From Actinomycetospora lutea (GTDB lineage Bacteria; Actinomycetota; Actinomycetes; Mycobacteriales; Pseudonocardiaceae): DNA of 64,000 bases. Position numbers and translations under genes: made by a program. Position 1 is the stretch's first letter; every line of letters starts with the position of its first letter. Of this stretch, positions 1 through 64,000 are shown one piece after another. Where the stretch lies: NCBI RefSeq assembly GCF_028737205.1, contig NZ_JAQZAL010000015.1:62001-126000 (forward strand). Reading direction: 5' to 3'. The notes beneath the pieces are model-generated. The model was not told the origin of the DNA. It searched no databases and was given only the letters and a program-made list of their open reading frames with translations.

Positions 1-1377
1 GACGCGACCCGCCCGGGTGGAGACCACCGCGATCCGCTCCCCGGTGGGCGTGCGGCCCGCGTCCACCACGCCCTCGGCCGCGTCGGGCCGGCGCGCGACG
101 GCGACGCGCAGGTCCTCGACGGGCAGCGGCCGCAGGTGGGTGACGATCGTGGCCACGGTCGCGGTCAGCGGCACGTGCGGGTAGCCGTCGGAGGCGAGCT
201 CGAGCCCGACGGCGATCTCGTCGCCGAGGCCCGCGAGGTGGCGCGGCGAGGCCCCGGGGACGACGACGAGGAACTCCCGGCGGCCCATCCGGACCGCGGC
301 GTCGACGGGCCCGAGCGGCTGGCCCAGCGCCGCCGCCACCTTGCGCGCCGCGTGGTACTCGGCGCGCGCGTCGCCGACGTCGTCGAGGCCGGCGACGTCG
401 ACGAGGGCCAGGCCGACCGGGAGCTCGGTGGACCCGCCCGGGGACGCCCAGCGCTCGAGGAAGTCCGGGGTCGGCAGGCCGCTGGAGGGGTCGATCTCGG
501 CGGAGCGGTGCGCGTCCGCGGCGCGGTGCGCGTCGGCGAGCTGCTCGCGCAGCGCCCGGCTGCCGGCCTGCGCGGTCTGCATCCGCGTGATCATGTGCGC
601 CAGCGACGCCGTCGCCCACGCCTCGGCGGGCGTGCCGCCGCTGCCCGCGACCTCGCCGCCGGTGGCCATGACCTCGCCGAGCAGCGCGTCGACGCGGCGC
701 AGGAGCGGCTCTGCGAGCCGGGTGCCGAGCGCGAGGCGCAGCCGGGCGAGCTCGGCCCCGGCCTGCGCGTGGGCGTAGCCCCAGCGGCCGTGGAACTGCC
801 GGCCGGCCTCGGTGCCGTGCTCGTGCGCGTCGTAGGCGTGCTGGTCGGTCGCGACGAGGAACGCCCCCGCCTGCGGCCCGACCGCCACGACCGTCCACTC
901 GTCGGCGAGCTTCTCGTCCGGCTCGATCAGCACCGTGTGCACGCCGCGCGGCGCGGCGTGCTCCTCGCCGCGGACGAACCCGACCACCACGTCGGCGCCC
1001 GCCTCGGCGAGGCGCTCGTAGACGACGCGCTCGCGCTCGAAGAACTCGAGGCGCTGGAATAGGGCGACCACCACCGTCGGCGTCGGCGACGCGCCGATCG
1101 GGCTGGACACCACCGCCTTCTCGATCGCGTGCGACACCGCGACGAGCAGGCGCTTCGGCACCGGCGTCGGGCGACCGCCCGCCGCGTGCTCCCACGTGCG
1201 GCGCGGCTCCTCGTCGAGGCGGGTGCGCGTGGCCCGCGCCGTGGCCTCCGCGACGGCCTGCGACAGCGGACCGGCCACCCCGGCGGTGCCGCCCGCGGGG
1301 ACGGGCGCGACCGGGGGGACGGGCGGCACGGTGGGCACGGTGGCGAGGGGTGCGCTGCCGTTCGGGTGAGTGGTCAC
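1..1377 (-). CDS. DICT-domain sensory protein with degenerate GGDEF domain (3' end outside window)
   Basis: The first 459 residues are visible and the C-terminus lies beyond base 1. I chose the GTG at 1377 because AGGAGA sits just upstream. Residues 1-45 are a Pro/Val-rich disordered lead. Residues 55-265 match the DICT type of sensory domain, found in diguanylate cyclases and two-component proteins. Residues 295-440 resemble a GGDEF domain: DPSSGLP opens it as in cyclases. The signature loop, however, reads MGRREF at 364-369 instead of GGDEF/GGEEF, so cyclase activity is unlikely. It is more plausibly a light, redox or nucleotide sensor acting through protein contacts. It is transcribed in the same direction as lutABC but is separated from lutC by 162 nt. 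Confidence 0.75.
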   Translation of the reverse strand, partial: MTTHPNGSAPLATVPTVPPVPPVAPVPAGGTAGVAGPLSQAVAEATARATRTRLDEEPRRTWEHAAGGRPTPVPKRLLVAVSHAIEKAVVSSPIGASPTPTVVVALFQRLEFFERERVVYERLAEAGADVVVGFVRGEEHAAPRGVHTVLIEPDEKLADEWTVVAVGPQAGAFLVATDQHAYDAHEHGTEAGRQFHGRWGYAHAQAGAELARLRLALGTRLAEPLLRRVDALLGEVMATGGEVAGSGGTPAEAWATASLAHMITRMQTAQAGSRALREQLADAHRAADAHRSAEIDPSSGLPTPDFLERWASPGGSTELPVGLALVDVAGLDDVGDARAEYHAARKVAAALGQPLGPVDAAVRMGRREFLVVVPGASPRHLAGLGDEIAVGLELASDGYPHVPLTATVATIVTHLRPLPVEDLRVAVARRPDAAEGVVDAGRTPTGERIAVVSTRAGRV

Positions 1378-1539
1378 CGGGATCTCCTGGTGTCCGCGTC
1401 GGGGCGGGTGGCCCGGCCGGTTCCCGGCCCACGGCGGGCGACACCTCTTTCCGGGCACCACGCGACGACCGGCCGGTGGGGAGCGACGACGAGACCCAGG
1501 TCACTCGTTCGGACGGCGACCACTCGGGGTGTCCGCGGA

Positions 1540-2190
1540 TCACACCTCGTGACCGGCGACCAGCACCACGTCGAGGCGGCGGGGGCCGTGGACACCCTCG
1601 ACGCGGTCGAGCTCGATGTCGCTGGTCGCCGAGGGCCCGGAGACGAAGGTCAGCGGGCCGTCCGGGTCCAGGCGCGCGAGCGCCTCGGGGACCGACGACA
1701 CGACCTCGGCGGCGCGGACGACGCACACGTGGTGGTCGGGCACGAGGCTGATGGCCCGCCGGCCCTGGTCGGGGGCGAGCGCGTCGAGCACGAACGTGCC
1801 GGTGTCGGCGATCGCCACGGCCGCGCCGGTGACGACGGCGTCGACGCGGTCGAGGTCGGCGACCGACAGCGGCGGGTCGTCGGACCGGACCGACGCCGTC
1901 GCCTCCGCGAGCCAGCGCTCCGGCACCCCGGGCGGGGCGACGACGGTCGTCGCGCCCGCGTCCGCGAGCACCCGCGCGATCGCCGCCGGTACGCCGTCCT
2001 CGCCGGCCACGCGGTGCACGGTCGCCCGGTAGTCGGTCAGCGTCTCCTCGAGCCGGTCGACGGCGCCCGCGCTCCCCGGCGCGTGCGACCCGGTGCGGCG
2101 GTAGGTCCGCGGCACCTCGGGCGGCGTCGACCCGCCGGCGTCGCGGGCGGCCCGCAGCCGGGCCAGCACCTCGTCGCGGGCGGAGGTCAC
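1540..2190 (-). CDS. lutC: L-lactate utilisation protein LutC
   Basis: This 216-residue protein belongs to the LutC/YkgG family (DUF162, LUD fold). It is the third subunit of the LutABC complex that oxidises L-lactate to pyruvate in the cytoplasm. The GTG start overlaps the lutB stop by four bases (GTGA), which implies translational coupling. Family traits seen are an N-terminal helical region with many arginines and a C-terminal half with the TGAAVAIADTGT and SGPSATSDIE segments typical of the LUD core. It is the last gene of the lutABC operon. Length and order match Bacillus lutABC. I see no local regulator of the GntR type, so control is not evident here. Confidence 0.93.
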   Translation of the reverse strand: MTSARDEVLARLRAARDAGGSTPPEVPRTYRRTGSHAPGSAGAVDRLEETLTDYRATVHRVAGEDGVPAAIARVLADAGATTVVAPPGVPERWLAEATASVRSDDPPLSVADLDRVDAVVTGAAVAIADTGTFVLDALAPDQGRRAISLVPDHHVCVVRAAEVVSSVPEALARLDPDGPLTFVSGPSATSDIELDRVEGVHGPRRLDVVLVAGHEV

Positions 2191-3698
2191 GACCGCTCCT
2201 GACGCCGCGCCCACCACTCCCGGAACGTCTCGGCGGGCGGCGGGGGCATGTCGCGGGCGCCGAACCAGGCCGCCGCCCCCGGGCCCGGCACCGACCGGAT
2301 CCGCCCGGAGCGCCCGAACAGCCGGCCCAGCTTCATCGCCCGCTCGAGCAGCGAGAACCGCCCCGGGGTCGCCATCGCGGCCGCCGCCGCGCGCATCGCC
2401 AGGTCCTGCGCCGTCGGCCGCCCGTGCGCCGCGACCGCCGCCGCGCGCTGCTGCACGAGCAGGTGCGGGATGTCGATGCGCACCGGGCAGGCGTCGAAGC
2501 ACGCCCCGCACAGCGACGACGCGTAGGGCAGCGAGGCGTTGACGTCGTCGGGGCCGTCGATGCCGGTGAGCTGCGGGGACAGCACGGCGCCGATCGGGCC
2601 CGGGTAGATCGACCCGTAGGCGTGCCCGCCCGTGCGCTCGTACACCGGGCAGACGTTGAGGCACGCCGAGCACCGGATGCAGTGCAGCGCCTGCCGCCCG
2701 TCCGGCGAGGCCAGCACGTTCGAGCGGCCGTTGTCGAGCAGCACCAGGTGGAACGCCTGCGGCCCGTCGCCGGGCGTGACCCCGCTCCACGTCGACGTGT
2801 ACGGGTTCATCCGCTCGCCGGTGGAGCTGCGCGGCAGCAGCTGCAGGAACACCTCGAGGTCCGACCACGTCGGGACGATCTTCTCGACGCCCATCACCGT
2901 GATCAGCGTGTCGGGCAGCGTCAGGCACATCCGCCCGTTGCCCTCGGACTCGACCACCGAGATCGTCCCGCTGTCGGCGACGGCGAAGTTCACCCCGGAG
3001 ATCCCGACCCGCGCCGACAGGAACTTGCGCCGCAGGTGCGCCCGCGCCGCCATCGCGAGCCTCCGCGGCTCGTCGGTGAGGTCGGGGTCCACGCCGGGCA
3101 TCTCGCGCAGGAAGATGTCGCGGATCTCCGAGCGGTTCCGGTGGATCGCGGGCACGAGGAAGTGCGACGGCGTGTCGTCGGAGAGCTGGACGATGAGCTC
3201 GGCGAGGTCGGTCTCGAGCGCCGCGATCCCCGCCTCGCCGAGCGCCTCGTTGAGCCCGGTCTCCTGGGTCGCCATCGACTTGACCTTGACGACCTCGTCG
3301 GCGCCCGTCGCCCGCACGAGGTCGACGACGATCCGGTTGGCCTCCTGCGCGTCCCGCGCCCAGTGCACGACCCCGCCCCGCGCGGTCACCGACGCCTCGA
3401 GCTGCTCGAGCAGCTCCGGCAGCCGCGCCATGACGCCGGCCTTGAGGCACTCGCCCGCGCGGCGCAGCTCCTCCCAGTCGTCGACCTCGCCGACGACCGC
3501 GGCGCGCTTGGCCCGGATCGTGCGGGTGGCGTGCCCGAGGTTCTGGCGCAGCTGGGTGTCGGCCAGCGCCCGGTGCGCGGCGACCGGGAACGGTTCGCGG
3601 CCGCGCAGGTGCCCGTGGGGGTCCGACGCGACGGTGGGCATGCCGAGCTCGACGGTCCGGCTCCGCTGCGCTCCGCGTCCGCGATCCGTGGTGGTCAC
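2187..3698 (-). CDS. lutB: L-lactate utilisation iron-sulfur protein LutB
   Basis: At 503 residues this is slightly longer than typical LutB (about 475). It supplies the iron-sulfur electron-transfer subunit of the lactate dehydrogenase complex. Two ferredoxin-type cysteine motifs are visible, CIRCSACLNVCP and CGACFDACP, in the last third, after an N-terminal LUD-type domain. The GTG start overlaps the lutA stop as GTGA. The extra N-terminal 25-30 residues include the translation of a short GCGGAGC-rich repeat at 3648-3680, so the native start might instead be the downstream ATG (MPTVASDP). Coupled to lutC downstream. Confidence 0.94.
   Translation of the reverse strand: MTTTDRGRGAQRSRTVELGMPTVASDPHGHLRGREPFPVAAHRALADTQLRQNLGHATRTIRAKRAAVVGEVDDWEELRRAGECLKAGVMARLPELLEQLEASVTARGGVVHWARDAQEANRIVVDLVRATGADEVVKVKSMATQETGLNEALGEAGIAALETDLAELIVQLSDDTPSHFLVPAIHRNRSEIRDIFLREMPGVDPDLTDEPRRLAMAARAHLRRKFLSARVGISGVNFAVADSGTISVVESEGNGRMCLTLPDTLITVMGVEKIVPTWSDLEVFLQLLPRSSTGERMNPYTSTWSGVTPGDGPQAFHLVLLDNGRSNVLASPDGRQALHCIRCSACLNVCPVYERTGGHAYGSIYPGPIGAVLSPQLTGIDGPDDVNASLPYASSLCGACFDACPVRIDIPHLLVQQRAAAVAAHGRPTAQDLAMRAAAAAMATPGRFSLLERAMKLGRLFGRSGRIRSVPGPGAAAWFGARDMPPPPAETFREWWARRQERS
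3648..3680. repeat. GCGGAGC-rich interspersed repeat, copy 1
   Basis: On the minus strand this 33-bp segment runs GGACGCGGAGCGCAGCGG onward and ends GGACCGTCGAG. It matches copy 2 (20836-20868) at 30 of 33 positions. It lies in the N-terminal coding part of lutB and is read in a different frame from copy 2, so the similarity is at DNA level rather than protein level. Confidence 0.7.
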
Positions 3699-4441
3699 GC
3701 CGTCACCCCCTGCTCGGTGCTCGCCAGGATCTCCGCCAGGTGCACCGTGCGTACGCCCGAGCGCAGGCGCGAGAGCCCGCCACCGATGTGCATGAGGCAC
3801 GAGGTGTCCCCCGCGGTGCACACCTCGGCGTGCGTCGAGAGCACGTTGGCCATCTTGTCCGCGAGCATCGCCGTCGAGGTCTCGGCGTTCTTCACCGCGA
3901 AGGTCCCGCCGAACCCGCAGCAGACCTCGGCGTCGGGCAGCTCGGTCAGCGTCAGCCCCCGGACCTCGCGCAGCAGGCGCAGCGGCTTGTCGCCGACGCG
4001 CAGCATCCGCAGCGAGTGGCACGTCGGGTGGTAGATGACGCGGTGCGGGTAGTAGGCGCCGACGTCGGTGACGCCCAGGACGTCGACGAGCAGCTCGGAG
4101 AGCTCGTACGTGCGGGCCGCGAGGTCCTCCGCCGCCCGCGCCAGCTCCTCGTCACCGCCGCGCCGGGCCACCATCGCGTGCTGGTGGCGCACGCAGCCCA
4201 CGCACGAGCCGGAGGGGGCGACGACGACGTCGGCGGCGCCCGAGAACACGTCGACGTGGTGGCGCACGAGCGGCAGCGCGAGGTCGAGGTAGCCGGTGTT
4301 GACGTACATCTGACCGCAGCAGGTCTGGTCCGCGGGGAAGACGACCTCGTGCCCGAGGCGCTCGAGCAGCTCGACCGTGGCCCGCGGGGCCTGCGGGAAC
4401 ATCGCGTCGCCCAGGCACGTGGCGACGAGGGCGATCCTCAA
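3695..4441 (-). CDS. lutA: L-lactate utilisation protein LutA (CCG-domain)
   Basis: This 248-residue protein is the LutA/YkgE subunit of the lactate-oxidising complex. It carries two CCG-type motifs (TCCGQMY and VCCGFGG) that in this heterodisulfide-reductase-related family bind iron-sulfur clusters. I place the start at the TTG at 4441, directly before LRIALVATCLGD, because AGGAG lies four bases upstream and the length then fits the family (about 240). An upstream ATG at 4495 would add 18 residues of poor quality. It is the first gene of lutABC, about 70 nt from the oppositely positioned end of the kinase gene. Confidence 0.92.
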   Translation of the reverse strand: MRIALVATCLGDAMFPQAPRATVELLERLGHEVVFPADQTCCGQMYVNTGYLDLALPLVRHHVDVFSGAADVVVAPSGSCVGCVRHQHAMVARRGGDEELARAAEDLAARTYELSELLVDVLGVTDVGAYYPHRVIYHPTCHSLRMLRVGDKPLRLLREVRGLTLTELPDAEVCCGFGGTFAVKNAETSTAMLADKMANVLSTHAEVCTAGDTSCLMHIGGGLSRLRSGVRTVHLAEILASTEQGVTA

Positions 4442-4508
4442 GGGACTCCTCGCGATCGTGGTGGTGGTGGCCCCCGAGTGTCCCCCGCGCCCCACCGGCC
4501 CCGCTCGC

Positions 4509-6707
4509 TCAGCGGGCGGGGAACTCCAGCAACCAGAACTCCGAGCGGCTGGTCACCCAGGCGCGGGTGCCGTCGCGCGTGGCGGCGACGCCGAACGGCA
4601 GCTGGCCGACCGGGACGCTCGCGATGACGTCGTCCCGGCTGTTGATCACCGAGACCGTCGACCCCGGCGCGGCCTCGCTGCCGTAGTTGGTGACGAGCGT
4701 GTGGCGGCCGTCGCCGGTGACCGCGACGCCGATCGGCCCGCTGAGCCCCTCGGTGATCGTGGCGGTGACGGTGTCGTTGCTCGTGTCGATCACGCTGACC
4801 GACCCCTGCGGGGCCTGCGCCGTCCCCTGGCTCGCGACGTAGGCGTAGCGCCCGTCGGGCCGGACCGCGACCCCGCGCGGGGTGTCGCCGACCCGGATGG
4901 TGCCGGTGACGGCGTTGGTGGCGGTGTCGACGACCGAGACCGTGTTGCCGACGCCGGTGAGCACGCCCTCGTTGGCGACGTAGAGCTTGCGCCCGTCGGG
5001 GGTCAGCGCGAGGCCGCTGGGCCCCTGGCCGACCGGCACGGTCGCCGTCACGCGGGCCCCGGAGAGGTCGACCACCGAGACGGTGCTGCCGGGCGCGGCG
5101 TTGGTCCCCTCGTTCGCCACGTACGCGACCCGCCCGTCCGGGCTCAGCGCGAGCCCCGAGGGCGCGGGCCCCACCTCGATCCGCGTCGTCACCCGGTTCA
5201 CCGTGGTGTCGACGACCGAGAGCACGGTGCCGGGCGCCGCGTCGCTGCCCCGCTCGCTGACGTACACCCGCGTCCCGTCGCCGCTGACGGCCAGGTCGCC
5301 GGGGAAGGTGCCGACCGGGGTGGAGCCGGTCACCTGGTCCGTCGCGGTGTCGACCACGGCGACCGAGGGCGAGGGCGGGCTGCCGCTCAGCCCGCTGACG
5401 AACGCCCGGCGTCCGTCGGGGCTCACCTCGACCCAGCGCGGGCTCTGCACCGGCGGGGCGACGGCGCGGGCCGTCGGGACCGCGCCCGGCGACCACAGGT
5501 CGAAGACCGCGTCGGCCCCGATCGCGCCGCCGGCGACGACGACGAGCGCGGCGAGCCCGACGGCGACCCACCGCCACCGTCGGGGTCGCCCCGCCGGCGC
5601 CTCCAGCGCGGGTGCGGGCGGGCGCCCGGGGGTCGGCGTCCCGACGCGCGTCGACCCCGGCGGACCCGACCCCGGCGGGCCCGATCCCGGCGGGCCCGAT
5701 CCCGGCGGACCCGACCCCGGCGGACCCGACCCCGGCGTCACCGGTCCCGTCCCGTCGGCGGCCGGCCACGCCGAGCTCGGAGGACCGGTCCGGGACGGCG
5801 TCGTGGCCGGCCCCCTCGGGCCCGCGCCGAGCACCGAGGTGGCCACGCCCACGGGGGCGGGCCCCGTCCCGGCCCGTCCGAGCGCCGCGACCGTCGCGTC
5901 GGCCAGCGCGCCGGGGGTCCCGAAGCGCTGGGACGGGTCCTTGGCCATGCCGGTGGCCACGACCTGGTCGAAGACCGCGAGATCCGGGCGGGACCAGGAG
6001 GGGGCGGGCACCGGCTGGTGCACGTGCTGGCCCATGTGCGCCACCGGGTCGGGGCCGGGGAAGGGCCGGTGTCCGGTGAGGAGCTCGTAGAGCAGGCAGC
6101 CCAGCGCGTAGACGTCGCTGCGGAACGTCGCCGGCTCGCCGCTGAACAGCTCCGGCGCCATGTACGCCGTGGTGCCCAGCACGGTGCCGGTGCTCGTCAG
6201 GTGCGCCGCGCCCGGGCTCGCGAGGCGGGCGATGCCGAAGTCGACCAGGAAGCAGAAGTCGCCGCCGCGCTGCCCGGTCAGCAGCACGTTCGACGGCTTG
6301 ACGTCGCGGTGCACGAGCCCGGCGGCGTGGGCCGAGTCGAGGGCCTCCGCGATCTGCCCGACGATGTCCACGGTCCGCCCCGGCGGCAGCCCCTGCGGGT
6401 GGGCGCGCACGGCCGCCGCGAGGTCGCCGCCGTCGACCAGCCGCATGTCCACGAACAGACGCCCGTCGATCTCGCCGAAGTCGTGGATCGTGATGACGTG
6501 CAGCGAGGACAGTCGCGCGGTCAGCCGGGCCTCCTGCTGGAACCGTGCCCGGGACTCCGGGTCGGCCGCCACCGCGCTGCCGAGCAGCTTGAGCGCGACC
6601 GGGCGCTCACGGCGTGTGTCGAAGGCCTCCCAGACCTCCCCCATCGCGCCGCGGCCGACCAGACGCCGCAGCTCGTACGGGCCGAACACCTCGCCCTCGG
6701 CGGTCAC
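4509..6707 (-). CDS. Membrane Ser/Thr protein kinase with extracytoplasmic YVTN beta-propeller
   Basis: 732 residues, GTG start in the frame of the kinase domain. A PknB-type Hanks kinase domain spans 8-275: glycine loop GRGAMGEVW (18-26), catalytic Lys40, HRDVKPSN (Asp135), DFG (156-158) and MAPE (183-186), so it should be active. Residues 280-375 are a Pro/Gly linker with a GSGPP repeat (326-351). One membrane helix follows (379-401). The rest (415-732) is a repeat of about 42 residues with TVSVVDT and SPDGRRAFVS-type strands, which is a YVTN propeller. In PknB the outside part is PASTA; here a propeller replaces it, suggesting a different ligand. It is divergent from the LuxR-type regulator gene. 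Confidence 0.92.
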   Translation of the reverse strand: MTAEGEVFGPYELRRLVGRGAMGEVWEAFDTRRERPVALKLLGSAVAADPESRARFQQEARLTARLSSLHVITIHDFGEIDGRLFVDMRLVDGGDLAAAVRAHPQGLPPGRTVDIVGQIAEALDSAHAAGLVHRDVKPSNVLLTGQRGGDFCFLVDFGIARLASPGAAHLTSTGTVLGTTAYMAPELFSGEPATFRSDVYALGCLLYELLTGHRPFPGPDPVAHMGQHVHQPVPAPSWSRPDLAVFDQVVATGMAKDPSQRFGTPGALADATVAALGRAGTGPAPVGVATSVLGAGPRGPATTPSRTGPPSSAWPAADGTGPVTPGSGPPGSGPPGSGPPGSGPPGSGPPGSTRVGTPTPGRPPAPALEAPAGRPRRWRWVAVGLAALVVVAGGAIGADAVFDLWSPGAVPTARAVAPPVQSPRWVEVSPDGRRAFVSGLSGSPPSPSVAVVDTATDQVTGSTPVGTFPGDLAVSGDGTRVYVSERGSDAAPGTVLSVVDTTVNRVTTRIEVGPAPSGLALSPDGRVAYVANEGTNAAPGSTVSVVDLSGARVTATVPVGQGPSGLALTPDGRKLYVANEGVLTGVGNTVSVVDTATNAVTGTIRVGDTPRGVAVRPDGRYAYVASQGTAQAPQGSVSVIDTSNDTVTATITEGLSGPIGVAVTGDGRHTLVTNYGSEAAPGSTVSVINSRDDVIASVPVGQLPFGVAATRDGTRAWVTSRSEFWLLEFPAR
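5652..5732. repeat. 15-bp tandem repeat encoding GSGPP units
   Basis: About five 15-bp units on the minus strand encode a GSGPP repeat in the juxtamembrane linker of the kinase. Units differ at third positions only, consistent with selection for the peptide. Unit number may vary between strains. Confidence 0.8.
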
Positions 6708-7050
6708 CTGATCACACCCCTGTTCCGGCCGACGCCACCCGGGCGATCCGCGCCGTAGGTTAACGCCGTCCTCGCCGACGACGGACCCGTTCCGCGCCGA
6801 CGCGCGCCGAGCGGGGAACCCGGTCCCGCGTGCCGCCGTCCGGAGGCGGCGGCGGCCCCCGCGAGCCGGGCACGCACCGCACCCGGACCGACCCCGTCCG
6901 TGACGATTGGGCTGGTCACGGGCTCGCGTCGTCGCCCACGACCGACCGCCCCGACCGACGGTGATCCTTGAAGTCTGCGTACGGTCCGTGAACCATACGG
7001 AGAACACACGGGTCCGGGGAGATACCCGGAGCGACGAGGGGTACGGCACC
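6708..7050. promoter_or_regulatory. Divergent intergenic region between kinase and LuxR-type regulator
   Basis: These 343 bases hold no gene I can support. On the minus strand TAACCT near 6757-6763 fits a TANNNT -10 element about 50 nt before the kinase start. On the plus strand three similar short segments, GTACGG (about 6979), ATACGG (about 6996) and GTACGG (about 7041), precede the regulator gene. The CATGAGYAR/CTACTCR dyad seen elsewhere in this locus is absent here. Confidence 0.4.
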
Positions 7051-9714
7051 ATGCCGGAGGTCTGGCCGCTGGTCGGTCGCTCCGCCACGCTGTCCTCGAT
7101 CGTCCATCTCGCCCAGACCCGGCAGGGCGCAGGGGTCATGCTCGTTGGTCCACCCGGCGTCGGACGGACCCGCCTGGCCCTCACGACGCTGGCCGCGGTC
7201 GTCACCACGGACAGTGCCCGGTGGTCGCCCGTCTGGGTGATGGCGAGCCGCTCCACCCAGGACATCCCCCTGGGGGCGATGAGCCATCTCCTGCCCCGGA
7301 TGGACACGGCGCCCGACGGCGAGGCGGCGCTGACCGGCCACCTGCTGCACGAGGCCCGGCTCGCCCTGCGCCCGGAGCCCGGCGCGGGTCAGCTCATCCT
7401 CGCCGTGGACGACGCCCACGTCCTCGACACGACGTCGGCGGTGCTGCTCCAGCAGCTCGCCGTCTCCGGGGACGCCTTCCTCGTCGTCACCGCGCCGGCG
7501 GGCCTCACCCTCCCGGACCCGATCTTCGCCCTCTGGAAGGAGGGGCTGATCGACCGTCTCGACATCCGGGAGTTCGACCGCGCCCAGAGCGACCAGCTGG
7601 TCGCCCGGGCGCTCGGCGGGCACGTGGACGGGGCGGCCCTCCAGCGACTGTGGCGGTACTCCCTGGGCAACGCGCTCTTCCTGCGCGAGCTCGTCGACGG
7701 CGCGCGCGAGAACGGCACGCTGCGCCAGACCGGCGCGGTGTGGCGCTGGGAGGGCGAGTTCGCGCCGTCGTCGCGGCTGGTGGAGATGGTCGAGGCGCGG
7801 ATGGGCTCGCTGGCGGCGCCCGAGCGGGACCTGCTGCGTCTCCTCGCCTTCGGCCAGCCGCTGGGCAGCGAGGTCGCGGCCGAGCTCGTCTCGCCGTCGG
7901 TGCTCGCGACGCTGGAGCGCCGGGAGCTGGTCGAGTCGGTCCGTGAGGGACGGCGGGTCAACGTCCGCCTCAAGCACCCGCTCTACGCCGAGATCCTGCG
8001 CCAGCAGGCCACCCCGCTGCAGGAGCGGCAGGCCTACCACCGCCTCACCCGGGCCATGGAGGCCCACGGCACCCGGCGGGGCGAGGACCGCAGCCGCCTG
8101 CTCGGGTTCCGTGTCGGCCAGGGCGAGGAGGCCGACGCCCGCGAGCTGCTCGCGGCCGCCCGGGACGCGGCCGCCGCCGACGCGGGGCTCGCCGACCAGC
8201 TGCTGCGCGCCGCCGCGGACTCGGGCGGCACCGTCGACGTGCGCCACCAGCTGGCCCGCGCCCTCGTCGCCGCCGACCGCTTCGACGAGGCCGAGGCGGT
8301 GCTGGCCGAGGTCGCCACGCGTCCGGAGATGGCCTCGGCCCCGCCCGACCAGCTCGTGGCCTCGGCGCTGATCCGCGTGCCGAACGCCTACTGGGGCCTG
8401 CACGACGTCGTCGGGACCCGCGACGTCCTGCACGCACTCGACCGCACGATCCCCGCCGGCTCCGCCCCGGAGGGCCGGGCGTGGCTGCGCGCGGTGCTGG
8501 CGCTGCTCGACGGCCAGCCCCGTGCGGCGCTCGAACGCCTCGACCCGCTGATCGCCGACACCCCCGAGGACCCCGGGCGCCAGGAGATCCACGTCGCCGC
8601 CCTCTCGGTCGCCGCGTTCGCGAGCGCCCGGGCCGGCGCCCTGGAGCGCGCCCGCGACCTCGTCGCGCGCGGCCTGCCGATGATCGAGCGCGACGGCGAC
8701 CCGAGCGGCGGCTGGCTGCGCTTCCAGTTCCTCACGGCGTCCTGGTACGCCGACCTGCAGGCGGGCGAGCTGGACCGCGCCGAGAAGCTCGCCCGCGACT
8801 GCTACGCCGAGGCGCTGGCCCAGGGTCTGCGCACGCCCATGGCCATCTACGCCACGTGGCAGGGGATCGTGGCGGCGCGCCGGGGCCGGGTCCGGACCGC
8901 CGCCCGGTGGCTGCGCGAGGCGGCGGCGGCCGTGTCCGCGTCACGCTTCTGCTTCGCCGTGCCGCTGGCCGGTGAGCTGTCGATGGTCCTGGCCGCGTCC
9001 GGCGAGACCACCGAGGCGCGCACGGTGCTCGCCACCGCTGACGACGTGCCCGGCGGGGGCCTGTTCGCCGGGTGGCAGACCGCCGCCAACGTGTGGCTCC
9101 TCGGCGTCGAGGGCCGGGTGTCGGCCGCGACGGAGGCGGCGATCGCCGCGGTGGCCGCCTCCGAGGACCCGGGGCACCTGGTGCAGACCCTGCACACCGT
9201 CGTCCGCGTGCGGGCCATCGGCGTGGTGGCCGACGAGCTCGAGGTGCTGGCCGCCGACCTCGACGGCGCGTGGCCCGCCCTGGTCGTCGACCACGCCCGG
9301 GGGCTCAGTGCGCGCGACGGCACCGCCCTCGACCGGGTCGCCGCGCGCTGCGAGCAGCTCGGGTCGCTCCTGCTCGCCGCCGAGGTCGCGGCCCAGGCCT
9401 CCGCCGTGCACCGCTCGGACGGCAGCACCACGGCCGCGCGGGCGTCGGCGGCGCGGGCGCGCGCCTGGGCCCAGGAGTGCGAGGACGCGCGGACCCCGGC
9501 GCTCGGGCTCCTCGAGGCGTCGACGGAGCTGACGCGCCGCGAGCTGGAGATCGCCTCGCTGGCGGCCACCGGCCTGACCAGCAGGGCGATCGCCGAGCAG
9601 CTGGTCGTGTCGGTGCGCACCGTCGACAACGTGCTCCGCGCGGTCTACGCGAAGCTCGGCGTGTCCGGGCGCGGGGAGCTCTCGCAGGTCGCCGGGCTGC
9701 ACGTCGCCCGCTGA
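7051..9714 (+). CDS. LuxR/MalT-type (LAL) ATPase transcriptional regulator
   Basis: 887 residues from the ATG at 7051, which has GAGGGG eight bases upstream; an ATG at 6907 in the same frame lacks support. The N-terminus has a STAND/AAA-like ATPase: Walker A GPPGVGRT (33-40), where the usual Lys is Arg39, and Walker B LILAVDDAH (Asp120-Asp121). A long helical TPR-like middle follows. The C-terminus has a LuxR helix-turn-helix (LTRRELEIASLAATGLTSRA onward, about 825-880). This is the architecture of MalT and of mycobacterial IniR, the activator encoded beside iniBAC. Its gene converges on the Hsp70/dynamin cluster with an 11-nt gap, so I infer that it controls that cluster. Confidence 0.9.
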   Translation: MPEVWPLVGRSATLSSIVHLAQTRQGAGVMLVGPPGVGRTRLALTTLAAVVTTDSARWSPVWVMASRSTQDIPLGAMSHLLPRMDTAPDGEAALTGHLLHEARLALRPEPGAGQLILAVDDAHVLDTTSAVLLQQLAVSGDAFLVVTAPAGLTLPDPIFALWKEGLIDRLDIREFDRAQSDQLVARALGGHVDGAALQRLWRYSLGNALFLRELVDGARENGTLRQTGAVWRWEGEFAPSSRLVEMVEARMGSLAAPERDLLRLLAFGQPLGSEVAAELVSPSVLATLERRELVESVREGRRVNVRLKHPLYAEILRQQATPLQERQAYHRLTRAMEAHGTRRGEDRSRLLGFRVGQGEEADARELLAAARDAAAADAGLADQLLRAAADSGGTVDVRHQLARALVAADRFDEAEAVLAEVATRPEMASAPPDQLVASALIRVPNAYWGLHDVVGTRDVLHALDRTIPAGSAPEGRAWLRAVLALLDGQPRAALERLDPLIADTPEDPGRQEIHVAALSVAAFASARAGALERARDLVARGLPMIERDGDPSGGWLRFQFLTASWYADLQAGELDRAEKLARDCYAEALAQGLRTPMAIYATWQGIVAARRGRVRTAARWLREAAAAVSASRFCFAVPLAGELSMVLAASGETTEARTVLATADDVPGGGLFAGWQTAANVWLLGVEGRVSAATEAAIAAVAASEDPGHLVQTLHTVVRVRAIGVVADELEVLAADLDGAWPALVVDHARGLSARDGTALDRVAARCEQLGSLLLAAEVAAQASAVHRSDGSTTAARASAARARAWAQECEDARTPALGLLEASTELTRRELEIASLAATGLTSRAIAEQLVVSVRTVDNVLRAVYAKLGVSGRGELSQVAGLHVAR

Positions 9715-9725
9715 GCCCGGAGAGG

Positions 9726-11516
<1,791 letters not shown>

Positions 11517-11548
11517 CGGAATCTCCTCTCGCTCGCGCTGTCCTACGT

Positions 11549-11590
11549 CGGGGTGTCGGCCGGGGTGTCGGTCGGGGTGTCGGTCGGGGA
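11549..11590. repeat. 12-bp tandem repeat in the gap before the Hsp70 gene
   Basis: The unit CGGGGTGTCGGY occurs three times exactly (11549, 11561, 11573) and then as a partial fourth copy. It lies in the 81-nt gap between the unknown gene and the Hsp70 gene, just upstream of the Hsp70 ribosome-binding site. Confidence 0.8.
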
Positions 11591-11597
11591 ACGCGGT

Positions 11598-12560
11598 CTA
11601 CACCGCGAGTTCGCTCGCATCGGGCGGGTCGTTACCGGCGTCATGGTCGCCGAGCCCGGGGTCCGGCCCGGGGACGGTGTCCCCCGGCAGATCGTGGTCG
11701 GGGGCTCCGGCGGGCGCGTCGAGGACGTCGGGCTGGTGGTCGGGCTGGTGGTCGGACCGCTCGGGGAGCCGCCCGTCGAGCCCGTCGTCGACCGGCAGCG
11801 GGGTGCCGGACACCGGCGTCCCGGGGGCCGCGAGCCCGACCGGGGGCGTCCACCCGGGGGTGCCGGCGTCGTCCGGTGGCGCGGCTCCGTCGCCCAGCCC
11901 GCTGTCGGGAGCGGGCTCGCTGATCCCGTTGACGCTGCGGTCGTAGCTCACGGTGTCGACGGAGAAGCTGCCGTCCGCGTTCTCGACCACGTGCACCTGG
12001 CCGCGCTCGTGGATGAGCAGGTCGGTCTCGCTGGCCGGGGGCTCGGGCACCGCGGCGTGGTGGTGCTCCTTGAAGACGTAGTGCTGGCCCGCGTCGTCGG
12101 AGATGATCAGGTACTGGAAGGCGTCGACGTTGTACGTCGCCCCGGCGCCCTCGTTGACCACGACGTCCTGGTACATCTCGACGGTCAGCCAGTCGTCGCC
12201 GACGCCCTGCGGGTCGAGCACGCGGAACGACTCGGCGAGCGCCGGCGCCTCGCCGCCGGGCGGGACGTCTCCGGTCGTGTGGGCCACAGGCGCCACCGCG
12301 GCCGTGGTGGTGGCGCTGGTCGCCCCGGGCTCCGACGCGGCGGCGTCCACCTGGGTGCCGACGGCGATCGCCATCCCCAGCCCCGCGCCGGCCTTCGCGG
12401 CCCGCCGGGCGACCTCGCGGATGTGCGCCGGCGCCTCCGCGCCGTTCTCCTCGGCACTGCGCAGCCAGTCGGGGATCACCCCGCGCACGTCGCGCTTCGC
12501 GGCCTCCCAGAGATGCGCCGGCATCCCGGGCGGCACGGCGCTGGGTGCCCGCACGGTCAT
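11598..12560 (-). CDS. Unknown protein of the dynamin/Hsp70 locus, Asp/Pro/His-rich tail
   Basis: I do not recognise this 320-residue protein. The start is probably the ATG at 12560 (MTVRAPSAVPPG), placing the dyad box 35 nt upstream. An in-frame start at 12650 would read through that box. Visible parts are a helical N-terminus (10-60, AHLWEAAKRDVRGVIPDWL), an Ala/Gly-rich stretch (about 65-90) that is too polar for a clear membrane span, a beta-rich middle with WLTVEMYQDVVV and HYVFKEHHH, and an acidic Pro/Asp/His-rich tail (about 210-320). It has no cysteines. Position and shared box tie it to the Hsp70 and dynamin genes. Confidence 0.65.
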   Translation of the reverse strand: MTVRAPSAVPPGMPAHLWEAAKRDVRGVIPDWLRSAEENGAEAPAHIREVARRAAKAGAGLGMAIAVGTQVDAAASEPGATSATTTAAVAPVAHTTGDVPPGGEAPALAESFRVLDPQGVGDDWLTVEMYQDVVVNEGAGATYNVDAFQYLIISDDAGQHYVFKEHHHAAVPEPPASETDLLIHERGQVHVVENADGSFSVDTVSYDRSVNGISEPAPDSGLGDGAAPPDDAGTPGWTPPVGLAAPGTPVSGTPLPVDDGLDGRLPERSDHQPDHQPDVLDAPAGAPDHDLPGDTVPGPDPGLGDHDAGNDPPDASELAV

Positions 12561-12594
12561 GGCACGAGTCTCGGTGGGGCCGGACCGGGGGTCA

Positions 12595-12611
12595 TGAGCA
12601 ACCACTACTCG
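12595..12611. promoter_or_regulatory. Dyad box A (TGAGCAA-N3-CTACTCG)
   Basis: A 17-bp imperfect dyad with 7-bp arms and a 3-nt spacer, preceded by CA. It lies 35 nt upstream of the start at 12560, in the 93-nt gap behind the second dynamin gene. The same pattern recurs at 16328-16344, 18004-18021 and, more widely spaced, 18093-18128. Confidence 0.7.
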
Positions 12612-12653
12612 GTTTCCGGTGCGGGCCGGCGACGGCTTGCTCATGGCCAAGGG

Positions 12654-14366
12654 TCACCACGAACCGAGCGCGCCCACGAGCAGGCCCTCGCAGGTGCGCA
12701 CCAGGACCCGCGCGGCCTGGCGGACGTCGCGCGCGGACGCGGGGTGCTCGGCGCGGCGCTGCCACTGGGCGAGCGCCGCGCGCGCCACCCGCTGCATCTC
12801 GCTCGCGGGGGTGTCGGGCTCGACCCCGAGCCGCTGCCAGACCTCGACCCCGCCGCCGCCCAGCAGGCGCTCCGCGGACTCCCGCTCGGTGTCGGTGAGC
12901 ATGAGGGAGCCGACGCGGATGCCGTCGAGGAGGCGGACCTCCGCGAACTCGTGGGCCCCCGAGGTGACGATCTCGAGATCGTGCAGGAGGTGCTGGGCCG
13001 CGGGCACCGGGTAGCGCCGGATGGTCGCCTCGACGGCGAGCAGCGCCGACCGGGCCTTGAGCACCTCGGCCCGCCCGGCGAAGCGGCTCAGCAGCGCCTC
13101 GCGCAGGGGCTGCAGCCCGCTGCGGGTGAGCAGCTCGCGCGACAGCGCGCCCGCGGTGCCGGCGACGCCGGTGTAGCGCAGGCGCACCGAGAGCCGGATG
13201 CCGAACAGGCCGAAGCGGTCGAGGAGGGCCGCGCGCCGCGCGGGCGACAGGTCGAGGTCGGGCATCTCGCGGTTCGCGAAGCGGTCGGCGGTCAGCAGCA
13301 TCTGCTCGACGTCGTCCTCGGGCGCCTCGGCGAGGCGCTCGATGGCCCGGAACTCGTCCTCGCGCAGGGTGGCGGCGGTCGACGCGAGGAGGCCCGCCAC
13401 CGGGATGACCGTCTGGCACAGCGCCTGCACGCGGGGGTCGACGCGGTAGCGCTCGGCGACGCGCGCGGCGCTCTCGAGGGCCTCGGGGCGTCCGTGGCCG
13501 ACCTCGTCCGCGCGGGCCAGCACGCCGAGGGTGTTGATCGGCCGGCGCTCGGTGGGGTCGTCCCGGAAGGTCTCGAGGAACCGGACGTCGGACGTGTGGA
13601 TGTGGCGCATCAGGTAGACGACCGCGTCGGCGGCGCTCGGGCCGCCGCCCTGCTCGGTGAGCGCGGACTCGGTGCGCCGGGAGAGCTCGGTGGTCAGCGA
13701 GTCCATGCCCGGGGTGTCGATCAGGGTCATCGTCTTCAGCGCGGGCGAGGGCCAGTCGACGACCAGGCGTTCCACGTCCTGCGCGCGCATCCCGCCCAGG
13801 TCGCTGTCCAGCAGCCCCCCGGACGGTCCGGGCGGCAGCTGGCGCGGCGGGCCCTGCCGCGGGTGGGCCATCACCCGGTAGGTGTGGCCGTCGCGGTACC
13901 AGGTGACCACGCGCGTGCACTCGCCCGCGTCGGTGGCGGCGAGCTCCTGGCCGACCAGGGCGTTGAGCAGCGTCGACTTCCCCGACTTGATCCGGCCGGC
14001 GATCGCCACCCGCAGGGGCTCCTCGAGGCGGGCCGCCGCCGCCTGCAGACCTGGCTGGGCGGGGCCGCCCGCGTAGATGTCCATCGCCTGCTGGACGAGG
14101 CCCCGCACGCGGGGCAGCAGCGTGGCCGGGGGTGGCGCGGCCGGTCGTCCGGGCGGCGGGAAGGGCCCCGACGGCGGGAAGGGGCCCGACGGCGGGAAGC
14201 CGTGCGCCGGGCCGGCGGGACCCGGCGGTCCGAGGGGCCCCGGCCGGCCGCCGGGGCCGCCGGGGCGTCCGGGTCCTGCCGGGCCGCCGGGGCCCGGGGG
14301 ATGTCCCGGGCTCCGCGACGGCGGCGCCCCGTACGGCCCGGGGCGGGGACGGTCACCGGGGCTCAT
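12654..14366 (-). CDS. Dynamin-like GTPase, IniC-like, with Pro/Gly-rich N-terminus
   Basis: 570 residues. The ATG overlaps the stop of the upstream dynamin gene (ATGA), so the two are coupled. Residues 1-82 are a Pro/Gly-rich disordered region with two GPFPPS-type repeats. The GTPase domain has G1 GRIKSGKS (124-131), a G2 Thr near 151 and G3 DTPG (217-220). G4 is not a clear [NT]KxD: LARAD appears where LTKTD would be, so base specificity may be changed. The rest is helical, as expected for a bacterial dynamin stalk. In mycobacteria IniA and IniC are such a tandem pair, and IniA remodels membranes. Confidence 0.88.
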   Translation of the reverse strand: MSPGDRPRPGPYGAPPSRSPGHPPGPGGPAGPGRPGGPGGRPGPLGPPGPAGPAHGFPPSGPFPPSGPFPPPGRPAAPPPATLLPRVRGLVQQAMDIYAGGPAQPGLQAAAARLEEPLRVAIAGRIKSGKSTLLNALVGQELAATDAGECTRVVTWYRDGHTYRVMAHPRQGPPRQLPPGPSGGLLDSDLGGMRAQDVERLVVDWPSPALKTMTLIDTPGMDSLTTELSRRTESALTEQGGGPSAADAVVYLMRHIHTSDVRFLETFRDDPTERRPINTLGVLARADEVGHGRPEALESAARVAERYRVDPRVQALCQTVIPVAGLLASTAATLREDEFRAIERLAEAPEDDVEQMLLTADRFANREMPDLDLSPARRAALLDRFGLFGIRLSVRLRYTGVAGTAGALSRELLTRSGLQPLREALLSRFAGRAEVLKARSALLAVEATIRRYPVPAAQHLLHDLEIVTSGAHEFAEVRLLDGIRVGSLMLTDTERESAERLLGGGGVEVWQRLGVEPDTPASEMQRVARAALAQWQRRAEHPASARDVRQAARVLVRTCEGLLVGALGSW

Positions 14367-16270
14367 GTCACGGCCTTCGCGGGAGGGGCTGCGGCCGGCG
14401 TCGCCGCACCGGCCGACAGCCCCGACGCGCGGGTGCGCTCGAGGTGCGCGGACAGGTCCTCCACGCGCGCCTTGAGGCTCGCGAGGGACTGGAGGTCGGT
14501 CTCGGCGCGCGACCGGGCGCCGCTGTCGGACTCGCTGCTCTTGGCGGCCTCCTGGGCCGCGGCGAGCGCCTCCGTCGACGAGCGCTGGAGCTCGGTCACC
14601 CGCTGCGACCAGGCGTTGCGCAGCTCGCGCTGCACGTGCCGGATCGCGTCCCGCGAGTCCTTGCCGAAGTGCATGTTGAACTCGTCCACGAACCGGCGCA
14701 CCGCGTTCTTCGCTTCGGAGCGGCGCTTCTCGAGGGCGCGCTTCTGCTCCTCCTTCCACCCCATCCGGCCGAGCAGCAGGCCCGGGACGACGCCCAGCGC
14801 CAACGGCACCGGCAGCCCCGTCAGCGACATCAGCATGTTGAACATGAGGAACCCGCTGTAGGACTTCTGGAACGCGGCCATCCCGGCGCCCTTGGCCTTC
14901 TTCTCGGCGAAGCCGGCGTCGGCCCGGAGCCCGTCGAGCAGCTCGACGGGCGCCGCGACCTCGCGGGCGCGCACCACCTGCGACTCGGCGATGTCGAAGT
15001 GCTGGCCGACCGCGATGGCGACCTCCTTCGCCCGGTTCACGAACATGGCGTAGTTCTCCAGCGCCTCCCCGGCCAGCCGCTGCCGGAGCCAGGCCTCGAA
15101 CTCCTCCCAGTTCTTCGCGGGATCGCCCTCGTCGATCGACTTCTCGGCCTCGTGGACCACGATCCGCGTGCGTTGCCGGAGGTCGAAGTCGACGTCGGAC
15201 GAGATGTCGGCGAACCCGTCCTGCAGCACCGACTGCCACTTGGACGAGCGCTCGCGCAACGCGTCGGCCTGCTCCTTGGCGCGCGTGAGCTCGCTGACGA
15301 GCGCGGCCGACCGCTGCGGGTCGGCCAGGGCCGCGAGGCGGGCGCGCGCCACGACCTCCATCTGTTCCACGGCGGAGTGCACGTGCGTGATCGCCGCGTC
15401 GAGGGCGAGCTTCTCGCCGCCGGCGACGACCTCGTTGAGACTCGCGATCAGGGCGGGGAAGCCGGACTCGTTGTTGAGGTCCTTGCTCATCGTGCTGGCC
15501 GCCAGCGAGCGCACCTCCGACGACACCGCGAGCGAGTCGATCTCGATCCCCGCCCGCTGCAGGTGCTGCCGATCGCGCTCGAGCATGCGGGCCGAGTTCG
15601 GGTACAGGTCGGTCTTGGTCAGCACGAACAGGACCGTCGGGCACAGCTCCTTCACGGTCCGCAGGAACGACACCTCGCTCTCCGTGAGCTCCTGCGAGCA
15701 GTCACTGACGAAGAGCACCGCGTGCGAGCGGGGCAGGGAGCTGATCGTCGAGGCGTTCGAGCCGGATCCGATCCCGCCCACGCCGGGGGTGTCCACCAGG
15801 ACGAGGCCGCTGGACAGGATCGGGCGGTCGAGCCCGACGGTCACGCGGCGGACGTTGCGGCTGTTGCCGGGATTGCCGAACTCGGAGGCGTACTGCGGGA
15901 CGTCCGACGGGGCGATCGTCTCGTTCCACCCGGCGCCCGACGCGCCGGCGGTCGGTTCGAAGACCGCGCTCGCGGACAGGGTCTTGGCGTAGCGCACCTC
16001 GGTCAGCACCGCGGTGGCCACGTCGTCGTCGACCGGGCAGATGGGCGCGGTGAGCAGCGCGTTGATCAGCGAGCTCTTGCCCTGCTTGAACTCGCCGACG
16101 ACGTGGACCGTGATCGACCCGTCGCTCAGGATCTGCTTGGCGCCCCGGAGCCGGGCGACGAGGTCCTCGCGCTCGTAGGCCTGTGCGCCCTTGATCGCCA
16201 TGTCGATCGTCTCGGCGGCGTGGCGCGCAGCGGCGCTCTGCGTCTTCTGTTGCTGCTGCTGGACCGCCAT
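14363..16270 (-). CDS. Dynamin-like GTPase, IniA-like, with membrane-inserting segment
   Basis: 635 residues. G1 is GEFKQGKSS (59-67), G3 is DTPG (160-163) and G4 is TKTD (218-221), all intact, so it should bind and hydrolyse GTP. Long helices (285-470) form the stalk. A hydrophobic hairpin at 474-501 (FLMFNMLMSLTGLPVPLALG) is where bacterial dynamins insert into membrane. The N-terminus has a run of five glutamines. The start is the ATG at 16270, with GGGAG five bases away. It heads a two-gene operon with the second dynamin, and a perfect dyad box lies 56-76 nt upstream. Likely role: membrane maintenance under envelope stress. Confidence 0.92.
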   Translation of the reverse strand: MAVQQQQQKTQSAAARHAAETIDMAIKGAQAYEREDLVARLRGAKQILSDGSITVHVVGEFKQGKSSLINALLTAPICPVDDDVATAVLTEVRYAKTLSASAVFEPTAGASGAGWNETIAPSDVPQYASEFGNPGNSRNVRRVTVGLDRPILSSGLVLVDTPGVGGIGSGSNASTISSLPRSHAVLFVSDCSQELTESEVSFLRTVKELCPTVLFVLTKTDLYPNSARMLERDRQHLQRAGIEIDSLAVSSEVRSLAASTMSKDLNNESGFPALIASLNEVVAGGEKLALDAAITHVHSAVEQMEVVARARLAALADPQRSAALVSELTRAKEQADALRERSSKWQSVLQDGFADISSDVDFDLRQRTRIVVHEAEKSIDEGDPAKNWEEFEAWLRQRLAGEALENYAMFVNRAKEVAIAVGQHFDIAESQVVRAREVAAPVELLDGLRADAGFAEKKAKGAGMAAFQKSYSGFLMFNMLMSLTGLPVPLALGVVPGLLLGRMGWKEEQKRALEKRRSEAKNAVRRFVDEFNMHFGKDSRDAIRHVQRELRNAWSQRVTELQRSSTEALAAAQEAAKSSESDSGARSRAETDLQSLASLKARVEDLSAHLERTRASGLSAGAATPAAAPPAKAVT

Positions 16271-16325
16271 GCCCTCTCCCGTCCCCTGTCCCGGGCGCCA
16301 GCCTCCGCCGCTGGGACGTGATCGT

Positions 16326-16346
16326 CATGAGTAGCGACTACTCATG
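16326..16346. promoter_or_regulatory. Dyad box B, perfect palindrome upstream of the dynamin operon
   Basis: Arms CATGAGTAG and CTACTCATG are perfect 9-bp inverted repeats around CGA. This is the best copy of the locus-specific box, ending 56 nt before the ATG of the first dynamin gene. The size and symmetry suit a dimeric helix-turn-helix regulator. Confidence 0.8.
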
Positions 16347-16450
16347 TCTGTCGGTGGGTCGTGCCGACGCGCGGGGACCCGCGCGCACGACGGTCCGGCA
16401 CGGTCGCGATGACCGTGCCGGACCGTCGGTGCCGGGCCCCCGGAGGTGGA

Positions 16451-17914
16451 TCAGCCGTCGGCCGCGTCCGACCCGCCGCCGCTGTCCGACCCGCCGCCGC
16501 TGTCCGAACCGCCGCCGTCGTTGCCGCCGCCGCTCGACTCGAAGCCGCCTCCACCGGACTCGAACCCGCCGTCGTCGAACCCGCCCCCCGAGTCGCTGCC
16601 GCCGCCGGCGCCGACGGTCTCGAGGACCGGCTGCTCCTGCTGCTGCTCCTCGACGCCGCCCGACCTGCTCGCCGGCTCCTCGACCGGCTCCTCGGTGGAC
16701 GAGCCGCTGTCGCCGCCGTTGCCGTTGCCGTGGAAGACCAGGCCGCCGTCGGTCGACTGCGGCTCGAGCTCCGACTCGCCGACGGGGGTCTCGGCGGGGA
16801 ACGGCTGGGTCTCCAGCGTCTCCTCCGCCACGGGGATGGTCTCGCCACCGGCGCCCTCCGGCGGGGTGGTCTCACCGCCCGTGCCCTCGGGCGGGGTGGT
16901 CTCGCCACCCGAGGCCTCGGGCGGGGTGGTCTCGCCACCGGTGCCCTCGGGCGGGGTGGTCTCGCCACCGGTGCCCTCCGGCGGAGTGGTCTCACCGCCC
17001 GTGCCCTCGGGCGGGGTGGTCTCACCGCCCGTGCCCTCCGGCGGAGTGGTCGCGCCACCGGTGCCCTCCGGCGGAGTGGTCTCACCGCCCGTGCCCTCCG
17101 GCGGAGTGGTCTCACCACCCGTGCCCTCCGGCGGGGTCTCCGGGGGGAGGCCCGGCGTCGGCGTGGGGTTGCCCTCCTCGTCGATCGGCGGGAGCGGCGG
17201 GACGACCGGGGGCGGCACGGGGCTCGGGTGGGGGTGGGTCTGGTACCACTCCTCGGGGTCCGGGCAGTGCGGCGGCCGCGGGGCGTCCGGGCAGTAGTCC
17301 GGGTTGTAGCCCTCGGGGCAGTGCACCGGGTGGTAGCAGCCCGGGTTGTAGTGCGGGTGCCAGCAGTAGGGGTTCTCGACCGGGTGGAAGCCCCAGGGGT
17401 TGTGGACCTCGTGGTAGCAGTGCGGGTTCCACACCGGGTCGTACTCGTACGGGTCGCCGTAGTGGCCCGACGGCTCGAGGTTGTCGTACAGGTACCCGCA
17501 GTCGGGCGGGCAGTACGTCGCGTGCATCGGGCAGTTGTAGTCCCGGGGCAGACAGCCCTGTTCGACGTAGGTGGCGCAGCTGTCGTACGGCGGGCAGTCG
17601 GGCTTGATGTCGCCGGTGCCGGGCGGGTAGGGCTGCTGGTTCCACCCGCCGTCGGGGTCGGTCCCGTCGGTGCCGTCCGTGCCGTCGGTCCCGTCCGTGC
17701 CGTCGGTGCCGCCCGTGCCGTCGGTGCCCCCGGTCCCGTCCGGGGCGTTGGGGTCCGGCGCGTTCGGGTCCGGGGCGTTGGGGTCCGGGGTGGTGGGGGC
17801 GGGCGCCGGGGCGGTCCCGGTGCCACCGGTGGCCGCCGGCGCGGGGGCGATGTCGCTCGCCGGGTCGCCCGACGGCTGCATCGGGACGTTCGCGGGGTTC
17901 GCGGGGATGGTCAT
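16451..17914 (-). CDS. Low-complexity protein with Cys/His/Tyr/Trp-rich core and GTGGETTPPE repeat
   Basis: 487 residues. The ATG at 17914 is preceded by GGAAGGAG. No signal peptide is visible. Order: Pro/Ala lead (1-45), DPNAP repeats (44-59), GTD repeats (60-87), then a core (90-230) with 12 Cys and 13 His plus many Tyr, Trp and Pro, built on short units such as NPHCYHEVH, NPYCWHPHY and NPGCYHPVH. Next come ten copies of GTGGETTPPE (264-363) and an acidic Gly/Ser-rich tail. I know no family with this core; it looks able to bind metal or crosslink. Its place before the dynamin genes is that of iniB in mycobacteria, also a low-complexity protein, but I see no sequence match. Confidence 0.8.
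   Translation of the reverse strand: MTIPANPANVPMQPSGDPASDIAPAPAATGGTGTAPAPAPTTPDPNAPDPNAPDPNAPDGTGGTDGTGGTDGTDGTDGTDGTDGTDPDGGWNQQPYPPGTGDIKPDCPPYDSCATYVEQGCLPRDYNCPMHATYCPPDCGYLYDNLEPSGHYGDPYEYDPVWNPHCYHEVHNPWGFHPVENPYCWHPHYNPGCYHPVHCPEGYNPDYCPDAPRPPHCPDPEEWYQTHPHPSPVPPPVVPPLPPIDEEGNPTPTPGLPPETPPEGTGGETTPPEGTGGETTPPEGTGGATTPPEGTGGETTPPEGTGGETTPPEGTGGETTPPEGTGGETTPPEASGGETTPPEGTGGETTPPEGAGGETIPVAEETLETQPFPAETPVGESELEPQSTDGGLVFHGNGNGGDSGSSTEEPVEEPASRSGGVEEQQQEQPVLETVGAGGGSDSGGGFDDGGFESGGGGFESSGGGNDGGGSDSGGGSDSGGGSDAADG
16826..17125. repeat. 30-bp tandem repeat, ten units, coding
   Basis: Ten in-frame 30-bp units encode GTGGETTPPE, two of them diverged at the first two residues (ASGG, GAGG) and one with Glu to Ala. 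Variation is mostly synonymous. Such a repeat can expand or contract by recombination without shifting frame. Confidence 0.9.
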
Positions 17915-18003
17915 GTCGGTCTCCTTCCGTTCCGGGAGGACCGGTGTGCCGGCCCGCTGTCTCGGTCTGGGCACAAGACTGCTGGCGCCGGGAGACCCCG
18001 TCA

Positions 18004-18052
18004 TGAGCAGCGCACTACTCGATGCCCACCGGGGTTGCTCGGGGATTACTCG
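18004..18052. promoter_or_regulatory. Dyad box C with two additional half-sites
   Basis: TGAGCAG-CGCA-CTACTCG at 18004-18021 is the same dyad with a 4-nt spacer, 90 nt upstream of the Cys/His-rich gene. Two more half-sites of the CTACTCG type follow in the same orientation: TTGCTCG (18035-18041) and TTACTCG (18046-18052). Confidence 0.65.
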
Positions 18053-18092
18053 GTCCGCCGGGGCGGACGCCCACCGATGCGGGTCGAGGACA

Positions 18093-18128
18093 TGAGTAGC
18101 GGGTCACAGCGCGGGCCCGCACTACTCG
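18093..18128. promoter_or_regulatory. Dyad box D, widely spaced
   Basis: TGAGTAG (18093-18099, again preceded by CA) and CTACTCG (18122-18128) are separated by 22 nt, one or two helical turns more than in boxes A-C. Together with box C this makes the promoter of the Cys/His-rich gene the richest in half-sites. Confidence 0.55.
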
Positions 18129-18192
18129 GTCGGCGCCGCCGCGGAGCTCTGACCAGCGGTTCCGCGCAGCGGGCGCCGGCTGGACCGGGACG

Positions 18193-19344
18193 TCAGCGGG
18201 GTCGGTGACCCCGGCCCGCCACGTCGATCTCGCCGGTGTCCCCGGCGTCGGAGGCGGCGGATCCGCCCTCGGACGGCGCGGCATCGAGCTCGTCCACGGC
18301 CTCCGCCGAGGGGGTCTCCTTGGCGTGGATGACGAACCACGCGACCCAGCCCGCGACGGCGACCCCGACGAAGCTGACCAGGCGGTAGAGCAGCACCGCC
18401 GCGAGGGCGGGACGGGAGGGGACACCGCCGGCGACCAGCGCGGCGAGCAATGCGCCGTCGACGAGCCCGAGACCGCCGGGCAGGAACGCGGCGCTCGAGG
18501 CGGCGGTGGCGGCGGCGTAGGCGACGAGCACCAGCGCGAGCGTCATGCCCCGGGCGCCGACGGCGACGCAGCAGGCCGCGAGGCACGTGATGTCGAGGAT
18601 CCAGTTCGCGAGCGCCGAGGTGCCGACGACGAGGCGGCCCCTGCCGCGCAGCTCGATGAACTGGAGCGCGGCGATCTGCTCGGCGAGCTCGGCGACGCCG
18701 TCCTCGCGGGGCCGGCGGCGCACCCGGTTGACCAGTCGCAGCCCCCACGACCCGGCCGTGACGAGCAGGCCCGGCCGCTTCGCGACCACGATCACGCCGG
18801 CGCCCAGCGCGGCGACGCCGACGATCTGGAAGATCATCCAGGGCAGCGAGGTCGGGCGGCCGCCGACCACGAGCGCCGACCCGAGCGCGATCGCGGCGAG
18901 CGCGAGGCTGGCCGCCACCCCGCCGGCGACCATCGTCCACGTCGTCGCGGGCCCGGTCGCGCCCCAGGCGCGGCGCCGCCTGTAGGTGTAGGCCGTCGAC
19001 AGCGCGGCACCGCCGGGCACGGTGAGGTGCAGGGCGTTGGCCGCGAGCGTGGCCATCGTGACGGCGCCGAGCGAGACCCGGACGGCCGCGGCCACGAGCA
19101 GGCGGTGGTGCAGCAGGGAGAACGCGACCAGCGCGCCGGCCTCGCACGCGACGGCGACCGCGACCCACATCGGGTCGGCCCCGATCAGCGCCGCGCCGGC
19201 GTCCTTGACCGTCGGCCACACGATGACGATGCCGGTGGTGATCGCGGCCGCCACCACGAGCGCGGTGAGGATCCGCAGGACCCTGCGGGTGCGTGGGGAG
19301 GCGCCCGCCAGTCCCGCCGGTGCGGAGGTCACGGTCGCGCTCAC
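18193..19344 (-). CDS. UPF0104 / MprF-type flippase-domain membrane protein
   Basis: 383 residues with about seven to eight membrane helices beginning at residue 22. It belongs to the lysylphosphatidylglycerol synthetase transmembrane family (PF03706), shown by AALHLTVPGGAALS-like and FLPGGLGLVDGALL motifs. There is no synthase (GNAT-like) domain, so it is the membrane part alone. Related proteins move lipids or glycolipids across the membrane, but the substrate here is unknown. The tail (345-383) is acidic and cytoplasmic. It lies downstream, on the same strand, of two inverted repeats at 19380-19441 that may regulate it. Confidence 0.82.
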   Translation of the reverse strand: MSATVTSAPAGLAGASPRTRRVLRILTALVVAAAITTGIVIVWPTVKDAGAALIGADPMWVAVAVACEAGALVAFSLLHHRLLVAAAVRVSLGAVTMATLAANALHLTVPGGAALSTAYTYRRRRAWGATGPATTWTMVAGGVAASLALAAIALGSALVVGGRPTSLPWMIFQIVGVAALGAGVIVVAKRPGLLVTAGSWGLRLVNRVRRRPREDGVAELAEQIAALQFIELRGRGRLVVGTSALANWILDITCLAACCVAVGARGMTLALVLVAYAAATAASSAAFLPGGLGLVDGALLAALVAGGVPSRPALAAVLLYRLVSFVGVAVAGWVAWFVIHAKETPSAEAVDELDAAPSEGGSAASDAGDTGEIDVAGRGHRPR

Positions 19345-19379
19345 CCCTTCATTGTCCTCGTGCCCGAGCGTCCACCGAT

Positions 19380-19441
19380 GGGTGACCGATCACCCCCGGC
19401 GGCACGCGCGGGCGTCCGCGGAGATCACCCGACCGGTGATC
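19380..19441. promoter_or_regulatory. Two inverted repeats sharing GATCACC in a divergent promoter region
   Basis: GGGTGA-CCGA-TCACCC (19380-19395) and GATCACC-N5-GGTGATC (19423-19441) lie between the UPF0104 gene and the gene at 19561. Both are perfect and share the half-site GGTGA. They look like operators of a dimeric regulator not encoded nearby. Confidence 0.5.
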
Positions 19442-19560
19442 GGCAGGCGACGAGCGGTTCCGCGGGTGCAGCGGTGACATGCTGCCCGATGACCTCGGCG
19501 CGCCGACCGCGCCCCCGTCCCGTGCCCGTCCCGTCCCCCGTGCCCGAGGAGGAGCCCGCC

Positions 19561-20622
19561 ATGACCCGACGCGTGGACAGCGACCTGTTGCTGGTGGGGA
19601 GCCTGCCCGTCGACTCGACCGACGAGGGCTTCCGCCGGGGTGCCGAGCTGTTCGCCGACCGCGTCGCCGCCCTGCCCGACGGGGAGTCCGGGCCCCGCGG
19701 CGCCTGGGTCGGCTACGACCGCACGACGCTGCTCGAGCCCCACCCCGACATCACCGTGCTCGCCCCCACCGGGTCCCCGACCGGTCGGGCGCGGCACGCC
19801 TACGACACCGCGCGGCTCACCGTCCGCGACGGGGTCGAGCAGCTGCGCTTCGACGCCTGGCCGCGCGTCGCGGAGACCCTCGCGTCCTGGGAGCGGTTCG
19901 CCGCGCTGCGCGCCGAGGGCGTGATCCCGTCGCACCTGCGATTCCAGGTCGGGCTGCCGTTCCCGTCCAGCGTGTTCACCGGCGCGTTCAAGGACGCCTA
20001 CGCCCGCGACTGGGCGCTGGTCGGACCGGCCCTCGAGGACCTCTGGGCCCGGTCGATCGACGAGCTGCTGGCGGTGATCCCGGCGGGCGACCTGGCCCTG
20101 CAGTGGGACCTCGCCTACGAGGTGATCGACATCGAGGGCGTCGTCGCGTGGACCGAGGGCGACGCGTGGGAGCGCTTCGCCGGGCCGTGGTCGCGGCTCG
20201 CGCCGCGGGTGCCCGAGGAGGTCCTCATGGGCCTGCACCTCTGCTACGGCACGTTCCCCGAGTGGCCGATGTTCGAGGCGCGGGACATGGGCCTGATCGT
20301 GCGGATGGCCAACCACGCCGTCGCCCACGCGGGGCGCCCGCTGGACTGGGTGCACCTCGCGGGCCCGCGCTACCTGCGCAGCGAGGACGACGGCTTCTTC
20401 GCCCCGCTCGCCGACCTGGACGCCCCCGACTCGCGGATCTTCCTGGGGATCGTGCTGCCGATCGACGGCGAGGACGGGCTGCGCCGGCGCCAGGTCACGG
20501 CGTCGCGGCACCTCGCGGACTTCGGCGTCGCCCAGTACTGCGGGATGGGCCGCCAGCGTGGCGAGGATCCCGCCGCGACGCTGCGCGAGCACGCCGCGGT
20601 GGTGGCCGCCGTCCGCGGTTGA
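19561..20622 (+). CDS. MetE/UROD-like TIM-barrel protein of unknown substrate
   Basis: 353 residues from the ATG at 19561, which has GAGGAGG nine bases upstream. I place it with moderate certainty in the uroporphyrinogen decarboxylase / cobalamin-independent methionine synthase C-terminal superfamily. It starts with a GSLPV strand, has ALQWDLAYEV and MGLHLCYGTF segments in the barrel, and ends with FGVAQYCGMGRQ, which resembles the Cys-containing last strands of MetE. Methyl transfer to a thiol is possible but unproven. The next gene, an HMG-CoA-lyase-type aldolase, follows after 17 nt, so they are probably cotranscribed. Confidence 0.6.
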   Translation: MTRRVDSDLLLVGSLPVDSTDEGFRRGAELFADRVAALPDGESGPRGAWVGYDRTTLLEPHPDITVLAPTGSPTGRARHAYDTARLTVRDGVEQLRFDAWPRVAETLASWERFAALRAEGVIPSHLRFQVGLPFPSSVFTGAFKDAYARDWALVGPALEDLWARSIDELLAVIPAGDLALQWDLAYEVIDIEGVVAWTEGDAWERFAGPWSRLAPRVPEEVLMGLHLCYGTFPEWPMFEARDMGLIVRMANHAVAHAGRPLDWVHLAGPRYLRSEDDGFFAPLADLDAPDSRIFLGIVLPIDGEDGLRRRQVTASRHLADFGVAQYCGMGRQRGEDPAATLREHAAVVAAVRG

Positions 20623-20639
20623 GGGGCAGGATCGGGCCC

Positions 20640-21563
20640 GTGGTCGGGATCGTGGAGGTGAGCCCGCGCGACGGGCTCCAGAACGAGCGGGCGCTGCTGG
20701 AGACGGGCGCGAAGATCGAGCTGATCGAGCGGGCGGTCGCCGCCGGGGCCCGGCGCATCGAGGCGGTGTCGTTCGTGCACCCGAAGCTGGTGCCGGCGAT
20801 GGCCGACGCCGAGGCGGTGATGGAGGGCCTCCGCGGGACGCGCAGCGAAGCGGAGCCGGACCATCGAGACCGCGCCGACGGGGTGTCCTACATCGGGCTG
20901 GTGCTCAACCGCCGCGGGTACGACCGGGCGGTGGCGGCCGGCGTCGACGAGGTCAATGTCGTCGTCCCGGCCTCCGACGGGTTCGCCAAGGCCAACCAGA
21001 ACTCGACGACCGACGCGCTGACCGCGGTCGCGGAGGAGGTCCTCGCCGAGGCCGCCGGGCGGGACCTGTTCGCCTCGCTGACGATCGCGACGTCGTTCGG
21101 CTGCCCCTTCGACGGCGAGGTCGACCCGGACCGCGTGGTCGAGGTGGCCCGCCGGGGGGCGGCGGCGGGGGCGAAGGAGATCGCGATCGCCGACACGATC
21201 GGCGTCGGCGTCCCCACCCAGGTCCGCACGCTGCTCGACGGGGTGCGGGCGGTGGCACCGGACGCGCTGGTGCGGGCGCACTTCCACAACACCCGCAACA
21301 CCGGCTTCGCCAACGCCGTCGCCGCCCTGGAGTGGGGCGTCGACTGGCTGGACTCGTCCAACGGCGGCATCGGCGGCTGCCCGTTCGCGCCGGCGGCGAC
21401 CGGCAACATCGCCACCGAGGACCTCGTCTACCTGCTCGACCGGATGGGCCACCCGACCGGCCTCGACCTTGAGTCCCTGCTGCCCATCGCCGGCTTCCTC
21501 TCCGACCAGCTCGGCTACACCGTCCCCGCCCTGCTGCCGCGCGCCGGCGGCTTCCCCGGCTGA
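20640..21563 (+). CDS. Hydroxymethylglutaryl-CoA lyase family aldolase
   Basis: 307 residues, GTG start at 20640. The signature SPRDGLQNE near the N-terminus, with the metal-binding and catalytic strands FGCPFDG, AHFHNTRNTG and GGIGGCPFAPAATGN, identifies the HMG-CoA lyase/isopropylmalate synthase TIM-barrel family. These enzymes cleave HMG-CoA-like thioesters to acetyl-CoA and a ketone body, often at the end of leucine breakdown. Residues about 63-80 (RGTRSEAEPDHRDRADG) look like an insertion between two barrel elements and coincide with a GCGGAGC-rich repeat. The aldehyde dehydrogenase gene begins 13 nt later. Confidence 0.88.
   Translation: MVGIVEVSPRDGLQNERALLETGAKIELIERAVAAGARRIEAVSFVHPKLVPAMADAEAVMEGLRGTRSEAEPDHRDRADGVSYIGLVLNRRGYDRAVAAGVDEVNVVVPASDGFAKANQNSTTDALTAVAEEVLAEAAGRDLFASLTIATSFGCPFDGEVDPDRVVEVARRGAAAGAKEIAIADTIGVGVPTQVRTLLDGVRAVAPDALVRAHFHNTRNTGFANAVAALEWGVDWLDSSNGGIGGCPFAPAATGNIATEDLVYLLDRMGHPTGLDLESLLPIAGFLSDQLGYTVPALLPRAGGFPG
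20836..20868. repeat. GCGGAGC-rich interspersed repeat, copy 2 (inside a CDS)
   Basis: GGACGCGCAGCGAAGCGG continuing to GACCATCGAG, 30/33 identical to the reverse complement of 3648-3680. It is read in frame as part of the lyase and adds about eleven residues not expected from the family. Confidence 0.7.
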
Positions 21564-21576
21564 ACCAGGAGCATTC

Positions 21577-23049
21577 GTGAGCGAGCTCGAGCAGCTGTCC
21601 ATGCTGATCGGCGGCAAGCCGACCGGCGCGATCTCGGGGCGGACGTTCGCCACCGAGAACCCCTACACCGGCCGGACGTGGGCGGAGATCCCCGACGGCG
21701 GCACCGAGGACATCGACGCCGCCGTGGGCGCCGCCCGCGCGGCCCTCGACGGCGAGTGGGGGCAGATGACCGGTTTCGCCCGCGCCGCGCGGCTGCGCAA
21801 GCTGGCCGAGCTGATCACCGAGAACGCCGAGCGGCTGGCGCGCCTGGAGGTCAACGACTCCGGCAAGCTCTACCGCGAGATGCTCGGGCAGCTCCAGGGC
21901 CTGGGCGGCTGGTACCACTACTACGCGGGGCTGGCCGACAAGATCGAGGGCGCGCAGATCCCCTCGCCGAACCCGAACTACCTCGTCTACACCCGCCGCG
22001 AGCCGGTCGGGGTGGTCGCGGCGATCACCCCGTGGAACTCGCCGCTGCTGCTCATGAGCTGGAAGGTGGCGCCCGCGCTGGCCGCCGGCTGCACGATCGT
22101 CGTCAAGCCCTCGGAGCACGCGCCGGCCTCGACGCTCGGGTTCGCCGAGCTGATCGCGCAGGCGGGCATCCCCGACGGCGTGGTCAACGTGGTCACCGCG
22201 AACTCGGGCTCGGTCGGCGCGCACCTCGCCGCGCACCCGGGCGTCGACAAGGTCGCGTTCACCGGGTCGACGGCGACCGGGCGCAAGGTGGCCGCGGCGG
22301 CCGCCGAGAAGCTGCACCCCGCGACCCTCGAGCTCGGCGGGAAGTCGCCGCAGGTGGTGTTCCCCGACGCCGACCTGCAGGCCGCCGCCAACGGGCTCGT
22401 CGCCGGCGTCTTCGCGGCCACCGGACAGACGTGCATGGCCGGCTCGCGGCTGGTGGTCCACGAGGACGTGCACGACGAGCTGGTGCGCCTGGTCGCCGAG
22501 CGCGCCTCGCAGATCAAGCTGGGCGACCCGTTCGGCGCGGACACCGAGATGGGTCCGGTGGCCAACAAGATGCAGTACGAGAAGGTCGTCGGCTACCTGT
22601 CCACGGCGCGCGAGGAGGGCGCGACGATCGCGTACGGCGGGTCGTCGGAGGAGTCGTTGGGCGGCTACTTCGTCCAGCCGACCGTGCTCTCGGTGAAGCC
22701 GACCGACACGGTGTTCCGCGAGGAGGTCTTCGGCCCCGTGCTCGCCGCGGTGACCTTCACCGACGAGGACGACGCGATCAAGCTCGCCAACGACACCCCC
22801 TACGGGCTCGCGGGTGCGGTGTGGACCAAGGACGTGCACCGCGCGCACCGGGTCGCCGCGAAGATCAGGGCCGGGTCGGTGTGGATCAACGCCTACCGCG
22901 TGGTGGCGCCGAGCGTGCCGTTCGGCGGCTTCGGCGACTCGGGCATCGGGCGCGAGAACGGCGTGCACGGCATCGACGCCTACCTCGAGACCAAGGCCGT
23001 CTGGGTCGAGCTCACCGGCGGCACCCGCGACCCGTTCACGTTGGGCTGA
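21577..23049 (+). CDS. NAD(P)-dependent aldehyde dehydrogenase
   Basis: 490 residues, GTG start with CCAGGAG five bases upstream. It is a full-length ALDH-superfamily enzyme: cofactor region ITPWNSPLLL (150-159) and KPSE (177-180), general base Glu252 in LELGGKSP, catalytic Cys286 in GQTCMAGS, and FGPVL further on. It oxidises an aldehyde to its acid in the cytosol. The substrate cannot be told from sequence. It is the third gene of a run (19561, 20640, 21577) with short gaps, suggesting one catabolic unit. A 40-bp palindrome follows nine bases after the stop. Confidence 0.93.
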   Translation: MSELEQLSMLIGGKPTGAISGRTFATENPYTGRTWAEIPDGGTEDIDAAVGAARAALDGEWGQMTGFARAARLRKLAELITENAERLARLEVNDSGKLYREMLGQLQGLGGWYHYYAGLADKIEGAQIPSPNPNYLVYTRREPVGVVAAITPWNSPLLLMSWKVAPALAAGCTIVVKPSEHAPASTLGFAELIAQAGIPDGVVNVVTANSGSVGAHLAAHPGVDKVAFTGSTATGRKVAAAAAEKLHPATLELGGKSPQVVFPDADLQAAANGLVAGVFAATGQTCMAGSRLVVHEDVHDELVRLVAERASQIKLGDPFGADTEMGPVANKMQYEKVVGYLSTAREEGATIAYGGSSEESLGGYFVQPTVLSVKPTDTVFREEVFGPVLAAVTFTDEDDAIKLANDTPYGLAGAVWTKDVHRAHRVAAKIRAGSVWINAYRVVAPSVPFGGFGDSGIGRENGVHGIDAYLETKAVWVELTGGTRDPFTLG

Positions 23050-23058
23050 CCGGCCCAT

Positions 23059-23098
23059 GTGAGCGAAATTCCCGGCTATAGCCGGGAATTTCGCTCAC
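23059..23098. terminator. Perfect 40-bp palindrome, bidirectional terminator
   Basis: Two 20-base arms with no loop, starting GTGAGCGAAATTCCCGG on either strand. CC/GG pairs extend it beyond one mismatch. It sits between convergent genes (aldehyde dehydrogenase and Lrp), and the Lrp stop codon lies inside it. There is no T-run, which is usual for actinobacterial terminators. Confidence 0.8.
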
Positions 23099-23565
23099 GT
23101 GGAGGCCCGGCGCGACATGAGCGGGTCGAGGCGGAACGGGACGAGCTGGCGCATCACGAGCGCCGTGGAGGTCCGCTCGACACCCGGGACGGCGAGCAGG
23201 CTGCCGGCGATCGTGTAGAGCGCGTCGGCGTCGCTCGCGACGACCTGGACGAGCAGGTCGTCGTCGCCCGCGAGCCCCACCACCTCGACCACCTCGGGGA
23301 TGCCGGCGAGCGCCTCGGTGACCTCGGCGAGCCGGCGCTGGTCGACCCGCGTGGTGACGTAGGCGCGCAGCGGGTGGCCGAGCGCGGCCGGGTCGATGCG
23401 CCGGGCGAAGTCGCCGAGGACGCCCCGGCTCTCGAGCCGGGTCAGGCGCGCCTGGACGGTGTTGCGCGCGAGGCCGAGACGCTCGGCGAGCGCGACGACC
23501 GTGGCCCGCGGTTCCTCGGCGAGGGCCTGGAGCAGGCGCGCGTCGACGGCGTCGACGGGTTCCAT
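23095..23565 (-). CDS. Lrp/AsnC-family transcriptional regulator
   Basis: 156 residues. I chose the ATG at 23565 because GGGGAG lies eight bases upstream; the GTG at 23574 has the Shine-Dalgarno run directly against it. An N-terminal helix-turn-helix (AVDARLLQALAEEPRATVVA, then LARNTVQARLTRLESRGVL) precedes the RAM ligand-binding domain (about 65-145). Such proteins sense amino acids. It is divergent from the thiamine-diphosphate enzyme gene with 140 nt between them, and is therefore its likely regulator. Its stop codon is within the palindrome 23059-23098. Confidence 0.9.
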   Translation of the reverse strand: MEPVDAVDARLLQALAEEPRATVVALAERLGLARNTVQARLTRLESRGVLGDFARRIDPAALGHPLRAYVTTRVDQRRLAEVTEALAGIPEVVEVVGLAGDDDLLVQVVASDADALYTIAGSLLAVPGVERTSTALVMRQLVPFRLDPLMSRRAST

Positions 23566-23705
23566 CCTGCTCACTCCCCGGGGCCGACGGCACGGACGCG
23601 CTGACCATAGTGCTCACGCCCGTCGACCCCGCTTGCGCAGTTCGGGCCCATGACGAACGCTTCTGGCACCGAAGTGGACACGGCCGTGGACCCGGAGGCA
23701 GATCG

Positions 23706-26042
23706 ATGACATCCACCCGTCCCGCCCCCGCACCGCTGTCCGGCGGGGAGCCGGAGCGCGAGGCGCTGCAAGCGGTGGAGGACCGGGTGCTCTGGCTCGC
23801 CACCGCGATCGTCGACCACGCCAACCGCGTGCGCCCCAACCCGAGCGGCCTGAAGGTCGGCGGCCACCAGGCCTCGTCGTCGTCGATCGTCTCGATCATG
23901 ACCGCGCTGTGGTTCCACACGCTGCGCCCCGAGGACCGGGTGTCGGTCAAGCCGCACGCCTCGCCGGTGCTGCACGCGATCAACCACCTGCTCGGCGAGC
24001 TCGACGCGTCGTACCTGACCTCGCTGCGCGCCGCGGGCGGCCTGCAGTCCTACCCCTCGCGCTCGAAGGACCCCGACCCCGTCGACTACTCCACCGGCTC
24101 GGTCGGCATCGGCGCCACCGCCCCGATCTGGGGCACGATCGCGCGCCGCTACGTCGACGGGCTCGGTGGTGCCGCCGGGTCCGGGCGCCAGTTCTCGCTG
24201 GTCGGCGATGCCGAGCTCGACGAGGGCGCGGTCTGGGAGGCCGTGCTCGACCCGATGGTGCGCGAGCTCGGCGAGGTCTGCTGGATCGTCGACTTCAACC
24301 GCCAGAGTCTCGACCGCGTCGTCCCCGACATCTCCGCCACCCGCCTGCACGGCCTGTTCAGCGCCGCCGGGTGGCAGGTCATCACCGTCAAGTACGGGCG
24401 CCTGCTCGCCGAGCTCTACGCGCGGCCCGGCGGCGAGGCGCTGCGCCGGCGGATCGACGAGATGACCAATCCCGAGTACCAGCGGCTGCTGCGCTGCACC
24501 CCGCTGCAGCTGCGCGAGCGCCTGCCCGGTGACGGCCCGGACGCCGAGGCGGTGGCGGCGCTGCTGCGCGACGTCGACGACGGCGCGGTGCACGCGGCGA
24601 TCCGCAACCTCGGCGGCCACGACCTCGGCGCGCTGGCCGACGCCTACGACGCGATCGACGACAGCCGCCCCACGGTGATCTTCGCCTACACCGTCAAGGG
24701 CTACGGGCTCGCGACGCAGGGCCACCCGCAGAACCACTCCAGCCTGCTCACCGAGACCCAGATGCGCGCGCTGGCCACCGGCCTGGGCACCGACCTCGAC
24801 GACCCCTGGGCCCCGCTGCCCGAGGGTGCGGCCGCGGAGCTGTGCCGCCGGACCGCGGAGCGGCTGCACCGCTCGCCCGTCACGCCGGTCGCGCCGCCCG
24901 CGGTCCCCGACGACCTCAAGCGCACCCCCACGGGCACCGGGCACACCCAGCAGGCGCTCGGGCGCGCGCTGCTCGACCTCACCCGCTCGGCCCCCGACGC
25001 CGCCCGCCGCGTCGTCACGGTCAGCCCGGACGTCACGTCCTCGACGAACCTCGGCGGCTGGCTGAACAAGGTCGGGTCGTGGTCGCCGCACGAGCGCCGC
25101 GACTGGTTCGCCGACGACGCCGAGACGATCCTGCACTGGCACGAGCTGCCCAGCGGCCAGCACATCGAGCTCGGGATCGCCGAGACGAACCTCGTCGGGC
25201 TGCTCGGCGAGCTCGGTGCCACCTGGTCGCGGTGGGGCGAGCCGCTGCTGCCGATCGGGGTGCTCTACGACCCGTTCGTCTCGCGCGCGCTCGAGCCGTG
25301 GGCGTTCGGGATGTACGCGGGCGGGCAGTCGATCCTCGTCGGCACGCCGTCCGGGGTGTCGCTGGCGCCCGAGGGCGGCGCGCACCAGTCGATCACCACG
25401 CCCTCGATCGGCCTGGAGCAGCCCGGCTGCGTGGCGTTCGAGCCGGCGTTCGGCGTCGAGGTCGGCTGGTGCCTGCTCGACGGGCTCTCCCGCCTCGGGC
25501 GTCCCGGCGGCTCGTCGACCTACCTGCGCCTGTCCACCGTGCCGGTCGACCAGAGCCTCGCCGCCGTCCCGGCCGACCCCGCCGCCCGCGCGCAGCGGCG
25601 GCGCGAGGTCGTCGCCGGCGCCTACCTGCTGCGCCGCGCCGCGGGCACCCCGCAGGTGACGATCGCGGCGATGGGCCCGCTCGTCGGCCAGGCGCTGGCC
25701 GCCGCCGAGCGCCTCGGTGCGCAGGGCGTCGGCGCCGACGTCGTCGTGGTCACCAGCCCCGACCGGCTCTTCCGGGCGCTGCGCGCCCGCACCGCGGCGA
25801 CCGGGCCCACCGAGCCCGCGCCGAGCTGGATCCTCGACGCCGCCTTCCCCGCCGACCGCGCGGCGAAGCTCGTCACGGTGCTCGACGGCCACCCGCACAC
25901 GCTCGCGTTCCTGGCCTCGGTGCACGGCGTCCGGGCGGCGCACCTGGGCGTCACCGACTTCGGGCGGTCATCGGACCTCGCCGACTCGTGGGCCCACCAC
26001 CACCTCGACGCCGACGCGATCCTGGCGGCCGCCCTGGCCTGA
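23706..26042 (+). CDS. Thiamine-diphosphate 2-oxoacid dehydrogenase E1 / transketolase-like protein (AceE-type)
   Basis: 778 residues; ATG with CCGGAGG upstream. It has the single-chain E1 layout. The thiamine-diphosphate motif is GDAE (167-170) to Asn198 in DFNRQSLDR, and the pyrimidine-domain glutamate lies in IELGIAETNLVG. LAPEGGAHQSI is typical of homodimeric pyruvate dehydrogenase E1. It is shorter than AceE (about 890-930). No E2 or E3 gene is present here, so it may either pair with distant subunits or act on another 2-oxoacid. The Lrp regulator opposite suggests a link to amino-acid breakdown. Confidence 0.82.
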   Translation: MTSTRPAPAPLSGGEPEREALQAVEDRVLWLATAIVDHANRVRPNPSGLKVGGHQASSSSIVSIMTALWFHTLRPEDRVSVKPHASPVLHAINHLLGELDASYLTSLRAAGGLQSYPSRSKDPDPVDYSTGSVGIGATAPIWGTIARRYVDGLGGAAGSGRQFSLVGDAELDEGAVWEAVLDPMVRELGEVCWIVDFNRQSLDRVVPDISATRLHGLFSAAGWQVITVKYGRLLAELYARPGGEALRRRIDEMTNPEYQRLLRCTPLQLRERLPGDGPDAEAVAALLRDVDDGAVHAAIRNLGGHDLGALADAYDAIDDSRPTVIFAYTVKGYGLATQGHPQNHSSLLTETQMRALATGLGTDLDDPWAPLPEGAAAELCRRTAERLHRSPVTPVAPPAVPDDLKRTPTGTGHTQQALGRALLDLTRSAPDAARRVVTVSPDVTSSTNLGGWLNKVGSWSPHERRDWFADDAETILHWHELPSGQHIELGIAETNLVGLLGELGATWSRWGEPLLPIGVLYDPFVSRALEPWAFGMYAGGQSILVGTPSGVSLAPEGGAHQSITTPSIGLEQPGCVAFEPAFGVEVGWCLLDGLSRLGRPGGSSTYLRLSTVPVDQSLAAVPADPAARAQRRREVVAGAYLLRRAAGTPQVTIAAMGPLVGQALAAAERLGAQGVGADVVVVTSPDRLFRALRARTAATGPTEPAPSWILDAAFPADRAAKLVTVLDGHPHTLAFLASVHGVRAAHLGVTDFGRSSDLADSWAHHHLDADAILAAALA

Positions 26043-26060
26043 CCAGCCGGGGGCCGGGTG

Positions 26061-26107
26061 CGCACACTTGTGTGCGAGCGATGCGGCATCGCTGGCGTGT
26101 GACGCCA
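26061..26107. terminator. Three abutting hairpins downstream of the E1 gene
   Basis: CGCACAC-TT-GTGTGCG (26061-26076), AGCGATGC-G-GCATCGCT (26077-26093) and TGGCGT-GTG-ACGCCA (26093-26107) follow one another with no gap, starting 18 nt after the stop codon. All stems are perfect. It is probably a composite terminator or a repetitive extragenic element. Confidence 0.65.
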
Positions 26108-26201
26108 GGATCGCCACACGCTCGCCGGCGCGACACGCCCGAGGGCATCGTCCGGACGGCGCAGCGGGTAATCCGTCGGCCCACGCCGGAGGGAGGTCCC
26201 G

Positions 26202-27641
26202 ATGCTCGACCGGTTCGGGGCGCTCGACTACGTCACCGCCCGCTGGGTGGTCCAACACCTCGTCGCGCTGGTGTACGTCCTCGCGTTCACGGTCGCACTC
26301 GCGCAGTTCCGCCCGCTGATCGGCGAGCGCGGGCTGACGCCCATCCCGCGGTTCCTCGCGCGGACGTCGTTCCGGCGCCACCCCAGCCTGTTCCACCTGC
26401 GCTACTCGGACACGCTCTTCCGCCTCGTCGCCGGCACGGGCCTCGTCCTCGCGGTGGCCGCCCTCGCCGGGGCCACCGACGTGCTCCCGCTCGGCGCGGG
26501 GATCGCGCTGTGGAGCCTGCTGTGGGTGCTGTACCTGTCGATCGTCACCGTCGGCCAGGTCTGGTACGGCTTCGGCTGGGAGTCGCTGCTGCTCGAGGCC
26601 GGGTTCCTCGTGACGTTCCTCGGGCCCGCCGACGTCGCGCCGCCCGCACCGATCCTGTGGCTGCTGGTCTGGCTGCTCTTCCGCGTCGAGTTCGGCGCCG
26701 GGCTGATCAAGATGCGCGGCGACCCCTGTTGGCGCGACCTCACCTGCCTCGACTACCACCACGAGACCCAGCCGCTGCCGAGCCCGACGAGCTGGTGGTT
26801 CCACCACCTGCCCCGCCCGCTGCACCGCGTCGAGGTCGTCGCCAACCACGTCACCCAGCTCGGCGTCCCCTTCCTGCTCTTCGCGCCGCAGCCGGTGGCG
26901 TCGATCGCCGCCGCGGTCGTCGTCGTCACCCAGGGCTGGCTGGTCAGCAGCGGCAACTTCGCCTGGCTGAACCTCCTGACGATCTCGCTGGCGTTCGCGG
27001 CCGTGGACGACTCCTGGTGGCGGCTCCCGCTCCCGGCACCCGGCCCGATCCCGACGTGGTTCGCCGTCGTCGTCCTCGCGGTGACGCTGCTGATGCTCGC
27101 GCTGTCGGTGTGGCCGGTGCTCAACATGGCCAGCGGACGCCAGCTGATGAACGCCGGGATCACGCCCGTGCACCTGGGCAACAGCTACGGCGCGTTCGGC
27201 TCGGTGACCCGCGAGCGCGAGGAGGTGGTGCTCGAGGGCACCGACGACCCCGCGGGCGGCGACTCCCCCGACACCGTCGTCTGGCGCGAGTACGACTTCC
27301 GCGCCAAGCCCGGGGACCCGTACCGCCGCCCGCCCCAGGTCGCGCCCTACCACCGGCGTCTCGACTGGCTGATGTGGTTCGCGCCGCTCGCCCCCCGGAT
27401 GGCCCGCTCCTGGCTGCCGGCGCTGCTCGACCGCCTGCTCGCGGCCGACGCGCCGACCCTGCGCCTCCTGCGTCGCGACCCGTTCCAGGGCGAGCGCCCG
27501 GCGTGGGTCCGCGCGCGGCTGTACCGCTACCGGTTCACCACCCGCGCGGAGCGCCGCGAGACCGGGGCGTGGTGGCACCGCGAGCTGATCGGCGACTACC
27601 TGCCGGCGAGAACCCTGCCGCGGGAGTCCGCGGCGCCGTAG
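26202..27641 (+). CDS. Lipase maturation factor family membrane protein
   Basis: 479 residues; ATG with GGAGGGAGG upstream. It matches the LMF1/DUF1222 family: about five to six membrane helices in the first 300 residues, the conserved FGWESLLLEAGF and FRVEFGAGLIKMRGD stretches, CLDYHHETQPLP, and a soluble C-terminal part with REYDFRAKPGDP and a Trp-rich RLDWLMWFAPL. In vertebrates LMF1 helps lipases fold; the bacterial role is not established. The last 46 nt overlap the 3' end of the convergent flavoprotein gene. Confidence 0.88.
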   Translation: MLDRFGALDYVTARWVVQHLVALVYVLAFTVALAQFRPLIGERGLTPIPRFLARTSFRRHPSLFHLRYSDTLFRLVAGTGLVLAVAALAGATDVLPLGAGIALWSLLWVLYLSIVTVGQVWYGFGWESLLLEAGFLVTFLGPADVAPPAPILWLLVWLLFRVEFGAGLIKMRGDPCWRDLTCLDYHHETQPLPSPTSWWFHHLPRPLHRVEVVANHVTQLGVPFLLFAPQPVASIAAAVVVVTQGWLVSSGNFAWLNLLTISLAFAAVDDSWWRLPLPAPGPIPTWFAVVVLAVTLLMLALSVWPVLNMASGRQLMNAGITPVHLGNSYGAFGSVTREREEVVLEGTDDPAGGDSPDTVVWREYDFRAKPGDPYRRPPQVAPYHRRLDWLMWFAPLAPRMARSWLPALLDRLLAADAPTLRLLRRDPFQGERPAWVRARLYRYRFTTRAERRETGAWWHRELIGDYLPARTLPRESAAP

Positions 27642-29248
27642 ACGAGGCGCTGACCGGCGCGGATGCCGGCGGCGTAGACCCGCCCGAGACGCCCGGCGCG
27701 CGCCAGCGCCGCCCGTGCCGCGTTCGCCCCGGGCGCGCCGTGCACCGCGCCGGCCGGGTGCGCCGTGGCGCCGGCGAGGAAGAGCCCGTCGACGGGGGTG
27801 TCGGGACGGCCGAGGCCCGGCGTCGGGCGGAACACCAGCATCTGGTGGATCTGCGCGGTCCCGGCCATGAGCGCGCCGCGCACGAGCGACGGGTTGCGGG
27901 CCTGGAGGTCGCCGGGGCCGGACACGACGCGGGCGACGACGCTCTCGCCGAAGCCCGGCGCGTGGCGCTCGATGACCGCGGTCATGCGGCGCACCTGCTC
28001 GTCGACCTCCGCGTCGGTCAGCGCGCGGAAGTGCGGCAGGTGCGTGTACGCCCAGACCGACTCGGTGCCCGGCGGCGAGCGCAGCGGGTCGGACAGCGTC
28101 ATCTGCCCGAGCAGCATGAAGGGGTTCGCGGGCATCCGGCCGGTGGCGAGGTCGGCGCCGAAGTCGACGAGCCCGGCGACGTCGCCGCCGAGGTGGACCG
28201 TGCCCGCCTCCCGGGCCTCCGGCGCCGTCCACGGGATCGGCGACGACAGCGCCCAGTCGACCTTGAGGATGGCGTCGTCGAACTGGAAGCGGGCGAGGTC
28301 GTCGACGAGCCGGGCGGGCAGGTGCTCGTGCCCGACGAGGTCGCTGAGCAGCGTCGGCGCGGGCACGTCGGCGAGCACCGCCCGCCGGGCGCGCACGAGC
28401 CCGCCCGCGGCGTCGACCACCCCGACGGCCCGGCCGTCCTCCACCAGGACGCGGGTCACGGGACGGTGGCAGGCGACGGTCCCGCCGCGGTCGGCCAGGC
28501 GCGCCACGAGCGCGTCGGTGATCGACCGCGCGCCGCCCGCGGGCACCGGGAACCCGACGTCCTGGGCGAGCATCGAGAGCAGCCAGCCGAACGCGGTGCT
28601 CGCGGTCTGGGTGACGGCGAGGTCGGTGTGCAGGGCGTTGCCGGCGACGAGCACCCGCGCGCCCTCGCCGCGGAACTCCTCCTCGCCGAACCGCGTCGCC
28701 GGCAGCAGCATCCGCCGCGCCAGGCGCAGCGCGTCCGGCCCGCCGAGCGTGCGCAGCACCCGCGTCGCGTCGCGCACCGGCGGGAACGGCCCGAGGAACG
28801 CGGCCATGAGGGGGTCGCGCAGCCGCTGCCACTCGTCGGCCAGCCGGCGCCAGGCGTCGCCGTCCCCGGTCGCGAAGCGGTCCAGCGACGCGGCGGTGAC
28901 GTCGAGGTCGCGGGAGATCAGCACGCCGCGGTCGTCGGGCAGCACGTGGGCCAGCGCGGCCGGGGCGTGGCGCCAGGCGAGGCCGTAGGCGTCGAGGCCC
29001 AGGCCCTGCAGCACCGGCGACACGTAACCCATCGGGTGGAAGGCGCTGCCCAGGTCGCTGCGCCACCCGGGTGCGGTGATCTCCTCGGTGCGCACCGCCC
29101 CGCCCGGCGCGTCGGACGCCTCGAGCACGCGGACCGACCAGCCGCGGTCAGCCAGCAGGTTCGCCGCCACGAGGCCGTTGTGCCCGGCGCCGACGACGAC
29201 GGCGTCGACGGTCTCGGTGGCGGTGGTCAGCGTGTCGGCTCCGGTCAC
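27596..29248 (-). CDS. Phytoene-desaturase-like FAD-dependent oxidoreductase
   Basis: 550 residues from the GTG at 29248. The N-terminus carries the dinucleotide-binding signature VVVGAGHNGLVAANLLADRG and GGAVRTEE. The C-terminus has FLAGATAHPAGAVHGAPGANA, the second FAD contact of the carotenoid-desaturase/PYROXD2-like amine-oxidase superfamily. There is no carotenoid gene nearby, so a generic NAD(P)/FAD oxidoreductase is the safest call. It converges on the LMF gene with a 46-nt coding overlap. Confidence 0.85.
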   Translation of the reverse strand: MTGADTLTTATETVDAVVVGAGHNGLVAANLLADRGWSVRVLEASDAPGGAVRTEEITAPGWRSDLGSAFHPMGYVSPVLQGLGLDAYGLAWRHAPAALAHVLPDDRGVLISRDLDVTAASLDRFATGDGDAWRRLADEWQRLRDPLMAAFLGPFPPVRDATRVLRTLGGPDALRLARRMLLPATRFGEEEFRGEGARVLVAGNALHTDLAVTQTASTAFGWLLSMLAQDVGFPVPAGGARSITDALVARLADRGGTVACHRPVTRVLVEDGRAVGVVDAAGGLVRARRAVLADVPAPTLLSDLVGHEHLPARLVDDLARFQFDDAILKVDWALSSPIPWTAPEAREAGTVHLGGDVAGLVDFGADLATGRMPANPFMLLGQMTLSDPLRSPPGTESVWAYTHLPHFRALTDAEVDEQVRRMTAVIERHAPGFGESVVARVVSGPGDLQARNPSLVRGALMAGTAQIHQMLVFRPTPGLGRPDTPVDGLFLAGATAHPAGAVHGAPGANAARAALARAGRLGRVYAAGIRAGQRLVYGAADSRGRVLAGR

Positions 29249-29603
29249 GGTGCCCAGGGTCCCCGCCCGACGGCGGTCGATGCGAACCGAGGGGCCACGA
29301 CGGTCCGGAGAGAGGACGCCTACCCGACGATCCCGGTGACGGCCGCCGCGACCGGACCAGGACGCCGTGTTCCAGCTCGTCATGGACGTCGCCGGCGGGG
29401 CCCTCGACGACGTCGGTGAGATCGCCGCGCGGATCGGAGCACTTCTCTGACGAGAGCACCCCAGCTCCGGCGCGCGGCCTCGATCTCCCACCGGCCGGGC
29501 GCCCAGCACCGTGCGGGTCGTTCGTTCCGCGGACAGGGCAATCATCAGCACCGAGTGGTCCACCCCCTCCCGCCGAGCCCGCGGAACCCGGAGAATCCGG
29601 GCC
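29249..29603. other. Intergenic region with one doubtful 27-codon open frame
   Basis: 355 nt between two divergent genes. The only protein-like stretch is a GTG-started frame at 29367-29450 on the plus strand with a regular helical pattern (VFQLVMDVAGGALDDVGEIA onward) and AGGA five bases upstream. It could be a small protein or the tail of a decayed gene. The aminotransferase ribosome-binding site GGAGA is near 29590. Nothing else is recognisable. Confidence 0.3.
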
Positions 29604-30887
29604 ATGAGCACCCGCCTGTGGCATCCGTTCTCCGACATGGCGGCCGTGGACGGCCACGAGTTCGTCGTCGACCGGGGGGAGGGCGCCTACGTCTACGACG
29701 AGGCCGGGCGCGCGTACCTCGACGGTTGTGCGAGCCTCTGGTACTGCAACGTCGGCCACGGTCGCCGCGAGATCGTCGAGGCCGCGATGGCCCAGATGAC
29801 GAAGCTCGAGGCGTACTCGTGCTTCGCCGACATCGCCAACCGCCCCGCCCTGGAGCTGGCCGACCGCCTGGCCGCCCTCGCCCCCGTCGACGACGGGCGG
29901 GTCTTCTTCGGCTCCGGCGGCGCCGACGGCATCGACACCGCCGTCAAGCTCGCCCGCAGCTACTGGCAGGCGCGCGGCGAGAACCAGCGCGTCCACGTCA
30001 TCTCGCGCGAGACCGGCTACCACGGCACCCACGGCTACGGGACCTCGATCACCGGCATCCCGCCGAACCGCGAGGGCTGGGGGGTGCTCGCGGGCGAGAA
30101 CACGGTCGCCCCGCTGCACGACCTCGACGGCGTGGAGAAGGCCTTCGCCGAGGTCGGGCCGGAGCGGATCGCGGCGTTCGTCATCGAGCCGGTGACGGGG
30201 GCCGGCGGCGTGCACCTGCCCGTCGACGGCTACATCGAGGGCGTCGCGGAGCTGTGCCGGCGCCACGGCGTGCTGCTCGTGATCGACGCGGTGATCTGCG
30301 CCTTCGGGCGGCTCGGCACGTGGTTCGGCATTGAGCGCTTCGACGTGCGCCCCGACATGGTCGTCTTCGCCAAGGGCGTCACCAGCGGCTACCTCCCGCT
30401 CGGCGGCGTGATCGTCTCGGGCGAGGTCGCCGCGCCGTGGTGGACCACCCCGGGCGAGCGCACGCTGCGCCACGGCCCGACCTACTCGGGGCACCCGACG
30501 GCCTGCGCGGCGGGCCTCGCGACCCTCGACATCTACGAGGGCGAGGGCCTCATCGAGCGGGGGCGCGAGCTGGAGATGCCGCTGTTCGAGGCGCTCGCGC
30601 CGCTGACGTCCCACCCGTACGTGCACGAGGTGCGCGCCGGGTTCGGCTTCCTCGCCGCGGTGGAGCTCGAGCAGGATGTCCTCGACGGGGTCACCGACGC
30701 GCCCAACGTCCTGTTGCGGGCGGTGCGGAAGGCGGGCGTGCTCGTCCGCGGGCTCGGCAAGGGTGTCGCCGTGTCGCCGCCGCTGATCGTCGGGCAGGAG
30801 GACATCGACCTGCTCGCGCAGGCGATCCGCGCCGGGCTCGACGACCTGCCCGTCGAGACCCCGGTGCCGGCCGCCCCGGGCGCCTGA
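29604..30887 (+). CDS. Class III PLP-dependent aminotransferase
   Basis: 427 residues, ATG at 29604 with GGAGA upstream. It is a class III (omega-amino acid) transaminase: YHGTHGYGTSITG, the cofactor Asp in LLVIDAVICAFGRLG (the residue after Asp is usually Glu but is Ala here), and the PLP lysine in FAKGVTSGYLPLGG. It transfers amino groups between an amine or omega-amino acid and a 2-oxoacid. pxpA starts 10 nt after its stop, so they form an operon. Together with the pxp and biotin enzymes on the other strand, a role in lactam or omega-amino-acid breakdown is possible. Confidence 0.92.
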   Translation: MSTRLWHPFSDMAAVDGHEFVVDRGEGAYVYDEAGRAYLDGCASLWYCNVGHGRREIVEAAMAQMTKLEAYSCFADIANRPALELADRLAALAPVDDGRVFFGSGGADGIDTAVKLARSYWQARGENQRVHVISRETGYHGTHGYGTSITGIPPNREGWGVLAGENTVAPLHDLDGVEKAFAEVGPERIAAFVIEPVTGAGGVHLPVDGYIEGVAELCRRHGVLLVIDAVICAFGRLGTWFGIERFDVRPDMVVFAKGVTSGYLPLGGVIVSGEVAAPWWTTPGERTLRHGPTYSGHPTACAAGLATLDIYEGEGLIERGRELEMPLFEALAPLTSHPYVHEVRAGFGFLAAVELEQDVLDGVTDAPNVLLRAVRKAGVLVRGLGKGVAVSPPLIVGQEDIDLLAQAIRAGLDDLPVETPVPAAPGA

Positions 30888-30897
30888 GGAGGAGATC

Positions 30898-31662
30898 ATG
30901 AAGACGCGAGTCGACCTCAACGCCGACGCCGGCGAGAGCCTCGGACGCTGGAAGCTCGGGCACGACAGCGAGCTGATGGCCCACGTGACCTCGGTGAACG
31001 TCGCCTGTGGCTACCACGCGAGCGATCCGGTGACCATGCGCGACTCGGTGCGCACGGCCGTGGCGACCGGCACCGCGATCGGCTCCCACCCCGGGCTGCC
31101 CGACCTCGTCGGCTTCGGGCGCCGGCGGATGGCGCTGCGTCCCGACGAGGCCGCGCAGCTCGTGCTGTACCAGACCGGCGCGCTGCAGGCGACGGCCCGC
31201 GCGGAGGGCGCGGAGGTCGTGCACGTCAAGCCGCACGGCGCGCTCTACGGCATGGCGCTGACCGACCCGGACATCACCTCGGCGATCACCGAGGCCGTCC
31301 TGCGCCTCGACCCCGGCCTGCTGATCTTCTGGCTGGCCGGGCCGACCGCGGAGCTCGCCCGCTCGCTGGGCGCGACGGTCGCCCGCGAGGGATTCGCCGA
31401 CCTCGAGTACACCGATGAGGGCCACATCATCGTCGAGCCCGAGCCCAAGGCGAAGGACCCGGACGCCGTCGCGCAGCAGGCCGTCGACCTGCTCGAGGGG
31501 CACGTGACGTCGACGTCCGGGAAGCGCCTCGACGTCGAGGTCGACACCATCTGCCTGCACGGCGACCGGCCCAACGCGGTCGAGATCGGCGAGACGCTGG
31601 TGCGCCGTCTCGACGGCCTGGGCGTCGAGCGGGTCCCGGCGGTTCAGCTGCTGCGGGGCTGA
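30898..31662 (+). CDS. pxpA: 5-oxoprolinase subunit A (LamB/YcsF family)
   Basis: 254 residues with a strong ribosome-binding site (GAGGAGGAG). It starts with VDLNADAGES, the family signature (normally DLNxDxGE), followed by NVACGYHASDP, HPGLPD and VKPHGALY. PxpA works with PxpB and PxpC to open 5-oxoproline to glutamate using ATP. In this window pxpB and pxpC are about 4.5-5 kb away on the other strand in a separate operon. The last 19 nt overlap the end of the convergent luciferase-like gene. Confidence 0.95.
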   Translation: MKTRVDLNADAGESLGRWKLGHDSELMAHVTSVNVACGYHASDPVTMRDSVRTAVATGTAIGSHPGLPDLVGFGRRRMALRPDEAAQLVLYQTGALQATARAEGAEVVHVKPHGALYGMALTDPDITSAITEAVLRLDPGLLIFWLAGPTAELARSLGATVAREGFADLEYTDEGHIIVEPEPKAKDPDAVAQQAVDLLEGHVTSTSGKRLDVEVDTICLHGDRPNAVEIGETLVRRLDGLGVERVPAVQLLRG

Positions 31663-32633
31663 GGGCGCAGCGCCTCCAGCATGTGGTCGAGCTCGTCGAC
31701 GGGGCGCCCCGGCGGCAGCACGATCGCGGGCTCCTCGGCGCCGGCGGCCCGCCAGCGCTCCAGCGCGGCCCGTCCCTGCGCGGCGTCGCCGTGGACCGTG
31801 AGCTCGTCGAGGAGCACGTCCGCGCCCGCCGGGACCTCGGTCGTGCGCCCCGTCGGGTTGGCGCCCACGACCGCGTCGACGGCCTCGCCGAGCCCGTGGG
31901 CGCGCACCGTCGCCGGGTACAGCGGGCCCATCGACGTCAGGTAGAACGCCACCCACCAGGACGCCGTCGCCCGGGCGAGGTCCGGGTCGTCGGCCACCGC
32001 TGCGGGGACGGCGGGGCACACGACGGGGACGTCCTCGCGGCCGGCGTGCGCCGCGCCCTCCCGCAGGCCGTCCCGGAGGCGCCCGAGGCCCGACACCGGC
32101 ACGAAGAACGGGTCCCACCCGTCGGCGAGCGCGCCGGCCCGCCGGATCGAGCGGGGTCCGAGGGCGGCGAGGTGCAGGGCCACGCGCGGGCACGGCGGGA
32201 CGCCCAGGCGCAGGCCCTTCGCGCCCGTCGTCGGTTCGAGGCGCTCGCCGCGCAGCAGTCGGCGGACCTGCACCGTGACGGCCGCGAGGTGCTCCACCGG
32301 CCGGTCGAACGGGACGTCGTGGAGGCCCTCGGCGAGCGCCGGGCTCCCCGCGCCCAGCCCGAGCCGGAAGCGCCCGCCCGAGACCGCGTCCAGGCTCGCC
32401 GCGAGCATCGCGATCGTGCCGGCGCTGCGGCCCCACGTGTTCATCACGCCGACGCCGAGACCGATGCGCTCCGTCGCCCCGGCCACCTCGGCGAGCAGGA
32501 CGCCGACGTCCCACCCCCACGCCTCGGCGACCGAGAAGGTGGCGTAGCCCAGCTCCTCGGCGCGCTGCGCCAGGTGCACGACAACCTCGCGGCGGGTCTC
32601 CATCGGCGTCAGGCCGACCCCGAGCCCGCTCAC
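31644..32633 (-). CDS. Luciferase-like (LLM-class, F420-type) oxidoreductase
   Basis: 329 residues, GTG start at 32633. It has the bacterial-luciferase TIM barrel: AEELGYATFSVAEAWGWD, then ERIGLGVGVMNTWGRSAGTIAMLAASLD and GGRFRLGLGAGSP, the order seen in F420-dependent reductases and flavin monooxygenases. The cofactor is F420 or FMN; sequence alone does not decide. The start codon overlaps, as GTGA, the stop of a 17-codon frame upstream. Its 3' end overlaps pxpA. Confidence 0.85.
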   Translation of the reverse strand: MSGLGVGLTPMETRREVVVHLAQRAEELGYATFSVAEAWGWDVGVLLAEVAGATERIGLGVGVMNTWGRSAGTIAMLAASLDAVSGGRFRLGLGAGSPALAEGLHDVPFDRPVEHLAAVTVQVRRLLRGERLEPTTGAKGLRLGVPPCPRVALHLAALGPRSIRRAGALADGWDPFFVPVSGLGRLRDGLREGAAHAGREDVPVVCPAVPAAVADDPDLARATASWWVAFYLTSMGPLYPATVRAHGLGEAVDAVVGANPTGRTTEVPAGADVLLDELTVHGDAAQGRAALERWRAAGAEEPAIVLPPGRPVDELDHMLEALRPQPRSS

Positions 32634-32683
32634 GACGCCGCCGGGAACGACGTGACGACCGGGTCGACGAGGTCCGTGCCCAT
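32630..32683 (-). CDS. Possible 17-residue leader frame before the luciferase-like gene
   Basis: ATG at 32683, sequence MGTDLVDPVVTSFPAAS, stop overlapping the downstream GTG by TGA/GTGA. No clear ribosome-binding site is seen, so it would be leaderless. It may be a translational-coupling leader or chance. There is no stretch of a single amino acid that would suggest attenuation. Confidence 0.25.
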   Translation of the reverse strand: MGTDLVDPVVTSFPAAS

Positions 32684-32733
32684 CCCGACGACGCTAGCGT
32701 GACCCACGTCACCGAGGAACCTCCGGAGGAGCC

Positions 32734-33591
32734 GTGGCCGCCCACGACACGCCCCAGCCCGACGCGCCGGCGATCTCGCTGCACGACTTCACCGACATCG
32801 ACCACTCCGCCGAGTCGACCTACGAGGCGGCGCTCGTGGCGTTCGACGCGCTGCCGCTGCTGCAGGAGCTCAAGGTCCTCGCGCGCGAGCGCACCGGGAC
32901 CGCGCCGGGTCGCCGCGTCCTGGACGTCGGCTGCGGCTTCGGCCTCGAGACGCTCCGGCTGGCCCGGCTCGTGGCGCCGGGCGGCGCCGTGACCGGGATC
33001 GACCTGTCGGCCGACTTCATCGCGGAGGCCCGCCGCCGCGCCACCGCGGCCGGCCTCGACGTCGACTTCCTCCCGGGCGACGCGCAGCAGCTGCCGTTCC
33101 CCGACGACGCCTTCGACGTCACCCGCGCCGAGCGCGTGCTCATCTACCTCGACGCGCCCGACCGCGCGCTCGCCGAGCTCGTCCGCGTGACCCGTCCCGG
33201 CGGGCGGATCGCGATCATCGAGCCCGACTTCGACACCAACACCGTCAACGTCCCCGACGCCGCGCTGGTCCGCGCCGTGCTCGCCCACGAGGCCGACAAC
33301 GCCGTCGTCAACCCGCGCCTGGTGCGCGACCTGCGCGGCGAGCTGCTCGACCTCGGGTTCACCGACGTCGAGGTCGAGAGCCGCATGGTGATCTTCTCCC
33401 CGGACCTCGCCGCCCAGTACTTCGCCGGCATCGGCGAGGCCGCGGCCACTGCGGGCGCGATCGCCGCGGACGACGGCCGGCGCTGGACGGCCACCGTCGA
33501 CGCCCTGCACCGCGACGACCGGCTCTTCGGCGCGATCGGCTACTACCTGTTCACCGCGACCGTTCCGCCAACCAGCTCTCCAGCGTCGTGA
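32734..33591 (+). CDS. Class I SAM-dependent methyltransferase
   Basis: 285 residues, GTG start with GGAGGAG three bases away. Motif I is VLDVGCGFGLET, followed by GIDLSADFI (acidic loop), FDVTRAERVLIYLD (motif IV region) and VTRPGGRIAIIEPD. This is a small-molecule methyltransferase of the UbiE/Methyltransf_11 type. The substrate is unknown. It is divergent from the luciferase-like gene (100 nt between starts), and its last 41 nt overlap the 3' end of accC. Confidence 0.88.
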   Translation: MAAHDTPQPDAPAISLHDFTDIDHSAESTYEAALVAFDALPLLQELKVLARERTGTAPGRRVLDVGCGFGLETLRLARLVAPGGAVTGIDLSADFIAEARRRATAAGLDVDFLPGDAQQLPFPDDAFDVTRAERVLIYLDAPDRALAELVRVTRPGGRIAIIEPDFDTNTVNVPDAALVRAVLAHEADNAVVNPRLVRDLRGELLDLGFTDVEVESRMVIFSPDLAAQYFAGIGEAAATAGAIAADDGRRWTATVDALHRDDRLFGAIGYYLFTATVPPTSSPAS

Positions 33592-34942
33592 TGTCGTAGG
33601 TCCCGTCGACCACGGCCGGTTCGTCGAGCAGGCGGCGGTGCAGGCCGATGGTGGTCGGCAGGCCGTCGACGCGGTACTCCGCGAGGGCCCGGCGCCCGCG
33701 CGCCAGGGCCTGCTCGCGCGTCGGCGCCCATACCGCGAGCTTGGCGACGAGCGAGTCGTAGAACGGCGGCACCGCGTCGCCGGCCATGAGCGCGGTGTCC
33801 ACGCGCACGCCCGGCCCGCCCGGCAGCTCGAGACCGGTGACCTCGCCCGGAGAGGGCAGGAAGTCCTGGTCGGGGTCCTCGGCGTTCACCCGGAACTCGA
33901 TCGACGCGCCACGGCAGACGATCTCGTCCTGGCTCACGGACAGCTCCGCGCCGCCGGCGATGCGCAGCTGCTCGGCGACGAGGTCGAGCCCCGTGACCCA
34001 CTCCGTGATCGGGTGCTCGACCTGGATGCGGGTGTTCATCTCGATGAAGAAGAACTCGTCCCCCTCCACGAGGAACTCCACCGTCCCCGCGCCGACGTAG
34101 CCCACCTCGCGGGTCAGCCGCACCGCCGCCTCGCACAGACCCTCGCGCACCGCCGGGGCCAGGCCCGGGGCCGGCGCCTCCTCGAGGATCTTCTGGCGCC
34201 GGCGCTGCAGCGAGCACTCCCGCTCCCAGCAGTGCACGACGTTGCCGTGGGTGTCGGCGAGGACCTGCACCTCGACGTGCTTGGGGCCCTGCAGCGCGCG
34301 CTCGACGTAGACCGCGTCCGACCCGAACGCCGACGAGGCCTCGCGCTGGGCCTCGACCACCACGGTGCGCAGCTCGTCGGCGGTCGCGGCCGGACGGATG
34401 CCCCGCCCGCCCCCGCCCGCCGACGCCTTGACCAGCACCGGGTAGCCGACCTCCTCGGCCGCGGCGACGGCGTCCTCGACGGATGCGACCTCGTCGCTGC
34501 CGGGCACGACCGGCACGTCCGCCGACCGCGCGAGCGCCCGGGCGGCGGCCTTGTCCCCCATCGTCGCGATCACCGACGACGGCGGGCCCACGAAGGTCAG
34601 CCCCGCCTCCTCGACCGCCGCCGCGAACGCGGGGCGCTCGGAGAGGAAGCCGTAGCCGGGGTGCACCGCGTCGACACCCGCCGAGCGTGCGGCCTTCAGC
34701 ACCGCGTCCCCGTTGAGATAGCTCTTCGACGCGGCCGACTTGCCGAGGTGCACCGCCTCGTCGGCCATCCGCACGTGCGCGGCCGACGCGTCGGCGTCGG
34801 AGTACACGGCGACCGCGCGGATGCCGAGCTCCCGGCACGCCCGCACCACGCGCAGGGCGATCTCGCCGCGGTTGGCGACGAGGACCGACCCCAGGCCCCC
34901 GCTCCCCGGACGGGGCGGCTCCGCTCCGCTTCGTGCCCTCAC
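33551..34942 (-). CDS. accC: Biotin carboxylase of a 5-oxoprolinase-linked operon
   Basis: 463 residues. VLVANRGEIALRV opens the biotin-carboxylase fold; ATP-grasp motifs follow (KASAGGGGRGIRP, VEVQVLAD, RRRQKILEEAPAP, EFFFIEMNTRIQVEHPITEWVTG). It carboxylates biotin on the adjacent carrier protein using ATP and bicarbonate. The GTG start overlaps the carrier gene stop (GTGA). The first 16 residues (RARSGAEPPRPGSGG) are outside the family core and come from repeat copy 3. No carboxyltransferase subunits of acetyl-CoA carboxylase are nearby; PxpB/PxpC-like proteins precede it instead. Confidence 0.93.
   Translation of the reverse strand: MRARSGAEPPRPGSGGLGSVLVANRGEIALRVVRACRELGIRAVAVYSDADASAAHVRMADEAVHLGKSAASKSYLNGDAVLKAARSAGVDAVHPGYGFLSERPAFAAAVEEAGLTFVGPPSSVIATMGDKAAARALARSADVPVVPGSDEVASVEDAVAAAEEVGYPVLVKASAGGGGRGIRPAATADELRTVVVEAQREASSAFGSDAVYVERALQGPKHVEVQVLADTHGNVVHCWERECSLQRRRQKILEEAPAPGLAPAVREGLCEAAVRLTREVGYVGAGTVEFLVEGDEFFFIEMNTRIQVEHPITEWVTGLDLVAEQLRIAGGAELSVSQDEIVCRGASIEFRVNAEDPDQDFLPSPGEVTGLELPGGPGVRVDTALMAGDAVPPFYDSLVAKLAVWAPTREQALARGRRALAEYRVDGLPTTIGLHRRLLDEPAVVDGTYDITTLESWLAERSR
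34914..34937. repeat. GCGGAGC-rich interspersed repeat, copy 3
   Basis: On the minus strand GGCACGAAGCGGAGCGGAG then CCGCC. It matches copy 4 (40473-40496) at 22 of 24 positions. It lies within the first codons of accC, upstream of the conserved core. Confidence 0.65.
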
Positions 34943-35181
34943 GTCTCCAGCTCGACCAGGTCCTGGCCGATCGTCACCTCGTCCTCGTTCTCGACGAGGA
35001 AGCGGCTGACGGTGCCTGCGGCGTCCGCCTTGACCTCGTGGAACGTCTTCATGACCTCCACGAGCCCCACCGTGTCGCCCTCGGACACCGACGCCCCCTC
35101 CGTCACGTACGGATCCGCGTCGGGCGAGGGCCGGTGGTAGAAGACGCCGGGCGTGCGCGACGTGATGGTGTGGCTGGCCAC
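34939..35181 (-). CDS. accB: Biotin carboxyl carrier protein (biotinyl domain only)
   Basis: 80 residues, GTG start seven bases after AGGAGG. It is a minimal biotinyl/lipoyl domain: GVFYHRPSPDADPYVTEG, then the attachment motif EVMKTFHEV with the biotin lysine (usually AMKM; here VMKT), then GTVSRFLVENEDEV. It lacks the N-terminal half of classical AccB. This short form is typical of carriers encoded with pxp genes. It lies between pxpC (11 nt) and accC (GTGA overlap). Confidence 0.9.
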   Translation of the reverse strand: MASHTITSRTPGVFYHRPSPDADPYVTEGASVSEGDTVGLVEVMKTFHEVKADAAGTVSRFLVENEDEVTIGQDLVELET

Positions 35182-35192
35182 GACATGACCTC

Positions 35193-36164
35193 CTAGGCGA
35201 GCGCGGATCGGATGCGGTCGAGCGCGGCGTGGCGGTCCCGCCGCACCGAGAGCGCGCCGTCGAGGTCGACGGGCACGAACCGGGTCTTGTCGCCGGTCTT
35301 GGTCTGGGCGAGCCGGTCGCGGTCGACGGACACGACGGTGCCGAGCGTCGCGTAGCCCCCTCCGGTGACGGCGTCCTGCAGCAGCACGATCGGCTCGACG
35401 CCCCCGGGCACCTGCACCGACCCGACGGGGTAGCCGCAGTCGGTGACGTTGGCCGGGTCGCTGCCCGCGCCGAAGGGCTGCTCGCGGGGCACGAACTCCA
35501 GCTCGGCGCCGCGGAACCGGTAGCCGACGCGGTTGGCGTCCGGGGTCACCTTCCACTCGGTGTCGGTGAACCGGGCGAGGCTGTCCTCGGTGAGCCGGTA
35601 GCTGTGCAGGCCGACCAGCAGGTGCACCTCGGCGGTCGACGGGTGCACCGGCACGTCGTCGGGGTCGACCCGCCGGCCGGCCCGGGGGTCGCGGGCGTCC
35701 GAGCCGATGGCGAGCTCGTCGCCCGCCCGCAGCGCGCGGCCCTGGAACCCGCCGATGCCCACGAGCGTGTAGGTGGAGCGGCTGCCGTAGTACAGCGGCA
35801 CGTCGATGCCGCCGGCGACGGCGACGTACGGGCGCGCGCCCGCGCGCAGCTGGCCGAACGAGAGCACCGAGCCCGCCGACACCGCGACCGACTCCCAGAG
35901 CGGGATCTCCGCGCCGTCGACGAACGCCGGGATGTCGGCGCCCGTCACCGCGATGACGGTGGCTTGCGTGAACTCCAGCGTCGGCCCGAGGTAGACCGCC
36001 TCCAGCGCCGCGGCGCCCGGCTCGTTGCCGACCAGCGCGTTCCCGACGTGGTAGGCGAACGAGTCGAGCGCGCCCGAGGGCGGGAAGCCGATGCTGTAGT
36101 AGCCGAGCCGCCCGGTGTCCTGGACCGTCGTCTCGAGCCCGGGATCACGCACGAGGATGCTCAC
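35193..36164 (-). CDS. pxpC: 5-oxoprolinase subunit C (biotin-dependent carboxyltransferase family)
   Basis: 323 residues. DPGLETTVQDTGRLGYYSIGFPPSGALD is the start of the KipA/PxpC/urea-carboxylase CT_A_B family, with RPYVAVAGGIDVP and AGDEL later. In the 5-oxoprolinase complex PxpB and PxpC are the ATP-using partners of PxpA. GTG overlaps the pxpB stop (GTGA). Being followed by biotin carrier and carboxylase genes, it may instead or additionally transfer a carboxyl group from biotin. Confidence 0.93.
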   Translation of the reverse strand: MSILVRDPGLETTVQDTGRLGYYSIGFPPSGALDSFAYHVGNALVGNEPGAAALEAVYLGPTLEFTQATVIAVTGADIPAFVDGAEIPLWESVAVSAGSVLSFGQLRAGARPYVAVAGGIDVPLYYGSRSTYTLVGIGGFQGRALRAGDELAIGSDARDPRAGRRVDPDDVPVHPSTAEVHLLVGLHSYRLTEDSLARFTDTEWKVTPDANRVGYRFRGAELEFVPREQPFGAGSDPANVTDCGYPVGSVQVPGGVEPIVLLQDAVTGGGYATLGTVVSVDRDRLAQTKTGDKTRFVPVDLDGALSVRRDRHAALDRIRSALA

Positions 36165-37069
36165 CCGTACAGCACCTCCTTCATCGCGGCGTTGGTGCCG
36201 TCCGGGTCGGCGAGGAACCGGCTCGGCGAGAACTCGAGCTCCTTGTACGAGTAGCGCCACGTGCCGGCGTCGACCTGCGCGCGCACGTCGTCGTACTCGG
36301 TCTGGTCGACGCGCCGATAGTTGATCACGTCGCCGTGCTTGAAGAACACCACCGAGTCGTTCTCGGCGAAGTCCGGCAGGCGCTGCTCGCCGTCGAAGAT
36401 CGGCGCTGGCGCGGAGCCGAAGAGCTGGTAGCCGCCGGCGCCCTTGACCGGGTAGATCACGGCGAACGCGCCGCCGAACCCGAAGGCCCGCTCCGGGGTC
36501 TCGGTGCGCGGGCGGACGTACTTGGGCACCTCGACCTGCCGCTCGCGGGGCACCAGCTGGAAGCACCAGGGCAGGCCGGGGACGAACCCCATCATCGTCA
36601 CGAGGTAGGGGGACGCGGCGAGCGCGTCGATGAAGTCCTCGGTGGACGAGTAGCCGTTGATCCGGGCGCCGTAGTCGAGGTCGGTGCCCGTCGGGTCCTG
36701 GTGGCGGTCGCGGAACTTCATGAGGACCTCGTGGGTCCACGGGTCGTTCAGCATGATCGGCACGTCGATGATGCGGGTGGCGACGGTGAGGTCGTCCGAG
36801 TGCCCGCCGACCTCGTCCTCGATCCGCTGCAGCTCGCGCACCAGGTCGCGCGGGTCGAGGCGGTCGGGGTCGACGCGGACCATGTAGGACGCGTTCGACG
36901 GGGCGATCTCCTCGACGCCCGGGATCGCCTCCTCGGCCAGCCGCCGCGTGATCCCCAGCGACGTGAAGTGCACCGGCAGGCTCATCGCCGGGGAGAGCTC
37001 GACGTAGACGAACTCGTCGCCGCCGAAGTCGTACCGCGTCTCGGTGTCGGTGTTCGCCTCGGCGGTCAT
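36161..37069 (-). CDS. pxpB: 5-oxoprolinase subunit B (KipI family)
   Basis: 302 residues, longer than typical PxpB (about 220). The core is the CT_C_D/KipI domain: YMVRVDPDRLDPRDLVRELQ, FVPGLPWCFQL (usually GFxPGFxYL), RTETPERAFGFGGAFAVIYP and GYQLFGSAPAPIF. The extra length is an N-terminal segment of about 60 residues and a C-terminal tail. The ATG overlaps the stop of the molybdenum-hydroxylase gene (ATGA), so all five genes 39456 to 33551 are tightly coupled. Confidence 0.9.
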   Translation of the reverse strand: MTAEANTDTETRYDFGGDEFVYVELSPAMSLPVHFTSLGITRRLAEEAIPGVEEIAPSNASYMVRVDPDRLDPRDLVRELQRIEDEVGGHSDDLTVATRIIDVPIMLNDPWTHEVLMKFRDRHQDPTGTDLDYGARINGYSSTEDFIDALAASPYLVTMMGFVPGLPWCFQLVPRERQVEVPKYVRPRTETPERAFGFGGAFAVIYPVKGAGGYQLFGSAPAPIFDGEQRLPDFAENDSVVFFKHGDVINYRRVDQTEYDDVRAQVDAGTWRYSYKELEFSPSRFLADPDGTNAAMKEVLYG

Positions 37070-39456
37070 GCGATCACCTTGGCCGCGTCGGCGACGGCAC
37101 GCCAGACCCGCTGCGGGGTCAGCGGCATGTCGAGGTGGGTGACCCCGCGGGCGGCGAGCGCGTCGATGGCCGCGTTCACCACGGCCGGCGACGACCCGAT
37201 CGCGCCGGACTCGCCGATGCCCTTCGCCCCGAGCGGGTTGGTCGGCGAGAGCGTGACGGTCTGGTCGAGCTCGAAGCCGGGCAGGTCGCTCGCGGCGGGC
37301 ACCGCGTAGTCGGCGAGCGTGGCCGCCGTCGGCTGGCCCGCCTCGTCGAACGTGGCCTCCTCGTAGAGCGCCTGGGAGATGCCCTGGGCGATGCCGCCGT
37401 GGAGCTGCCCGTCGACGATCTGCGGGTTGACGATGCGCCCGCAGTCGTCGACGGCGACGAAGCGCCGCACGGAGGTGCGCCCGGTCTCGGTGTCGACCTC
37501 GACCACCGCGATGTGCGTGCCGAACGGCCAGGTGAAGTTCGGCGGGTCGAAGTGGTGGTCGGCGGTGAGGTTGGGCTCCATGCCCTCGGGCAGGTCCGCC
37601 GCCAGCGACGCCGCGCCGGCGACCTCCTGGATGGTGACCGACGGCCCCGAGGTGCCCGCCACCGAGAACACCCCGCCGGTGAACCGCAGGTCGTCCTCGG
37701 AGGCCTCGAGCAGGTGCGCGGCGATCTTGCGGGCCTTGTCCGCGACCTTCTCCGCGGCCCCGTACACCGCCGACCCGCCGACCGCGAGGCTGCGCGAGCC
37801 GTAGGTGTCGCGGCCGAACGGGGCGATCATCGTGTCGGAGTGGAAGACCTCCACGTCGGCCGGGTCGATGCCGAGCGAGTCGGCGACGATCTGCGCCCAC
37901 GCCGTCTCGTGGCCCTGCCCGTGCGGGCTCGTGCCCGTGACGACCTCGGCGCGCCCGGCGGTGGTCATCCGCACCGTGGCGGCCTCCCAGCCCCCGCTCT
38001 GCAGCCGGACCCCGGCCGCGACCTTGGACGGGGAGAGCCCGCCGGACTCGGTGAAGTTGCCGATGCCGACGCCCAGCTCGACGGGGTCGCCGGCCGCGCG
38101 CCGGCGGGCCTGCTCGGCGCGCAGGCCCTCGTAGTCGACGAGCTCGAGCGCCCGGCGCATCGCCTTCTCGTAGTCGCCGGAGTCGTACTGCACGCCGGAC
38201 GGGACGGTGCGCGGCGCGTCGAAGGGCGGGTGCAGGTTGCGCAGCCGCAGCTCGGCGGGGTCCATCTGCAGCGCGCGGGCGAGGTCGTCGAGGATCCGCT
38301 CGTGGGCGTAGGCCGCCTCCGAGCGCCCCGCGCCGCGGTAGGCGTCGGTGGGCGTGAGGTTGGTGAACACGCCCTGGCAGGAGAAGTCGTAGGCGCCGAA
38401 GTCGTAGAGCCCGCAGTAGGTGAACGCCCCGAACACCGCGATGCCCGGCGTGAGCAGCTGCAGGTAGGCGCCCATGTCCGCCACCAGGCGGATGCGCATG
38501 CCGAGGATCGTGCCGTCGCGGGTCGCGCCGACGGTCATGTACTGGACCTGCCCGCGCCCGTGGGTGGTCGCGAGGTGGTGCTCCGAGCGGGTCTCGGTCC
38601 ACTTGACCGGGCGCCGCAGGCGCCGGGCCAGCACCAGCGCGAGCGCCTCCTCGGCGTACACGTTGAGCTTGGCCCCGAAGCCGCCGCCGACGTCCGGGGC
38701 GACGACGCGCAGCTTGGTGTCGGAGATGCCACAGATCGCGGCGAGGATGTCGCGCACGAAGTGCGGCACCTGGGTCGACGTGTGGATCGTGAACCCGCCG
38801 CCCACGGCGTCGGGCGTGACGACGACGGCCCGCGGCTCCATCGGCGAGGCCATCACCCGCTGCTGGACGTAGCGGCCCTCGACCACGACGTCGGCCTCCG
38901 CAAGGGCCGCGTCGACGTCGCCGACCGCGAGCGGCCACGTGTAGCAGTGGTTGGTGCCGAACTCCTCGTGCACCAGCGGCGCGCCCGGCGCCAGGGCCGC
39001 CTCGATGTCGACCACGGCGGGGAGCTCGTCGTAGTCGACGACCACGAGCTCCGCGGCGTCCCGCGCCGCCGCCGCCCCGGTGGCGACGACGACCGCGACC
39101 GCGTCGCCCACGTGGTTGACCTCGGCGAGGGCCAGCGGCTGGTGGTCCGGGACGAGGATGTCCTCGGTGACCGGCCAGCCGCACGGGATGCCGGCGACGA
39201 ACTCGCCGGCGAGGTCGGCCCCGGTGAGGACGGTGACGACCCCGTCGTGCTCGCGCGCGGCGGCGGTGTCGATCGCCGTGATCCGGGCGTGCGCCACGGG
39301 CGAGCGCACGAGCGCGAGGTGGACGGTGCCGAGCGGGGTGATGTCGTCGGTCCAGGTGCCCCGGCCGGTGAGGAGGGCCTCGTCCTCCCGCCGGGGCAGG
39401 CTCCGTCCGACGTGGGTCGTCGGCTGCGTGGTGGGCTGCGGGACGGTCTCGGTCAC
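37066..39456 (-). CDS. Molybdenum hydroxylase large subunit (xanthine/CO dehydrogenase family, form II)
   Basis: 796 residues, complete: GRGTWTDDI N-terminus, PMEPRA (206-210), DVGGGFGAK (255-263), active-site loop AYRGAGR (372-378), GQGHETAWAQ, and the Glu loop GAKGIGESGAIG near the C-terminus. AYRGAGR, not AYRCSFR, marks form II, so carbon monoxide is not the expected substrate. Such enzymes hydroxylate N-heterocycles or aldehydes at molybdopterin-cytosine-dinucleotide. The usual FAD (CoxM) and iron-sulfur (CoxS) subunits are not in this window. It heads the pxpBC-accB-accC operon. Confidence 0.9.
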   Translation of the reverse strand: MTETVPQPTTQPTTHVGRSLPRREDEALLTGRGTWTDDITPLGTVHLALVRSPVAHARITAIDTAAAREHDGVVTVLTGADLAGEFVAGIPCGWPVTEDILVPDHQPLALAEVNHVGDAVAVVVATGAAAARDAAELVVVDYDELPAVVDIEAALAPGAPLVHEEFGTNHCYTWPLAVGDVDAALAEADVVVEGRYVQQRVMASPMEPRAVVVTPDAVGGGFTIHTSTQVPHFVRDILAAICGISDTKLRVVAPDVGGGFGAKLNVYAEEALALVLARRLRRPVKWTETRSEHHLATTHGRGQVQYMTVGATRDGTILGMRIRLVADMGAYLQLLTPGIAVFGAFTYCGLYDFGAYDFSCQGVFTNLTPTDAYRGAGRSEAAYAHERILDDLARALQMDPAELRLRNLHPPFDAPRTVPSGVQYDSGDYEKAMRRALELVDYEGLRAEQARRRAAGDPVELGVGIGNFTESGGLSPSKVAAGVRLQSGGWEAATVRMTTAGRAEVVTGTSPHGQGHETAWAQIVADSLGIDPADVEVFHSDTMIAPFGRDTYGSRSLAVGGSAVYGAAEKVADKARKIAAHLLEASEDDLRFTGGVFSVAGTSGPSVTIQEVAGAASLAADLPEGMEPNLTADHHFDPPNFTWPFGTHIAVVEVDTETGRTSVRRFVAVDDCGRIVNPQIVDGQLHGGIAQGISQALYEEATFDEAGQPTAATLADYAVPAASDLPGFELDQTVTLSPTNPLGAKGIGESGAIGSSPAVVNAAIDALAARGVTHLDMPLTPQRVWRAVADAAKVIA

Positions 39457-39549
39457 CGGGCGCTCCCGTCGACGGCGTGGTGGCGGTGGTGTGGGTCACC
39501 GTGGACCGTTTGATCCGTTCTGGGAAGTCCCCGCGATCACGAGCCCGGG

Positions 39550-39568
39550 TGAGGGCAGGTGAACCTTC
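39550..39568. promoter_or_regulatory. DtxR/IdeR-like box 1
   Basis: TGAGGGCAGGTGAACCTTC, 12 of 19 matches to the DtxR consensus by my count, and close in sequence to the better site at 40505-40523. It lies 94 nt upstream of the molybdenum hydroxylase gene, on the side facing the DUF1540 gene. Confidence 0.45.
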
Positions 39569-39596
39569 CTCGGACAGGCCCGGACGGGTGTCGTCC

Positions 39597-39616
39597 GGTG
39601 TGACGGTCGTCACACC
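39597..39616. promoter_or_regulatory. Perfect CRP/GlxR-type site
   Basis: TGTGA-N6-TCACA (39599-39614) with one further GG/CC pair on each side, making a perfect 8-bp inverted repeat with 4-nt spacer. This is the consensus of actinobacterial cAMP receptor proteins. It lies 143 nt upstream of the molybdenum hydroxylase operon and 132 nt upstream of the DUF1540 gene. Confidence 0.75.
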
Positions 39617-39679
39617 ATGTCCGGTTTGCCGCGGGTGTCGCCACCGTTCCCGCTGGTCGTCACCGGCCGCAGGAGGCGT

Positions 39680-39707
39680 CTGCCCTGGTCAGGGCAGCCT
39701 TCACTGC
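39680..39707. promoter_or_regulatory. Inverted repeat overlapping a weak DtxR-like box
   Basis: CTGCCCT-GGTC-AGGGCAG (39680-39697) is a perfect 7-bp inverted repeat. TCAGGGCAGCCTTCACTGC (39689-39707) overlaps it and is a weak DtxR-type match (10 of 19). It ends 39 nt before the DUF1540 ATG, a suitable place for a repressor. Confidence 0.4.
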
Positions 39708-39745
39708 GTGGCGGAGGGCCCTGCCGACCCGCCACGATCTGGGCC

Positions 39746-40036
39746 ATGACCTCGACCCAGAGCCTGCCCACGGTCCAGGGCTGTTCGGCGTCCTCCTGTG
39801 CCTACAACGAGGACTCCGCCTGCCACGCGGCCGCCATCACGATCGCCGGCGACAACGCCGCCTGCGGCACCTTCGTGGAGATCTCCTTCCGGGGCGGCGT
39901 GGACGCCAACGGCGTCGTCGGCGCCTGCCACCGCTCGGAGTGCAAGTTCAACGACAAGCTCGAGTGCACCGCCTCGTCGGTCCAGATCGGCGCCGGCAAG
40001 GACGTCGCCGACTGCCTGACCTACGAGGCCCGGTAG
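39746..40036 (+). CDS. Two-copy DUF1540 cysteine-rich protein
   Basis: 96 residues, ATG at 39746; no good ribosome-binding site, so possibly leaderless. Two tandem DUF1540 units are visible: GCSASSCAYNEDSACHAAAITI with a following Cys, and ACHRSECKFNDKLECTASSVQIG with a following Cys. Eight cysteines in this CxxxxC-YN-C-C pattern suggest metal binding, but the family's function is unknown. DtxR-like boxes on both sides imply control by iron. Its end overlaps the convergent gene by 16 nt. Confidence 0.85.
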   Translation: MTSTQSLPTVQGCSASSCAYNEDSACHAAAITIAGDNAACGTFVEISFRGGVDANGVVGACHRSECKFNDKLECTASSVQIGAGKDVADCLTYEAR

Positions 40037-40440
40037 AGCTCCTCGAGCGGCGCGACCGACCCCGCGGACCCCACGGCCTCCACCACGAGCCCGCGTACGG
40101 GGTCGGCGCGCAGCGTCTCGTCGGCGACGGCGAGGGCGGCCACGCTGTCGTCGTCGTCGACCAGGACCGCCGCGCCGCGGGCGGCGAGCCCCGCGAGTGC
40201 GCCGAGCACGGCGCGCCGCCCGGTGCCGTCGAGCCCCTCGGTGACCCGGTCCACCAGCACGATCGCGGCGTCGCCGGCCTCCTCGAGGCGGCGGCGCCGC
40301 TGCGTCACGCCGGTCGTCGGCTCCACCGTCACCCGACGGATCCCCGGCGACGAGTCGTCGAACATCGCCATCAGTCGCCGACGCACGATCGGCTCGCCGA
40401 GCAGCACAGTCACCTCGGCCGTGGGCAGTCGCAGCGTCAT
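40021..40440 (-). CDS. Small protein resembling an ABC ATPase without Walker A
   Basis: 139 residues, ATG with GGAGGAG eight bases away. I do not recognise it as a named family. The layout recalls an ABC ATPase: a start like LLGEPIVRRRL where GPNGAGKT would be, RRRRRLEEAGDAAIVLVDRVTEGLDGTGRRAVL, which resembles the signature/Walker B/D-loop run (LLLDEPTxGLD), and ARGAAVLVDDDD where the switch histidine would be. The Walker A lysine and catalytic Glu are missing, so nucleotide hydrolysis is unlikely. A good DtxR-like box lies 65 nt upstream. Confidence 0.6.
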   Translation of the reverse strand: MTLRLPTAEVTVLLGEPIVRRRLMAMFDDSSPGIRRVTVEPTTGVTQRRRRLEEAGDAAIVLVDRVTEGLDGTGRRAVLGALAGLAARGAAVLVDDDDSVAALAVADETLRADPVRGLVVEAVGSAGSVAPLEELYRAS

Positions 40441-40472
40441 CGCCGCCTCCTCCAGTCGTGCGCCTCCGGCGC

Positions 40473-40496
40473 GGCAGCTCCGCTCCGCTCCGTGCC
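40473..40496. repeat. GCGGAGC-rich interspersed repeat, copy 4 (intergenic)
   Basis: Minus strand GGCACGGAGCGGAGCGGAG then CTGCC, 22/24 identical to copy 3. It sits between the DtxR-like box and the ribosome-binding site of the gene starting at 40440, in its 5' untranslated region. Confidence 0.65.
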
Positions 40497-40504
40497 GCCT
40501 TCGG

Positions 40505-40523
40505 TGAGGGCAGGCTAACCTCG
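40505..40523. promoter_or_regulatory. DtxR/IdeR-like box 2
   Basis: TGAGGGCAGGCTAACCTCG matches the DtxR consensus at 14 of 19 positions by my count, including the central AGGCTAACCT core. It is 65 nt upstream of the ATPase-like gene at 40440, in an intergenic stretch of 273 nt that otherwise holds only repeat copy 4. Confidence 0.65.
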
Positions 40524-40713
40524 CCTGGGCGCCGGCGTCGAGGGCGAGTGAGCATCTCGACCGGATGTCCGATCCGATCCGGGACGGACGCGGTCGGCGT
40601 CAGAGCCGGAACGCGCGCCACGCCGCCGTCGCGAACGGCAGCCGGACGCAGCGTCAGCACGGTCGAGAAGGTCCCCAGCATCGCCGCGACGTGGTCGGCG
40701 GCCGGCGCGCGGG

Positions 40714-41757
40714 TCACAGCCAGCCGCGCCTGCGGAAGACGAGGTAGAGCGTGAGCGAGACCAGCACCATGAGGCCCAGGGCGAAGGGGTAGCCCAGGCG
40801 CCAGGCGAGCTCGGGCATGTTCTCGAAGTTCATCCCGTAGATCGCCCCGATGAGCGACGGGGTGAACAGGATCGCGGCCCAGGAGGAGATCTTCTTGACC
40901 TCCTCGCCCTGGGCCAGGCTGGTCTCGGAGAGCCGGCGCATCTCCTCGTTCTGCCGCTGGCCGACCAGCGCCGCGTTCACCTGCAGGATGTTGCCCAGCA
41001 GCTGGCGGAAGTTGTCGGCCGACTCGCTGGTCTGCGCGGTGTGGTCGGCGACGTCGCGCAGCCCGCGGTGCAGCTCGATCCGCGCCGGGTCGTCGGCCGA
41101 CTCCCGCAGCAGGCCGTCGAGGACCTCCCGCAGCGGGTCGACGGCGCGCTGGAGCTCGATGACCTCGCGCGAGAGCTGGTAGATGCGCCGCGAGACGCTC
41201 GGGTCGCCGCCGAAGACCTGGGTCTCGATCTGGTCGATGTCGTGGCGCAGCCCGCGGACCACGGGCCGGTAGTCGTCGACGACGCGGTCGAGCACGGCGT
41301 AGAGCACCGCGCGGGGACCCTGCGCGAGCAGCCCGGGATCGGCCTCGAGCCGCGCGCGCACCGACGACAGGTCGGGGGTCTCGGCGTGCCGGACGGTGAC
41401 GACGAAGTCGCGGCCGAGGAAGAGGTGGATCTCGCCGACCTGGACGTCCTCGTCCTCGTCGACGTACCAGGCGGGGCGCAGGACGACGAACTCGACGTCG
41501 TCGTAGCGTTCGAGCTTGGGGCGCTGGTGGGCGTTGACCGCGTCCTCGACGGCGAGCGCGGGCAGCGACAGCTCACGGGCGAGGCGGTCGAGCTCCTCGG
41601 AGTCGGGGCGCAGCAGGCCGATCCAGGCGAAGCCGTCGTCGTCCGTGTCGCCCGGGGCGCGCTCCCGGTCGCGCAGCAGCGCCAGCGTGCGGTCCAGGGA
41701 GTCGGGCTCGCTGTCGCGCTCCCCGCCCACGTACACCGCGTTGTCGACGACGGTCAT
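40714..41757 (-). CDS. corA: CorA-type divalent cation transporter
   Basis: 347 residues from the ATG at 41757 (MTVVDNAVYVGG). A GTG at 41802 would add 15 residues, and neither start has a strong ribosome-binding site. The large cytoplasmic domain with long helices is followed by two C-terminal membrane helices; the selectivity motif GMN is at 308-310 (IYGMNFENMPEL). CorA forms pentameric Mg2+/Co2+ channels. It is a single gene followed by convergent spacing from the preceding block. Full length and all hallmarks are present. Confidence 0.94.
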   Translation of the reverse strand: MTVVDNAVYVGGERDSEPDSLDRTLALLRDRERAPGDTDDDGFAWIGLLRPDSEELDRLARELSLPALAVEDAVNAHQRPKLERYDDVEFVVLRPAWYVDEDEDVQVGEIHLFLGRDFVVTVRHAETPDLSSVRARLEADPGLLAQGPRAVLYAVLDRVVDDYRPVVRGLRHDIDQIETQVFGGDPSVSRRIYQLSREVIELQRAVDPLREVLDGLLRESADDPARIELHRGLRDVADHTAQTSESADNFRQLLGNILQVNAALVGQRQNEEMRRLSETSLAQGEEVKKISSWAAILFTPSLIGAIYGMNFENMPELAWRLGYPFALGLMVLVSLTLYLVFRRRGWL

Positions 41758-41812
41758 CGGGCGATTGTCCCGCACGGGTGTCGGACCGGCCCGGCGCGAC
41801 ACCTCGCACGAC

Positions 41813-42580
41813 CTAGTGCGCGAGCGCGACCCCCGCCGCCACGAGGCCGACCGCGTTGGTGCCCAGGTGCAGCCCGATCGGGGCGAGCACCGAGCCCGTG
41901 CGGTGGCGCAGCCAGCCCAGGGCGAAGCCGCCGACGACCGTCACCGCGACGACGGCCAGCGCCGAGGTCCACTGCAGCGTCGGCGGCAGCGGCACCGCCG
42001 ACGGTCCCATCGCCACGGTGAGGTGCCAGAGGCCGAAGGCGACGGCGGTGACGCTGAGCGCCACGCGGGCCGACAGCGAGCGCACCGAGTGCCCCTGCAG
42101 CACGCCCCGGAACGCGAGCTCCTCGGCGAGCACGGTGCCCAGCGGGATGAGGACGAGGCCGCGCAGCAGCAGGGCGCCGGGCGAGGCGCCGGCGAGCTGG
42201 GGGTTCTCGAGCAGGTCGGGGGCGGCGACGAGCACGGCGCCGTAGCCGAGCACCGCGACGCCGATCGCCGCGCCGCCCCAGCGCAGCCCGGCGCCCCAGG
42301 TGCCGCGGCCGATGCCGAGGTCGTGCCAGGTCAGGCCGAGCAGGCGCGCCACCGTGACCATCGCCGCGACGCCGCCGACGTTGAAGACGGCCTTGAGCAC
42401 GGGGTCCGCGGGCAGGGCCGGGAGCGCGAGGTTGCTCCACGTCAGCAGCAGGACCGCGATCACCGCGGGCGGGGCGAGCCGCCGCCAGTGGCTGACCTTC
42501 TCGACGGGCTCGGTCTCCTCGCCCCCGGTGCCGTCGGCGGGCGGGCGTGCGGGCGTGGCCGTGTGCTGGGGAGCGGTCAC
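41813..42580 (-). CDS. CPBP-family intramembrane metalloprotease
   Basis: 255 residues, about seven membrane helices. Active-site motifs of the CAAX protease/bacteriocin-processing family are present: EELAFRG in one helix, a conserved His in FGLWHL and a last motif near LAPIGLHLGTNAVG. The glutamates and histidines bind zinc. Substrate is unknown. The GTG start overlaps the stop of the upstream hydrolase gene (GTGA), so the two are coupled. Confidence 0.9.
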   Translation of the reverse strand: MTAPQHTATPARPPADGTGGEETEPVEKVSHWRRLAPPAVIAVLLLTWSNLALPALPADPVLKAVFNVGGVAAMVTVARLLGLTWHDLGIGRGTWGAGLRWGGAAIGVAVLGYGAVLVAAPDLLENPQLAGASPGALLLRGLVLIPLGTVLAEELAFRGVLQGHSVRSLSARVALSVTAVAFGLWHLTVAMGPSAVPLPPTLQWTSALAVVAVTVVGGFALGWLRHRTGSVLAPIGLHLGTNAVGLVAAGVALAH

Positions 42581-44421
42581 TCCTCCAGCATGCCTGCCAC
42601 TCTCTGCGTGTCCGCATCGGTCCACCCCGGTGGCGTACCCACGGAGAGCCAGCCGCCCACCATCACCTCGCGGTACTGGTGGCCGTGCCCGTCGGGCACC
42701 GAGAGCGAATTGGTGAGGTCGATGGTGACCTGCCAGAACGTCACCACGGGGTACCAGTCGACGGCCTCGGACACGTCCCGACCTCGGGGTTCGTCGAGCC
42801 AGTCGGGGCGGTGCCACAGCAGGCTCGGGGTCCACCAGACGATCGGGTCGGACGCGTGCTGCAGGTACACCACGTGTGGTGGAGACCACAGTCCCGGCGG
42901 GCGTGTCAGGTCCTCCGCGGTCGACCCGAACCGGACATCCCGCCCACCGGCGACCACGGGCAGGACGGCCGGTGACCCGGGATCGCGGCGCGCGGTGAGC
43001 GCCGCGTGCAGCCGGTTCGAGTTCGGCGGCCCCACCCAGAGCACCCCGTCGGCCTGCGCGCGGGCGTCGTCGAGGCTCGAGAACGCGGCCTCCGAGCCCA
43101 GCGCCCCGAGGCTCTCGCCGAACACGATCAGCCGCGGGCGCCGGTCGGGCGGGAGCCGGTCGACCCGCGCGTGCACGGCGTCGAAGAGCGCCCGCCCCTC
43201 GGCCTCGGCACGCGAGCGGTCGACCACGAACGACAGCCAGCTCGGCAGGTACGAGTACTGGGTGGCGACGATCGCGGAGTTCCCGCCCCAGATCATCTCC
43301 AGGGAGTCGGCGACCGAGTCGTCGATCCACCCGGTGCCCGTGGTCGTCACCACGGCGATCACCCCCCGGCCGAAGGCCCCGGTGCGCTCGAGCTCGGCGA
43401 CGGCGAGCGCGGCGCGCTCCTCGGGGCCGGGCGCCGACATCAGCCCGACGTAGGCGCGGATCGGCGGCACGGGCCGCCGCCCGGAGGCCTCGCCGAGCTC
43501 GCCGAGGGTGCGCCCGCCCGTGACGAAGTCCTGTCCCTCGCGGCCCAGGGTGTTCCACCGCACCGCGGAGGCCGGCGAGCCCGAGCGCAGCGGTGAGATC
43601 GGCGCGACCACCCCGGCGTAGGGCTGCGCGTTGGTCGCGCTGAACGCGGCGTCCGCGACGCGCAGCCCGGTGCGCAGCACCAGCGCGTCGATCATCGTGG
43701 CGACGAGGACCACCACGAGCACCGTCCCGACGACCGTCGCGACCTGAGCGGGGAGGTGGGCGCGGCGCCGGAGCACGTCGGCGGCCCGGCCGGCGAGCCA
43801 GCGCACGCCCCGCCCGAACCCGACGATCAGGCCCGCGATCACGACCGCCACCGGCCCGGCGCGCAGCCAGCCGTCGGTGGTCGGCTGGGCGATGCCCATG
43901 AGCCCGGCGACCTGCCGCTGCCACGCCGCCCCGGCCAGCAGCATCCAGAGCAGCGCCACCGCCGCGGTGACCACGAGGACGACCCAGGTACCCGGCGTGA
44001 ACCACTGCGGCGTCGCCCGCTGCAGCCGGACGGTGAGGCGGGTCCACCGCGCGGTGCGCCCGAGCAGCCACGCGAGGACGACGCCCAGCCCGTAGCCCAG
44101 CCCGGCCGAGACGCCGGTGGCGAGCCCCTGGAAGAGGTAGTCGCGGGGGATCAGCGACGGGGTGAGCGAGATGAGCGCGAAGGCGGTGCCGAGGACGAAG
44201 CCCGCCGGGTGCGCCCGGGGCACGTAGCGGACCAGCGGGGCCAGGCGCGGCGGGAGCAGCGGGGAGTCGCCGCCGAACTGGTGGCGCGCGCCGTCGCGGT
44301 GCCAGAGGTGGTGGTGCTCCAGCTCTTCCTCGAACTCCCGCTGGAACGCGGTGTCGAGGCCGCTCTCGGTGTCCGGGTGCGTCGAGCCCGCGGCCGTCGC
44401 CCGGGTCTCACGGTCCGCCAC
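42577..44421 (-). CDS. Membrane alpha/beta-hydrolase (Abhydrolase_9 family)
   Basis: 614 residues, GTG at 44421. About six membrane helices lie in residues 75-300 (first FVLGTAFALISLTPSLIPRD), followed by a hydrolase domain with the nucleophile elbow GESLGALGSE and a Trp/Pro-rich end. This two-part layout (Abhydrolase_9_N plus Abhydrolase_9, the latter formerly DUF2319) is common in actinobacteria. Esterase or thioesterase activity is likely, with substrate unknown. It precedes the CPBP protease gene and overlaps it by four bases. Confidence 0.87.
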   Translation of the reverse strand: MADRETRATAAGSTHPDTESGLDTAFQREFEEELEHHHLWHRDGARHQFGGDSPLLPPRLAPLVRYVPRAHPAGFVLGTAFALISLTPSLIPRDYLFQGLATGVSAGLGYGLGVVLAWLLGRTARWTRLTVRLQRATPQWFTPGTWVVLVVTAAVALLWMLLAGAAWQRQVAGLMGIAQPTTDGWLRAGPVAVVIAGLIVGFGRGVRWLAGRAADVLRRRAHLPAQVATVVGTVLVVVLVATMIDALVLRTGLRVADAAFSATNAQPYAGVVAPISPLRSGSPASAVRWNTLGREGQDFVTGGRTLGELGEASGRRPVPPIRAYVGLMSAPGPEERAALAVAELERTGAFGRGVIAVVTTTGTGWIDDSVADSLEMIWGGNSAIVATQYSYLPSWLSFVVDRSRAEAEGRALFDAVHARVDRLPPDRRPRLIVFGESLGALGSEAAFSSLDDARAQADGVLWVGPPNSNRLHAALTARRDPGSPAVLPVVAGGRDVRFGSTAEDLTRPPGLWSPPHVVYLQHASDPIVWWTPSLLWHRPDWLDEPRGRDVSEAVDWYPVVTFWQVTIDLTNSLSVPDGHGHQYREVMVGGWLSVGTPPGWTDADTQRVAGMLEE

Positions 44422-44518
44422 GGTCCCACCTTCTCGCGCCGCGCAAGCCGGTACGGGCGCCCCGCCGACCCGTGGGCGTGATCTTCCCGGCACCCGGTCG
44501 CCCGCGGCGGCGCGGTGA

Positions 44519-45721
44519 TCAGCCCCGCAGCAGGGGTTCCAGCCAGCGGCCGGCGGCGAGCAGCGCGTCCTCGCGGTCGGGGTGGCCGATCAGGGCGAGG
44601 CCCAGCGGCAGGCCGGCGTCGTCGCGCAGACCGGGGACGGCGAGCGCCGGCATCCCGAGCAGGTGCCAGGGGCGGGACAGGACGGGGTCGCCGGTGCCCT
44701 CGGTCGCGAGCGGGGCGACCCCCAGGGCGCCGGGGACGAGCACGGCGTCGGCGTCCTCCAGCCGCGCGAGGACCGCGGCGCGCGTGGCCGCGGCGCGCTC
44801 CCGGGCGCCGGCGAGCACGTCCTCCGACACCGCCCGGCCCTCCGCCAGCATCGCCGTCAGGCGCGCGCCCAGCCCGGGCACGGACGGCACCACGCCCGCC
44901 GCCTCGGCGGCCATGACCGTGTGGTGGTCGGCGACCGCGGCGTCCAGGGCCACGTCGACGGGGGCGATCGCGGCCCCCTGCGCGCGGGCGCGGTCGACGG
45001 CGTGGGCGTGCGCCGCCCGCATCGCCGGCGACACGTCCGCGACCTCGGTGCCGTCCCAGGCCAGCAGCCGGGGCGCGCGGGTCGGGGCCGCGGCGGGCTC
45101 CCGGCCGGTGAGCACGCCGTGGACCAGGACGAGGTCCTCGACGCCCGCAGCGAACAGCCCGGGCGTGTCGAGGCTCGGTGCGAGCGGGTGGATGCCCTCG
45201 ACCGACAGGGTCCCGCGCGTCACGGCGAGCCCGGCGACCCCGCAGAACGACGCCGGGCGGACCACCGAGCCCGCGGTCTGCGACCCGAGCGCGAGCGGCA
45301 CCGTGCCGGCGGCGACCGCCGCCGCCGACCCGCTGGACGAGCCGCCGGGGGTGCGTGCGAGGTCGTGCGGGTTCCGGGTCGGGCCCGGGTCGAAGCAGGC
45401 GAACTCCGTGGTGACGGTCTTGCCGACCATCACCGCCCCGGCGTCGCGCAGCATCGCCACGATCGTCGCGTCGGCCGCGGCCGGCGGGGCGTCGGCGCGG
45501 GTCGGCGAACCGCAGACGGTCGGTACCCCGGCGACGTCGATGATGTCCTTGACGCCGACCGGGACGCCGGCGAGGGGTCCGGGGCCGCCCGCGTCCGGCG
45601 GGAGCAGCCCGACCCAGGCGTGCACACGGTCGTCGATCTGCTCGATGCGCCGCCGGGCGGCGTCACCGCCGTCGTGCGCGTCGACCAGACGCCAGGTCGT
45701 GACCAGCTCCCCGGAGTCCAC
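44519..45721 (-). CDS. Amidase-signature family hydrolase
   Basis: 400 residues, short for the family (450-500). The Ser-cisSer-Lys triad is visible: Lys58 in PVGVKD, cis-Ser in GGSSSGSAAAVAAG (126-139) and the catalytic Ser152 in GSQTAGSV. It hydrolyses an amide; the substrate cannot be told. The GTG at 45721 is the first in frame, but the nearest Shine-Dalgarno-like run (AGGAGAGAG) is about 14 bases away, so the start is uncertain. Single gene. Confidence 0.9.
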   Translation of the reverse strand: MDSGELVTTWRLVDAHDGGDAARRRIEQIDDRVHAWVGLLPPDAGGPGPLAGVPVGVKDIIDVAGVPTVCGSPTRADAPPAAADATIVAMLRDAGAVMVGKTVTTEFACFDPGPTRNPHDLARTPGGSSSGSAAAVAAGTVPLALGSQTAGSVVRPASFCGVAGLAVTRGTLSVEGIHPLAPSLDTPGLFAAGVEDLVLVHGVLTGREPAAAPTRAPRLLAWDGTEVADVSPAMRAAHAHAVDRARAQGAAIAPVDVALDAAVADHHTVMAAEAAGVVPSVPGLGARLTAMLAEGRAVSEDVLAGARERAAATRAAVLARLEDADAVLVPGALGVAPLATEGTGDPVLSRPWHLLGMPALAVPGLRDDAGLPLGLALIGHPDREDALLAAGRWLEPLLRG

Positions 45722-45738
45722 GCCCGGGAGTCTCTCTC

Positions 45739-46299
<561 letters not shown>

Positions 46300-46504
46300 G
46301 CGAGTTCCTCCTCCGGCTGGACCACTGTCCTCCGAACGGAGGAAAGAGGTTGCGGTCCCGCTCGCTTTAGGTCTCGTTTCGGTCACGACGCAGCGAGGAG
46401 TGCCCCGCTCCGGGCGACCTCAACCCACCCGACCCGGGCTACGGTCGGGACGGCGTTCCACCGGGGTGTTCCGCGCCCCGTCGTCGTGCTCCTACGCTGC
46501 GTCG

Positions 46505-47137
46505 ATGGCGGCGACGACGACGGCGCGCTGGGTCGAGGTGCACCCGCGCAACCCCCAGCGCCGCGCGATCCGCGCGACGGTGGACCTGCTGCGCGAGGGC
46601 GGGCTGATCGCCTATCCCACCGACTCGTGCTTCGCGCTGGGCGCGATGCTGGGCAACCGCGAGGGCCTCGAGCGCATCCGCACGATCCGCCGGCTCGACG
46701 CCCGGCACCACTTCACGCTGGTGTGCCGCGACTTCGCGCAGCTCGGGCAGTTCGTCCGCATCTCCACGCCGGTGTTCCGGGCGGTCAAGGCGGCGACGCC
46801 GGGCTGCTACACGTTCATCCTCCCGGCGACCAAGGAGGTCCCGCGCCGGCTGCTGCACCCGCGCAAGCGCACGGTCGGCGTGCGGATCCCGCGGCACCCC
46901 GTGGTCGACGCGCTGCTCGAGGAGCTCGACGAGCCGCTGCTGTCCTCGACCCTGCTCCTGCCCGACACCGAGGAGCCGATGACGTCGGGCTGGGAGATCC
47001 ACGAGCGCCTGGGCCACCAGCTCGACGCGATCCTCGACTCCGGCGAGTGCGGCACCGAGCCGACGACGGTCATCGACCTCTCCGGCGAGGAGCCCGAGCT
47101 GGTCCGGCAGGGCGCGGGCGAGGGCTTCGAGTGGTGA
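46505..47137 (+). CDS. YciO/Sua5/YrdC-family protein
   Basis: 210 residues. ATG at 46505 with no ribosome-binding site; a TACGCT -10-like element about ten bases upstream suggests a leaderless message. GGLIAYPTDSCFALGAMLGN and RHHFTLVCRDFAQLGQ are the family's ATP/threonine-binding elements (K/S-rich pocket), and the KxR-type motif is HPRKRTVGVRIPRHP. True Sua5 makes threonylcarbamoyl-AMP for tRNA t6A; the YciO branch, which this resembles, is not proven to do so. Confidence 0.85.
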   Translation: MAATTTARWVEVHPRNPQRRAIRATVDLLREGGLIAYPTDSCFALGAMLGNREGLERIRTIRRLDARHHFTLVCRDFAQLGQFVRISTPVFRAVKAATPGCYTFILPATKEVPRRLLHPRKRTVGVRIPRHPVVDALLEELDEPLLSSTLLLPDTEEPMTSGWEIHERLGHQLDAILDSGECGTEPTTVIDLSGEEPELVRQGAGEGFEW

Positions 47138-47168
47138 CGGGCGTGGCGACGGGCGTGGTGGCGCCCGG

Positions 47169-47504
47169 TCAGCGCACGATGCGGGGCAGGCGGTCGGCCG
47201 CCGCACGCAGCGCCAGGTAGGCGTCCTCGAGCTCCCGCGCGGCGAGGTGGGCGCACGCGGTCCGCACCGCGACGGCCACCTCCGCCATCGCGAGGCGGTG
47301 CCCCTCGGTCGCGCCGCCCCGGCCCGCGCGGGCGCCGTGCGCGACGACGGCGGCGCGCAGCATCTGGTCGAGCCGGCCGTCGATCACCGCGGGCGGTGGC
47401 TGGGTGAGGTCGGCGAGGTGCTCGAGCGCCGCACGGATCGCGGGCCCGAGCTCGGGGGGCTGCCCCGACGGCGACTCCGACCCCGGCCGGGTCGCGGCGG
47501 TCAC
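47169..47504 (-). CDS. Small helical protein, unknown
   Basis: 111 residues, GTG start overlapping the stop of the STAS gene (GTGA). Helical, Ala/Arg-rich (AIRAALEHLADL, VAVRTACAHLAARELEDAYLALRAAADRL), no membrane segment. I recognise no family. Coupling to the STAS gene suggests that it works with an anti-sigma-antagonist circuit, for instance as a partner or phosphorelay-related protein, but no kinase motif is visible. Confidence 0.55.
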   Translation of the reverse strand: MTAATRPGSESPSGQPPELGPAIRAALEHLADLTQPPPAVIDGRLDQMLRAAVVAHGARAGRGGATEGHRLAMAEVAVAVRTACAHLAARELEDAYLALRAAADRLPRIVR

Positions 47505-47983
47505 CGCGTGCCCTGGCCGGCCGGCACCCGGCCACCGAGGGCCGGGTGGGTCGCCAGGACCGTCAGGCAGCGATCGAGGGTCGTGAGGCGCAGCGGGCGC
47601 ACCACCGTGCGGTGGGCGGCGACCAGCACCAGGCGCACGCCACGCTCGACGGCGGCCTCGTGGGCCGCGGCGAACGTGTCGAGACCAGAGGCCCCGAGGA
47701 ACGTGACGCCCTCGAGGTCGCAGACCACCGACGGCGCCTCGGCGTGGGCGGTGGTGTCCGGGGCGGCGTCACGCTCCTCGGCCACGGCGCGGAGCGCGCC
47801 GTCGAGGACGTCGCGCAGACGGCCGGCGGTGAGCATGTCGACCTCGCCGAGGACGCGCACGAGCACGAGCCCGCGGCGCGGCTGGGTCGGGGCGACGGTC
47901 AGACCGGGCCCGGCCGGGTCGTCGCCGACCGGTGCGGGCCATCGTGTGGCGGCGTCGTGGCCGCCGGTTCGAGGCGCCATCAT
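47501..47983 (-). CDS. STAS-domain anti-sigma-factor-antagonist-like protein
   Basis: 160 residues; ATG at 47983, eleven bases after GGGAGG (a second ATG follows at once). Residues about 40-150 form a STAS domain: LVLVRVLGEVDMLTAGRLRD, VVCDLEGVTFLGASGLDTF with the serine (ASGLD) that is the phosphorylation site in SpoIIAA, and RGVRLVLVAAH. About 40 disordered residues lead it. It would sequester an anti-sigma kinase, though none is encoded nearby. Downstream gene is coupled by GTGA. Confidence 0.82.
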   Translation of the reverse strand: MMAPRTGGHDAATRWPAPVGDDPAGPGLTVAPTQPRRGLVLVRVLGEVDMLTAGRLRDVLDGALRAVAEERDAAPDTTAHAEAPSVVCDLEGVTFLGASGLDTFAAAHEAAVERGVRLVLVAAHRTVVRPLRLTTLDRCLTVLATHPALGGRVPAGQGTR

Positions 47984-48123
47984 GGCGGGAGCCACCTCCC
48001 TGGCAAGGCGTCGTCCGCGAGCCTCGAGGGAGTGAAGCGTGCGGTGGCTGCCATCACTGTGCCCGTCCTCCCGCAGCCTGTCCACCGCGAGCGACCGCCC
48101 GAGCACGCACCGCGCTGGGTCGT

Positions 48124-48852
48124 TCAGAGCACCGACAGCCCCCGGACGACCGTGGCCAGGGCCCCGACCAGGGCGAGCACGATGACCGCCCGGCGGGCCG
48201 CCTCCGCCGACAGACGGCGGTGCACCACGTCGCCGAGCACCACGCCCACCGCGATCCCGGCGAGGCCGGTGAGCCAGACGACACCCCCGAGCGACGGGGC
48301 GCCCTTGCTCGCCAGCGCGACGAGGTTGATGACGAGCAGGACCACCTGGGCGGTCGGGACGAAGACCTCGATGCTCCATCGCCGGGCCAGCGCGAAGGCC
48401 GAGAGCGCCGGCCCGCCCACGCCCGCGGTGACGTTGACGAACCCGGCGACGGCGCCGGCGGTCAGGGCGCCGGGCGTCCCGTCCAGCCAGGCGCCCAGGC
48501 GGGGCACCAGCGAGAGCGCCACGGCGGCGAGCGCGAGCAGGCCGACCACGACCAGCAGCGGGCCCTCGGGCAGGGCGTCGACGACGAGCGCGCCGAGCGG
48601 TACGGCGACCACGGCCCCGGCCAGCAGCAGCCCGGCGGCCCGCGTGTCGACCCCGCGGTGGGTGCGCACGAGGACGATGACGCACAGCACGACCTGCAGC
48701 GCGTTGCCGAACGACACCCCGTCGCGCGGGCCCAGGATCGCCACGAGGAACGGCCCGCCGACGAGCGCGAGCCCCAACCCGGTCGTGCGCTGGGTGATCG
48801 CGCCGAGCAGGACCGGCCCCACGACGAGCGCCGCCGTCCCCGCCGCGCTCAC
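48124..48852 (-). CDS. TSUP (TauE/SafE) family permease 1
   Basis: 242 residues with about eight membrane helices. FVNVTAGVGGPALSAFAL is the mid-protein motif of the sulfite exporter TauE/SafE family, and TTGLGLALVGGPFLV the N-terminal repeat of it. These transport sulfite, sulfoacetate or other small anions. GTG start. No sulfur gene is next to it; a second TSUP gene lies at 53269, but the two are not closely similar by eye. Confidence 0.85.
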   Translation of the reverse strand: MSAAGTAALVVGPVLLGAITQRTTGLGLALVGGPFLVAILGPRDGVSFGNALQVVLCVIVLVRTHRGVDTRAAGLLLAGAVVAVPLGALVVDALPEGPLLVVVGLLALAAVALSLVPRLGAWLDGTPGALTAGAVAGFVNVTAGVGGPALSAFALARRWSIEVFVPTAQVVLLVINLVALASKGAPSLGGVVWLTGLAGIAVGVVLGDVVHRRLSAEAARRAVIVLALVGALATVVRGLSVL

Positions 48853-48894
48853 GGGCGCGACGGGGACGGCGGCGTCATGCGGTCATGATGGGCC

Positions 48895-49332
48895 TCACTG
48901 CGGGGTGATGCTGAAGTTCACCGTGTCGCCCTCGACGCTCGTGACCTGCACCAGCAGCGACGTGGTCTGGCCCGCGTCGGTGCCGGTGCACGTGATCTGC
49001 GCGCCGACCTCGCCCTCGAGCGACGACGGGCAGCTGACCGCGGTCGGGGCGACCCCGTACTGCTGGGCGATCTGCTGCTCGACCTGGTCGGCGGTCACCA
49101 CGGGGTTGCCGAACACCATGACGAGGGCGAAGAGCGCCACCACGATCGCGACGAGGCTGCCCACCACGATCCCGATGATCTTGGGCGCCTTGCTCTTGCG
49201 CACAGGTGGTGGCGGAGGGTAACCACCATATCCCGGAGCCGGGAGTGGCCCGCCGTAGGGCATGCCGGCCGGACCCTGCGGCATCGGGGGGTACGGGAAA
49301 CCGGCGGGGGGCGGCGGAGCTTGCTGCGACAT
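48895..49332 (-). CDS. DUF4333 membrane protein
   Basis: 145 residues; ATG at 49332 with CAGGAG upstream. A Pro/Gly/Tyr-rich cytoplasmic N-terminus (PPPPAGFPYPP, PAPGYGGYPPPPP), one membrane helix (IIGIVVGSLVAIVVALFALV) and an outside DUF4333 domain with two Cys (SCPSSLEGEVGAQITCTGTD) that can form the family's disulfide. Function unknown; common in mycobacteria and relatives, often as lipoproteins. Confidence 0.85.
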   Translation of the reverse strand: MSQQAPPPPAGFPYPPMPQGPAGMPYGGPLPAPGYGGYPPPPPVRKSKAPKIIGIVVGSLVAIVVALFALVMVFGNPVVTADQVEQQIAQQYGVAPTAVSCPSSLEGEVGAQITCTGTDAGQTTSLLVQVTSVEGDTVNFSITPQ

Positions 49333-49583
49333 GGGGAACTCCTGGGATCGAGGCGAGAATCGGGGCGAGGATCGGGGCCTCCGGAGCTCCGACGGCTCCG
49401 TGGCGGCTGGGATGAGCATAGGACACGGAGAGCGACGAGCAAGCGGTCTCATTGCTCCATCAGAGTTATCTCAGAGTTCGCCGGTCCACGCGCGCTCCTC
49501 ACGCCTCTCACAGCCGGCGTACAGGGTCGGCGGCGAGCCTAGGACCAGGACGCGCCACCGTCCGCGCCCAGCGAGGAGGACCC

Positions 49584-50309
49584 GTGAACGCCGCCGCCGT
49601 CGGTCCCTCCTCCACGTTCGCCGACGCGTCGCACGGGTGGGCCTCGCGCCGGGGCCCGCGCCACCACCAGGCGGACGCGGCCGCCTCCTACCGCAGCGCG
49701 GCGGGACGCCTCGCGGTCGCCGTCGTGGACGGGGTGGGCGACTCCGAGGCCGCGGGGTTCGCCGCCCGGCTCGTCGCCGACCACGCCGTGCGGGTCGCCG
49801 CCCTCGAGGGCCGCCCGGACCTCGCCGTGCTCGCCGCCCACGACCTGCTGACCAGCACCCGCGACCTCGTCCCCGGTGACGCGGCCGCCGTCGTCGCCCT
49901 GGCGCCGGGTGCCGACGACCCGCGGTGGCGCCTCGCCTGGGTCGGCGACTGCCGGGCCCTGGCCTGGGACGGCCGCGCGCTGCGCACCCTGACCGCCGAC
50001 CACACGGTCGCCGCGGCGCTGCGCTCCCGCGGCCTGCACGTGCACCCGCGCCTCGAGCACGTGCTGACGGTCAGCGTCCGCACCGCCCGCCCGCAGGAGG
50101 TCGGCGTCGTCGTGGTCGACGACCCGGGCACGCTGCTGCTGGTCAGCGACGGCGTGCACCGCAGCGTCGCCGGGTGGACGCTGGCCGCGGTGCTCGCCGG
50201 GAGCGGGAGCGCCGCGGAGCAGGCCGAGCGGATCGTCGGCCTCGCCGCGGCGGCCGGGGCGACCGACAACGCGACGGCCCTGGTCCTCAGTCCGTCCGCG
50301 GGAGCGTGA
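49584..50309 (+). CDS. PP2C-like Ser/Thr phosphatase
   Basis: 241 residues, GTG start four bases after GAGGAGG. VAVVDGVGDSEA holds the metal-binding DG, followed by RLAWVGDCRALAWDG, LLLVSDGVHRSV and ATDNATALVL, the order of PPM/PP2C motifs. Short for the family, but all metal-ligand Asp motifs are present. It could oppose the Ser/Thr kinases of the cell. The 3' end overlaps the sensor kinase gene by 23 nt. Confidence 0.85.
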   Translation: MNAAAVGPSSTFADASHGWASRRGPRHHQADAAASYRSAAGRLAVAVVDGVGDSEAAGFAARLVADHAVRVAALEGRPDLAVLAAHDLLTSTRDLVPGDAAAVVALAPGADDPRWRLAWVGDCRALAWDGRALRTLTADHTVAAALRSRGLHVHPRLEHVLTVSVRTARPQEVGVVVVDDPGTLLLVSDGVHRSVAGWTLAAVLAGSGSAAEQAERIVGLAAAAGATDNATALVLSPSAGA

Positions 50310-51690
50310 GGCGCAGGCGCGCCCCCTGATCGTCCCCGACGACCCGGAGATCTCCCCCGTGCGCCCGGGCCAGGGCACGGGCGATCGGCAGGCCGAGCCC
50401 GGCCCCGCCGACGTCGCGGGTGCGCGCGTCGTCGAGGCGGACGAGCCGGTCGAACACCCGCTCCCGGTCCTGCGGCGGGATGCCGGGTCCCTCGTCGACG
50501 ACGTCGAGCACGCCCCACCCGCCGTCCGGGCCGATCTCCAGGCGCACCGTGCCGTCGGCCGGCCCGTGGCGGCGGGCGTTCTCGAGCAGGTTCGCGAGGA
50601 TCTGCGCGATCCGCGACGGGTCGGCGGACACGCGGGTCGGCGGGCCCGTGACCTGCACCGTCAGGGTCGGCGCGAGCAGCGCGGTCCGCTCGGCCTCGGC
50701 GGCGGCGAGCTCGGCGAGATCGACCTCGCGGCGTTCGAGCGGGGCGCCGTCCTCGATGCGCGCGAGCTCGAGCATGTCGGCCACGAGCGCGCCGGCCCGG
50801 CGGGTCTCGCGCACGAGGGTGGTGGCGATGCGCTCGCGCCGGGCGAGGTCGGCGTCGGGGTGGCGCACGAGCGACTCGGCGAGGGTCTGCACGCCGGTCA
50901 CCGGGGTCCGCAGCTCGTGGGCGGCGTCGGAGAGGAAGCGCCGGGTGCGGACCTCGGAGCTCCGCGCCTCGGCCGCCGCGTCCTCGGCGCGGACCTGCGC
51001 GGTCTCCAGCGCGTCGAGCATCCCGTCGAAGGCGGCGGCCGTGCGTCCCAGCTCGGTGTCGGTGCGCTCGGGGTGCAGGCGCCGGCCCCGGTCGCCCGCC
51101 GCGATGTCGTTGGCGAGCGTCGTCATGTCGTCGAGCGGCCGCAGCGCCACCCGGACCACGGCGAGCAGCGCGACGGCGACCACCCCCAGCCCGATCGCCC
51201 CGACCCCGACCATGACCACGCGCAGCCGCGCGAGCACCACGTCGCTCTCGGCGCGTTCCACCGAGAGCACCAGCCGGGTGCCGTCGGGGACGCCGACGGT
51301 GCGCGCGAGGTCACGATCGGTGCGCCCGGGGCGCCCGGACCCGGGGCCGTCCAGCGGCGGGCGGCCCGGGCGGCCGGGCGGACCGAGGTCGTCGGCCGGG
51401 CCCGCGATCCGCCGCCCCGACGCGTCGACGAGGACGGCCCGGATGCCCTGGCCGTCGACGGCGTCCACGAGCGCCGCCCCGGTGGTCCCCGACGCGACGA
51501 GCAGGCCGGCGCGGGCCGCCCGGTCGTCGAGCCTGCCCTGCTGGTCGCGGCGCAGCTGGGCGTCGAGGGAGAGGTCGACCGCGACACCGATGACCACGAG
51601 CGCCAGCGCCACCACGAGCAGCACCAGCGCCGTGACCCGGAAGCGCAACGAGCGCGCCGCGGTCCATCGCCGGCGCAGGCCCGCCGTCAC
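50287..51690 (-). CDS. Two-component sensor histidine kinase A
   Basis: 467 residues, GTG start at 51690 overlapping the regulator stop (GTGA). Two membrane helices (18-40 and 158-183) flank an outside sensor domain rich in Gly/Pro/Asp (105-125). A HAMP domain, H-box with His258 (FLSDAAHELRTPVTG), N-box (NLLENARRHG) and G-boxes (VVDEGPGIPP, GGAGLGLPIARA) follow. It is an intact HPK1-type kinase. It is likely to phosphorylate Asp59 of the neighbouring regulator. Confidence 0.94.
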   Translation of the reverse strand: MTAGLRRRWTAARSLRFRVTALVLLVVALALVVIGVAVDLSLDAQLRRDQQGRLDDRAARAGLLVASGTTGAALVDAVDGQGIRAVLVDASGRRIAGPADDLGPPGRPGRPPLDGPGSGRPGRTDRDLARTVGVPDGTRLVLSVERAESDVVLARLRVVMVGVGAIGLGVVAVALLAVVRVALRPLDDMTTLANDIAAGDRGRRLHPERTDTELGRTAAAFDGMLDALETAQVRAEDAAAEARSSEVRTRRFLSDAAHELRTPVTGVQTLAESLVRHPDADLARRERIATTLVRETRRAGALVADMLELARIEDGAPLERREVDLAELAAAEAERTALLAPTLTVQVTGPPTRVSADPSRIAQILANLLENARRHGPADGTVRLEIGPDGGWGVLDVVDEGPGIPPQDRERVFDRLVRLDDARTRDVGGAGLGLPIARALARAHGGDLRVVGDDQGARLRLTLPRTD

Positions 51691-52379
51691 GCCCCCTCCC
51701 CCGGCCGCAGCGCGTAGCCGAGGCCGCGCACGGTGTGGACGATCCGCGGCCCGTGCGCCTCGAGCTTGCGGCGCAGCGCGGACACGTGGACCTCGACGAG
51801 GTTGGGGTCGTAGGCGTCGTAGCCCCACACCTGGGTGAGGATCTGGTTCTTGGTGACCGTGCGCCCACGCTGCTCGACGAGGTAGCGCAGCAGGCGCAGC
51901 TCGGTCGCGGTGAGGTCGAGGACGGCGCCGGCGCGGGTGGCGGTGCCCGCCTCGTCGTCGACGACGAGGTCGCCGACGGTCATCGCGGTCGGCACCCGGC
52001 CACGACGGCGCAGCACCGCCCGCACCCGCGACACCAGCTCGGCGAGCAGGAACGGCTTGACGACGTAGTCGTCGGCGCCGCCGTCGAGGCCGTGCAGGCG
52101 GTCGGCGAGCGCGTCGCGGGCCGTGAGCAGGACGATGCCGGCGTCGGTGCGGGCGCGCACCACGTCGAGCAGCGCGAAGCCGTCGCGGCCGGGCAGCATC
52201 ACGTCGAGGACGACGAGGTCGGGGCGGAAGCCGTCGAGCAGTTCCTCGAGGCCGGTGCCGTCGTCGCGCCCGACCGCGCGGAAGCCGGCGTCCTCCAGCG
52301 CGTCGACGACCGACTCGCGGATCGCCGCCTCGTCCTCGACGACGACCACGCGCGCCGCTGTGCCCCAGGTCCCGCCCAC
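51687..52379 (-). CDS. OmpR/PhoB-type response regulator A
   Basis: 230 residues. Receiver domain with acidic pocket EDE (15-17), phospho-acceptor Asp59 (VVLDVMLPGRDG), Thr in LLTARD and Lys in VVKPF. The C-terminal winged helix has the usual LTATELRLLRYLVEQRGR and VEVHVSALRRKLE. GTG start 18 nt before a symmetric pair of 11-bp-spaced TGAA direct repeats (52397-52452), so it likely controls itself and the divergent gene at 52494. Confidence 0.94.
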   Translation of the reverse strand: MGGTWGTAARVVVVEDEAAIRESVVDALEDAGFRAVGRDDGTGLEELLDGFRPDLVVLDVMLPGRDGFALLDVVRARTDAGIVLLTARDALADRLHGLDGGADDYVVKPFLLAELVSRVRAVLRRRGRVPTAMTVGDLVVDDEAGTATRAGAVLDLTATELRLLRYLVEQRGRTVTKNQILTQVWGYDAYDPNLVEVHVSALRRKLEAHGPRIVHTVRGLGYALRPGEGA

Positions 52380-52396
52380 GCCGGGATCCTGGCCCT

Positions 52397-52452
52397 CCGG
52401 TCCTGAACCGTCGCTGAAGACCCGGGGTGTTTCAGGTCCGGTTCAGGACCGG
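52397..52452. promoter_or_regulatory. Symmetric OmpR-type operator between regulator A and the divergent gene
   Basis: CCGGTCCTGAACCG (52397-52410) and its exact reverse complement (52439-52452) flank 28 nt. Within each side a TGAA (or TTCA) recurs 11 bp away: 52404 and 52415, 52431 and 52442. Eleven-bp direct repeats are the footprint of OmpR-family dimers, and here two face each other. Confidence 0.75.
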
Positions 52453-52493
52453 CGCCGATCGTCGGTGGTCCCCGAGCAGGAGTGGAGACCACG

Positions 52494-52988
52494 ATGAGCG
52501 AGCAGGACCCACCGACCCGGCCGACCGATCCCGGGACGGCTACCGAGAGCCAGGACCCGGCCGGCCCCCCGACCCGCTGGCAGCGCACGACGCGCCCGTC
52601 GGGCTGGACCCGGCGCACCGCAGTCCTCGTGTCCGGCGTCGTCGGCCTCCTGATCGGCGTCCTGCTCGCGGGCGCCGTCCTGGCGGTCACGGTGGGCGGC
52701 CCGCGCGGCGACGGGCCCCGCGGCGGCGGCCCCGGGACGAGCGCCGAGGGGCGGGGCCCGCACGGTGGGCCCGGGGCGCCGGGTGGGCCCGGGCGCGGTC
52801 AGGACCGCGGTGAGCGGGGTGGCGCGTCCGGCCCGATCGTCGTGCAGGTCCAGCCCGGCGCGACGGTGCAGGTCGCGCCGGGGGCGACGGTGCAGACCGT
52901 GCCCGGTGCGGCCCAGCCGGGCCAGCCCGCGCAGCCGACACAGCCCGCGCAGCCCGCGCCGCCGGTCCAGCCCGGCGTGCCGGGCTGA
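52494..52988 (+). CDS. Single-pass membrane protein, putative target of two-component system A
   Basis: 164 residues, ATG at 52494 with GGAG six bases upstream. A charged cytoplasmic N-terminus (1-42), one membrane helix (TAVLVSGVVGLLIGVLLAGAVLAV) and an outside Gly/Pro-rich region (72-120) followed by IVVQVQPGATVQVAPGATVQ repeats and a QPAQPTQPAQPAPP tail. I recognise no family. The operator shared with the divergent response regulator suggests that it belongs to that regulon. Confidence 0.7.
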   Translation: MSEQDPPTRPTDPGTATESQDPAGPPTRWQRTTRPSGWTRRTAVLVSGVVGLLIGVLLAGAVLAVTVGGPRGDGPRGGGPGTSAEGRGPHGGPGAPGGPGRGQDRGERGGASGPIVVQVQPGATVQVAPGATVQTVPGAAQPGQPAQPTQPAQPAPPVQPGVPG

Positions 52989-53077
52989 GCGCCCGTCGTC
53001 CACGCCGGTGTGGCCGCCGTCACGGCGGTGAGCACGATCGCTGTCGGATGGTCCGCCGGCGTGTGACGATGGCTCCC

Positions 53078-53167
53078 ATGTCCGACGCGGGAGTCCTCCT
53101 CGTGCGCCGCGCGCACGTGGATCTGCTCCGCGTCTCCTCGGCCGGGTGTTGCTCGCCCCGCCGCTGA
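53078..53167 (+). CDS. Cys-Cys leader peptide (putative cysteine attenuator)
   Basis: 29 residues, ATG at 53078. It contains RRAHVDLLRVSS and then Cys24-Cys25 near the end. The RRxHVDLxRV pattern with C-terminal cysteines is that of actinobacterial leader peptides found before sulfur genes; in mycobacteria such frames attenuate expression according to cysteine supply. It lies 101 nt before a TSUP permease gene with a hairpin in between (53182-53208), which fits that role. Confidence 0.8.
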   Translation: MSDAGVLLVRRAHVDLLRVSSAGCCSPRR

Positions 53168-53181
53168 CCGTCCCCTGAAGT

Positions 53182-53208
53182 CCGGTCGCGGGCCCTTGCC
53201 CCGACCGG
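53182..53208 (+). terminator. Attenuator-like hairpin between leader peptide and permease
   Basis: Arms CCGGTCG and CGACCGG pair perfectly around a G/C-rich 13-nt interior. It begins 15 nt after the leader stop codon and ends 60 nt before the permease start. In a cysteine-responsive scheme ribosome stalling at Cys24-Cys25 would change its formation. Confidence 0.6.
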
Positions 53209-53268
53209 GCGTCGTCGTGCCCCGGTGTGCGGGCGCGCGGGCTCGCCCTGCCCCACCCGAGGAAACAC

Positions 53269-54174
53269 GTGCGCACGTTCCTGCTCTTCGCCCTCGCGGG
53301 CCTGCTCGCCCAACTCGTCGACGGCTCGCTGGGCATGGCCTACGGCGTCACCTCGACGTCGGTCCTCCTGGCGGTGGGGACCGCGCCCGCCGTGGCCTCC
53401 GCCTCCGTCCACCTCGCCGAGGTGGGCACCACCCTGGCCTCCGGGGCGTCCCACTGGCGCTTCGGCAACGTCGACTGGCGGGTCGTCGGGATCCTCGCCC
53501 TCCCCGGGGCGATCGGCGCCGTGCTCGGCGCCTACGTCCTCGTCAACCTGACCGAGAGCGCCGAGCCCTACATGGCACTCGTCCTGCTGCTGCTCGGTGT
53601 CTACGTGCTGCTGCGCTTCAGCTCCCGCGCGGTGGCGAAGCGCGTCGTGTCCGGGCCGAGGCCCAGCGGCACGTTCCTCGGCCCGCTCGGCCTGGTCGCG
53701 GGCTTCCTCGACGCCTCCGGCGGTGGTGGCTGGGGCCCGGTGGCCACGTCCAGCCTGCTCGCCTCGGGCCGCCTCGAGCCGCGCAAGGTCGTCGGGTCGG
53801 TCGACACCTCCGAGTTCGTCGTCGCCCTCGCCGCCAGCGTCGGCTTCCTGTTCGCGCTGGGGCAGGAGGAGATCGATGTCACGGTCGTGCTGGCCCTGAT
53901 GATCGGCGGCGTCGTCGCGGCCCCCTTCGCGGCCTACATCGTCCGGTTGCTGCCCGCCCGCGTGCTGGGCACCGCCGCCGGCGGCCTGATCATCATCACC
54001 AACACGCGCACGTTCCTGAACGGGATCGACGTGGCCGGCACGATCGTCACCGTCGCGCTCCTCGTGCTGGCGGTGCTCTGGATCGGGGCCATCGTCCTGG
54101 CGGTGCGCACCTCCCGCCGCGAACGCGAGCTCAACGAGCCCGCGGTCGCCGAGGAACCGTCGACGCAGGCCTGA
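53269..54174 (+). CDS. TSUP (TauE/SafE) family permease 2, cysteine-linked
   Basis: 301 residues; GTG five bases after GAGGAAAC. Eight or nine membrane helices. Motifs of the family: FALAGLLAQLVDGSLGMAYGV in the first repeat and GLVAGFLDASGGGGWGPVATS in the second. A charged tail (RTSRRERELNEPAVAEE) ends it. The Cys-Cys leader upstream implies regulation by cysteine, and so transport of a sulfur compound such as sulfite or a sulfonate. Confidence 0.9.
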   Translation: MRTFLLFALAGLLAQLVDGSLGMAYGVTSTSVLLAVGTAPAVASASVHLAEVGTTLASGASHWRFGNVDWRVVGILALPGAIGAVLGAYVLVNLTESAEPYMALVLLLLGVYVLLRFSSRAVAKRVVSGPRPSGTFLGPLGLVAGFLDASGGGGWGPVATSSLLASGRLEPRKVVGSVDTSEFVVALAASVGFLFALGQEEIDVTVVLALMIGGVVAAPFAAYIVRLLPARVLGTAAGGLIIITNTRTFLNGIDVAGTIVTVALLVLAVLWIGAIVLAVRTSRRERELNEPAVAEEPSTQA

Positions 54175-54204
54175 TCGCTCGCCCGGCGCCCGGCCTGGAC
54201 TGAG

Positions 54205-54249
54205 CGAAGGGCACCTTCGGTCGGACCAGCCGGCCGAAGGGGCCCTTCG
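54205..54249. terminator. Long hairpin terminator after permease 2
   Basis: 20-bp arms (54205-54224 and 54230-54249) around a 5-nt loop, with one mismatch and one G-T pair. The arm begins CGAAGGGCACCTTCGG. It is 31 nt after the stop. Confidence 0.8.
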
Positions 54250-54273
54250 CGCGGAACGGGGCGCGCCGGCGCG

Positions 54274-54337
54274 GAGATCACGAGCACGTCGTCGACGTGG
54301 TGCTCGCCGGCGGGGCCCATGACGCGCTCGTGATCTC
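54274..54337. other. Alternative-hairpin element of unknown role
   Basis: GAGATCACGAGC (54274-54285) and GCTCGTGATCTC (54326-54337) are a perfect 12-bp inverted repeat. A second stem, GAGCACGTCG with CGACGTG(G)TGCTC (54282-54305), shares the GAGC and would compete with it. No gene is present in 54175-54468 beyond this and the terminator. Confidence 0.5.
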
Positions 54338-54468
54338 GCATCCGCACGCACCAGAAGATCAGCAGGTCGCCAGGCACCGCCGGACGGCGCTCTGGGGTGA
54401 CTGTCGACCTGGTGATCTCCCGCGAACCGGGTCGCGCGCCCGCACCCCGCCCGCGCGATCATGGCGGG

Positions 54469-55200
54469 GTGCGCGCGCTGTTCGACCTCCCCGCCGCCTA
54501 CCGTCCGTCCGCCGAGGACCGGGCCGCGCCGGTGCCGCCGATCGAGGCGGTGCTCTGCGACTTCAGCAACACCCTCTTCCGCATGATCCCGACCGACGAG
54601 TGGCTGCGCCGGATCGCCGACGACACCGGCCGCGCGCTCGACGACCCCGCGGCCGTGCTCGCGGCCCTCGACGCGGCGGCCGCCGAGCCCGAGGTCATCG
54701 CCGCGCAGGAGGGCCGCGACCTCGACGCCGACGCCCACCGCCGCGCGATGCGGGCGTGGTTCTCGCGCGTGGCGTACCTGCGGGGCATCGAGGACGCCGC
54801 CCAGGCGCGCGTCGCCGCCGAGGACTCCTGGGTGCCCTACCCCGACACCGGACCCTTCCTGCGGACGCTGGCCGACCGCGGCGTCCCGGTCGGCGTGGTC
54901 AGCGACATCGGCTGGGACATCCGCGGCCACGCCCGCGCCGCCGGCCTCGAAGAGCTCGTCGGCACCTGGGTGCTCTCCTGCGAGGAGGGCCGCGAGAAGC
55001 CGGCGCCCGAGCTCTTCCGCACCGCCTGCACGCGCCTGGGCGTCGACCCGCGCCGGACCCTCATGGTCGGCGACAACCCCCGCCGCGACGGGGGCGCCGC
55101 GGCCGCCGGGCTGCGCGTGTTCGTGCTGGCCGGCGAGCAGCGCGAGCGCGAGCGGGGCCTCGACGACGTGCTCGCGCTGCTCAGCCCACCACGCGCGTGA
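54469..55200 (+). CDS. HAD-superfamily hydrolase with altered motif I
   Basis: 243 residues from a GTG at 54469 (VRALFDLPAAYRPS); an in-frame GTG at 54397 would add 24 residues. HAD motifs: I is CDFSNTLF (normal DxDxT; here the second Asp is Ser), II is VVSDIG, III has the Lys in GREKPAPELF, and IV is GDNPRRDG. The nucleophile Asp is kept but the acid/base Asp is lost, so it is not a standard phosphatase. Its 3' end overlaps the next, convergent gene by 20 nt. Confidence 0.78.
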   Translation: MRALFDLPAAYRPSAEDRAAPVPPIEAVLCDFSNTLFRMIPTDEWLRRIADDTGRALDDPAAVLAALDAAAAEPEVIAAQEGRDLDADAHRRAMRAWFSRVAYLRGIEDAAQARVAAEDSWVPYPDTGPFLRTLADRGVPVGVVSDIGWDIRGHARAAGLEELVGTWVLSCEEGREKPAPELFRTACTRLGVDPRRTLMVGDNPRRDGGAAAAGLRVFVLAGEQRERERGLDDVLALLSPPRA

Positions 55201-55486
55201 CGCCGGGCGCGACGAGTTCGCGCACCACACCCCCGGACCGTCGGCCCGCGCGGCGCACCCACCCCCCGACCACCTGGGCCACCGACCACCCGTCGGCGGC
55301 GAGCAGGGCGGCGATCTCCCGGTCGGCCGCGCCGAGTTCCACCTCGGCCTCGGTGAGCACGTCGACCAGCCAGCGCTCGCTGCGGCGCACGACCTCGTCG
55401 CCGGTGCTCCCCGCGGCGAGCACCCGGCCCAGGTCGAACGGCTCGATCCGGAACGGTCCCGACGGCACCGCGTCGCGCTCGATCAT
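55181..55486 (-). CDS. Small unknown protein
   Basis: 101 residues, ATG at 55486 after GGGGAAG. The sequence is helical and acidic in the first half (FRIEPFDLGRVLAAGST, WLVDVLTEAEVELGAADREIAALL) and basic with GWVRRAGRRSGG toward the end. No family recognised. The middle resembles a helix-turn-helix-like Ala/Leu helix pair but is not convincing. It converges on the HAD gene. Confidence 0.6.
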   Translation of the reverse strand: MIERDAVPSGPFRIEPFDLGRVLAAGSTGDEVVRRSERWLVDVLTEAEVELGAADREIAALLAADGWSVAQVVGGWVRRAGRRSGGVVRELVAPGVTRVVG

Positions 55487-55560
55487 GACGTCTTCCCCTC
55501 GTCCGCAGAACGGGGTCGACGCTACGGGGGCGGACCGACATCGCCGGGGCGTCGGCGGCG

Positions 55561-55743
55561 CTACTCCTCCTCGGCGATGCCGATCTGGCGTCGGAGCTTG
55601 GCCACGTTCCACCGGTACTGCCCCGACGGCAGCGTGATCTCCGGCGTGACGAGACCCTGCGTCACGTAGCGCTGCAGGGTGCGCGCGCTGACCCCGAGCG
55701 CCTTCGCGGCCTCGGGCGTCGACACCAGATCCGACGGCGACAT
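55561..55743 (-). CDS. BldC/excisionase-like small winged-helix DNA-binding protein
   Basis: 60 residues, ATG at 55743. A MerR-type helix-turn-helix fills it: LVSTPEAAKALGVSARTLQRYVTQGLV then TLPSGQYRWNVAKLRRQI, the wing and last helix as in BldC of Streptomyces (about 68 residues). It has no effector domain. Divergent from the gene at 55859, with repeated TGTCG elements between. I infer that it binds there. Confidence 0.78.
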   Translation of the reverse strand: MSPSDLVSTPEAAKALGVSARTLQRYVTQGLVTPEITLPSGQYRWNVAKLRRQIGIAEEE

Positions 55744-55756
55744 GCCGGTCACCCTA

Positions 55757-55835
55757 TGTCGCCGCTGTCGTCCGAAAGACGGGAACAACGCCGGTGTCGT
55801 CAGTTTCTCCTATGGCACTGTTGTCGTCGGTGTCG
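55757..55835. promoter_or_regulatory. Repeated TGTCG direct repeats in a divergent promoter
   Basis: TGTCG occurs at 55757, 55766, 55795, 55822 and 55831 on the plus strand. Two pairs are spaced exactly 9 bp (TGTCG-N4-TGTCG) and lie near each of the two divergent starts. Multiple direct repeats with such spacing suit a BldC-like protein that binds cooperatively head to tail. Confidence 0.5.
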
Positions 55836-55845
55836 CCGACGTCGC

Positions 55846-55851
55846 TATACT
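55846..55851 (+). promoter_or_regulatory. -10 element of a leaderless transcript
   Basis: TATACT lies 7 bases before the ATG at 55859, with TTGTCG about 19 bases further upstream. That distance places the transcription start at or next to the ATG, so the message should be leaderless. Confidence 0.6.
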
Positions 55852-55858
55852 CGGCGAC

Positions 55859-56140
55859 ATGAGCGACATCCACGACACCCTCTTACCCGGGCCGGGCGGT
55901 CCCCGGCGCTACCGGCTGGACGCCCGGCGGTTCCGCGGGCCGCTCCACACCCCCGCCCGCAACGATCACGAGCAGCACGACTCCGACGACCTCGCGGGGC
56001 TGGTGGAGCTCGCGCGCGGCCTCGTCGCCGAGGGGTTCACCGCGTGGGTCTACGAGCGGGTCCGGCGGCCCACCCCGTGGCCCGAGACGTGGGACCTGCG
56101 CCTGGTCACCCAGCTCGATCCGGACCGATCGCGAGGCTGA
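55859..56140 (+). CDS. Small unknown protein, leaderless
   Basis: 93 residues, ATG at 55859, no ribosome-binding site but a good -10 element (TATACT). Features: GPGGPRRYRLDARRFRGPLHTP, a His/Asp-rich NDHEQHDSDDL, a helix (GLVELARGLVAEGF) and a Trp-rich end (FTAWVYERVRRPTPWPETWDLRL). No family recognised. It is likely to be under the divergent BldC-like protein. Overlaps the sensor kinase B gene by 35 nt at the 3' end. Confidence 0.6.
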   Translation: MSDIHDTLLPGPGGPRRYRLDARRFRGPLHTPARNDHEQHDSDDLAGLVELARGLVAEGFTAWVYERVRRPTPWPETWDLRLVTQLDPDRSRG

Positions 56141-57428
56141 CGCGCAGCCCCCCGGTCGGCGCGTCCTCGAGGCGCACCTCCCCGCCGTGCCGCGCCGCCT
56201 GCTGCGCCACCAGCGCCAGGCCCAGCCCCGAGCCCGGCGCGCCCGCGGTGCTCCCCCGCACGAACCTCCCGAGCACGGACTCCCGCTCGGCGGCCGGCAG
56301 ACCGCACCCGTCGTCGTCGACGGTGAGCACCACCCCGCCGTCGTCGCGCGCGTGGGCGCCGAGCCGCACGCTCCCCGCCCCGCCGTGCCGCACGGCGTTG
56401 ACGACCGCGTTCGCCAGCGCCATCCGCAGCCCCTCGAGCGAGGCCCGCACCGCGCCCGCCGTCCCGGTCGCCGGGTCGTCGACGACGACCTCCAGCTCCG
56501 GGTGCGCCCGGCGCGCGTCCTCCGCGGCCAGGCGCAGCAGGTCGGCGACCCCGACCGCGTCCCGGTCGCCCACCTCCGGCAGATCGCCCGCGGCGAGCTG
56601 GCCCAGCGCGGTGAGCGTCGCCTCGACCCGGGCCTGGGCACGCAGGACGTCGGCGAGCACCGCGTCGCGCTCGGGCAGGTCGGGGTGGGCGCGCAGGACC
56701 TCGAGGTCGGTGCGCATCGCGGTCAGCGGCGTGCGCAGCTCGTGGCGAGCGGCCGCCGCGAAGTCCCGCGCGGCGTGCAGCGACGCCGTGCTGCGCTCCT
56801 GCTCGGCGTGCAGACGGGCGAGCATGGCAGACAGCGCGTCGGCGAGCTCCTCGGACTCGCGGGACCCGTCGGCGCGCACGGTCGGCGGGTCGACCTCGGG
56901 ATCCACGGCGCCGTCGAGCGTCGCCGCCTGGGCGGTGAGCCGGCGCAGCGGGCGGACGGCACGGCCCGCGAAGAGCCAGCCGAGCCCGGCGGCCAGGGCG
57001 ACGGCCACCACGCCGAGCCCGGTGACCAGGCGCTGCCGGTCGGCGACCCGCGCCCGGGTGTCGTCCTCGGTCGCCCCGACCGTGACCAGCACGCCCGGCG
57101 TCGGCCCCGGCGCGGTGCGGATGCGGTACGCGACGCCGCCCACCTCCACCGAGGTCGGGACGCCGATCGGGGAGAGCGGCAGCTCGGGGCCGCTGACGCG
57201 CCGGGTGCCGGTCGGTCCGCGCAGCGTGACGGCCAGGTCGGCGCGCGTCGACGCGAACGTCCCGAGCACCGCGGGCGAGCCCGGCACGAGGCTGCGGTCG
57301 AGCCGTTCGGTCTGCTCGCGGGTCAGCAGCACCGAGGCCAGCACGCCGACGAGCACCACCACGACCAGGGAGGCGAGGGCCGAGGCGAGCGCGACCCGCA
57401 GGCGCAGGGACGCGGAGCGGCGCGTCAC
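56106..57428 (-). CDS. Two-component sensor histidine kinase B
   Basis: 440 residues, GTG overlapping the regulator stop (GTGA). Membrane helices at 12-35 and 136-154 flank a compact outside domain. HAMP, H-box His229 ([14 protein letters not shown]), N-box ([11 protein letters not shown]) and G-boxes ([21 protein letters not shown]) are intact. Similar in layout to mycobacterial PrrB-type kinases. Separate system from kinase A. Confidence 0.94.
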
Positions 57429-58129
57429 CCGCCCTCCCGCAGCACGAACCCCACGCCGCGCACGGTGTGCACGAGCCGCGGCGTGCCGTCGGCCTCCAGC
57501 TTGCGCCGCAGGTAGCCGACGAAGACATCGACGACGTTGGTGTCGGTGGCGAAGTCGTAGCCCCAGACCAGCTCGAGCAGCCGCTCGCGGGTCAGGACGA
57601 CGTCGGCGTTGCGGGCGAGCACGACGAGCAGCTCGTACTCCCGCTTGGTCAGGTCCACCGACCGCTCGCCCACGTGCACGGTGCGCCGCGCGAGGTCGAT
57701 CCGGAGCGGACCGGCCGCGATCACCTCGCCGGACGCGGCGGGTGCCGGCCGGACGCCGCGGCGCAGCAGCGCCCGCAGCCGCGCGACCAGCTCGGTGAGC
57801 GCGAACGGCTTGACCATGTAGTCGTCGGCGCCGGCCTCGAGGCCGACGACGCGGTCGTCGACGGTGTCGCGGGCCGAGAGCACGCACACCGGGACGTCGT
57901 GGTCCATCGCCCGCAGCGCGGTGACCACCGCGACGCCGTCCATGCCCGGCAGCCCGAGGTCGAGGACCACGGCGTCGGGGACGCGCTCGTGCACCGCGCG
58001 CAGCGCGCCCGGGCCGTCCTGCGCGGAGCGCACCGCGAAGCCCGACAACCGCAGCCCCCGCTCGAGCGAGGCGCGCACGTCGGCGTCGTCGTCGACGACC
58101 AGCAGGTCGGGCGCGGCCGGGTCGCTCAT
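57425..58129 (-). CDS. OmpR/PhoB-type response regulator B
   Basis: 234 residues, ATG start. Acidic pocket DDD (13-15), Asp57 ([12 protein letters not shown]), Lys in YMVKPF. The winged helix has [33 protein letters not shown]. This resembles PrrA/MprA-type regulators of actinobacteria. It precedes its kinase. A lipoprotein gene follows on the other side (58152-58526), reading toward it. Confidence 0.94.
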
Positions 58130-58151
58130 GGCGCGATTGTGCTCGTCCCCG

Positions 58152-58526
58152 TCAGCGGTCCGTGCACGGCTGGGCGGCGCGCTCGACGCGGGAGCTGACG
58201 TCGGCGAGGCGGGAGGCGAGCGCCGGGTCGGGTGGCGTCGCGCGGGCGTCCGGGCCCGGTGTCTGCCGCAGCCGCTCGATCTGCGCCTGCACCTCGGGCG
58301 TCAGGGTCAGCCCGCCGCCACTGCCCCCGCCGGGCCGCAGCCGCGTCGTGCAGGGCGCCTGCCCGCCGACGCCGGTGGGCGCGGACACGACCGCGGGGGC
58401 GGGCGCCGCGGCGGGGGTCCCGGCGGGGGGCCCGGCGGGGGTCGCGGGGGCGCCGGCGCAGCCGCCGAGCACGAGCAGTCCGGCCAGGACCGGTCCGGCG
58501 AGAACCGGCAGGCGGCGGGGGTCCAT
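58152..58526 (-). CDS. Small lipoprotein
   Basis: 124 residues; ATG at 58526 with GAGGAG nine bases upstream. Signal peptide with lipobox LLVLGGCAG, so it is lipidated at the Cys and anchored outside. A Pro/Ala spacer follows, then [16 protein letters not shown] and two more Cys (APCTTR, QPCTDR) that can form a disulfide. No family recognised. It lies 22 nt upstream of response regulator B on the same strand, so it may be cotranscribed or a sensor partner. Confidence 0.8.
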
Positions 58527-58638
58527 CGATCGATCTCCTCGCGGTCCGGGCGACCGTTCGGGGCGGCCGCCTCTGGCGATCACTCTGCTGATCGGGGGTG
58601 ACGCAGCTCTGTGGCGACTCTGAGGGAACAGTGAGGCC

Positions 58639-59421
58639 ATGACGGTGGACCGCTACGCCTGGGCCGCGACGGGCTGGGCGACCGGCGCCGCGCGGGTGTA
58701 CGGGCCGCTCGCGACCCAGCTCGTGGGGGCCGCGCCGCACCCGCTGGCCGGTCGGCGCGTGCTCGACGCCGGCGCCGGGACGGGCCTGGCGTCGACGGCG
58801 CTGCGGGGCGCCGGGGCGCGCCCGGTCGCCGTCGACCGATCGCCGGCGATGCTCGCCCGGGACGCCGCGACCCGCCCACCGGCCGCCGTCGGGGCCCTGG
58901 AGGCGCTGCCCCTGCGGGACGACGCCGTCGACGACTCGGTCGCGGCGTTCGTGCTCAACCACGTCGACGACCCGGCGGCCGCGCTGCGCGAGCTGGCCCG
59001 CGTCACCCGGCCCGGCGGTGCGGTCCTCGCGACGGCGCCCGGCGCCACGACCGCCCACCGCACGGTGCGCGACCGGATCGACGCCGTCGCCGCGGACGCC
59101 GGCTTCACGCCGCCGGACTGGTACGCCCACCTCACGACCGTGCAGGCGCCGCTGCTCGGCGACGTGCCCGCGATGCGCGGAGCCGCCCGGGCCGCCGGGC
59201 TGGTCGACGTCGCCGTCACCGAGCACGTCGCCGACGTCGGGGTCGAGCGCCCGGAGGACCTGGTGGACTACCGCCTGGGCCAGGCCCACGTCGCCGGCTG
59301 GCTGGCCGGGCTCGCCGAGGGCGAGCGTGACGCGCTGCGGCGCGCGGCGATTGCGGCCGTCGCCCCGGTGATGGAGCCCTACCGGCCGCCGGTGATCACG
59401 CTCGTGGCTCGCGTGCCCTGA
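58639..59421 (+). CDS. Class I SAM-dependent methyltransferase (UbiE-like)
   Basis: 260 residues, ATG with GTGAGG upstream. Motif I VLDAGAGTGLAS, then VAVDRSPAML, DDSVAAFVLNHVDD and VTRPGGAVLATAPG. Small-molecule methyltransferase; substrate unknown. Divergent from the lipoprotein gene. Its last 43 nt overlap the 3' end of the membrane protein gene on the other strand. Confidence 0.88.
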   Translation: MTVDRYAWAATGWATGAARVYGPLATQLVGAAPHPLAGRRVLDAGAGTGLASTALRGAGARPVAVDRSPAMLARDAATRPPAAVGALEALPLRDDAVDDSVAAFVLNHVDDPAAALRELARVTRPGGAVLATAPGATTAHRTVRDRIDAVAADAGFTPPDWYAHLTTVQAPLLGDVPAMRGAARAAGLVDVAVTEHVADVGVERPEDLVDYRLGQAHVAGWLAGLAEGERDALRRAAIAAVAPVMEPYRPPVITLVARVP

Positions 59422-59813
59422 TCCGGGCGGGCGGCCCAGGCGAGCACCGCGGTCACGGCGCAGAACGGCGTCCACACCAGGCGCTCGCCCGGCGACCGGG
59501 AGACCCCGTTCAGCACCGTGCCGACGGCCATGAACGCGGCGAGTCCGCTCAGCGCCGCCCGTCGCACCCGCGGCGGCCCGGCCCCCGTCGCGACCGCGAG
59601 GGCCGACGCCGCGTAGACCGGCGCGGCGACCCCGCTGATCCGCCGCAGCTTCTCGGGGAGCCGGCCGGGGTGCGTGCCGCCGTACGCGACGCGTCCCCAC
59701 GGCGCCCCCGACGCCAGGCACGCTTGGAATACACCTTGCGCGGCCAGGAGCGCGCCGGTGGCGCGGGCGGCGTGGTGGGCGGGGAGTCGGCGCACCCCAC
59801 CAGTGTCGGTCAC
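59379..59813 (-). CDS. Small integral membrane protein
   Basis: 144 residues, about four membrane helices (ATGALLAAQGVFQACLASG, APVYAASALAVATGAG, AALSGLAAFMAVGTVLNGVS, TPFCAVTAVLAWAA). GTG overlaps the stop of the nitronate-monooxygenase-like gene (GTGA). It may be related to DoxX/DUF4345-type proteins but I cannot assign it firmly. Confidence 0.7.
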   Translation of the reverse strand: MTDTGGVRRLPAHHAARATGALLAAQGVFQACLASGAPWGRVAYGGTHPGRLPEKLRRISGVAAPVYAASALAVATGAGPPRVRRAALSGLAAFMAVGTVLNGVSRSPGERLVWTPFCAVTAVLAWAARPDQGTRATSVITGGR

Positions 59814-60874
59814 GTCGGCAAGAGGGCCCGCGCCGAGCGCCACAGCTCCTCGGTGATCACCCGCGCAGACTCCGGGCGCGCGAGGCGGGCGGCCTGGCCC
59901 GCCCACTGGTTGACGGGGTCGACGCCGGACGCCTGCCCGCGACGCCACTGACCCACGAGCGCCCGCTGGACCGGGTAGCGGGCGGGCGGCGGCGCGTCGT
60001 CCGCGGTCCAGGCGCGGACGAACGGGGTCGGCAGCGCCCGTCCGGGCCGTCCCGAGTAGGCGCGGGTGAGGACCGAGCTCTCTGGTGCGGCGGCCCCCAG
60101 GGCCTCCGACCACCCCGCCGCGATCCCGATCTCCGGCGAGCGGAGGTAGGCCGTGCCGACCTGCACCGCGCTCGCCCCGAGCGTCAGCGCCGCCGCGACC
60201 GCGCGCCCGTCGGTGATCCCGCCGGTGGCGACCACGGGCACGGTCAGCGCGTCGGCGAGCTGCGGCACGAGTGCGAGCAGCCCGACGCCGGTCGACTCGG
60301 CGGCCACGGGGTCGAACGTCCCGCGGTGCCCGCCGGCCTCGATGCCCTGGGCGACCACCGCGTCGGCGCCGGCGTCCTGCGCGGCGAGCGCCTCGTCGAG
60401 GGTGGTCGCGCACGCGAACCAGGCGATCCCCGCGGCGTGCATCCGCTCGACGGTGGGCGGGTCGTACAACCCCATGATCGAGGACATCACCGTCGGCCCC
60501 GCCGCGAGCAGCGCGTCGACCTGCTCGGCGAACACCGGCGACGGCCCGGCGGGCTCGCCGGGGGTGCCGTAGCGCTCGAGGAAGCCGCGCGCGGCGGCCT
60601 CCCCGCCGTCCCCAGCCAGCGGCGCGTCGGGGATCCACAGGTTCATCTGGAACGGCCCCGACGAGCCCTCGCGGAACCGCCGCACCCAGTCCTCGATCTT
60701 CGTCGGCCCGTCGAGGACCGCCCCGGTCGCGCCCATGCCGCCGGCCCGCGCGACGGCCACGGCCAGCTCGGGCGGGCAGGCGCCCGCCATCGGCGCCTGG
60801 AGGATCGGGACGTCGAGCCCGTAGCGCTCGCAGAACGCCGCGACCCGCCCGGACACCGCTGACACCGTCGTCAT
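59810..60874 (-). CDS. Nitronate monooxygenase / 2-nitropropane dioxygenase-like flavoenzyme
   Basis: 354 residues, ATG with GGGAGGG upstream. TIM-barrel FMN enzyme: PILQAPMAGACPPELAVAVARAGGMG at the start, GADAVVAQGIEAGGHRG, VPVVATGGITDGRAVAAAL and GASAVQVGTAYL. These oxidise alkyl nitronates, or in some cases serve as enoyl reductases (FabK-like). Coupled with the small membrane protein gene. Confidence 0.9.
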   Translation of the reverse strand: MTTVSAVSGRVAAFCERYGLDVPILQAPMAGACPPELAVAVARAGGMGATGAVLDGPTKIEDWVRRFREGSSGPFQMNLWIPDAPLAGDGGEAAARGFLERYGTPGEPAGPSPVFAEQVDALLAAGPTVMSSIMGLYDPPTVERMHAAGIAWFACATTLDEALAAQDAGADAVVAQGIEAGGHRGTFDPVAAESTGVGLLALVPQLADALTVPVVATGGITDGRAVAAALTLGASAVQVGTAYLRSPEIGIAAGWSEALGAAAPESSVLTRAYSGRPGRALPTPFVRAWTADDAPPPARYPVQRALVGQWRRGQASGVDPVNQWAGQAARLARPESARVITEELWRSARALLPT

Positions 60875-60963
60875 GGCCCCACCCTCCCCTGTCCCCGCCC
60901 GCCGCGGGCGGGCAGCATGATCCCGCGCGCCGGAGCGCCCGGCCGAGGAGAGGAGTGCGTGCG

Positions 60964-61761
60964 ATGAGCAGCGACGCCGTCGTGGTGACCCGGGACGACC
61001 AGGCGGCCGTGGCGGTCGTGCGGATGAACCGCCCGGACCGGCGCAACGCGCTGACCACCGAGCTCAAGGTGGCGCTGCGCGACGCTCTCGAGGAGGTCGC
61101 GCAGGACCAGAGCGTGCGCGCCGTCGTCCTCGCGGGCGCCGGTCCCGCGTTCTGCGTCGGGCAGGACCTCGGCGAGCACGCCGAGACCCTGCGCTCGGGC
61201 GACCCGGACGCGATGCGCACGGTGCCCGAGCACTACAACCGCATCACCTCGGCGCTCGCGACCATGCCCAAGCCGGCGATCGCGGCCATCGGCGGCACCT
61301 GCGTCGGCGCCGGCCTCGGGTTCGCGCTGGCCTGCGACCTGCGCCTGGCCGCGGCCGGGGTCCGGTTCGCGACGGCGTTCGCCGGCATCGGGTTCGGCGG
61401 CGACTCCGGGCTCTCCGCGACGCTCGCGCACGCGGTCGGCGCCTCGCGGGCCACCGATCTGCTGATGCTCGGCGACACGTTCACCGCCGAGTCGGCGCGC
61501 GACTGGGGCGTCGTGCGCGAGGTCGTCGCCGCCGAGGAGCTCGACGACAAGGCGCTCGCCCTGGCCCGCAAGCTCGCCTCGGGGCCGACCGCCGCGTACG
61601 CCGAGATCAAAGCCGCGATCGCGCTGGGGACGGTGTCCTCGTTGCCGAGCGTGCTCGAGCACGAGGGCGCGGCGCAGTCGCGCCTGGCGAAGACCGAGGA
61701 CCACCGCAACGCGGTCGAGGCGTTCCTCGCCAAGGAGAAGCCGACGTTCGTCGGTCACTGA
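60964..61761 (+). CDS. Enoyl-CoA hydratase/isomerase family protein
   Basis: 265 residues from the ATG at 60964, eight bases after AGGAG; a GTG at 60955 is too close to the Shine-Dalgarno. Crotonase fold: NRPDRRNALTTELK, AGAGPAFCVGQDLGEH, IGGTCVGAGLGFALACDLRLA. Acts on CoA thioesters, possibly as a hydratase of the PaaG/PaaB type. Divergent from the nitronate-monooxygenase-like gene, and followed by a hairpin. Confidence 0.92.
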   Translation: MSSDAVVVTRDDQAAVAVVRMNRPDRRNALTTELKVALRDALEEVAQDQSVRAVVLAGAGPAFCVGQDLGEHAETLRSGDPDAMRTVPEHYNRITSALATMPKPAIAAIGGTCVGAGLGFALACDLRLAAAGVRFATAFAGIGFGGDSGLSATLAHAVGASRATDLLMLGDTFTAESARDWGVVREVVAAEELDDKALALARKLASGPTAAYAEIKAAIALGTVSSLPSVLEHEGAAQSRLAKTEDHRNAVEAFLAKEKPTFVGH

Positions 61762-61786
61762 GGACTCCACCGGTCGCCGGAGTCCT
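61761..61786 (+). terminator. Hairpin after the enoyl-CoA hydratase gene
   Basis: AGGACTCC (61761-61768) and GGAGTCCT (61779-61786) pair perfectly around ten bases, followed by GTTCT. The first arm begins at the stop codon. Confidence 0.75.
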
Positions 61787-61916
61787 GTTCTCCGGGGCCC
61801 GGGCGACTGACAGACGGGTCACGCTCCGAGACCGGATCGAGGTCGGACGTTCACTCCTTCGTGGTGCGGGTGGGCAACGGTCGCGCTGAGCGATCATCCG
61901 TCCGAGAGGGGTCTCC

Positions 61917-62606
61917 GTGAGCGGCACCACCATCGTCCTGGTCCACGGCGCATGGGCCGACGGCTCGTGCTGGAGCTCGGTGGTGGAGGCACTGCAGGCA
62001 CGCGGCCACACGGTGATCAGCCCGCAGTTCCCCGAGACCTCGCTGGAGGCCGACGTCGCGCGGCTGCGCCAGGTCCTACGCCGCCAGGACGGCCCGACCC
62101 TCGTCGTCGGCCACTCCTACGGCGGTCAGATCGCCACGGCCCTGGGCGAGGACGCGCCGAACGTCGTCGGCCTCGTCTACATCGCCGCCTTCGGCCTGGA
62201 CGAGGGCGAGTCCATCGGGCAGCTGCTGGCCCAGGGACCCCCGACACCCGCGCTGGGGAACCTCGAGATCGACGACCTCGGATACGCCTGGCTGCCCGAG
62301 GCCGATTTCGTCGGGCACTTCGCGGCGGACGTGGACCCGGTGAAGGCGCGCGTGATGCACGCCGCGCAGCAGCCCCTCGCGGCGAGCACGCTCGAGGACG
62401 TCATGGGCATCCCGGCCTGGAAGGCGCTCCCGACCTGGTACCTGGTGGCCACGAACGACGAGGCCATCCCGCCGGACGCGGAGCGCGCGTTCGCCGCCCG
62501 GATGGGCGCGACGACCGTCGAGGTCGAGTCCAGCCACGTCCCGATGGTGTCGCACCCCGACGCCGTCGTGGACCTCGTGGAGACCGCGCTGGCCGAGCTC
62601 AGGTGA
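61917..62606 (+). CDS. Alpha/beta-hydrolase, salicylate-esterase-like
   Basis: 229 residues, GTG start. TIVLVHGAWADGSCW, nucleophile elbow GHSYGG, the acid near TNDEAIPPDAE and the final His in ESSHVPMVSHPD. This short lid-containing hydrolase type is close to plant methyl-salicylate esterases and bacterial EstC. Substrate unknown. Single gene. Confidence 0.9.
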   Translation: MSGTTIVLVHGAWADGSCWSSVVEALQARGHTVISPQFPETSLEADVARLRQVLRRQDGPTLVVGHSYGGQIATALGEDAPNVVGLVYIAAFGLDEGESIGQLLAQGPPTPALGNLEIDDLGYAWLPEADFVGHFAADVDPVKARVMHAAQQPLAASTLEDVMGIPAWKALPTWYLVATNDEAIPPDAERAFAARMGATTVEVESSHVPMVSHPDAVVDLVETALAELR

Positions 62607-62623
62607 GCCGGGCCGTCGCTCGA

Positions 62624-62791
62624 TCAGCGGAGCGGTGCCCTCCTCCGGTGCCCGATGCCGGCGAGGTGCAGCGCGATGCAGATCGCGCCCAGCGTGAGGA
62701 GCACCGTCGGGGTGAGCACGCTGATCACGAGGCCGGACACCTCGAAGATCAGCGCGATGAGGAACAGGACCGCTGCGGCGATGGCGAGCAT
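62624..62791 (-). CDS. Small two-helix membrane protein
   Basis: 55 residues, ATG at 62791, with AAGGAG ten bases upstream. Two membrane helices: AIAAAVLFLIALIFEVSG and VLTPTVLLTLGAICIALHLA, then a basic end GIGHRRRAPLR. No family recognised; such proteins are frequent in actinobacteria. Confidence 0.7.
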   Translation of the reverse strand: MLAIAAAVLFLIALIFEVSGLVISVLTPTVLLTLGAICIALHLAGIGHRRRAPLR

Positions 62792-62981
62792 CGTGTCGGA
62801 TCTCCTTCGGTCAGGGGCCCGAAGTATTCGGGCACGGACGGGTCCGTCCGGCGACCGTGACGGCAGGCGGTACCCGCGTGCGGCCGAACGGGCTCCGGCC
62901 CGGTCGCGCCGGCGTTCACGGAGGCGGCGGTCGTCTCCCGTCGGACGGTCCGGCGCTGCCTGTCCGAGCGCCTCGCCGCGC

Positions 62982-63977
62982 TCAGGTGAGCCAGCGCAGG
63001 AGGTGCGTCCGGGTCTGTTCCTGCCGGAAGTAGGTGAGGTGCCACACGTCGCCGGGGTCGAAGACGAGACGGCGGGCCGCGGGGACCGGGAAGCCGGTGA
63101 TCGCGGAGGGCCGTGATGCGGCGGGACGGACCGTGACGGGGTCGCCGACTCCGGTGGTGGGCACGGCGACGTCGTTGGGTCGCCCGAAGATCGGGTCGAT
63201 GAGCTCGTCGACACCGTCTTCGTGGTCCGCCTCGATCGCGTAGTAGAGCGGGGCGGTGCCGGAGTACCGGTCGAGGGCGGCGTAGAGCGCACTGTCGGGG
63301 TCCATGGCCCGCAGGCCGGGGAGGTCGTCCGCGGTCCGGGCGGCCAGCGCCTTGACCAGCTCGAGCACGGCCTCGAACACCGGTGTGGTGGCATGCCAGG
63401 GGCCCGGTGGCAGCGCGTCGAGGAGGGTGGTGAAGCCGTCGGCCAGGGTGTTCCAGTTCTCCCGCTCGACGATGGCCGTGCCGCCGTTCGGGGTGCCCGC
63501 GAACACGATCTTGCGGACGGTCACCCTGCCCCGTGCCCGGTGCAGGCCGAGGAACTCTCGCAGCGGGTCCACGAGGACGTCGAACAGACTCCTGCCGGTC
63601 GTCGCGGCGAGCTGCCCGTCGAGGACGCGCGCGACGAGACCGCCGCGGCTGTGGCAGACGATGTCCAGCTCCAGGTGGACGTCCCGGGGGATCAGCTCGA
63701 GGAGAGCCTCCGCGTTCTCCTCGGGTGGGACCGAGGCCGTCGGGTGCTCGAAGGTGATGATCCGCCCCTGGTACTTCCGGTCGAGGCGCGCCCAGAGCTC
63801 CTCGTTGCCGGGGAGATCGGTGTCGAGCAGCCCGCCGAACGCGCTCGCGCTGGTGCTGAAGATGCCGTGGAGGAACAACAACGTCGGCCCGGTGGCCGCG
63901 GCCAAGGCCCGCCAGTTGGCGTCGGTGAGCGTCACCCCCTGCCGGAGCCCGTGCTTCGGGGGGAACCAGGTCGCCAC
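62982..63977 (-). CDS. PGAP1-like/DUF7379 lipase-type alpha/beta-hydrolase (5' end possibly outside window)
   Basis: At least 331 residues; the GTG at 63977 may not be the true start because the frame stays open to the window edge. FLHGIFSTSASAFGGL is the oxyanion loop, CHSRGGLVARVL the nucleophile elbow and GDVWHLTYF the final His region, as in lipase-like proteins often attached to CHAT or other domains. The protein would cleave a lipid or ester. The upstream part, if any, cannot be seen. 190 nt of non-coding sequence separate it from the small membrane gene. Confidence 0.75.
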   Translation of the reverse strand: MATWFPPKHGLRQGVTLTDANWRALAAATGPTLLFLHGIFSTSASAFGGLLDTDLPGNEELWARLDRKYQGRIITFEHPTASVPPEENAEALLELIPRDVHLELDIVCHSRGGLVARVLDGQLAATTGRSLFDVLVDPLREFLGLHRARGRVTVRKIVFAGTPNGGTAIVERENWNTLADGFTTLLDALPPGPWHATTPVFEAVLELVKALAARTADDLPGLRAMDPDSALYAALDRYSGTAPLYYAIEADHEDGVDELIDPIFGRPNDVAVPTTGVGDPVTVRPAASRPSAITGFPVPAARRLVFDPGDVWHLTYFRQEQTRTHLLRWLT

Positions 63978-64000
63978 GGAGGGGCGGGCCGTCCTCTCCC

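What the first reader, a model, noticed from the sequence alone, without database searches (positions are those of the whole stretch)
12595..18128. A recurring dyad box (CATGAGYAR / CTACTCR) marks every promoter of the Hsp70-dynamin-Cys/His locus
Seen directly: TGAGCAA-N3-CTACTCG (12595), TGAGTAG-N3-CTACTCA, perfect over 21 bp with flanks (16326-16346), TGAGCAG-N4-CTACTCG (18004) and TGAGTAG-N22-CTACTCG (18093). Each unit, namely [unknown protein + Hsp70], [two dynamins] and [Cys/His protein], has at least one, and I found no paired copy elsewhere in the 64 kb. This defines a compact regulon. The neighbouring LuxR/MalT-type protein is the obvious candidate to bind it.
Basis: partly seen in the sequence, partly recalled or inferred. 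Interest (0 to 1): 0.88.

Follow-up and report, generated by a model that had tools for sequence, protein, structure and literature searches.

The report
One-locus operator of membrane-dynamin stress genes
A short mirrored DNA sequence sits exactly at the promoters of one cluster of membrane-remodelling and chaperone genes in a soil actinobacterium, marking it as the private switch of (most likely) the neighbouring regulator; mycobacteria carry a similar cluster, which responds to cell-wall drugs, behind a different switch.

Summary
The box is real: three sites in the window, none expected, and no other in the 6.53 Mb assembly. The locus is ini-type (IniA/IniC dynamins, Hsp70, LuxR-type STAND regulator) in Actinomycetospora. 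Read towards the gene, the element is NGAGTAG-N3/4-YTRCTC|ATGACn-N17-nAnnnT: it abuts a -35-like hexamer, with a -10-like hexamer 17 bp on in 31 of 36 sites, although the -10 was not used to find them. A same-direction third half-site lies 30-33 bp upstream in 30 of 50 sites. A strict pattern finds 65 sites in 390 family genomes, reversed control 0; 58 lie at ini loci, LuxR relatives or Cys/His paralogues. This LuxR is in 20 of 20 box loci examined, and boxes sit beside its relatives away from iniA in four genomes. A dedicated regulon is strongly supported; binding by LuxR is inferred. The regulator is not an IniR orthologue, and mycobacterial iniB promoters carry another repeat. The N22 pair at 18093 is conserved but is not a promoter.

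The parts
12595..12611 (-). Box of the unknown-protein + Hsp70 unit: CGAGTAG-TGG-TTGCTCA on the coding strand
   Evidence: present in 3 of 3 close relatives (G215, G206, G214)
12567..12595 (-). Promoter: -35-like ATGACC (12595-12590), 17-bp spacer, -10-like GAGACT (12572-12567); predicted start +1 at 12560 = A of the ATG (leaderless, inferred)
12637..12643 (-). Distal same-direction half-site TGAGCAA, 32 bp upstream of the left arm
16328..16344 (-). Box of the iniA-iniC unit: TGAGTAG-TCG-CTACTCA (perfect 21-bp palindrome 16326-16346)
16300..16328 (-). Promoter: -35-like ATGACG (16328-16323), 17 bp, -10-like GAGGCT (16305-16300)
18004..18021 (-). Box of the Cys/His-protein unit: CGAGTAG-TGCG-CTGCTCA
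17976..18004 (-). Promoter: -35-like ATGACG (18004-17999), 17 bp, -10-like CAGTCT (17981-17976)
18035..18052 (-). Two distal same-direction half-sites, CGAGTAA (18052-18046) and CGAGCAA (18041-18035), 31 and 20 bp upstream of the left arm
18093..18128 (-).
7051..9714 (+). LuxR-type STAND/LAL regulator, 887 aa (AAA_16 + C-terminal GerE helix-turn-helix); candidate binder
9726..11516 (-). Hsp70 (DnaK-like) protein
11598..12560 (-). Unknown protein ('Unk'), first gene of the Hsp70 unit; no Pfam match
12654..14366 (-). IniC-like dynamin
14363..16270 (-). IniA-like dynamin
16451..17914 (-). Cys/His-rich repeat protein at the position that iniB holds in mycobacteria; no Pfam match, no similarity to mycobacterial IniB found

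Best explanation
The box is the operator of a dedicated activator at an ini-type membrane-stress locus. Two protomers of the neighbouring LuxR-type STAND/LAL protein most likely bind the inverted pair (arms 10-11 bp apart, one helical turn) directly upstream of the -35, and a further protomer binds the same-direction half-site about two, three or four turns upstream, so that the contacts lie on one DNA face. The -35 (ATGAC) and -10 (nAnnnT) are poor matches to consensus, so transcription should depend on the activator touching RNA polymerase at the -35 (class II). In this genome the cluster is split into three transcription units, each with its own operator, which lets one regulator switch on the dynamins, the Hsp70 unit and the Cys/His protein together. 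Shown: positions, conservation, spacing, specificity. Inferred: binding by LuxR, the number of protomers, activation rather than repression, and cell-envelope stress as the trigger (by analogy with IniR/iniBAC).
For: Only three sites in the 6.53 Mb assembly. Same three places in G215, G206, G214. -10-like nAnnnT exactly 17 bp from the -35 hexamer in 31 of 36 sites (12 of 16 orthology groups) and at 18 bp in 4 more; spacers 10-16 and 20-24 give none, 19 gives 1, 25 gives 2. Distal same-direction half-site at 30-33 bp in 30 of 50 sites, at 20-22 in 7 (two of these also at 31), at 29 in 1, at 43 or 45 in 2, none at 23-28 or 34-42. New genomes: the 8 Amycolatopsis loci among the 79 found and Pseudonocardia endophytica, 9 of 9, have LuxR, a box and the -10 at 17 bp. 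Strict pattern in 390 genomes: 65 sites, reversed control 0; of 39 sites in the 37 fetched stretches, 33 of 33 not set aside as unlinked have the -10 at 17 or 18 bp and 0 of 6 unlinked ones. Two unlinked Cys/His paralogues carry the box (G200:C20; G211:C16). LuxR in 20 of 20 box loci examined. Boxes beside LuxR relatives with no iniA near: G207, G191, G004, G397; the ini-locus LuxRs and the G207 one fall in one supported clade, G004 and G397 form another supported pair.
Against: No binding or expression data. The ini loci with box and LuxR are the ones with the highest IniA identity (51% and above), largely one lineage, so their co-occurrence is not many independent events. Five of 60 ini loci without a LuxR match still had a hit: three on contigs of 4-9 kb, one Acidimicrobiia contig, one weak. 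Two LuxR relatives inside the supported clade (G216:C22, G215:C2) have no box in about 20 kb. G191's LuxR has a different recognition helix (RTVEGH) and its neighbours in the tree have no box within the 1.5 kb looked at. An Lrp/AsnC-like gene also lies near 7 of 20 box loci. The window's LuxR gene has no box of its own. The iniA box of the window has no distal half-site, and 7 of 8 Amycolatopsis sites have GAGYA only at 55 bp. Strict pattern: 6 of 65 sites have no link. The Walker A lysine is arginine in the window LuxR, which could weaken ATP binding.
Confidence: 0.78

Rival explanations
1. The box is the operator of some other regulator (a small dimeric protein encoded elsewhere, or the Lrp/AsnC-like gene nearby), and the LuxR gene is merely a neighbour.
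For: Inverted 7-bp half-sites with a 3-4 bp spacer would also fit many small dimeric regulators; in the window the LuxR gene lies at the far end of the cluster, convergent with Hsp70; an Lrp/AsnC-like gene is near 7 of 20 box loci.
Against: The Lrp-like gene was not found in the Amycolatopsis and Pseudonocardia box loci, LuxR is in 20 of 20. Boxes sit beside LuxR relatives where no iniA is near. A third half-site in helical phase and a position upstream of a poor -35 fit a multi-protomer activator better than a simple repressor. A regulator encoded elsewhere in the genome is not excluded by these loci of about 20 kb.
Confidence: 0.15
2. The locus is simply the iniBAC operon with its IniR, and the box is the IniR operator.
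For: Same gene set and neighbourhood: IniA, IniC, Hsp70 and a STAND-LuxR protein; IniR binds upstream of iniBAC and has the same three-part architecture (PMC5760070).
Against: The window LuxR matches 7 mycobacterial IniR proteins with at most 38 bits, in 5 of 7 over about 55 residues of the helix-turn-helix, but 14 box-less LAL proteins with 169-370 bits, mostly over the full length. Mycobacterial iniB promoters share CCCTAAYCCCCTA (13 of 13 aligned), and no CCCCTAA occurs in the window.
Confidence: 0.05
3. The motif is a promoter of an alternative (ECF-type) sigma factor rather than an activator site.
For: The right arm and ATGAC are joined at a fixed distance to the -10 in nearly all sites.
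Against: An inverted pair with a 3 or 4 bp spacer, plus a movable same-direction half-site at about 21, 32 or 43 bp, is not how sigma factors read DNA; a -35/-10 pair with a 17-bp spacer fits the housekeeping sigma factor (general knowledge, no call).
Confidence: 0.02

Closest known systems
IniR-iniBAC system of mycobacteria (Boot et al. 2017, PMC5760070)
   Same: Dedicated STAND-LuxR regulator beside IniA/IniC dynamins and (in several species) a dnaK-like gene; single-locus regulon
   Different: Regulator from another LAL subfamily, another operator, no IniB found; Cys/His protein and 'Unk' instead; three boxed promoters in this genome; trigger unknown
TpdR-PTTMP promoter of Rhodococcus jostii TMP1 (PMC6099782, passages read)
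   Same: LAL-type regulator; 7-nt inverted repeats 4 nt apart at the -35 region, plus two 15-nt direct repeats 28 nt apart (start to start) of which the distal one is essential
   Different: Different genes and inducer (tetramethylpyrazine); one promoter region; the sequences of the repeats were not compared here
MalT of Escherichia coli
   Same: STAND ATPase with LuxR-type DNA-binding domain that activates promoters through several sites, two of them in direct repeat (stated in PMC6099782; the rest recalled)
   Different: Here the promoter-proximal pair is inverted; sensor ligand unknown

Membership tests
ini-type (iniBAC) locus | IniA-type and IniC-type dynamin genes side by side | tested here: met
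   36-38% and 39-44% identity to the neighbours in mycobacterial loci, adjacent in the same order
ini-type (iniBAC) locus | iniB with its conserved N-terminus (such as LLDWxLDLF) as first gene | tested here: not met
   7 mycobacterial IniB and 1 IniB* against 8 window proteins by blastp: best E 0.13
ini-type (iniBAC) locus | STAND-LuxR regulator gene and Hsp70 gene in the neighbourhood | tested here: met
   PMC5760070 for M. smegmatis
IniR orthologue | Full-length similarity to mycobacterial IniR | tested here: not met
   At most 38 bits, no full-length alignment, 7 IniR proteins
IniR orthologue | Operator like the conserved element at mycobacterial iniB | tested here: not met
   CCCCTAA absent from the window; mycobacterial element differs. 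That this element is the IniR site is itself inferred
LAL (MalT-like STAND-LuxR) regulator | N-terminal AAA/STAND ATPase with Walker A and C-terminal LuxR helix-turn-helix, about 900 aa | tested here: met
   PF13191 and PF00196 above cut-off, 887 aa; Walker A is GPPGVGRT, lysine replaced by arginine
LAL (MalT-like STAND-LuxR) regulator | Ligand- and ATP-dependent activation of the boxed promoters | not testable with these tools
   Needs protein and reporter assays
Class II activator site | Site abutting the -35 at a fixed distance from the -10 | tested here: met
   31 of 36 sites at 17 bp, 4 more at 18 bp; 33 of 33 sites not set aside as unlinked. Real start sites not mapped

The most novel reading that the evidence does not exclude
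The dynamin-Hsp70 core of the ini locus is an old actinobacterial membrane-remodelling module whose dedicated STAND-LuxR sensor has been exchanged at least once: IniR, with CCCCTAA repeats, in mycobacteria; a non-orthologous LAL protein, with a tripartite GAGTAG operator, in Actinomycetospora and some Amycolatopsis and Pseudonocardia. Core and response stay the same while the signal and the operator are replaced at every promoter together.
Probability: 0.6. Interest if true: 0.7.

Novelty: new variant of a known kind. Interest (0 to 1): 0.62.

Why it matters
It gives a base-resolved operator and promoter architecture for a dedicated LuxR-type STAND regulator at an ini-type locus outside mycobacteria, where the drug-inducible ini operon is studied but no operator was named in the papers found here. 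It also makes an open question testable: what such a regulator senses, and why bacterial dynamins and an Hsp70 are switched on together. The strict element is specific enough to pick out the regulon in related genomes.

Tried and rejected
Loose pattern across the order: 36 of 200 genomes match, the reversed control in more than that by eye, so the 7+7 pattern alone is not informative outside close relatives. Same box in mycobacterial iniB promoters: rejected. Window LuxR as IniR orthologue: rejected. Recognition helix as a marker of box-linked LuxR: works only partly, G191 breaks it. Hits L148, L160 and L196 were set aside: in L196 the hit overlaps a start reading MSTDYS of a helix-turn-helix gene, and L148 and L160 have the same sequence. 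Six strict-pattern sites without ini or LuxR neighbours (G168, G325, one of two in G332, G339, G341, G399) were set aside as background; 0 of 6 has a -10. L350 has no recognised neighbour on its short contig but was kept among the 33; it has a -10 at 18 bp. L260 (an Acidimicrobiia contig) has a palindrome near Hsp70/iniA but no LuxR match and no -10: unexplained. L285 hit judged weak. Most genomes of the wider genera have no strict site: by my count, linked sites are in 16 of 80 genomes of g4 (Amycolatopsis) and 11 of 62 of g11 (Pseudonocardia). No structure prediction was run.

Full report
What was checked. With any spacing up to 40 bp, only these and the N22 pair at 18093 exist in the 64 kb. 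In the whole 6,531,507-base assembly there is no fourth N3/4 site.

What the locus is. Pfam finds AAA_16 and GerE in the LuxR protein, HSP70, Dynamin_N in both GTPases, and nothing in the unknown and the Cys/His protein. The dynamins are relatives of mycobacterial IniA and IniC, and mycobacterial ini loci have similar neighbours: a STAND-LuxR gene and, in most of those looked at, an Hsp70 gene. Boot et al. (PMC5760070; abstract, passages and two result sections read) show that IniR, with an ATPase domain, a MalT-like domain and a LuxR-like DNA-binding domain, is the dedicated activator of iniBAC, binds upstream of it by ChIP-seq, and note a dnaK-like gene beside iniR in M. smegmatis. IniA is a membrane-fission dynamin (PMC6715688, abstract and outline only).

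Refining the element. Scanning a 20-kb window slice and 20 relative loci (391,048 bases) for the palindrome with up to 2 mismatches gives 23 hits against 0 in the reversed control, and with up to 3 mismatches 31 against 1. Aligned in the direction of the gene they share NGAGTAG-N3/4-YTRCTC, mostly run straight into ATGACn, and have nAnnnT 17 bp further on. The -10 was not used to find the sites: 31 of 36 sites have it at 17 bp, 4 more at 18 bp; spacers 10-16 and 20-24 have none, 19 has 1, 25 has 2. ATGAC itself was part of the later weight matrix, so its frequency (TGAC in 27 of 36) is partly circular.

Third half-site. In 50 sites (22 orthology groups) a same-direction GAGYA lies 30-33 bp upstream in 30 sites (13 groups), 20-22 bp in 7 sites (5 groups; two of these sites also have one at 31), 29 bp in 1, 43 or 45 bp in 2, and never at 23-28 or 34-42 bp; single or few copies lie at other distances (8, 13, 17, 49, 54 and beyond). 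Seven of the 8 Amycolatopsis sites have it at 55 bp, with a weaker copy near 32 seen by eye. Steps of about 10.5 bp point to protein contacts on one face of the DNA. At the Cys/His gene the upstream pair keeps exactly 22 bp in the window and three close relatives while the stretch between has diverged, and no -10 follows it.

Specificity. In 18 genomes of the genus the strict pattern GAGTAS-N3/4-BTRCTCATGAC gives 27 sites in 12 genomes, reversed control 0. In 390 genomes of the family it gives 65 sites in 46 genomes, reversed control 0 (sites counted by me from the listing). All 27 genus sites lie at ini loci, at two unlinked Cys/His paralogues, or (G213) beside the LPG gene on a 4-kb contig. 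For 37 of the 38 sites outside the genus (the other, G188, was already at hand) and two genus sites I fetched the surroundings: 32 of these 39 have an ini gene, LuxR, Cys/His paralogue or LPG gene nearby, one (L350) has no recognised neighbour, six are unlinked. So 58 of 65 are linked. The -10 at 17 or 18 bp is present in 33 of 33 (the 32 and L350) and in 0 of the 6 unlinked.

Link to the LuxR gene. Of 79 named ini loci, 19 have a LuxR match above 100 bits and all 19 have a box above 13 bits; of 60 without, 5 have a hit (3 on contigs of 4-9 kb, one Acidimicrobiia contig, one weak); the reversed control gave 6 hits in 1.37 Mb. Ten of the 19 are genomes seen before; nine are new, 8 Amycolatopsis and P. 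endophytica. Because these loci are largely one IniA lineage, the association is not many independent events. Stronger is that boxes lie beside LuxR relatives with no iniA near: G207 (about 28 bp after the gene), G397 (about 40 bp before its match), G191 (overlapping its stop, before a gene that looks like a DUF2235 protein by eye) and G004 (before a protein-kinase-like gene, by eye, that is followed by LuxR). In 20 box loci of three genera the LuxR is found in 20, an Lrp/AsnC-like regulator in 7; the clustering looked at predicted genes of 90 aa or more within about 20 kb. In the tree of 32 LuxR relatives the 12 ini-locus proteins and G207 share a supported clade that also holds two paralogues without a box in about 20 kb; G004 and G397 form another supported pair; G191 stands apart. 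Most other relatives were scanned for boxes only within 1.5 kb.

Not IniR. The window protein matches 7 mycobacterial IniR proteins with at most 38 bits, while 14 box-less LAL proteins reach 169-370 bits. Mycobacterial iniB promoters share CCCTAAYCCCCTA (13 of 13 aligned); the 14-base form CCCCTAANCCCCTA lies at iniB in 13 of 14 mycobacterial genomes and gives 20 hits in all, 8 in the reversed control (places matched by me to the loci). The window has no CCCCTAA.

Precedent. In Rhodococcus jostii the promoter controlled by the LAL regulator TpdR has 15-nt direct repeats 28 nt apart (start to start) and 7-nt inverted repeats 4 nt apart at the -35 region, and loss of the distal repeat abolishes activity (PMC6099782, passages). 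The architecture here is of that kind. Searches for a named IniR motif, for iniBAC with Actinomycetospora, and for the strings CTACTCATGAC and CCCCTAATCCCC found no such report in the library held, by listing.

Verdict. A dedicated, single-locus operator is strongly supported; the LuxR-type protein is its most likely reader; activation and envelope stress are inferences.

Noticed in passing
L177, L180, L181, L197-L207 (mycobacterial ini loci): iniB promoters (13 aligned) share CCCTAAYCCCCTA repeats, a CCCCG(A/T)TT stretch and a CCATA -10 region; ATCCCCTAA also lies between Hsp70 and iniB* in 5 aligned loci. Candidate IniR operator.
   Followed up: partly
window 12558-12572: The -10 GAGACT is followed by CGTGCC and then ATG (GTG in two relatives): the unknown gene is predicted to be leaderless.
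   Followed up: partly
L114:9597 (G200:C20) and L351:5687 (G211:C16): Unlinked Cys/His paralogues on other contigs carry the box and a -10: the regulon reaches outside the locus in these two genomes.
   Followed up: partly
window 7051-9714: Walker A of the LuxR protein reads GPPGVGRT, with arginine for the usual lysine; several relatives share this, Amycolatopsis, A. endophytica and G208 have lysine.
   Followed up: no
L111 (G203:C11): Two ini loci in tandem, each with boxes; the LuxR match of the first is in two pieces.
   Followed up: no
L218:11080-11133 (G191) and L193:9264-11250 (G004): Same box in other families: before a gene starting MNAIRKPKTLVICCDGTWQKP next to LuxR, and before a kinase-like gene followed by LuxR.
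   Followed up: partly
L337:5286 (G397): In another genus of the family a strict box lies just before the LuxR match, pointing away from it, with no iniA in 11 kb; its -10 (GACCAT) is at 18 bp.
   Followed up: no
L122-L126 (five genomes of the genus): ini loci of a second type (IniA about 42%) without this LuxR and without the box; their control is unknown.
   Followed up: no
window 16451-17914: The Cys/His protein has a block of Cys/His/Tyr/Pro repeats and a run of GTGGETTPPE-type repeats; proteins at this position in relatives are often other repeat proteins.
   Followed up: no
window 18193-19344: An LPG_synthase_TM membrane gene precedes the Cys/His gene and keeps that place in several relatives.
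   Followed up: no
window 23095-23574: An Lrp/AsnC-like regulator gene about 5 kb from the Cys/His gene, also near 7 of 20 box loci, all Actinomycetospora.
   Followed up: partly
L260:8396-8422 (Acidimicrobiia contig): Perfect TGAGTAGTCCCTACTCA between Hsp70 and iniA without a LuxR match on the contig and without a -10 at the expected place.
   Followed up: no
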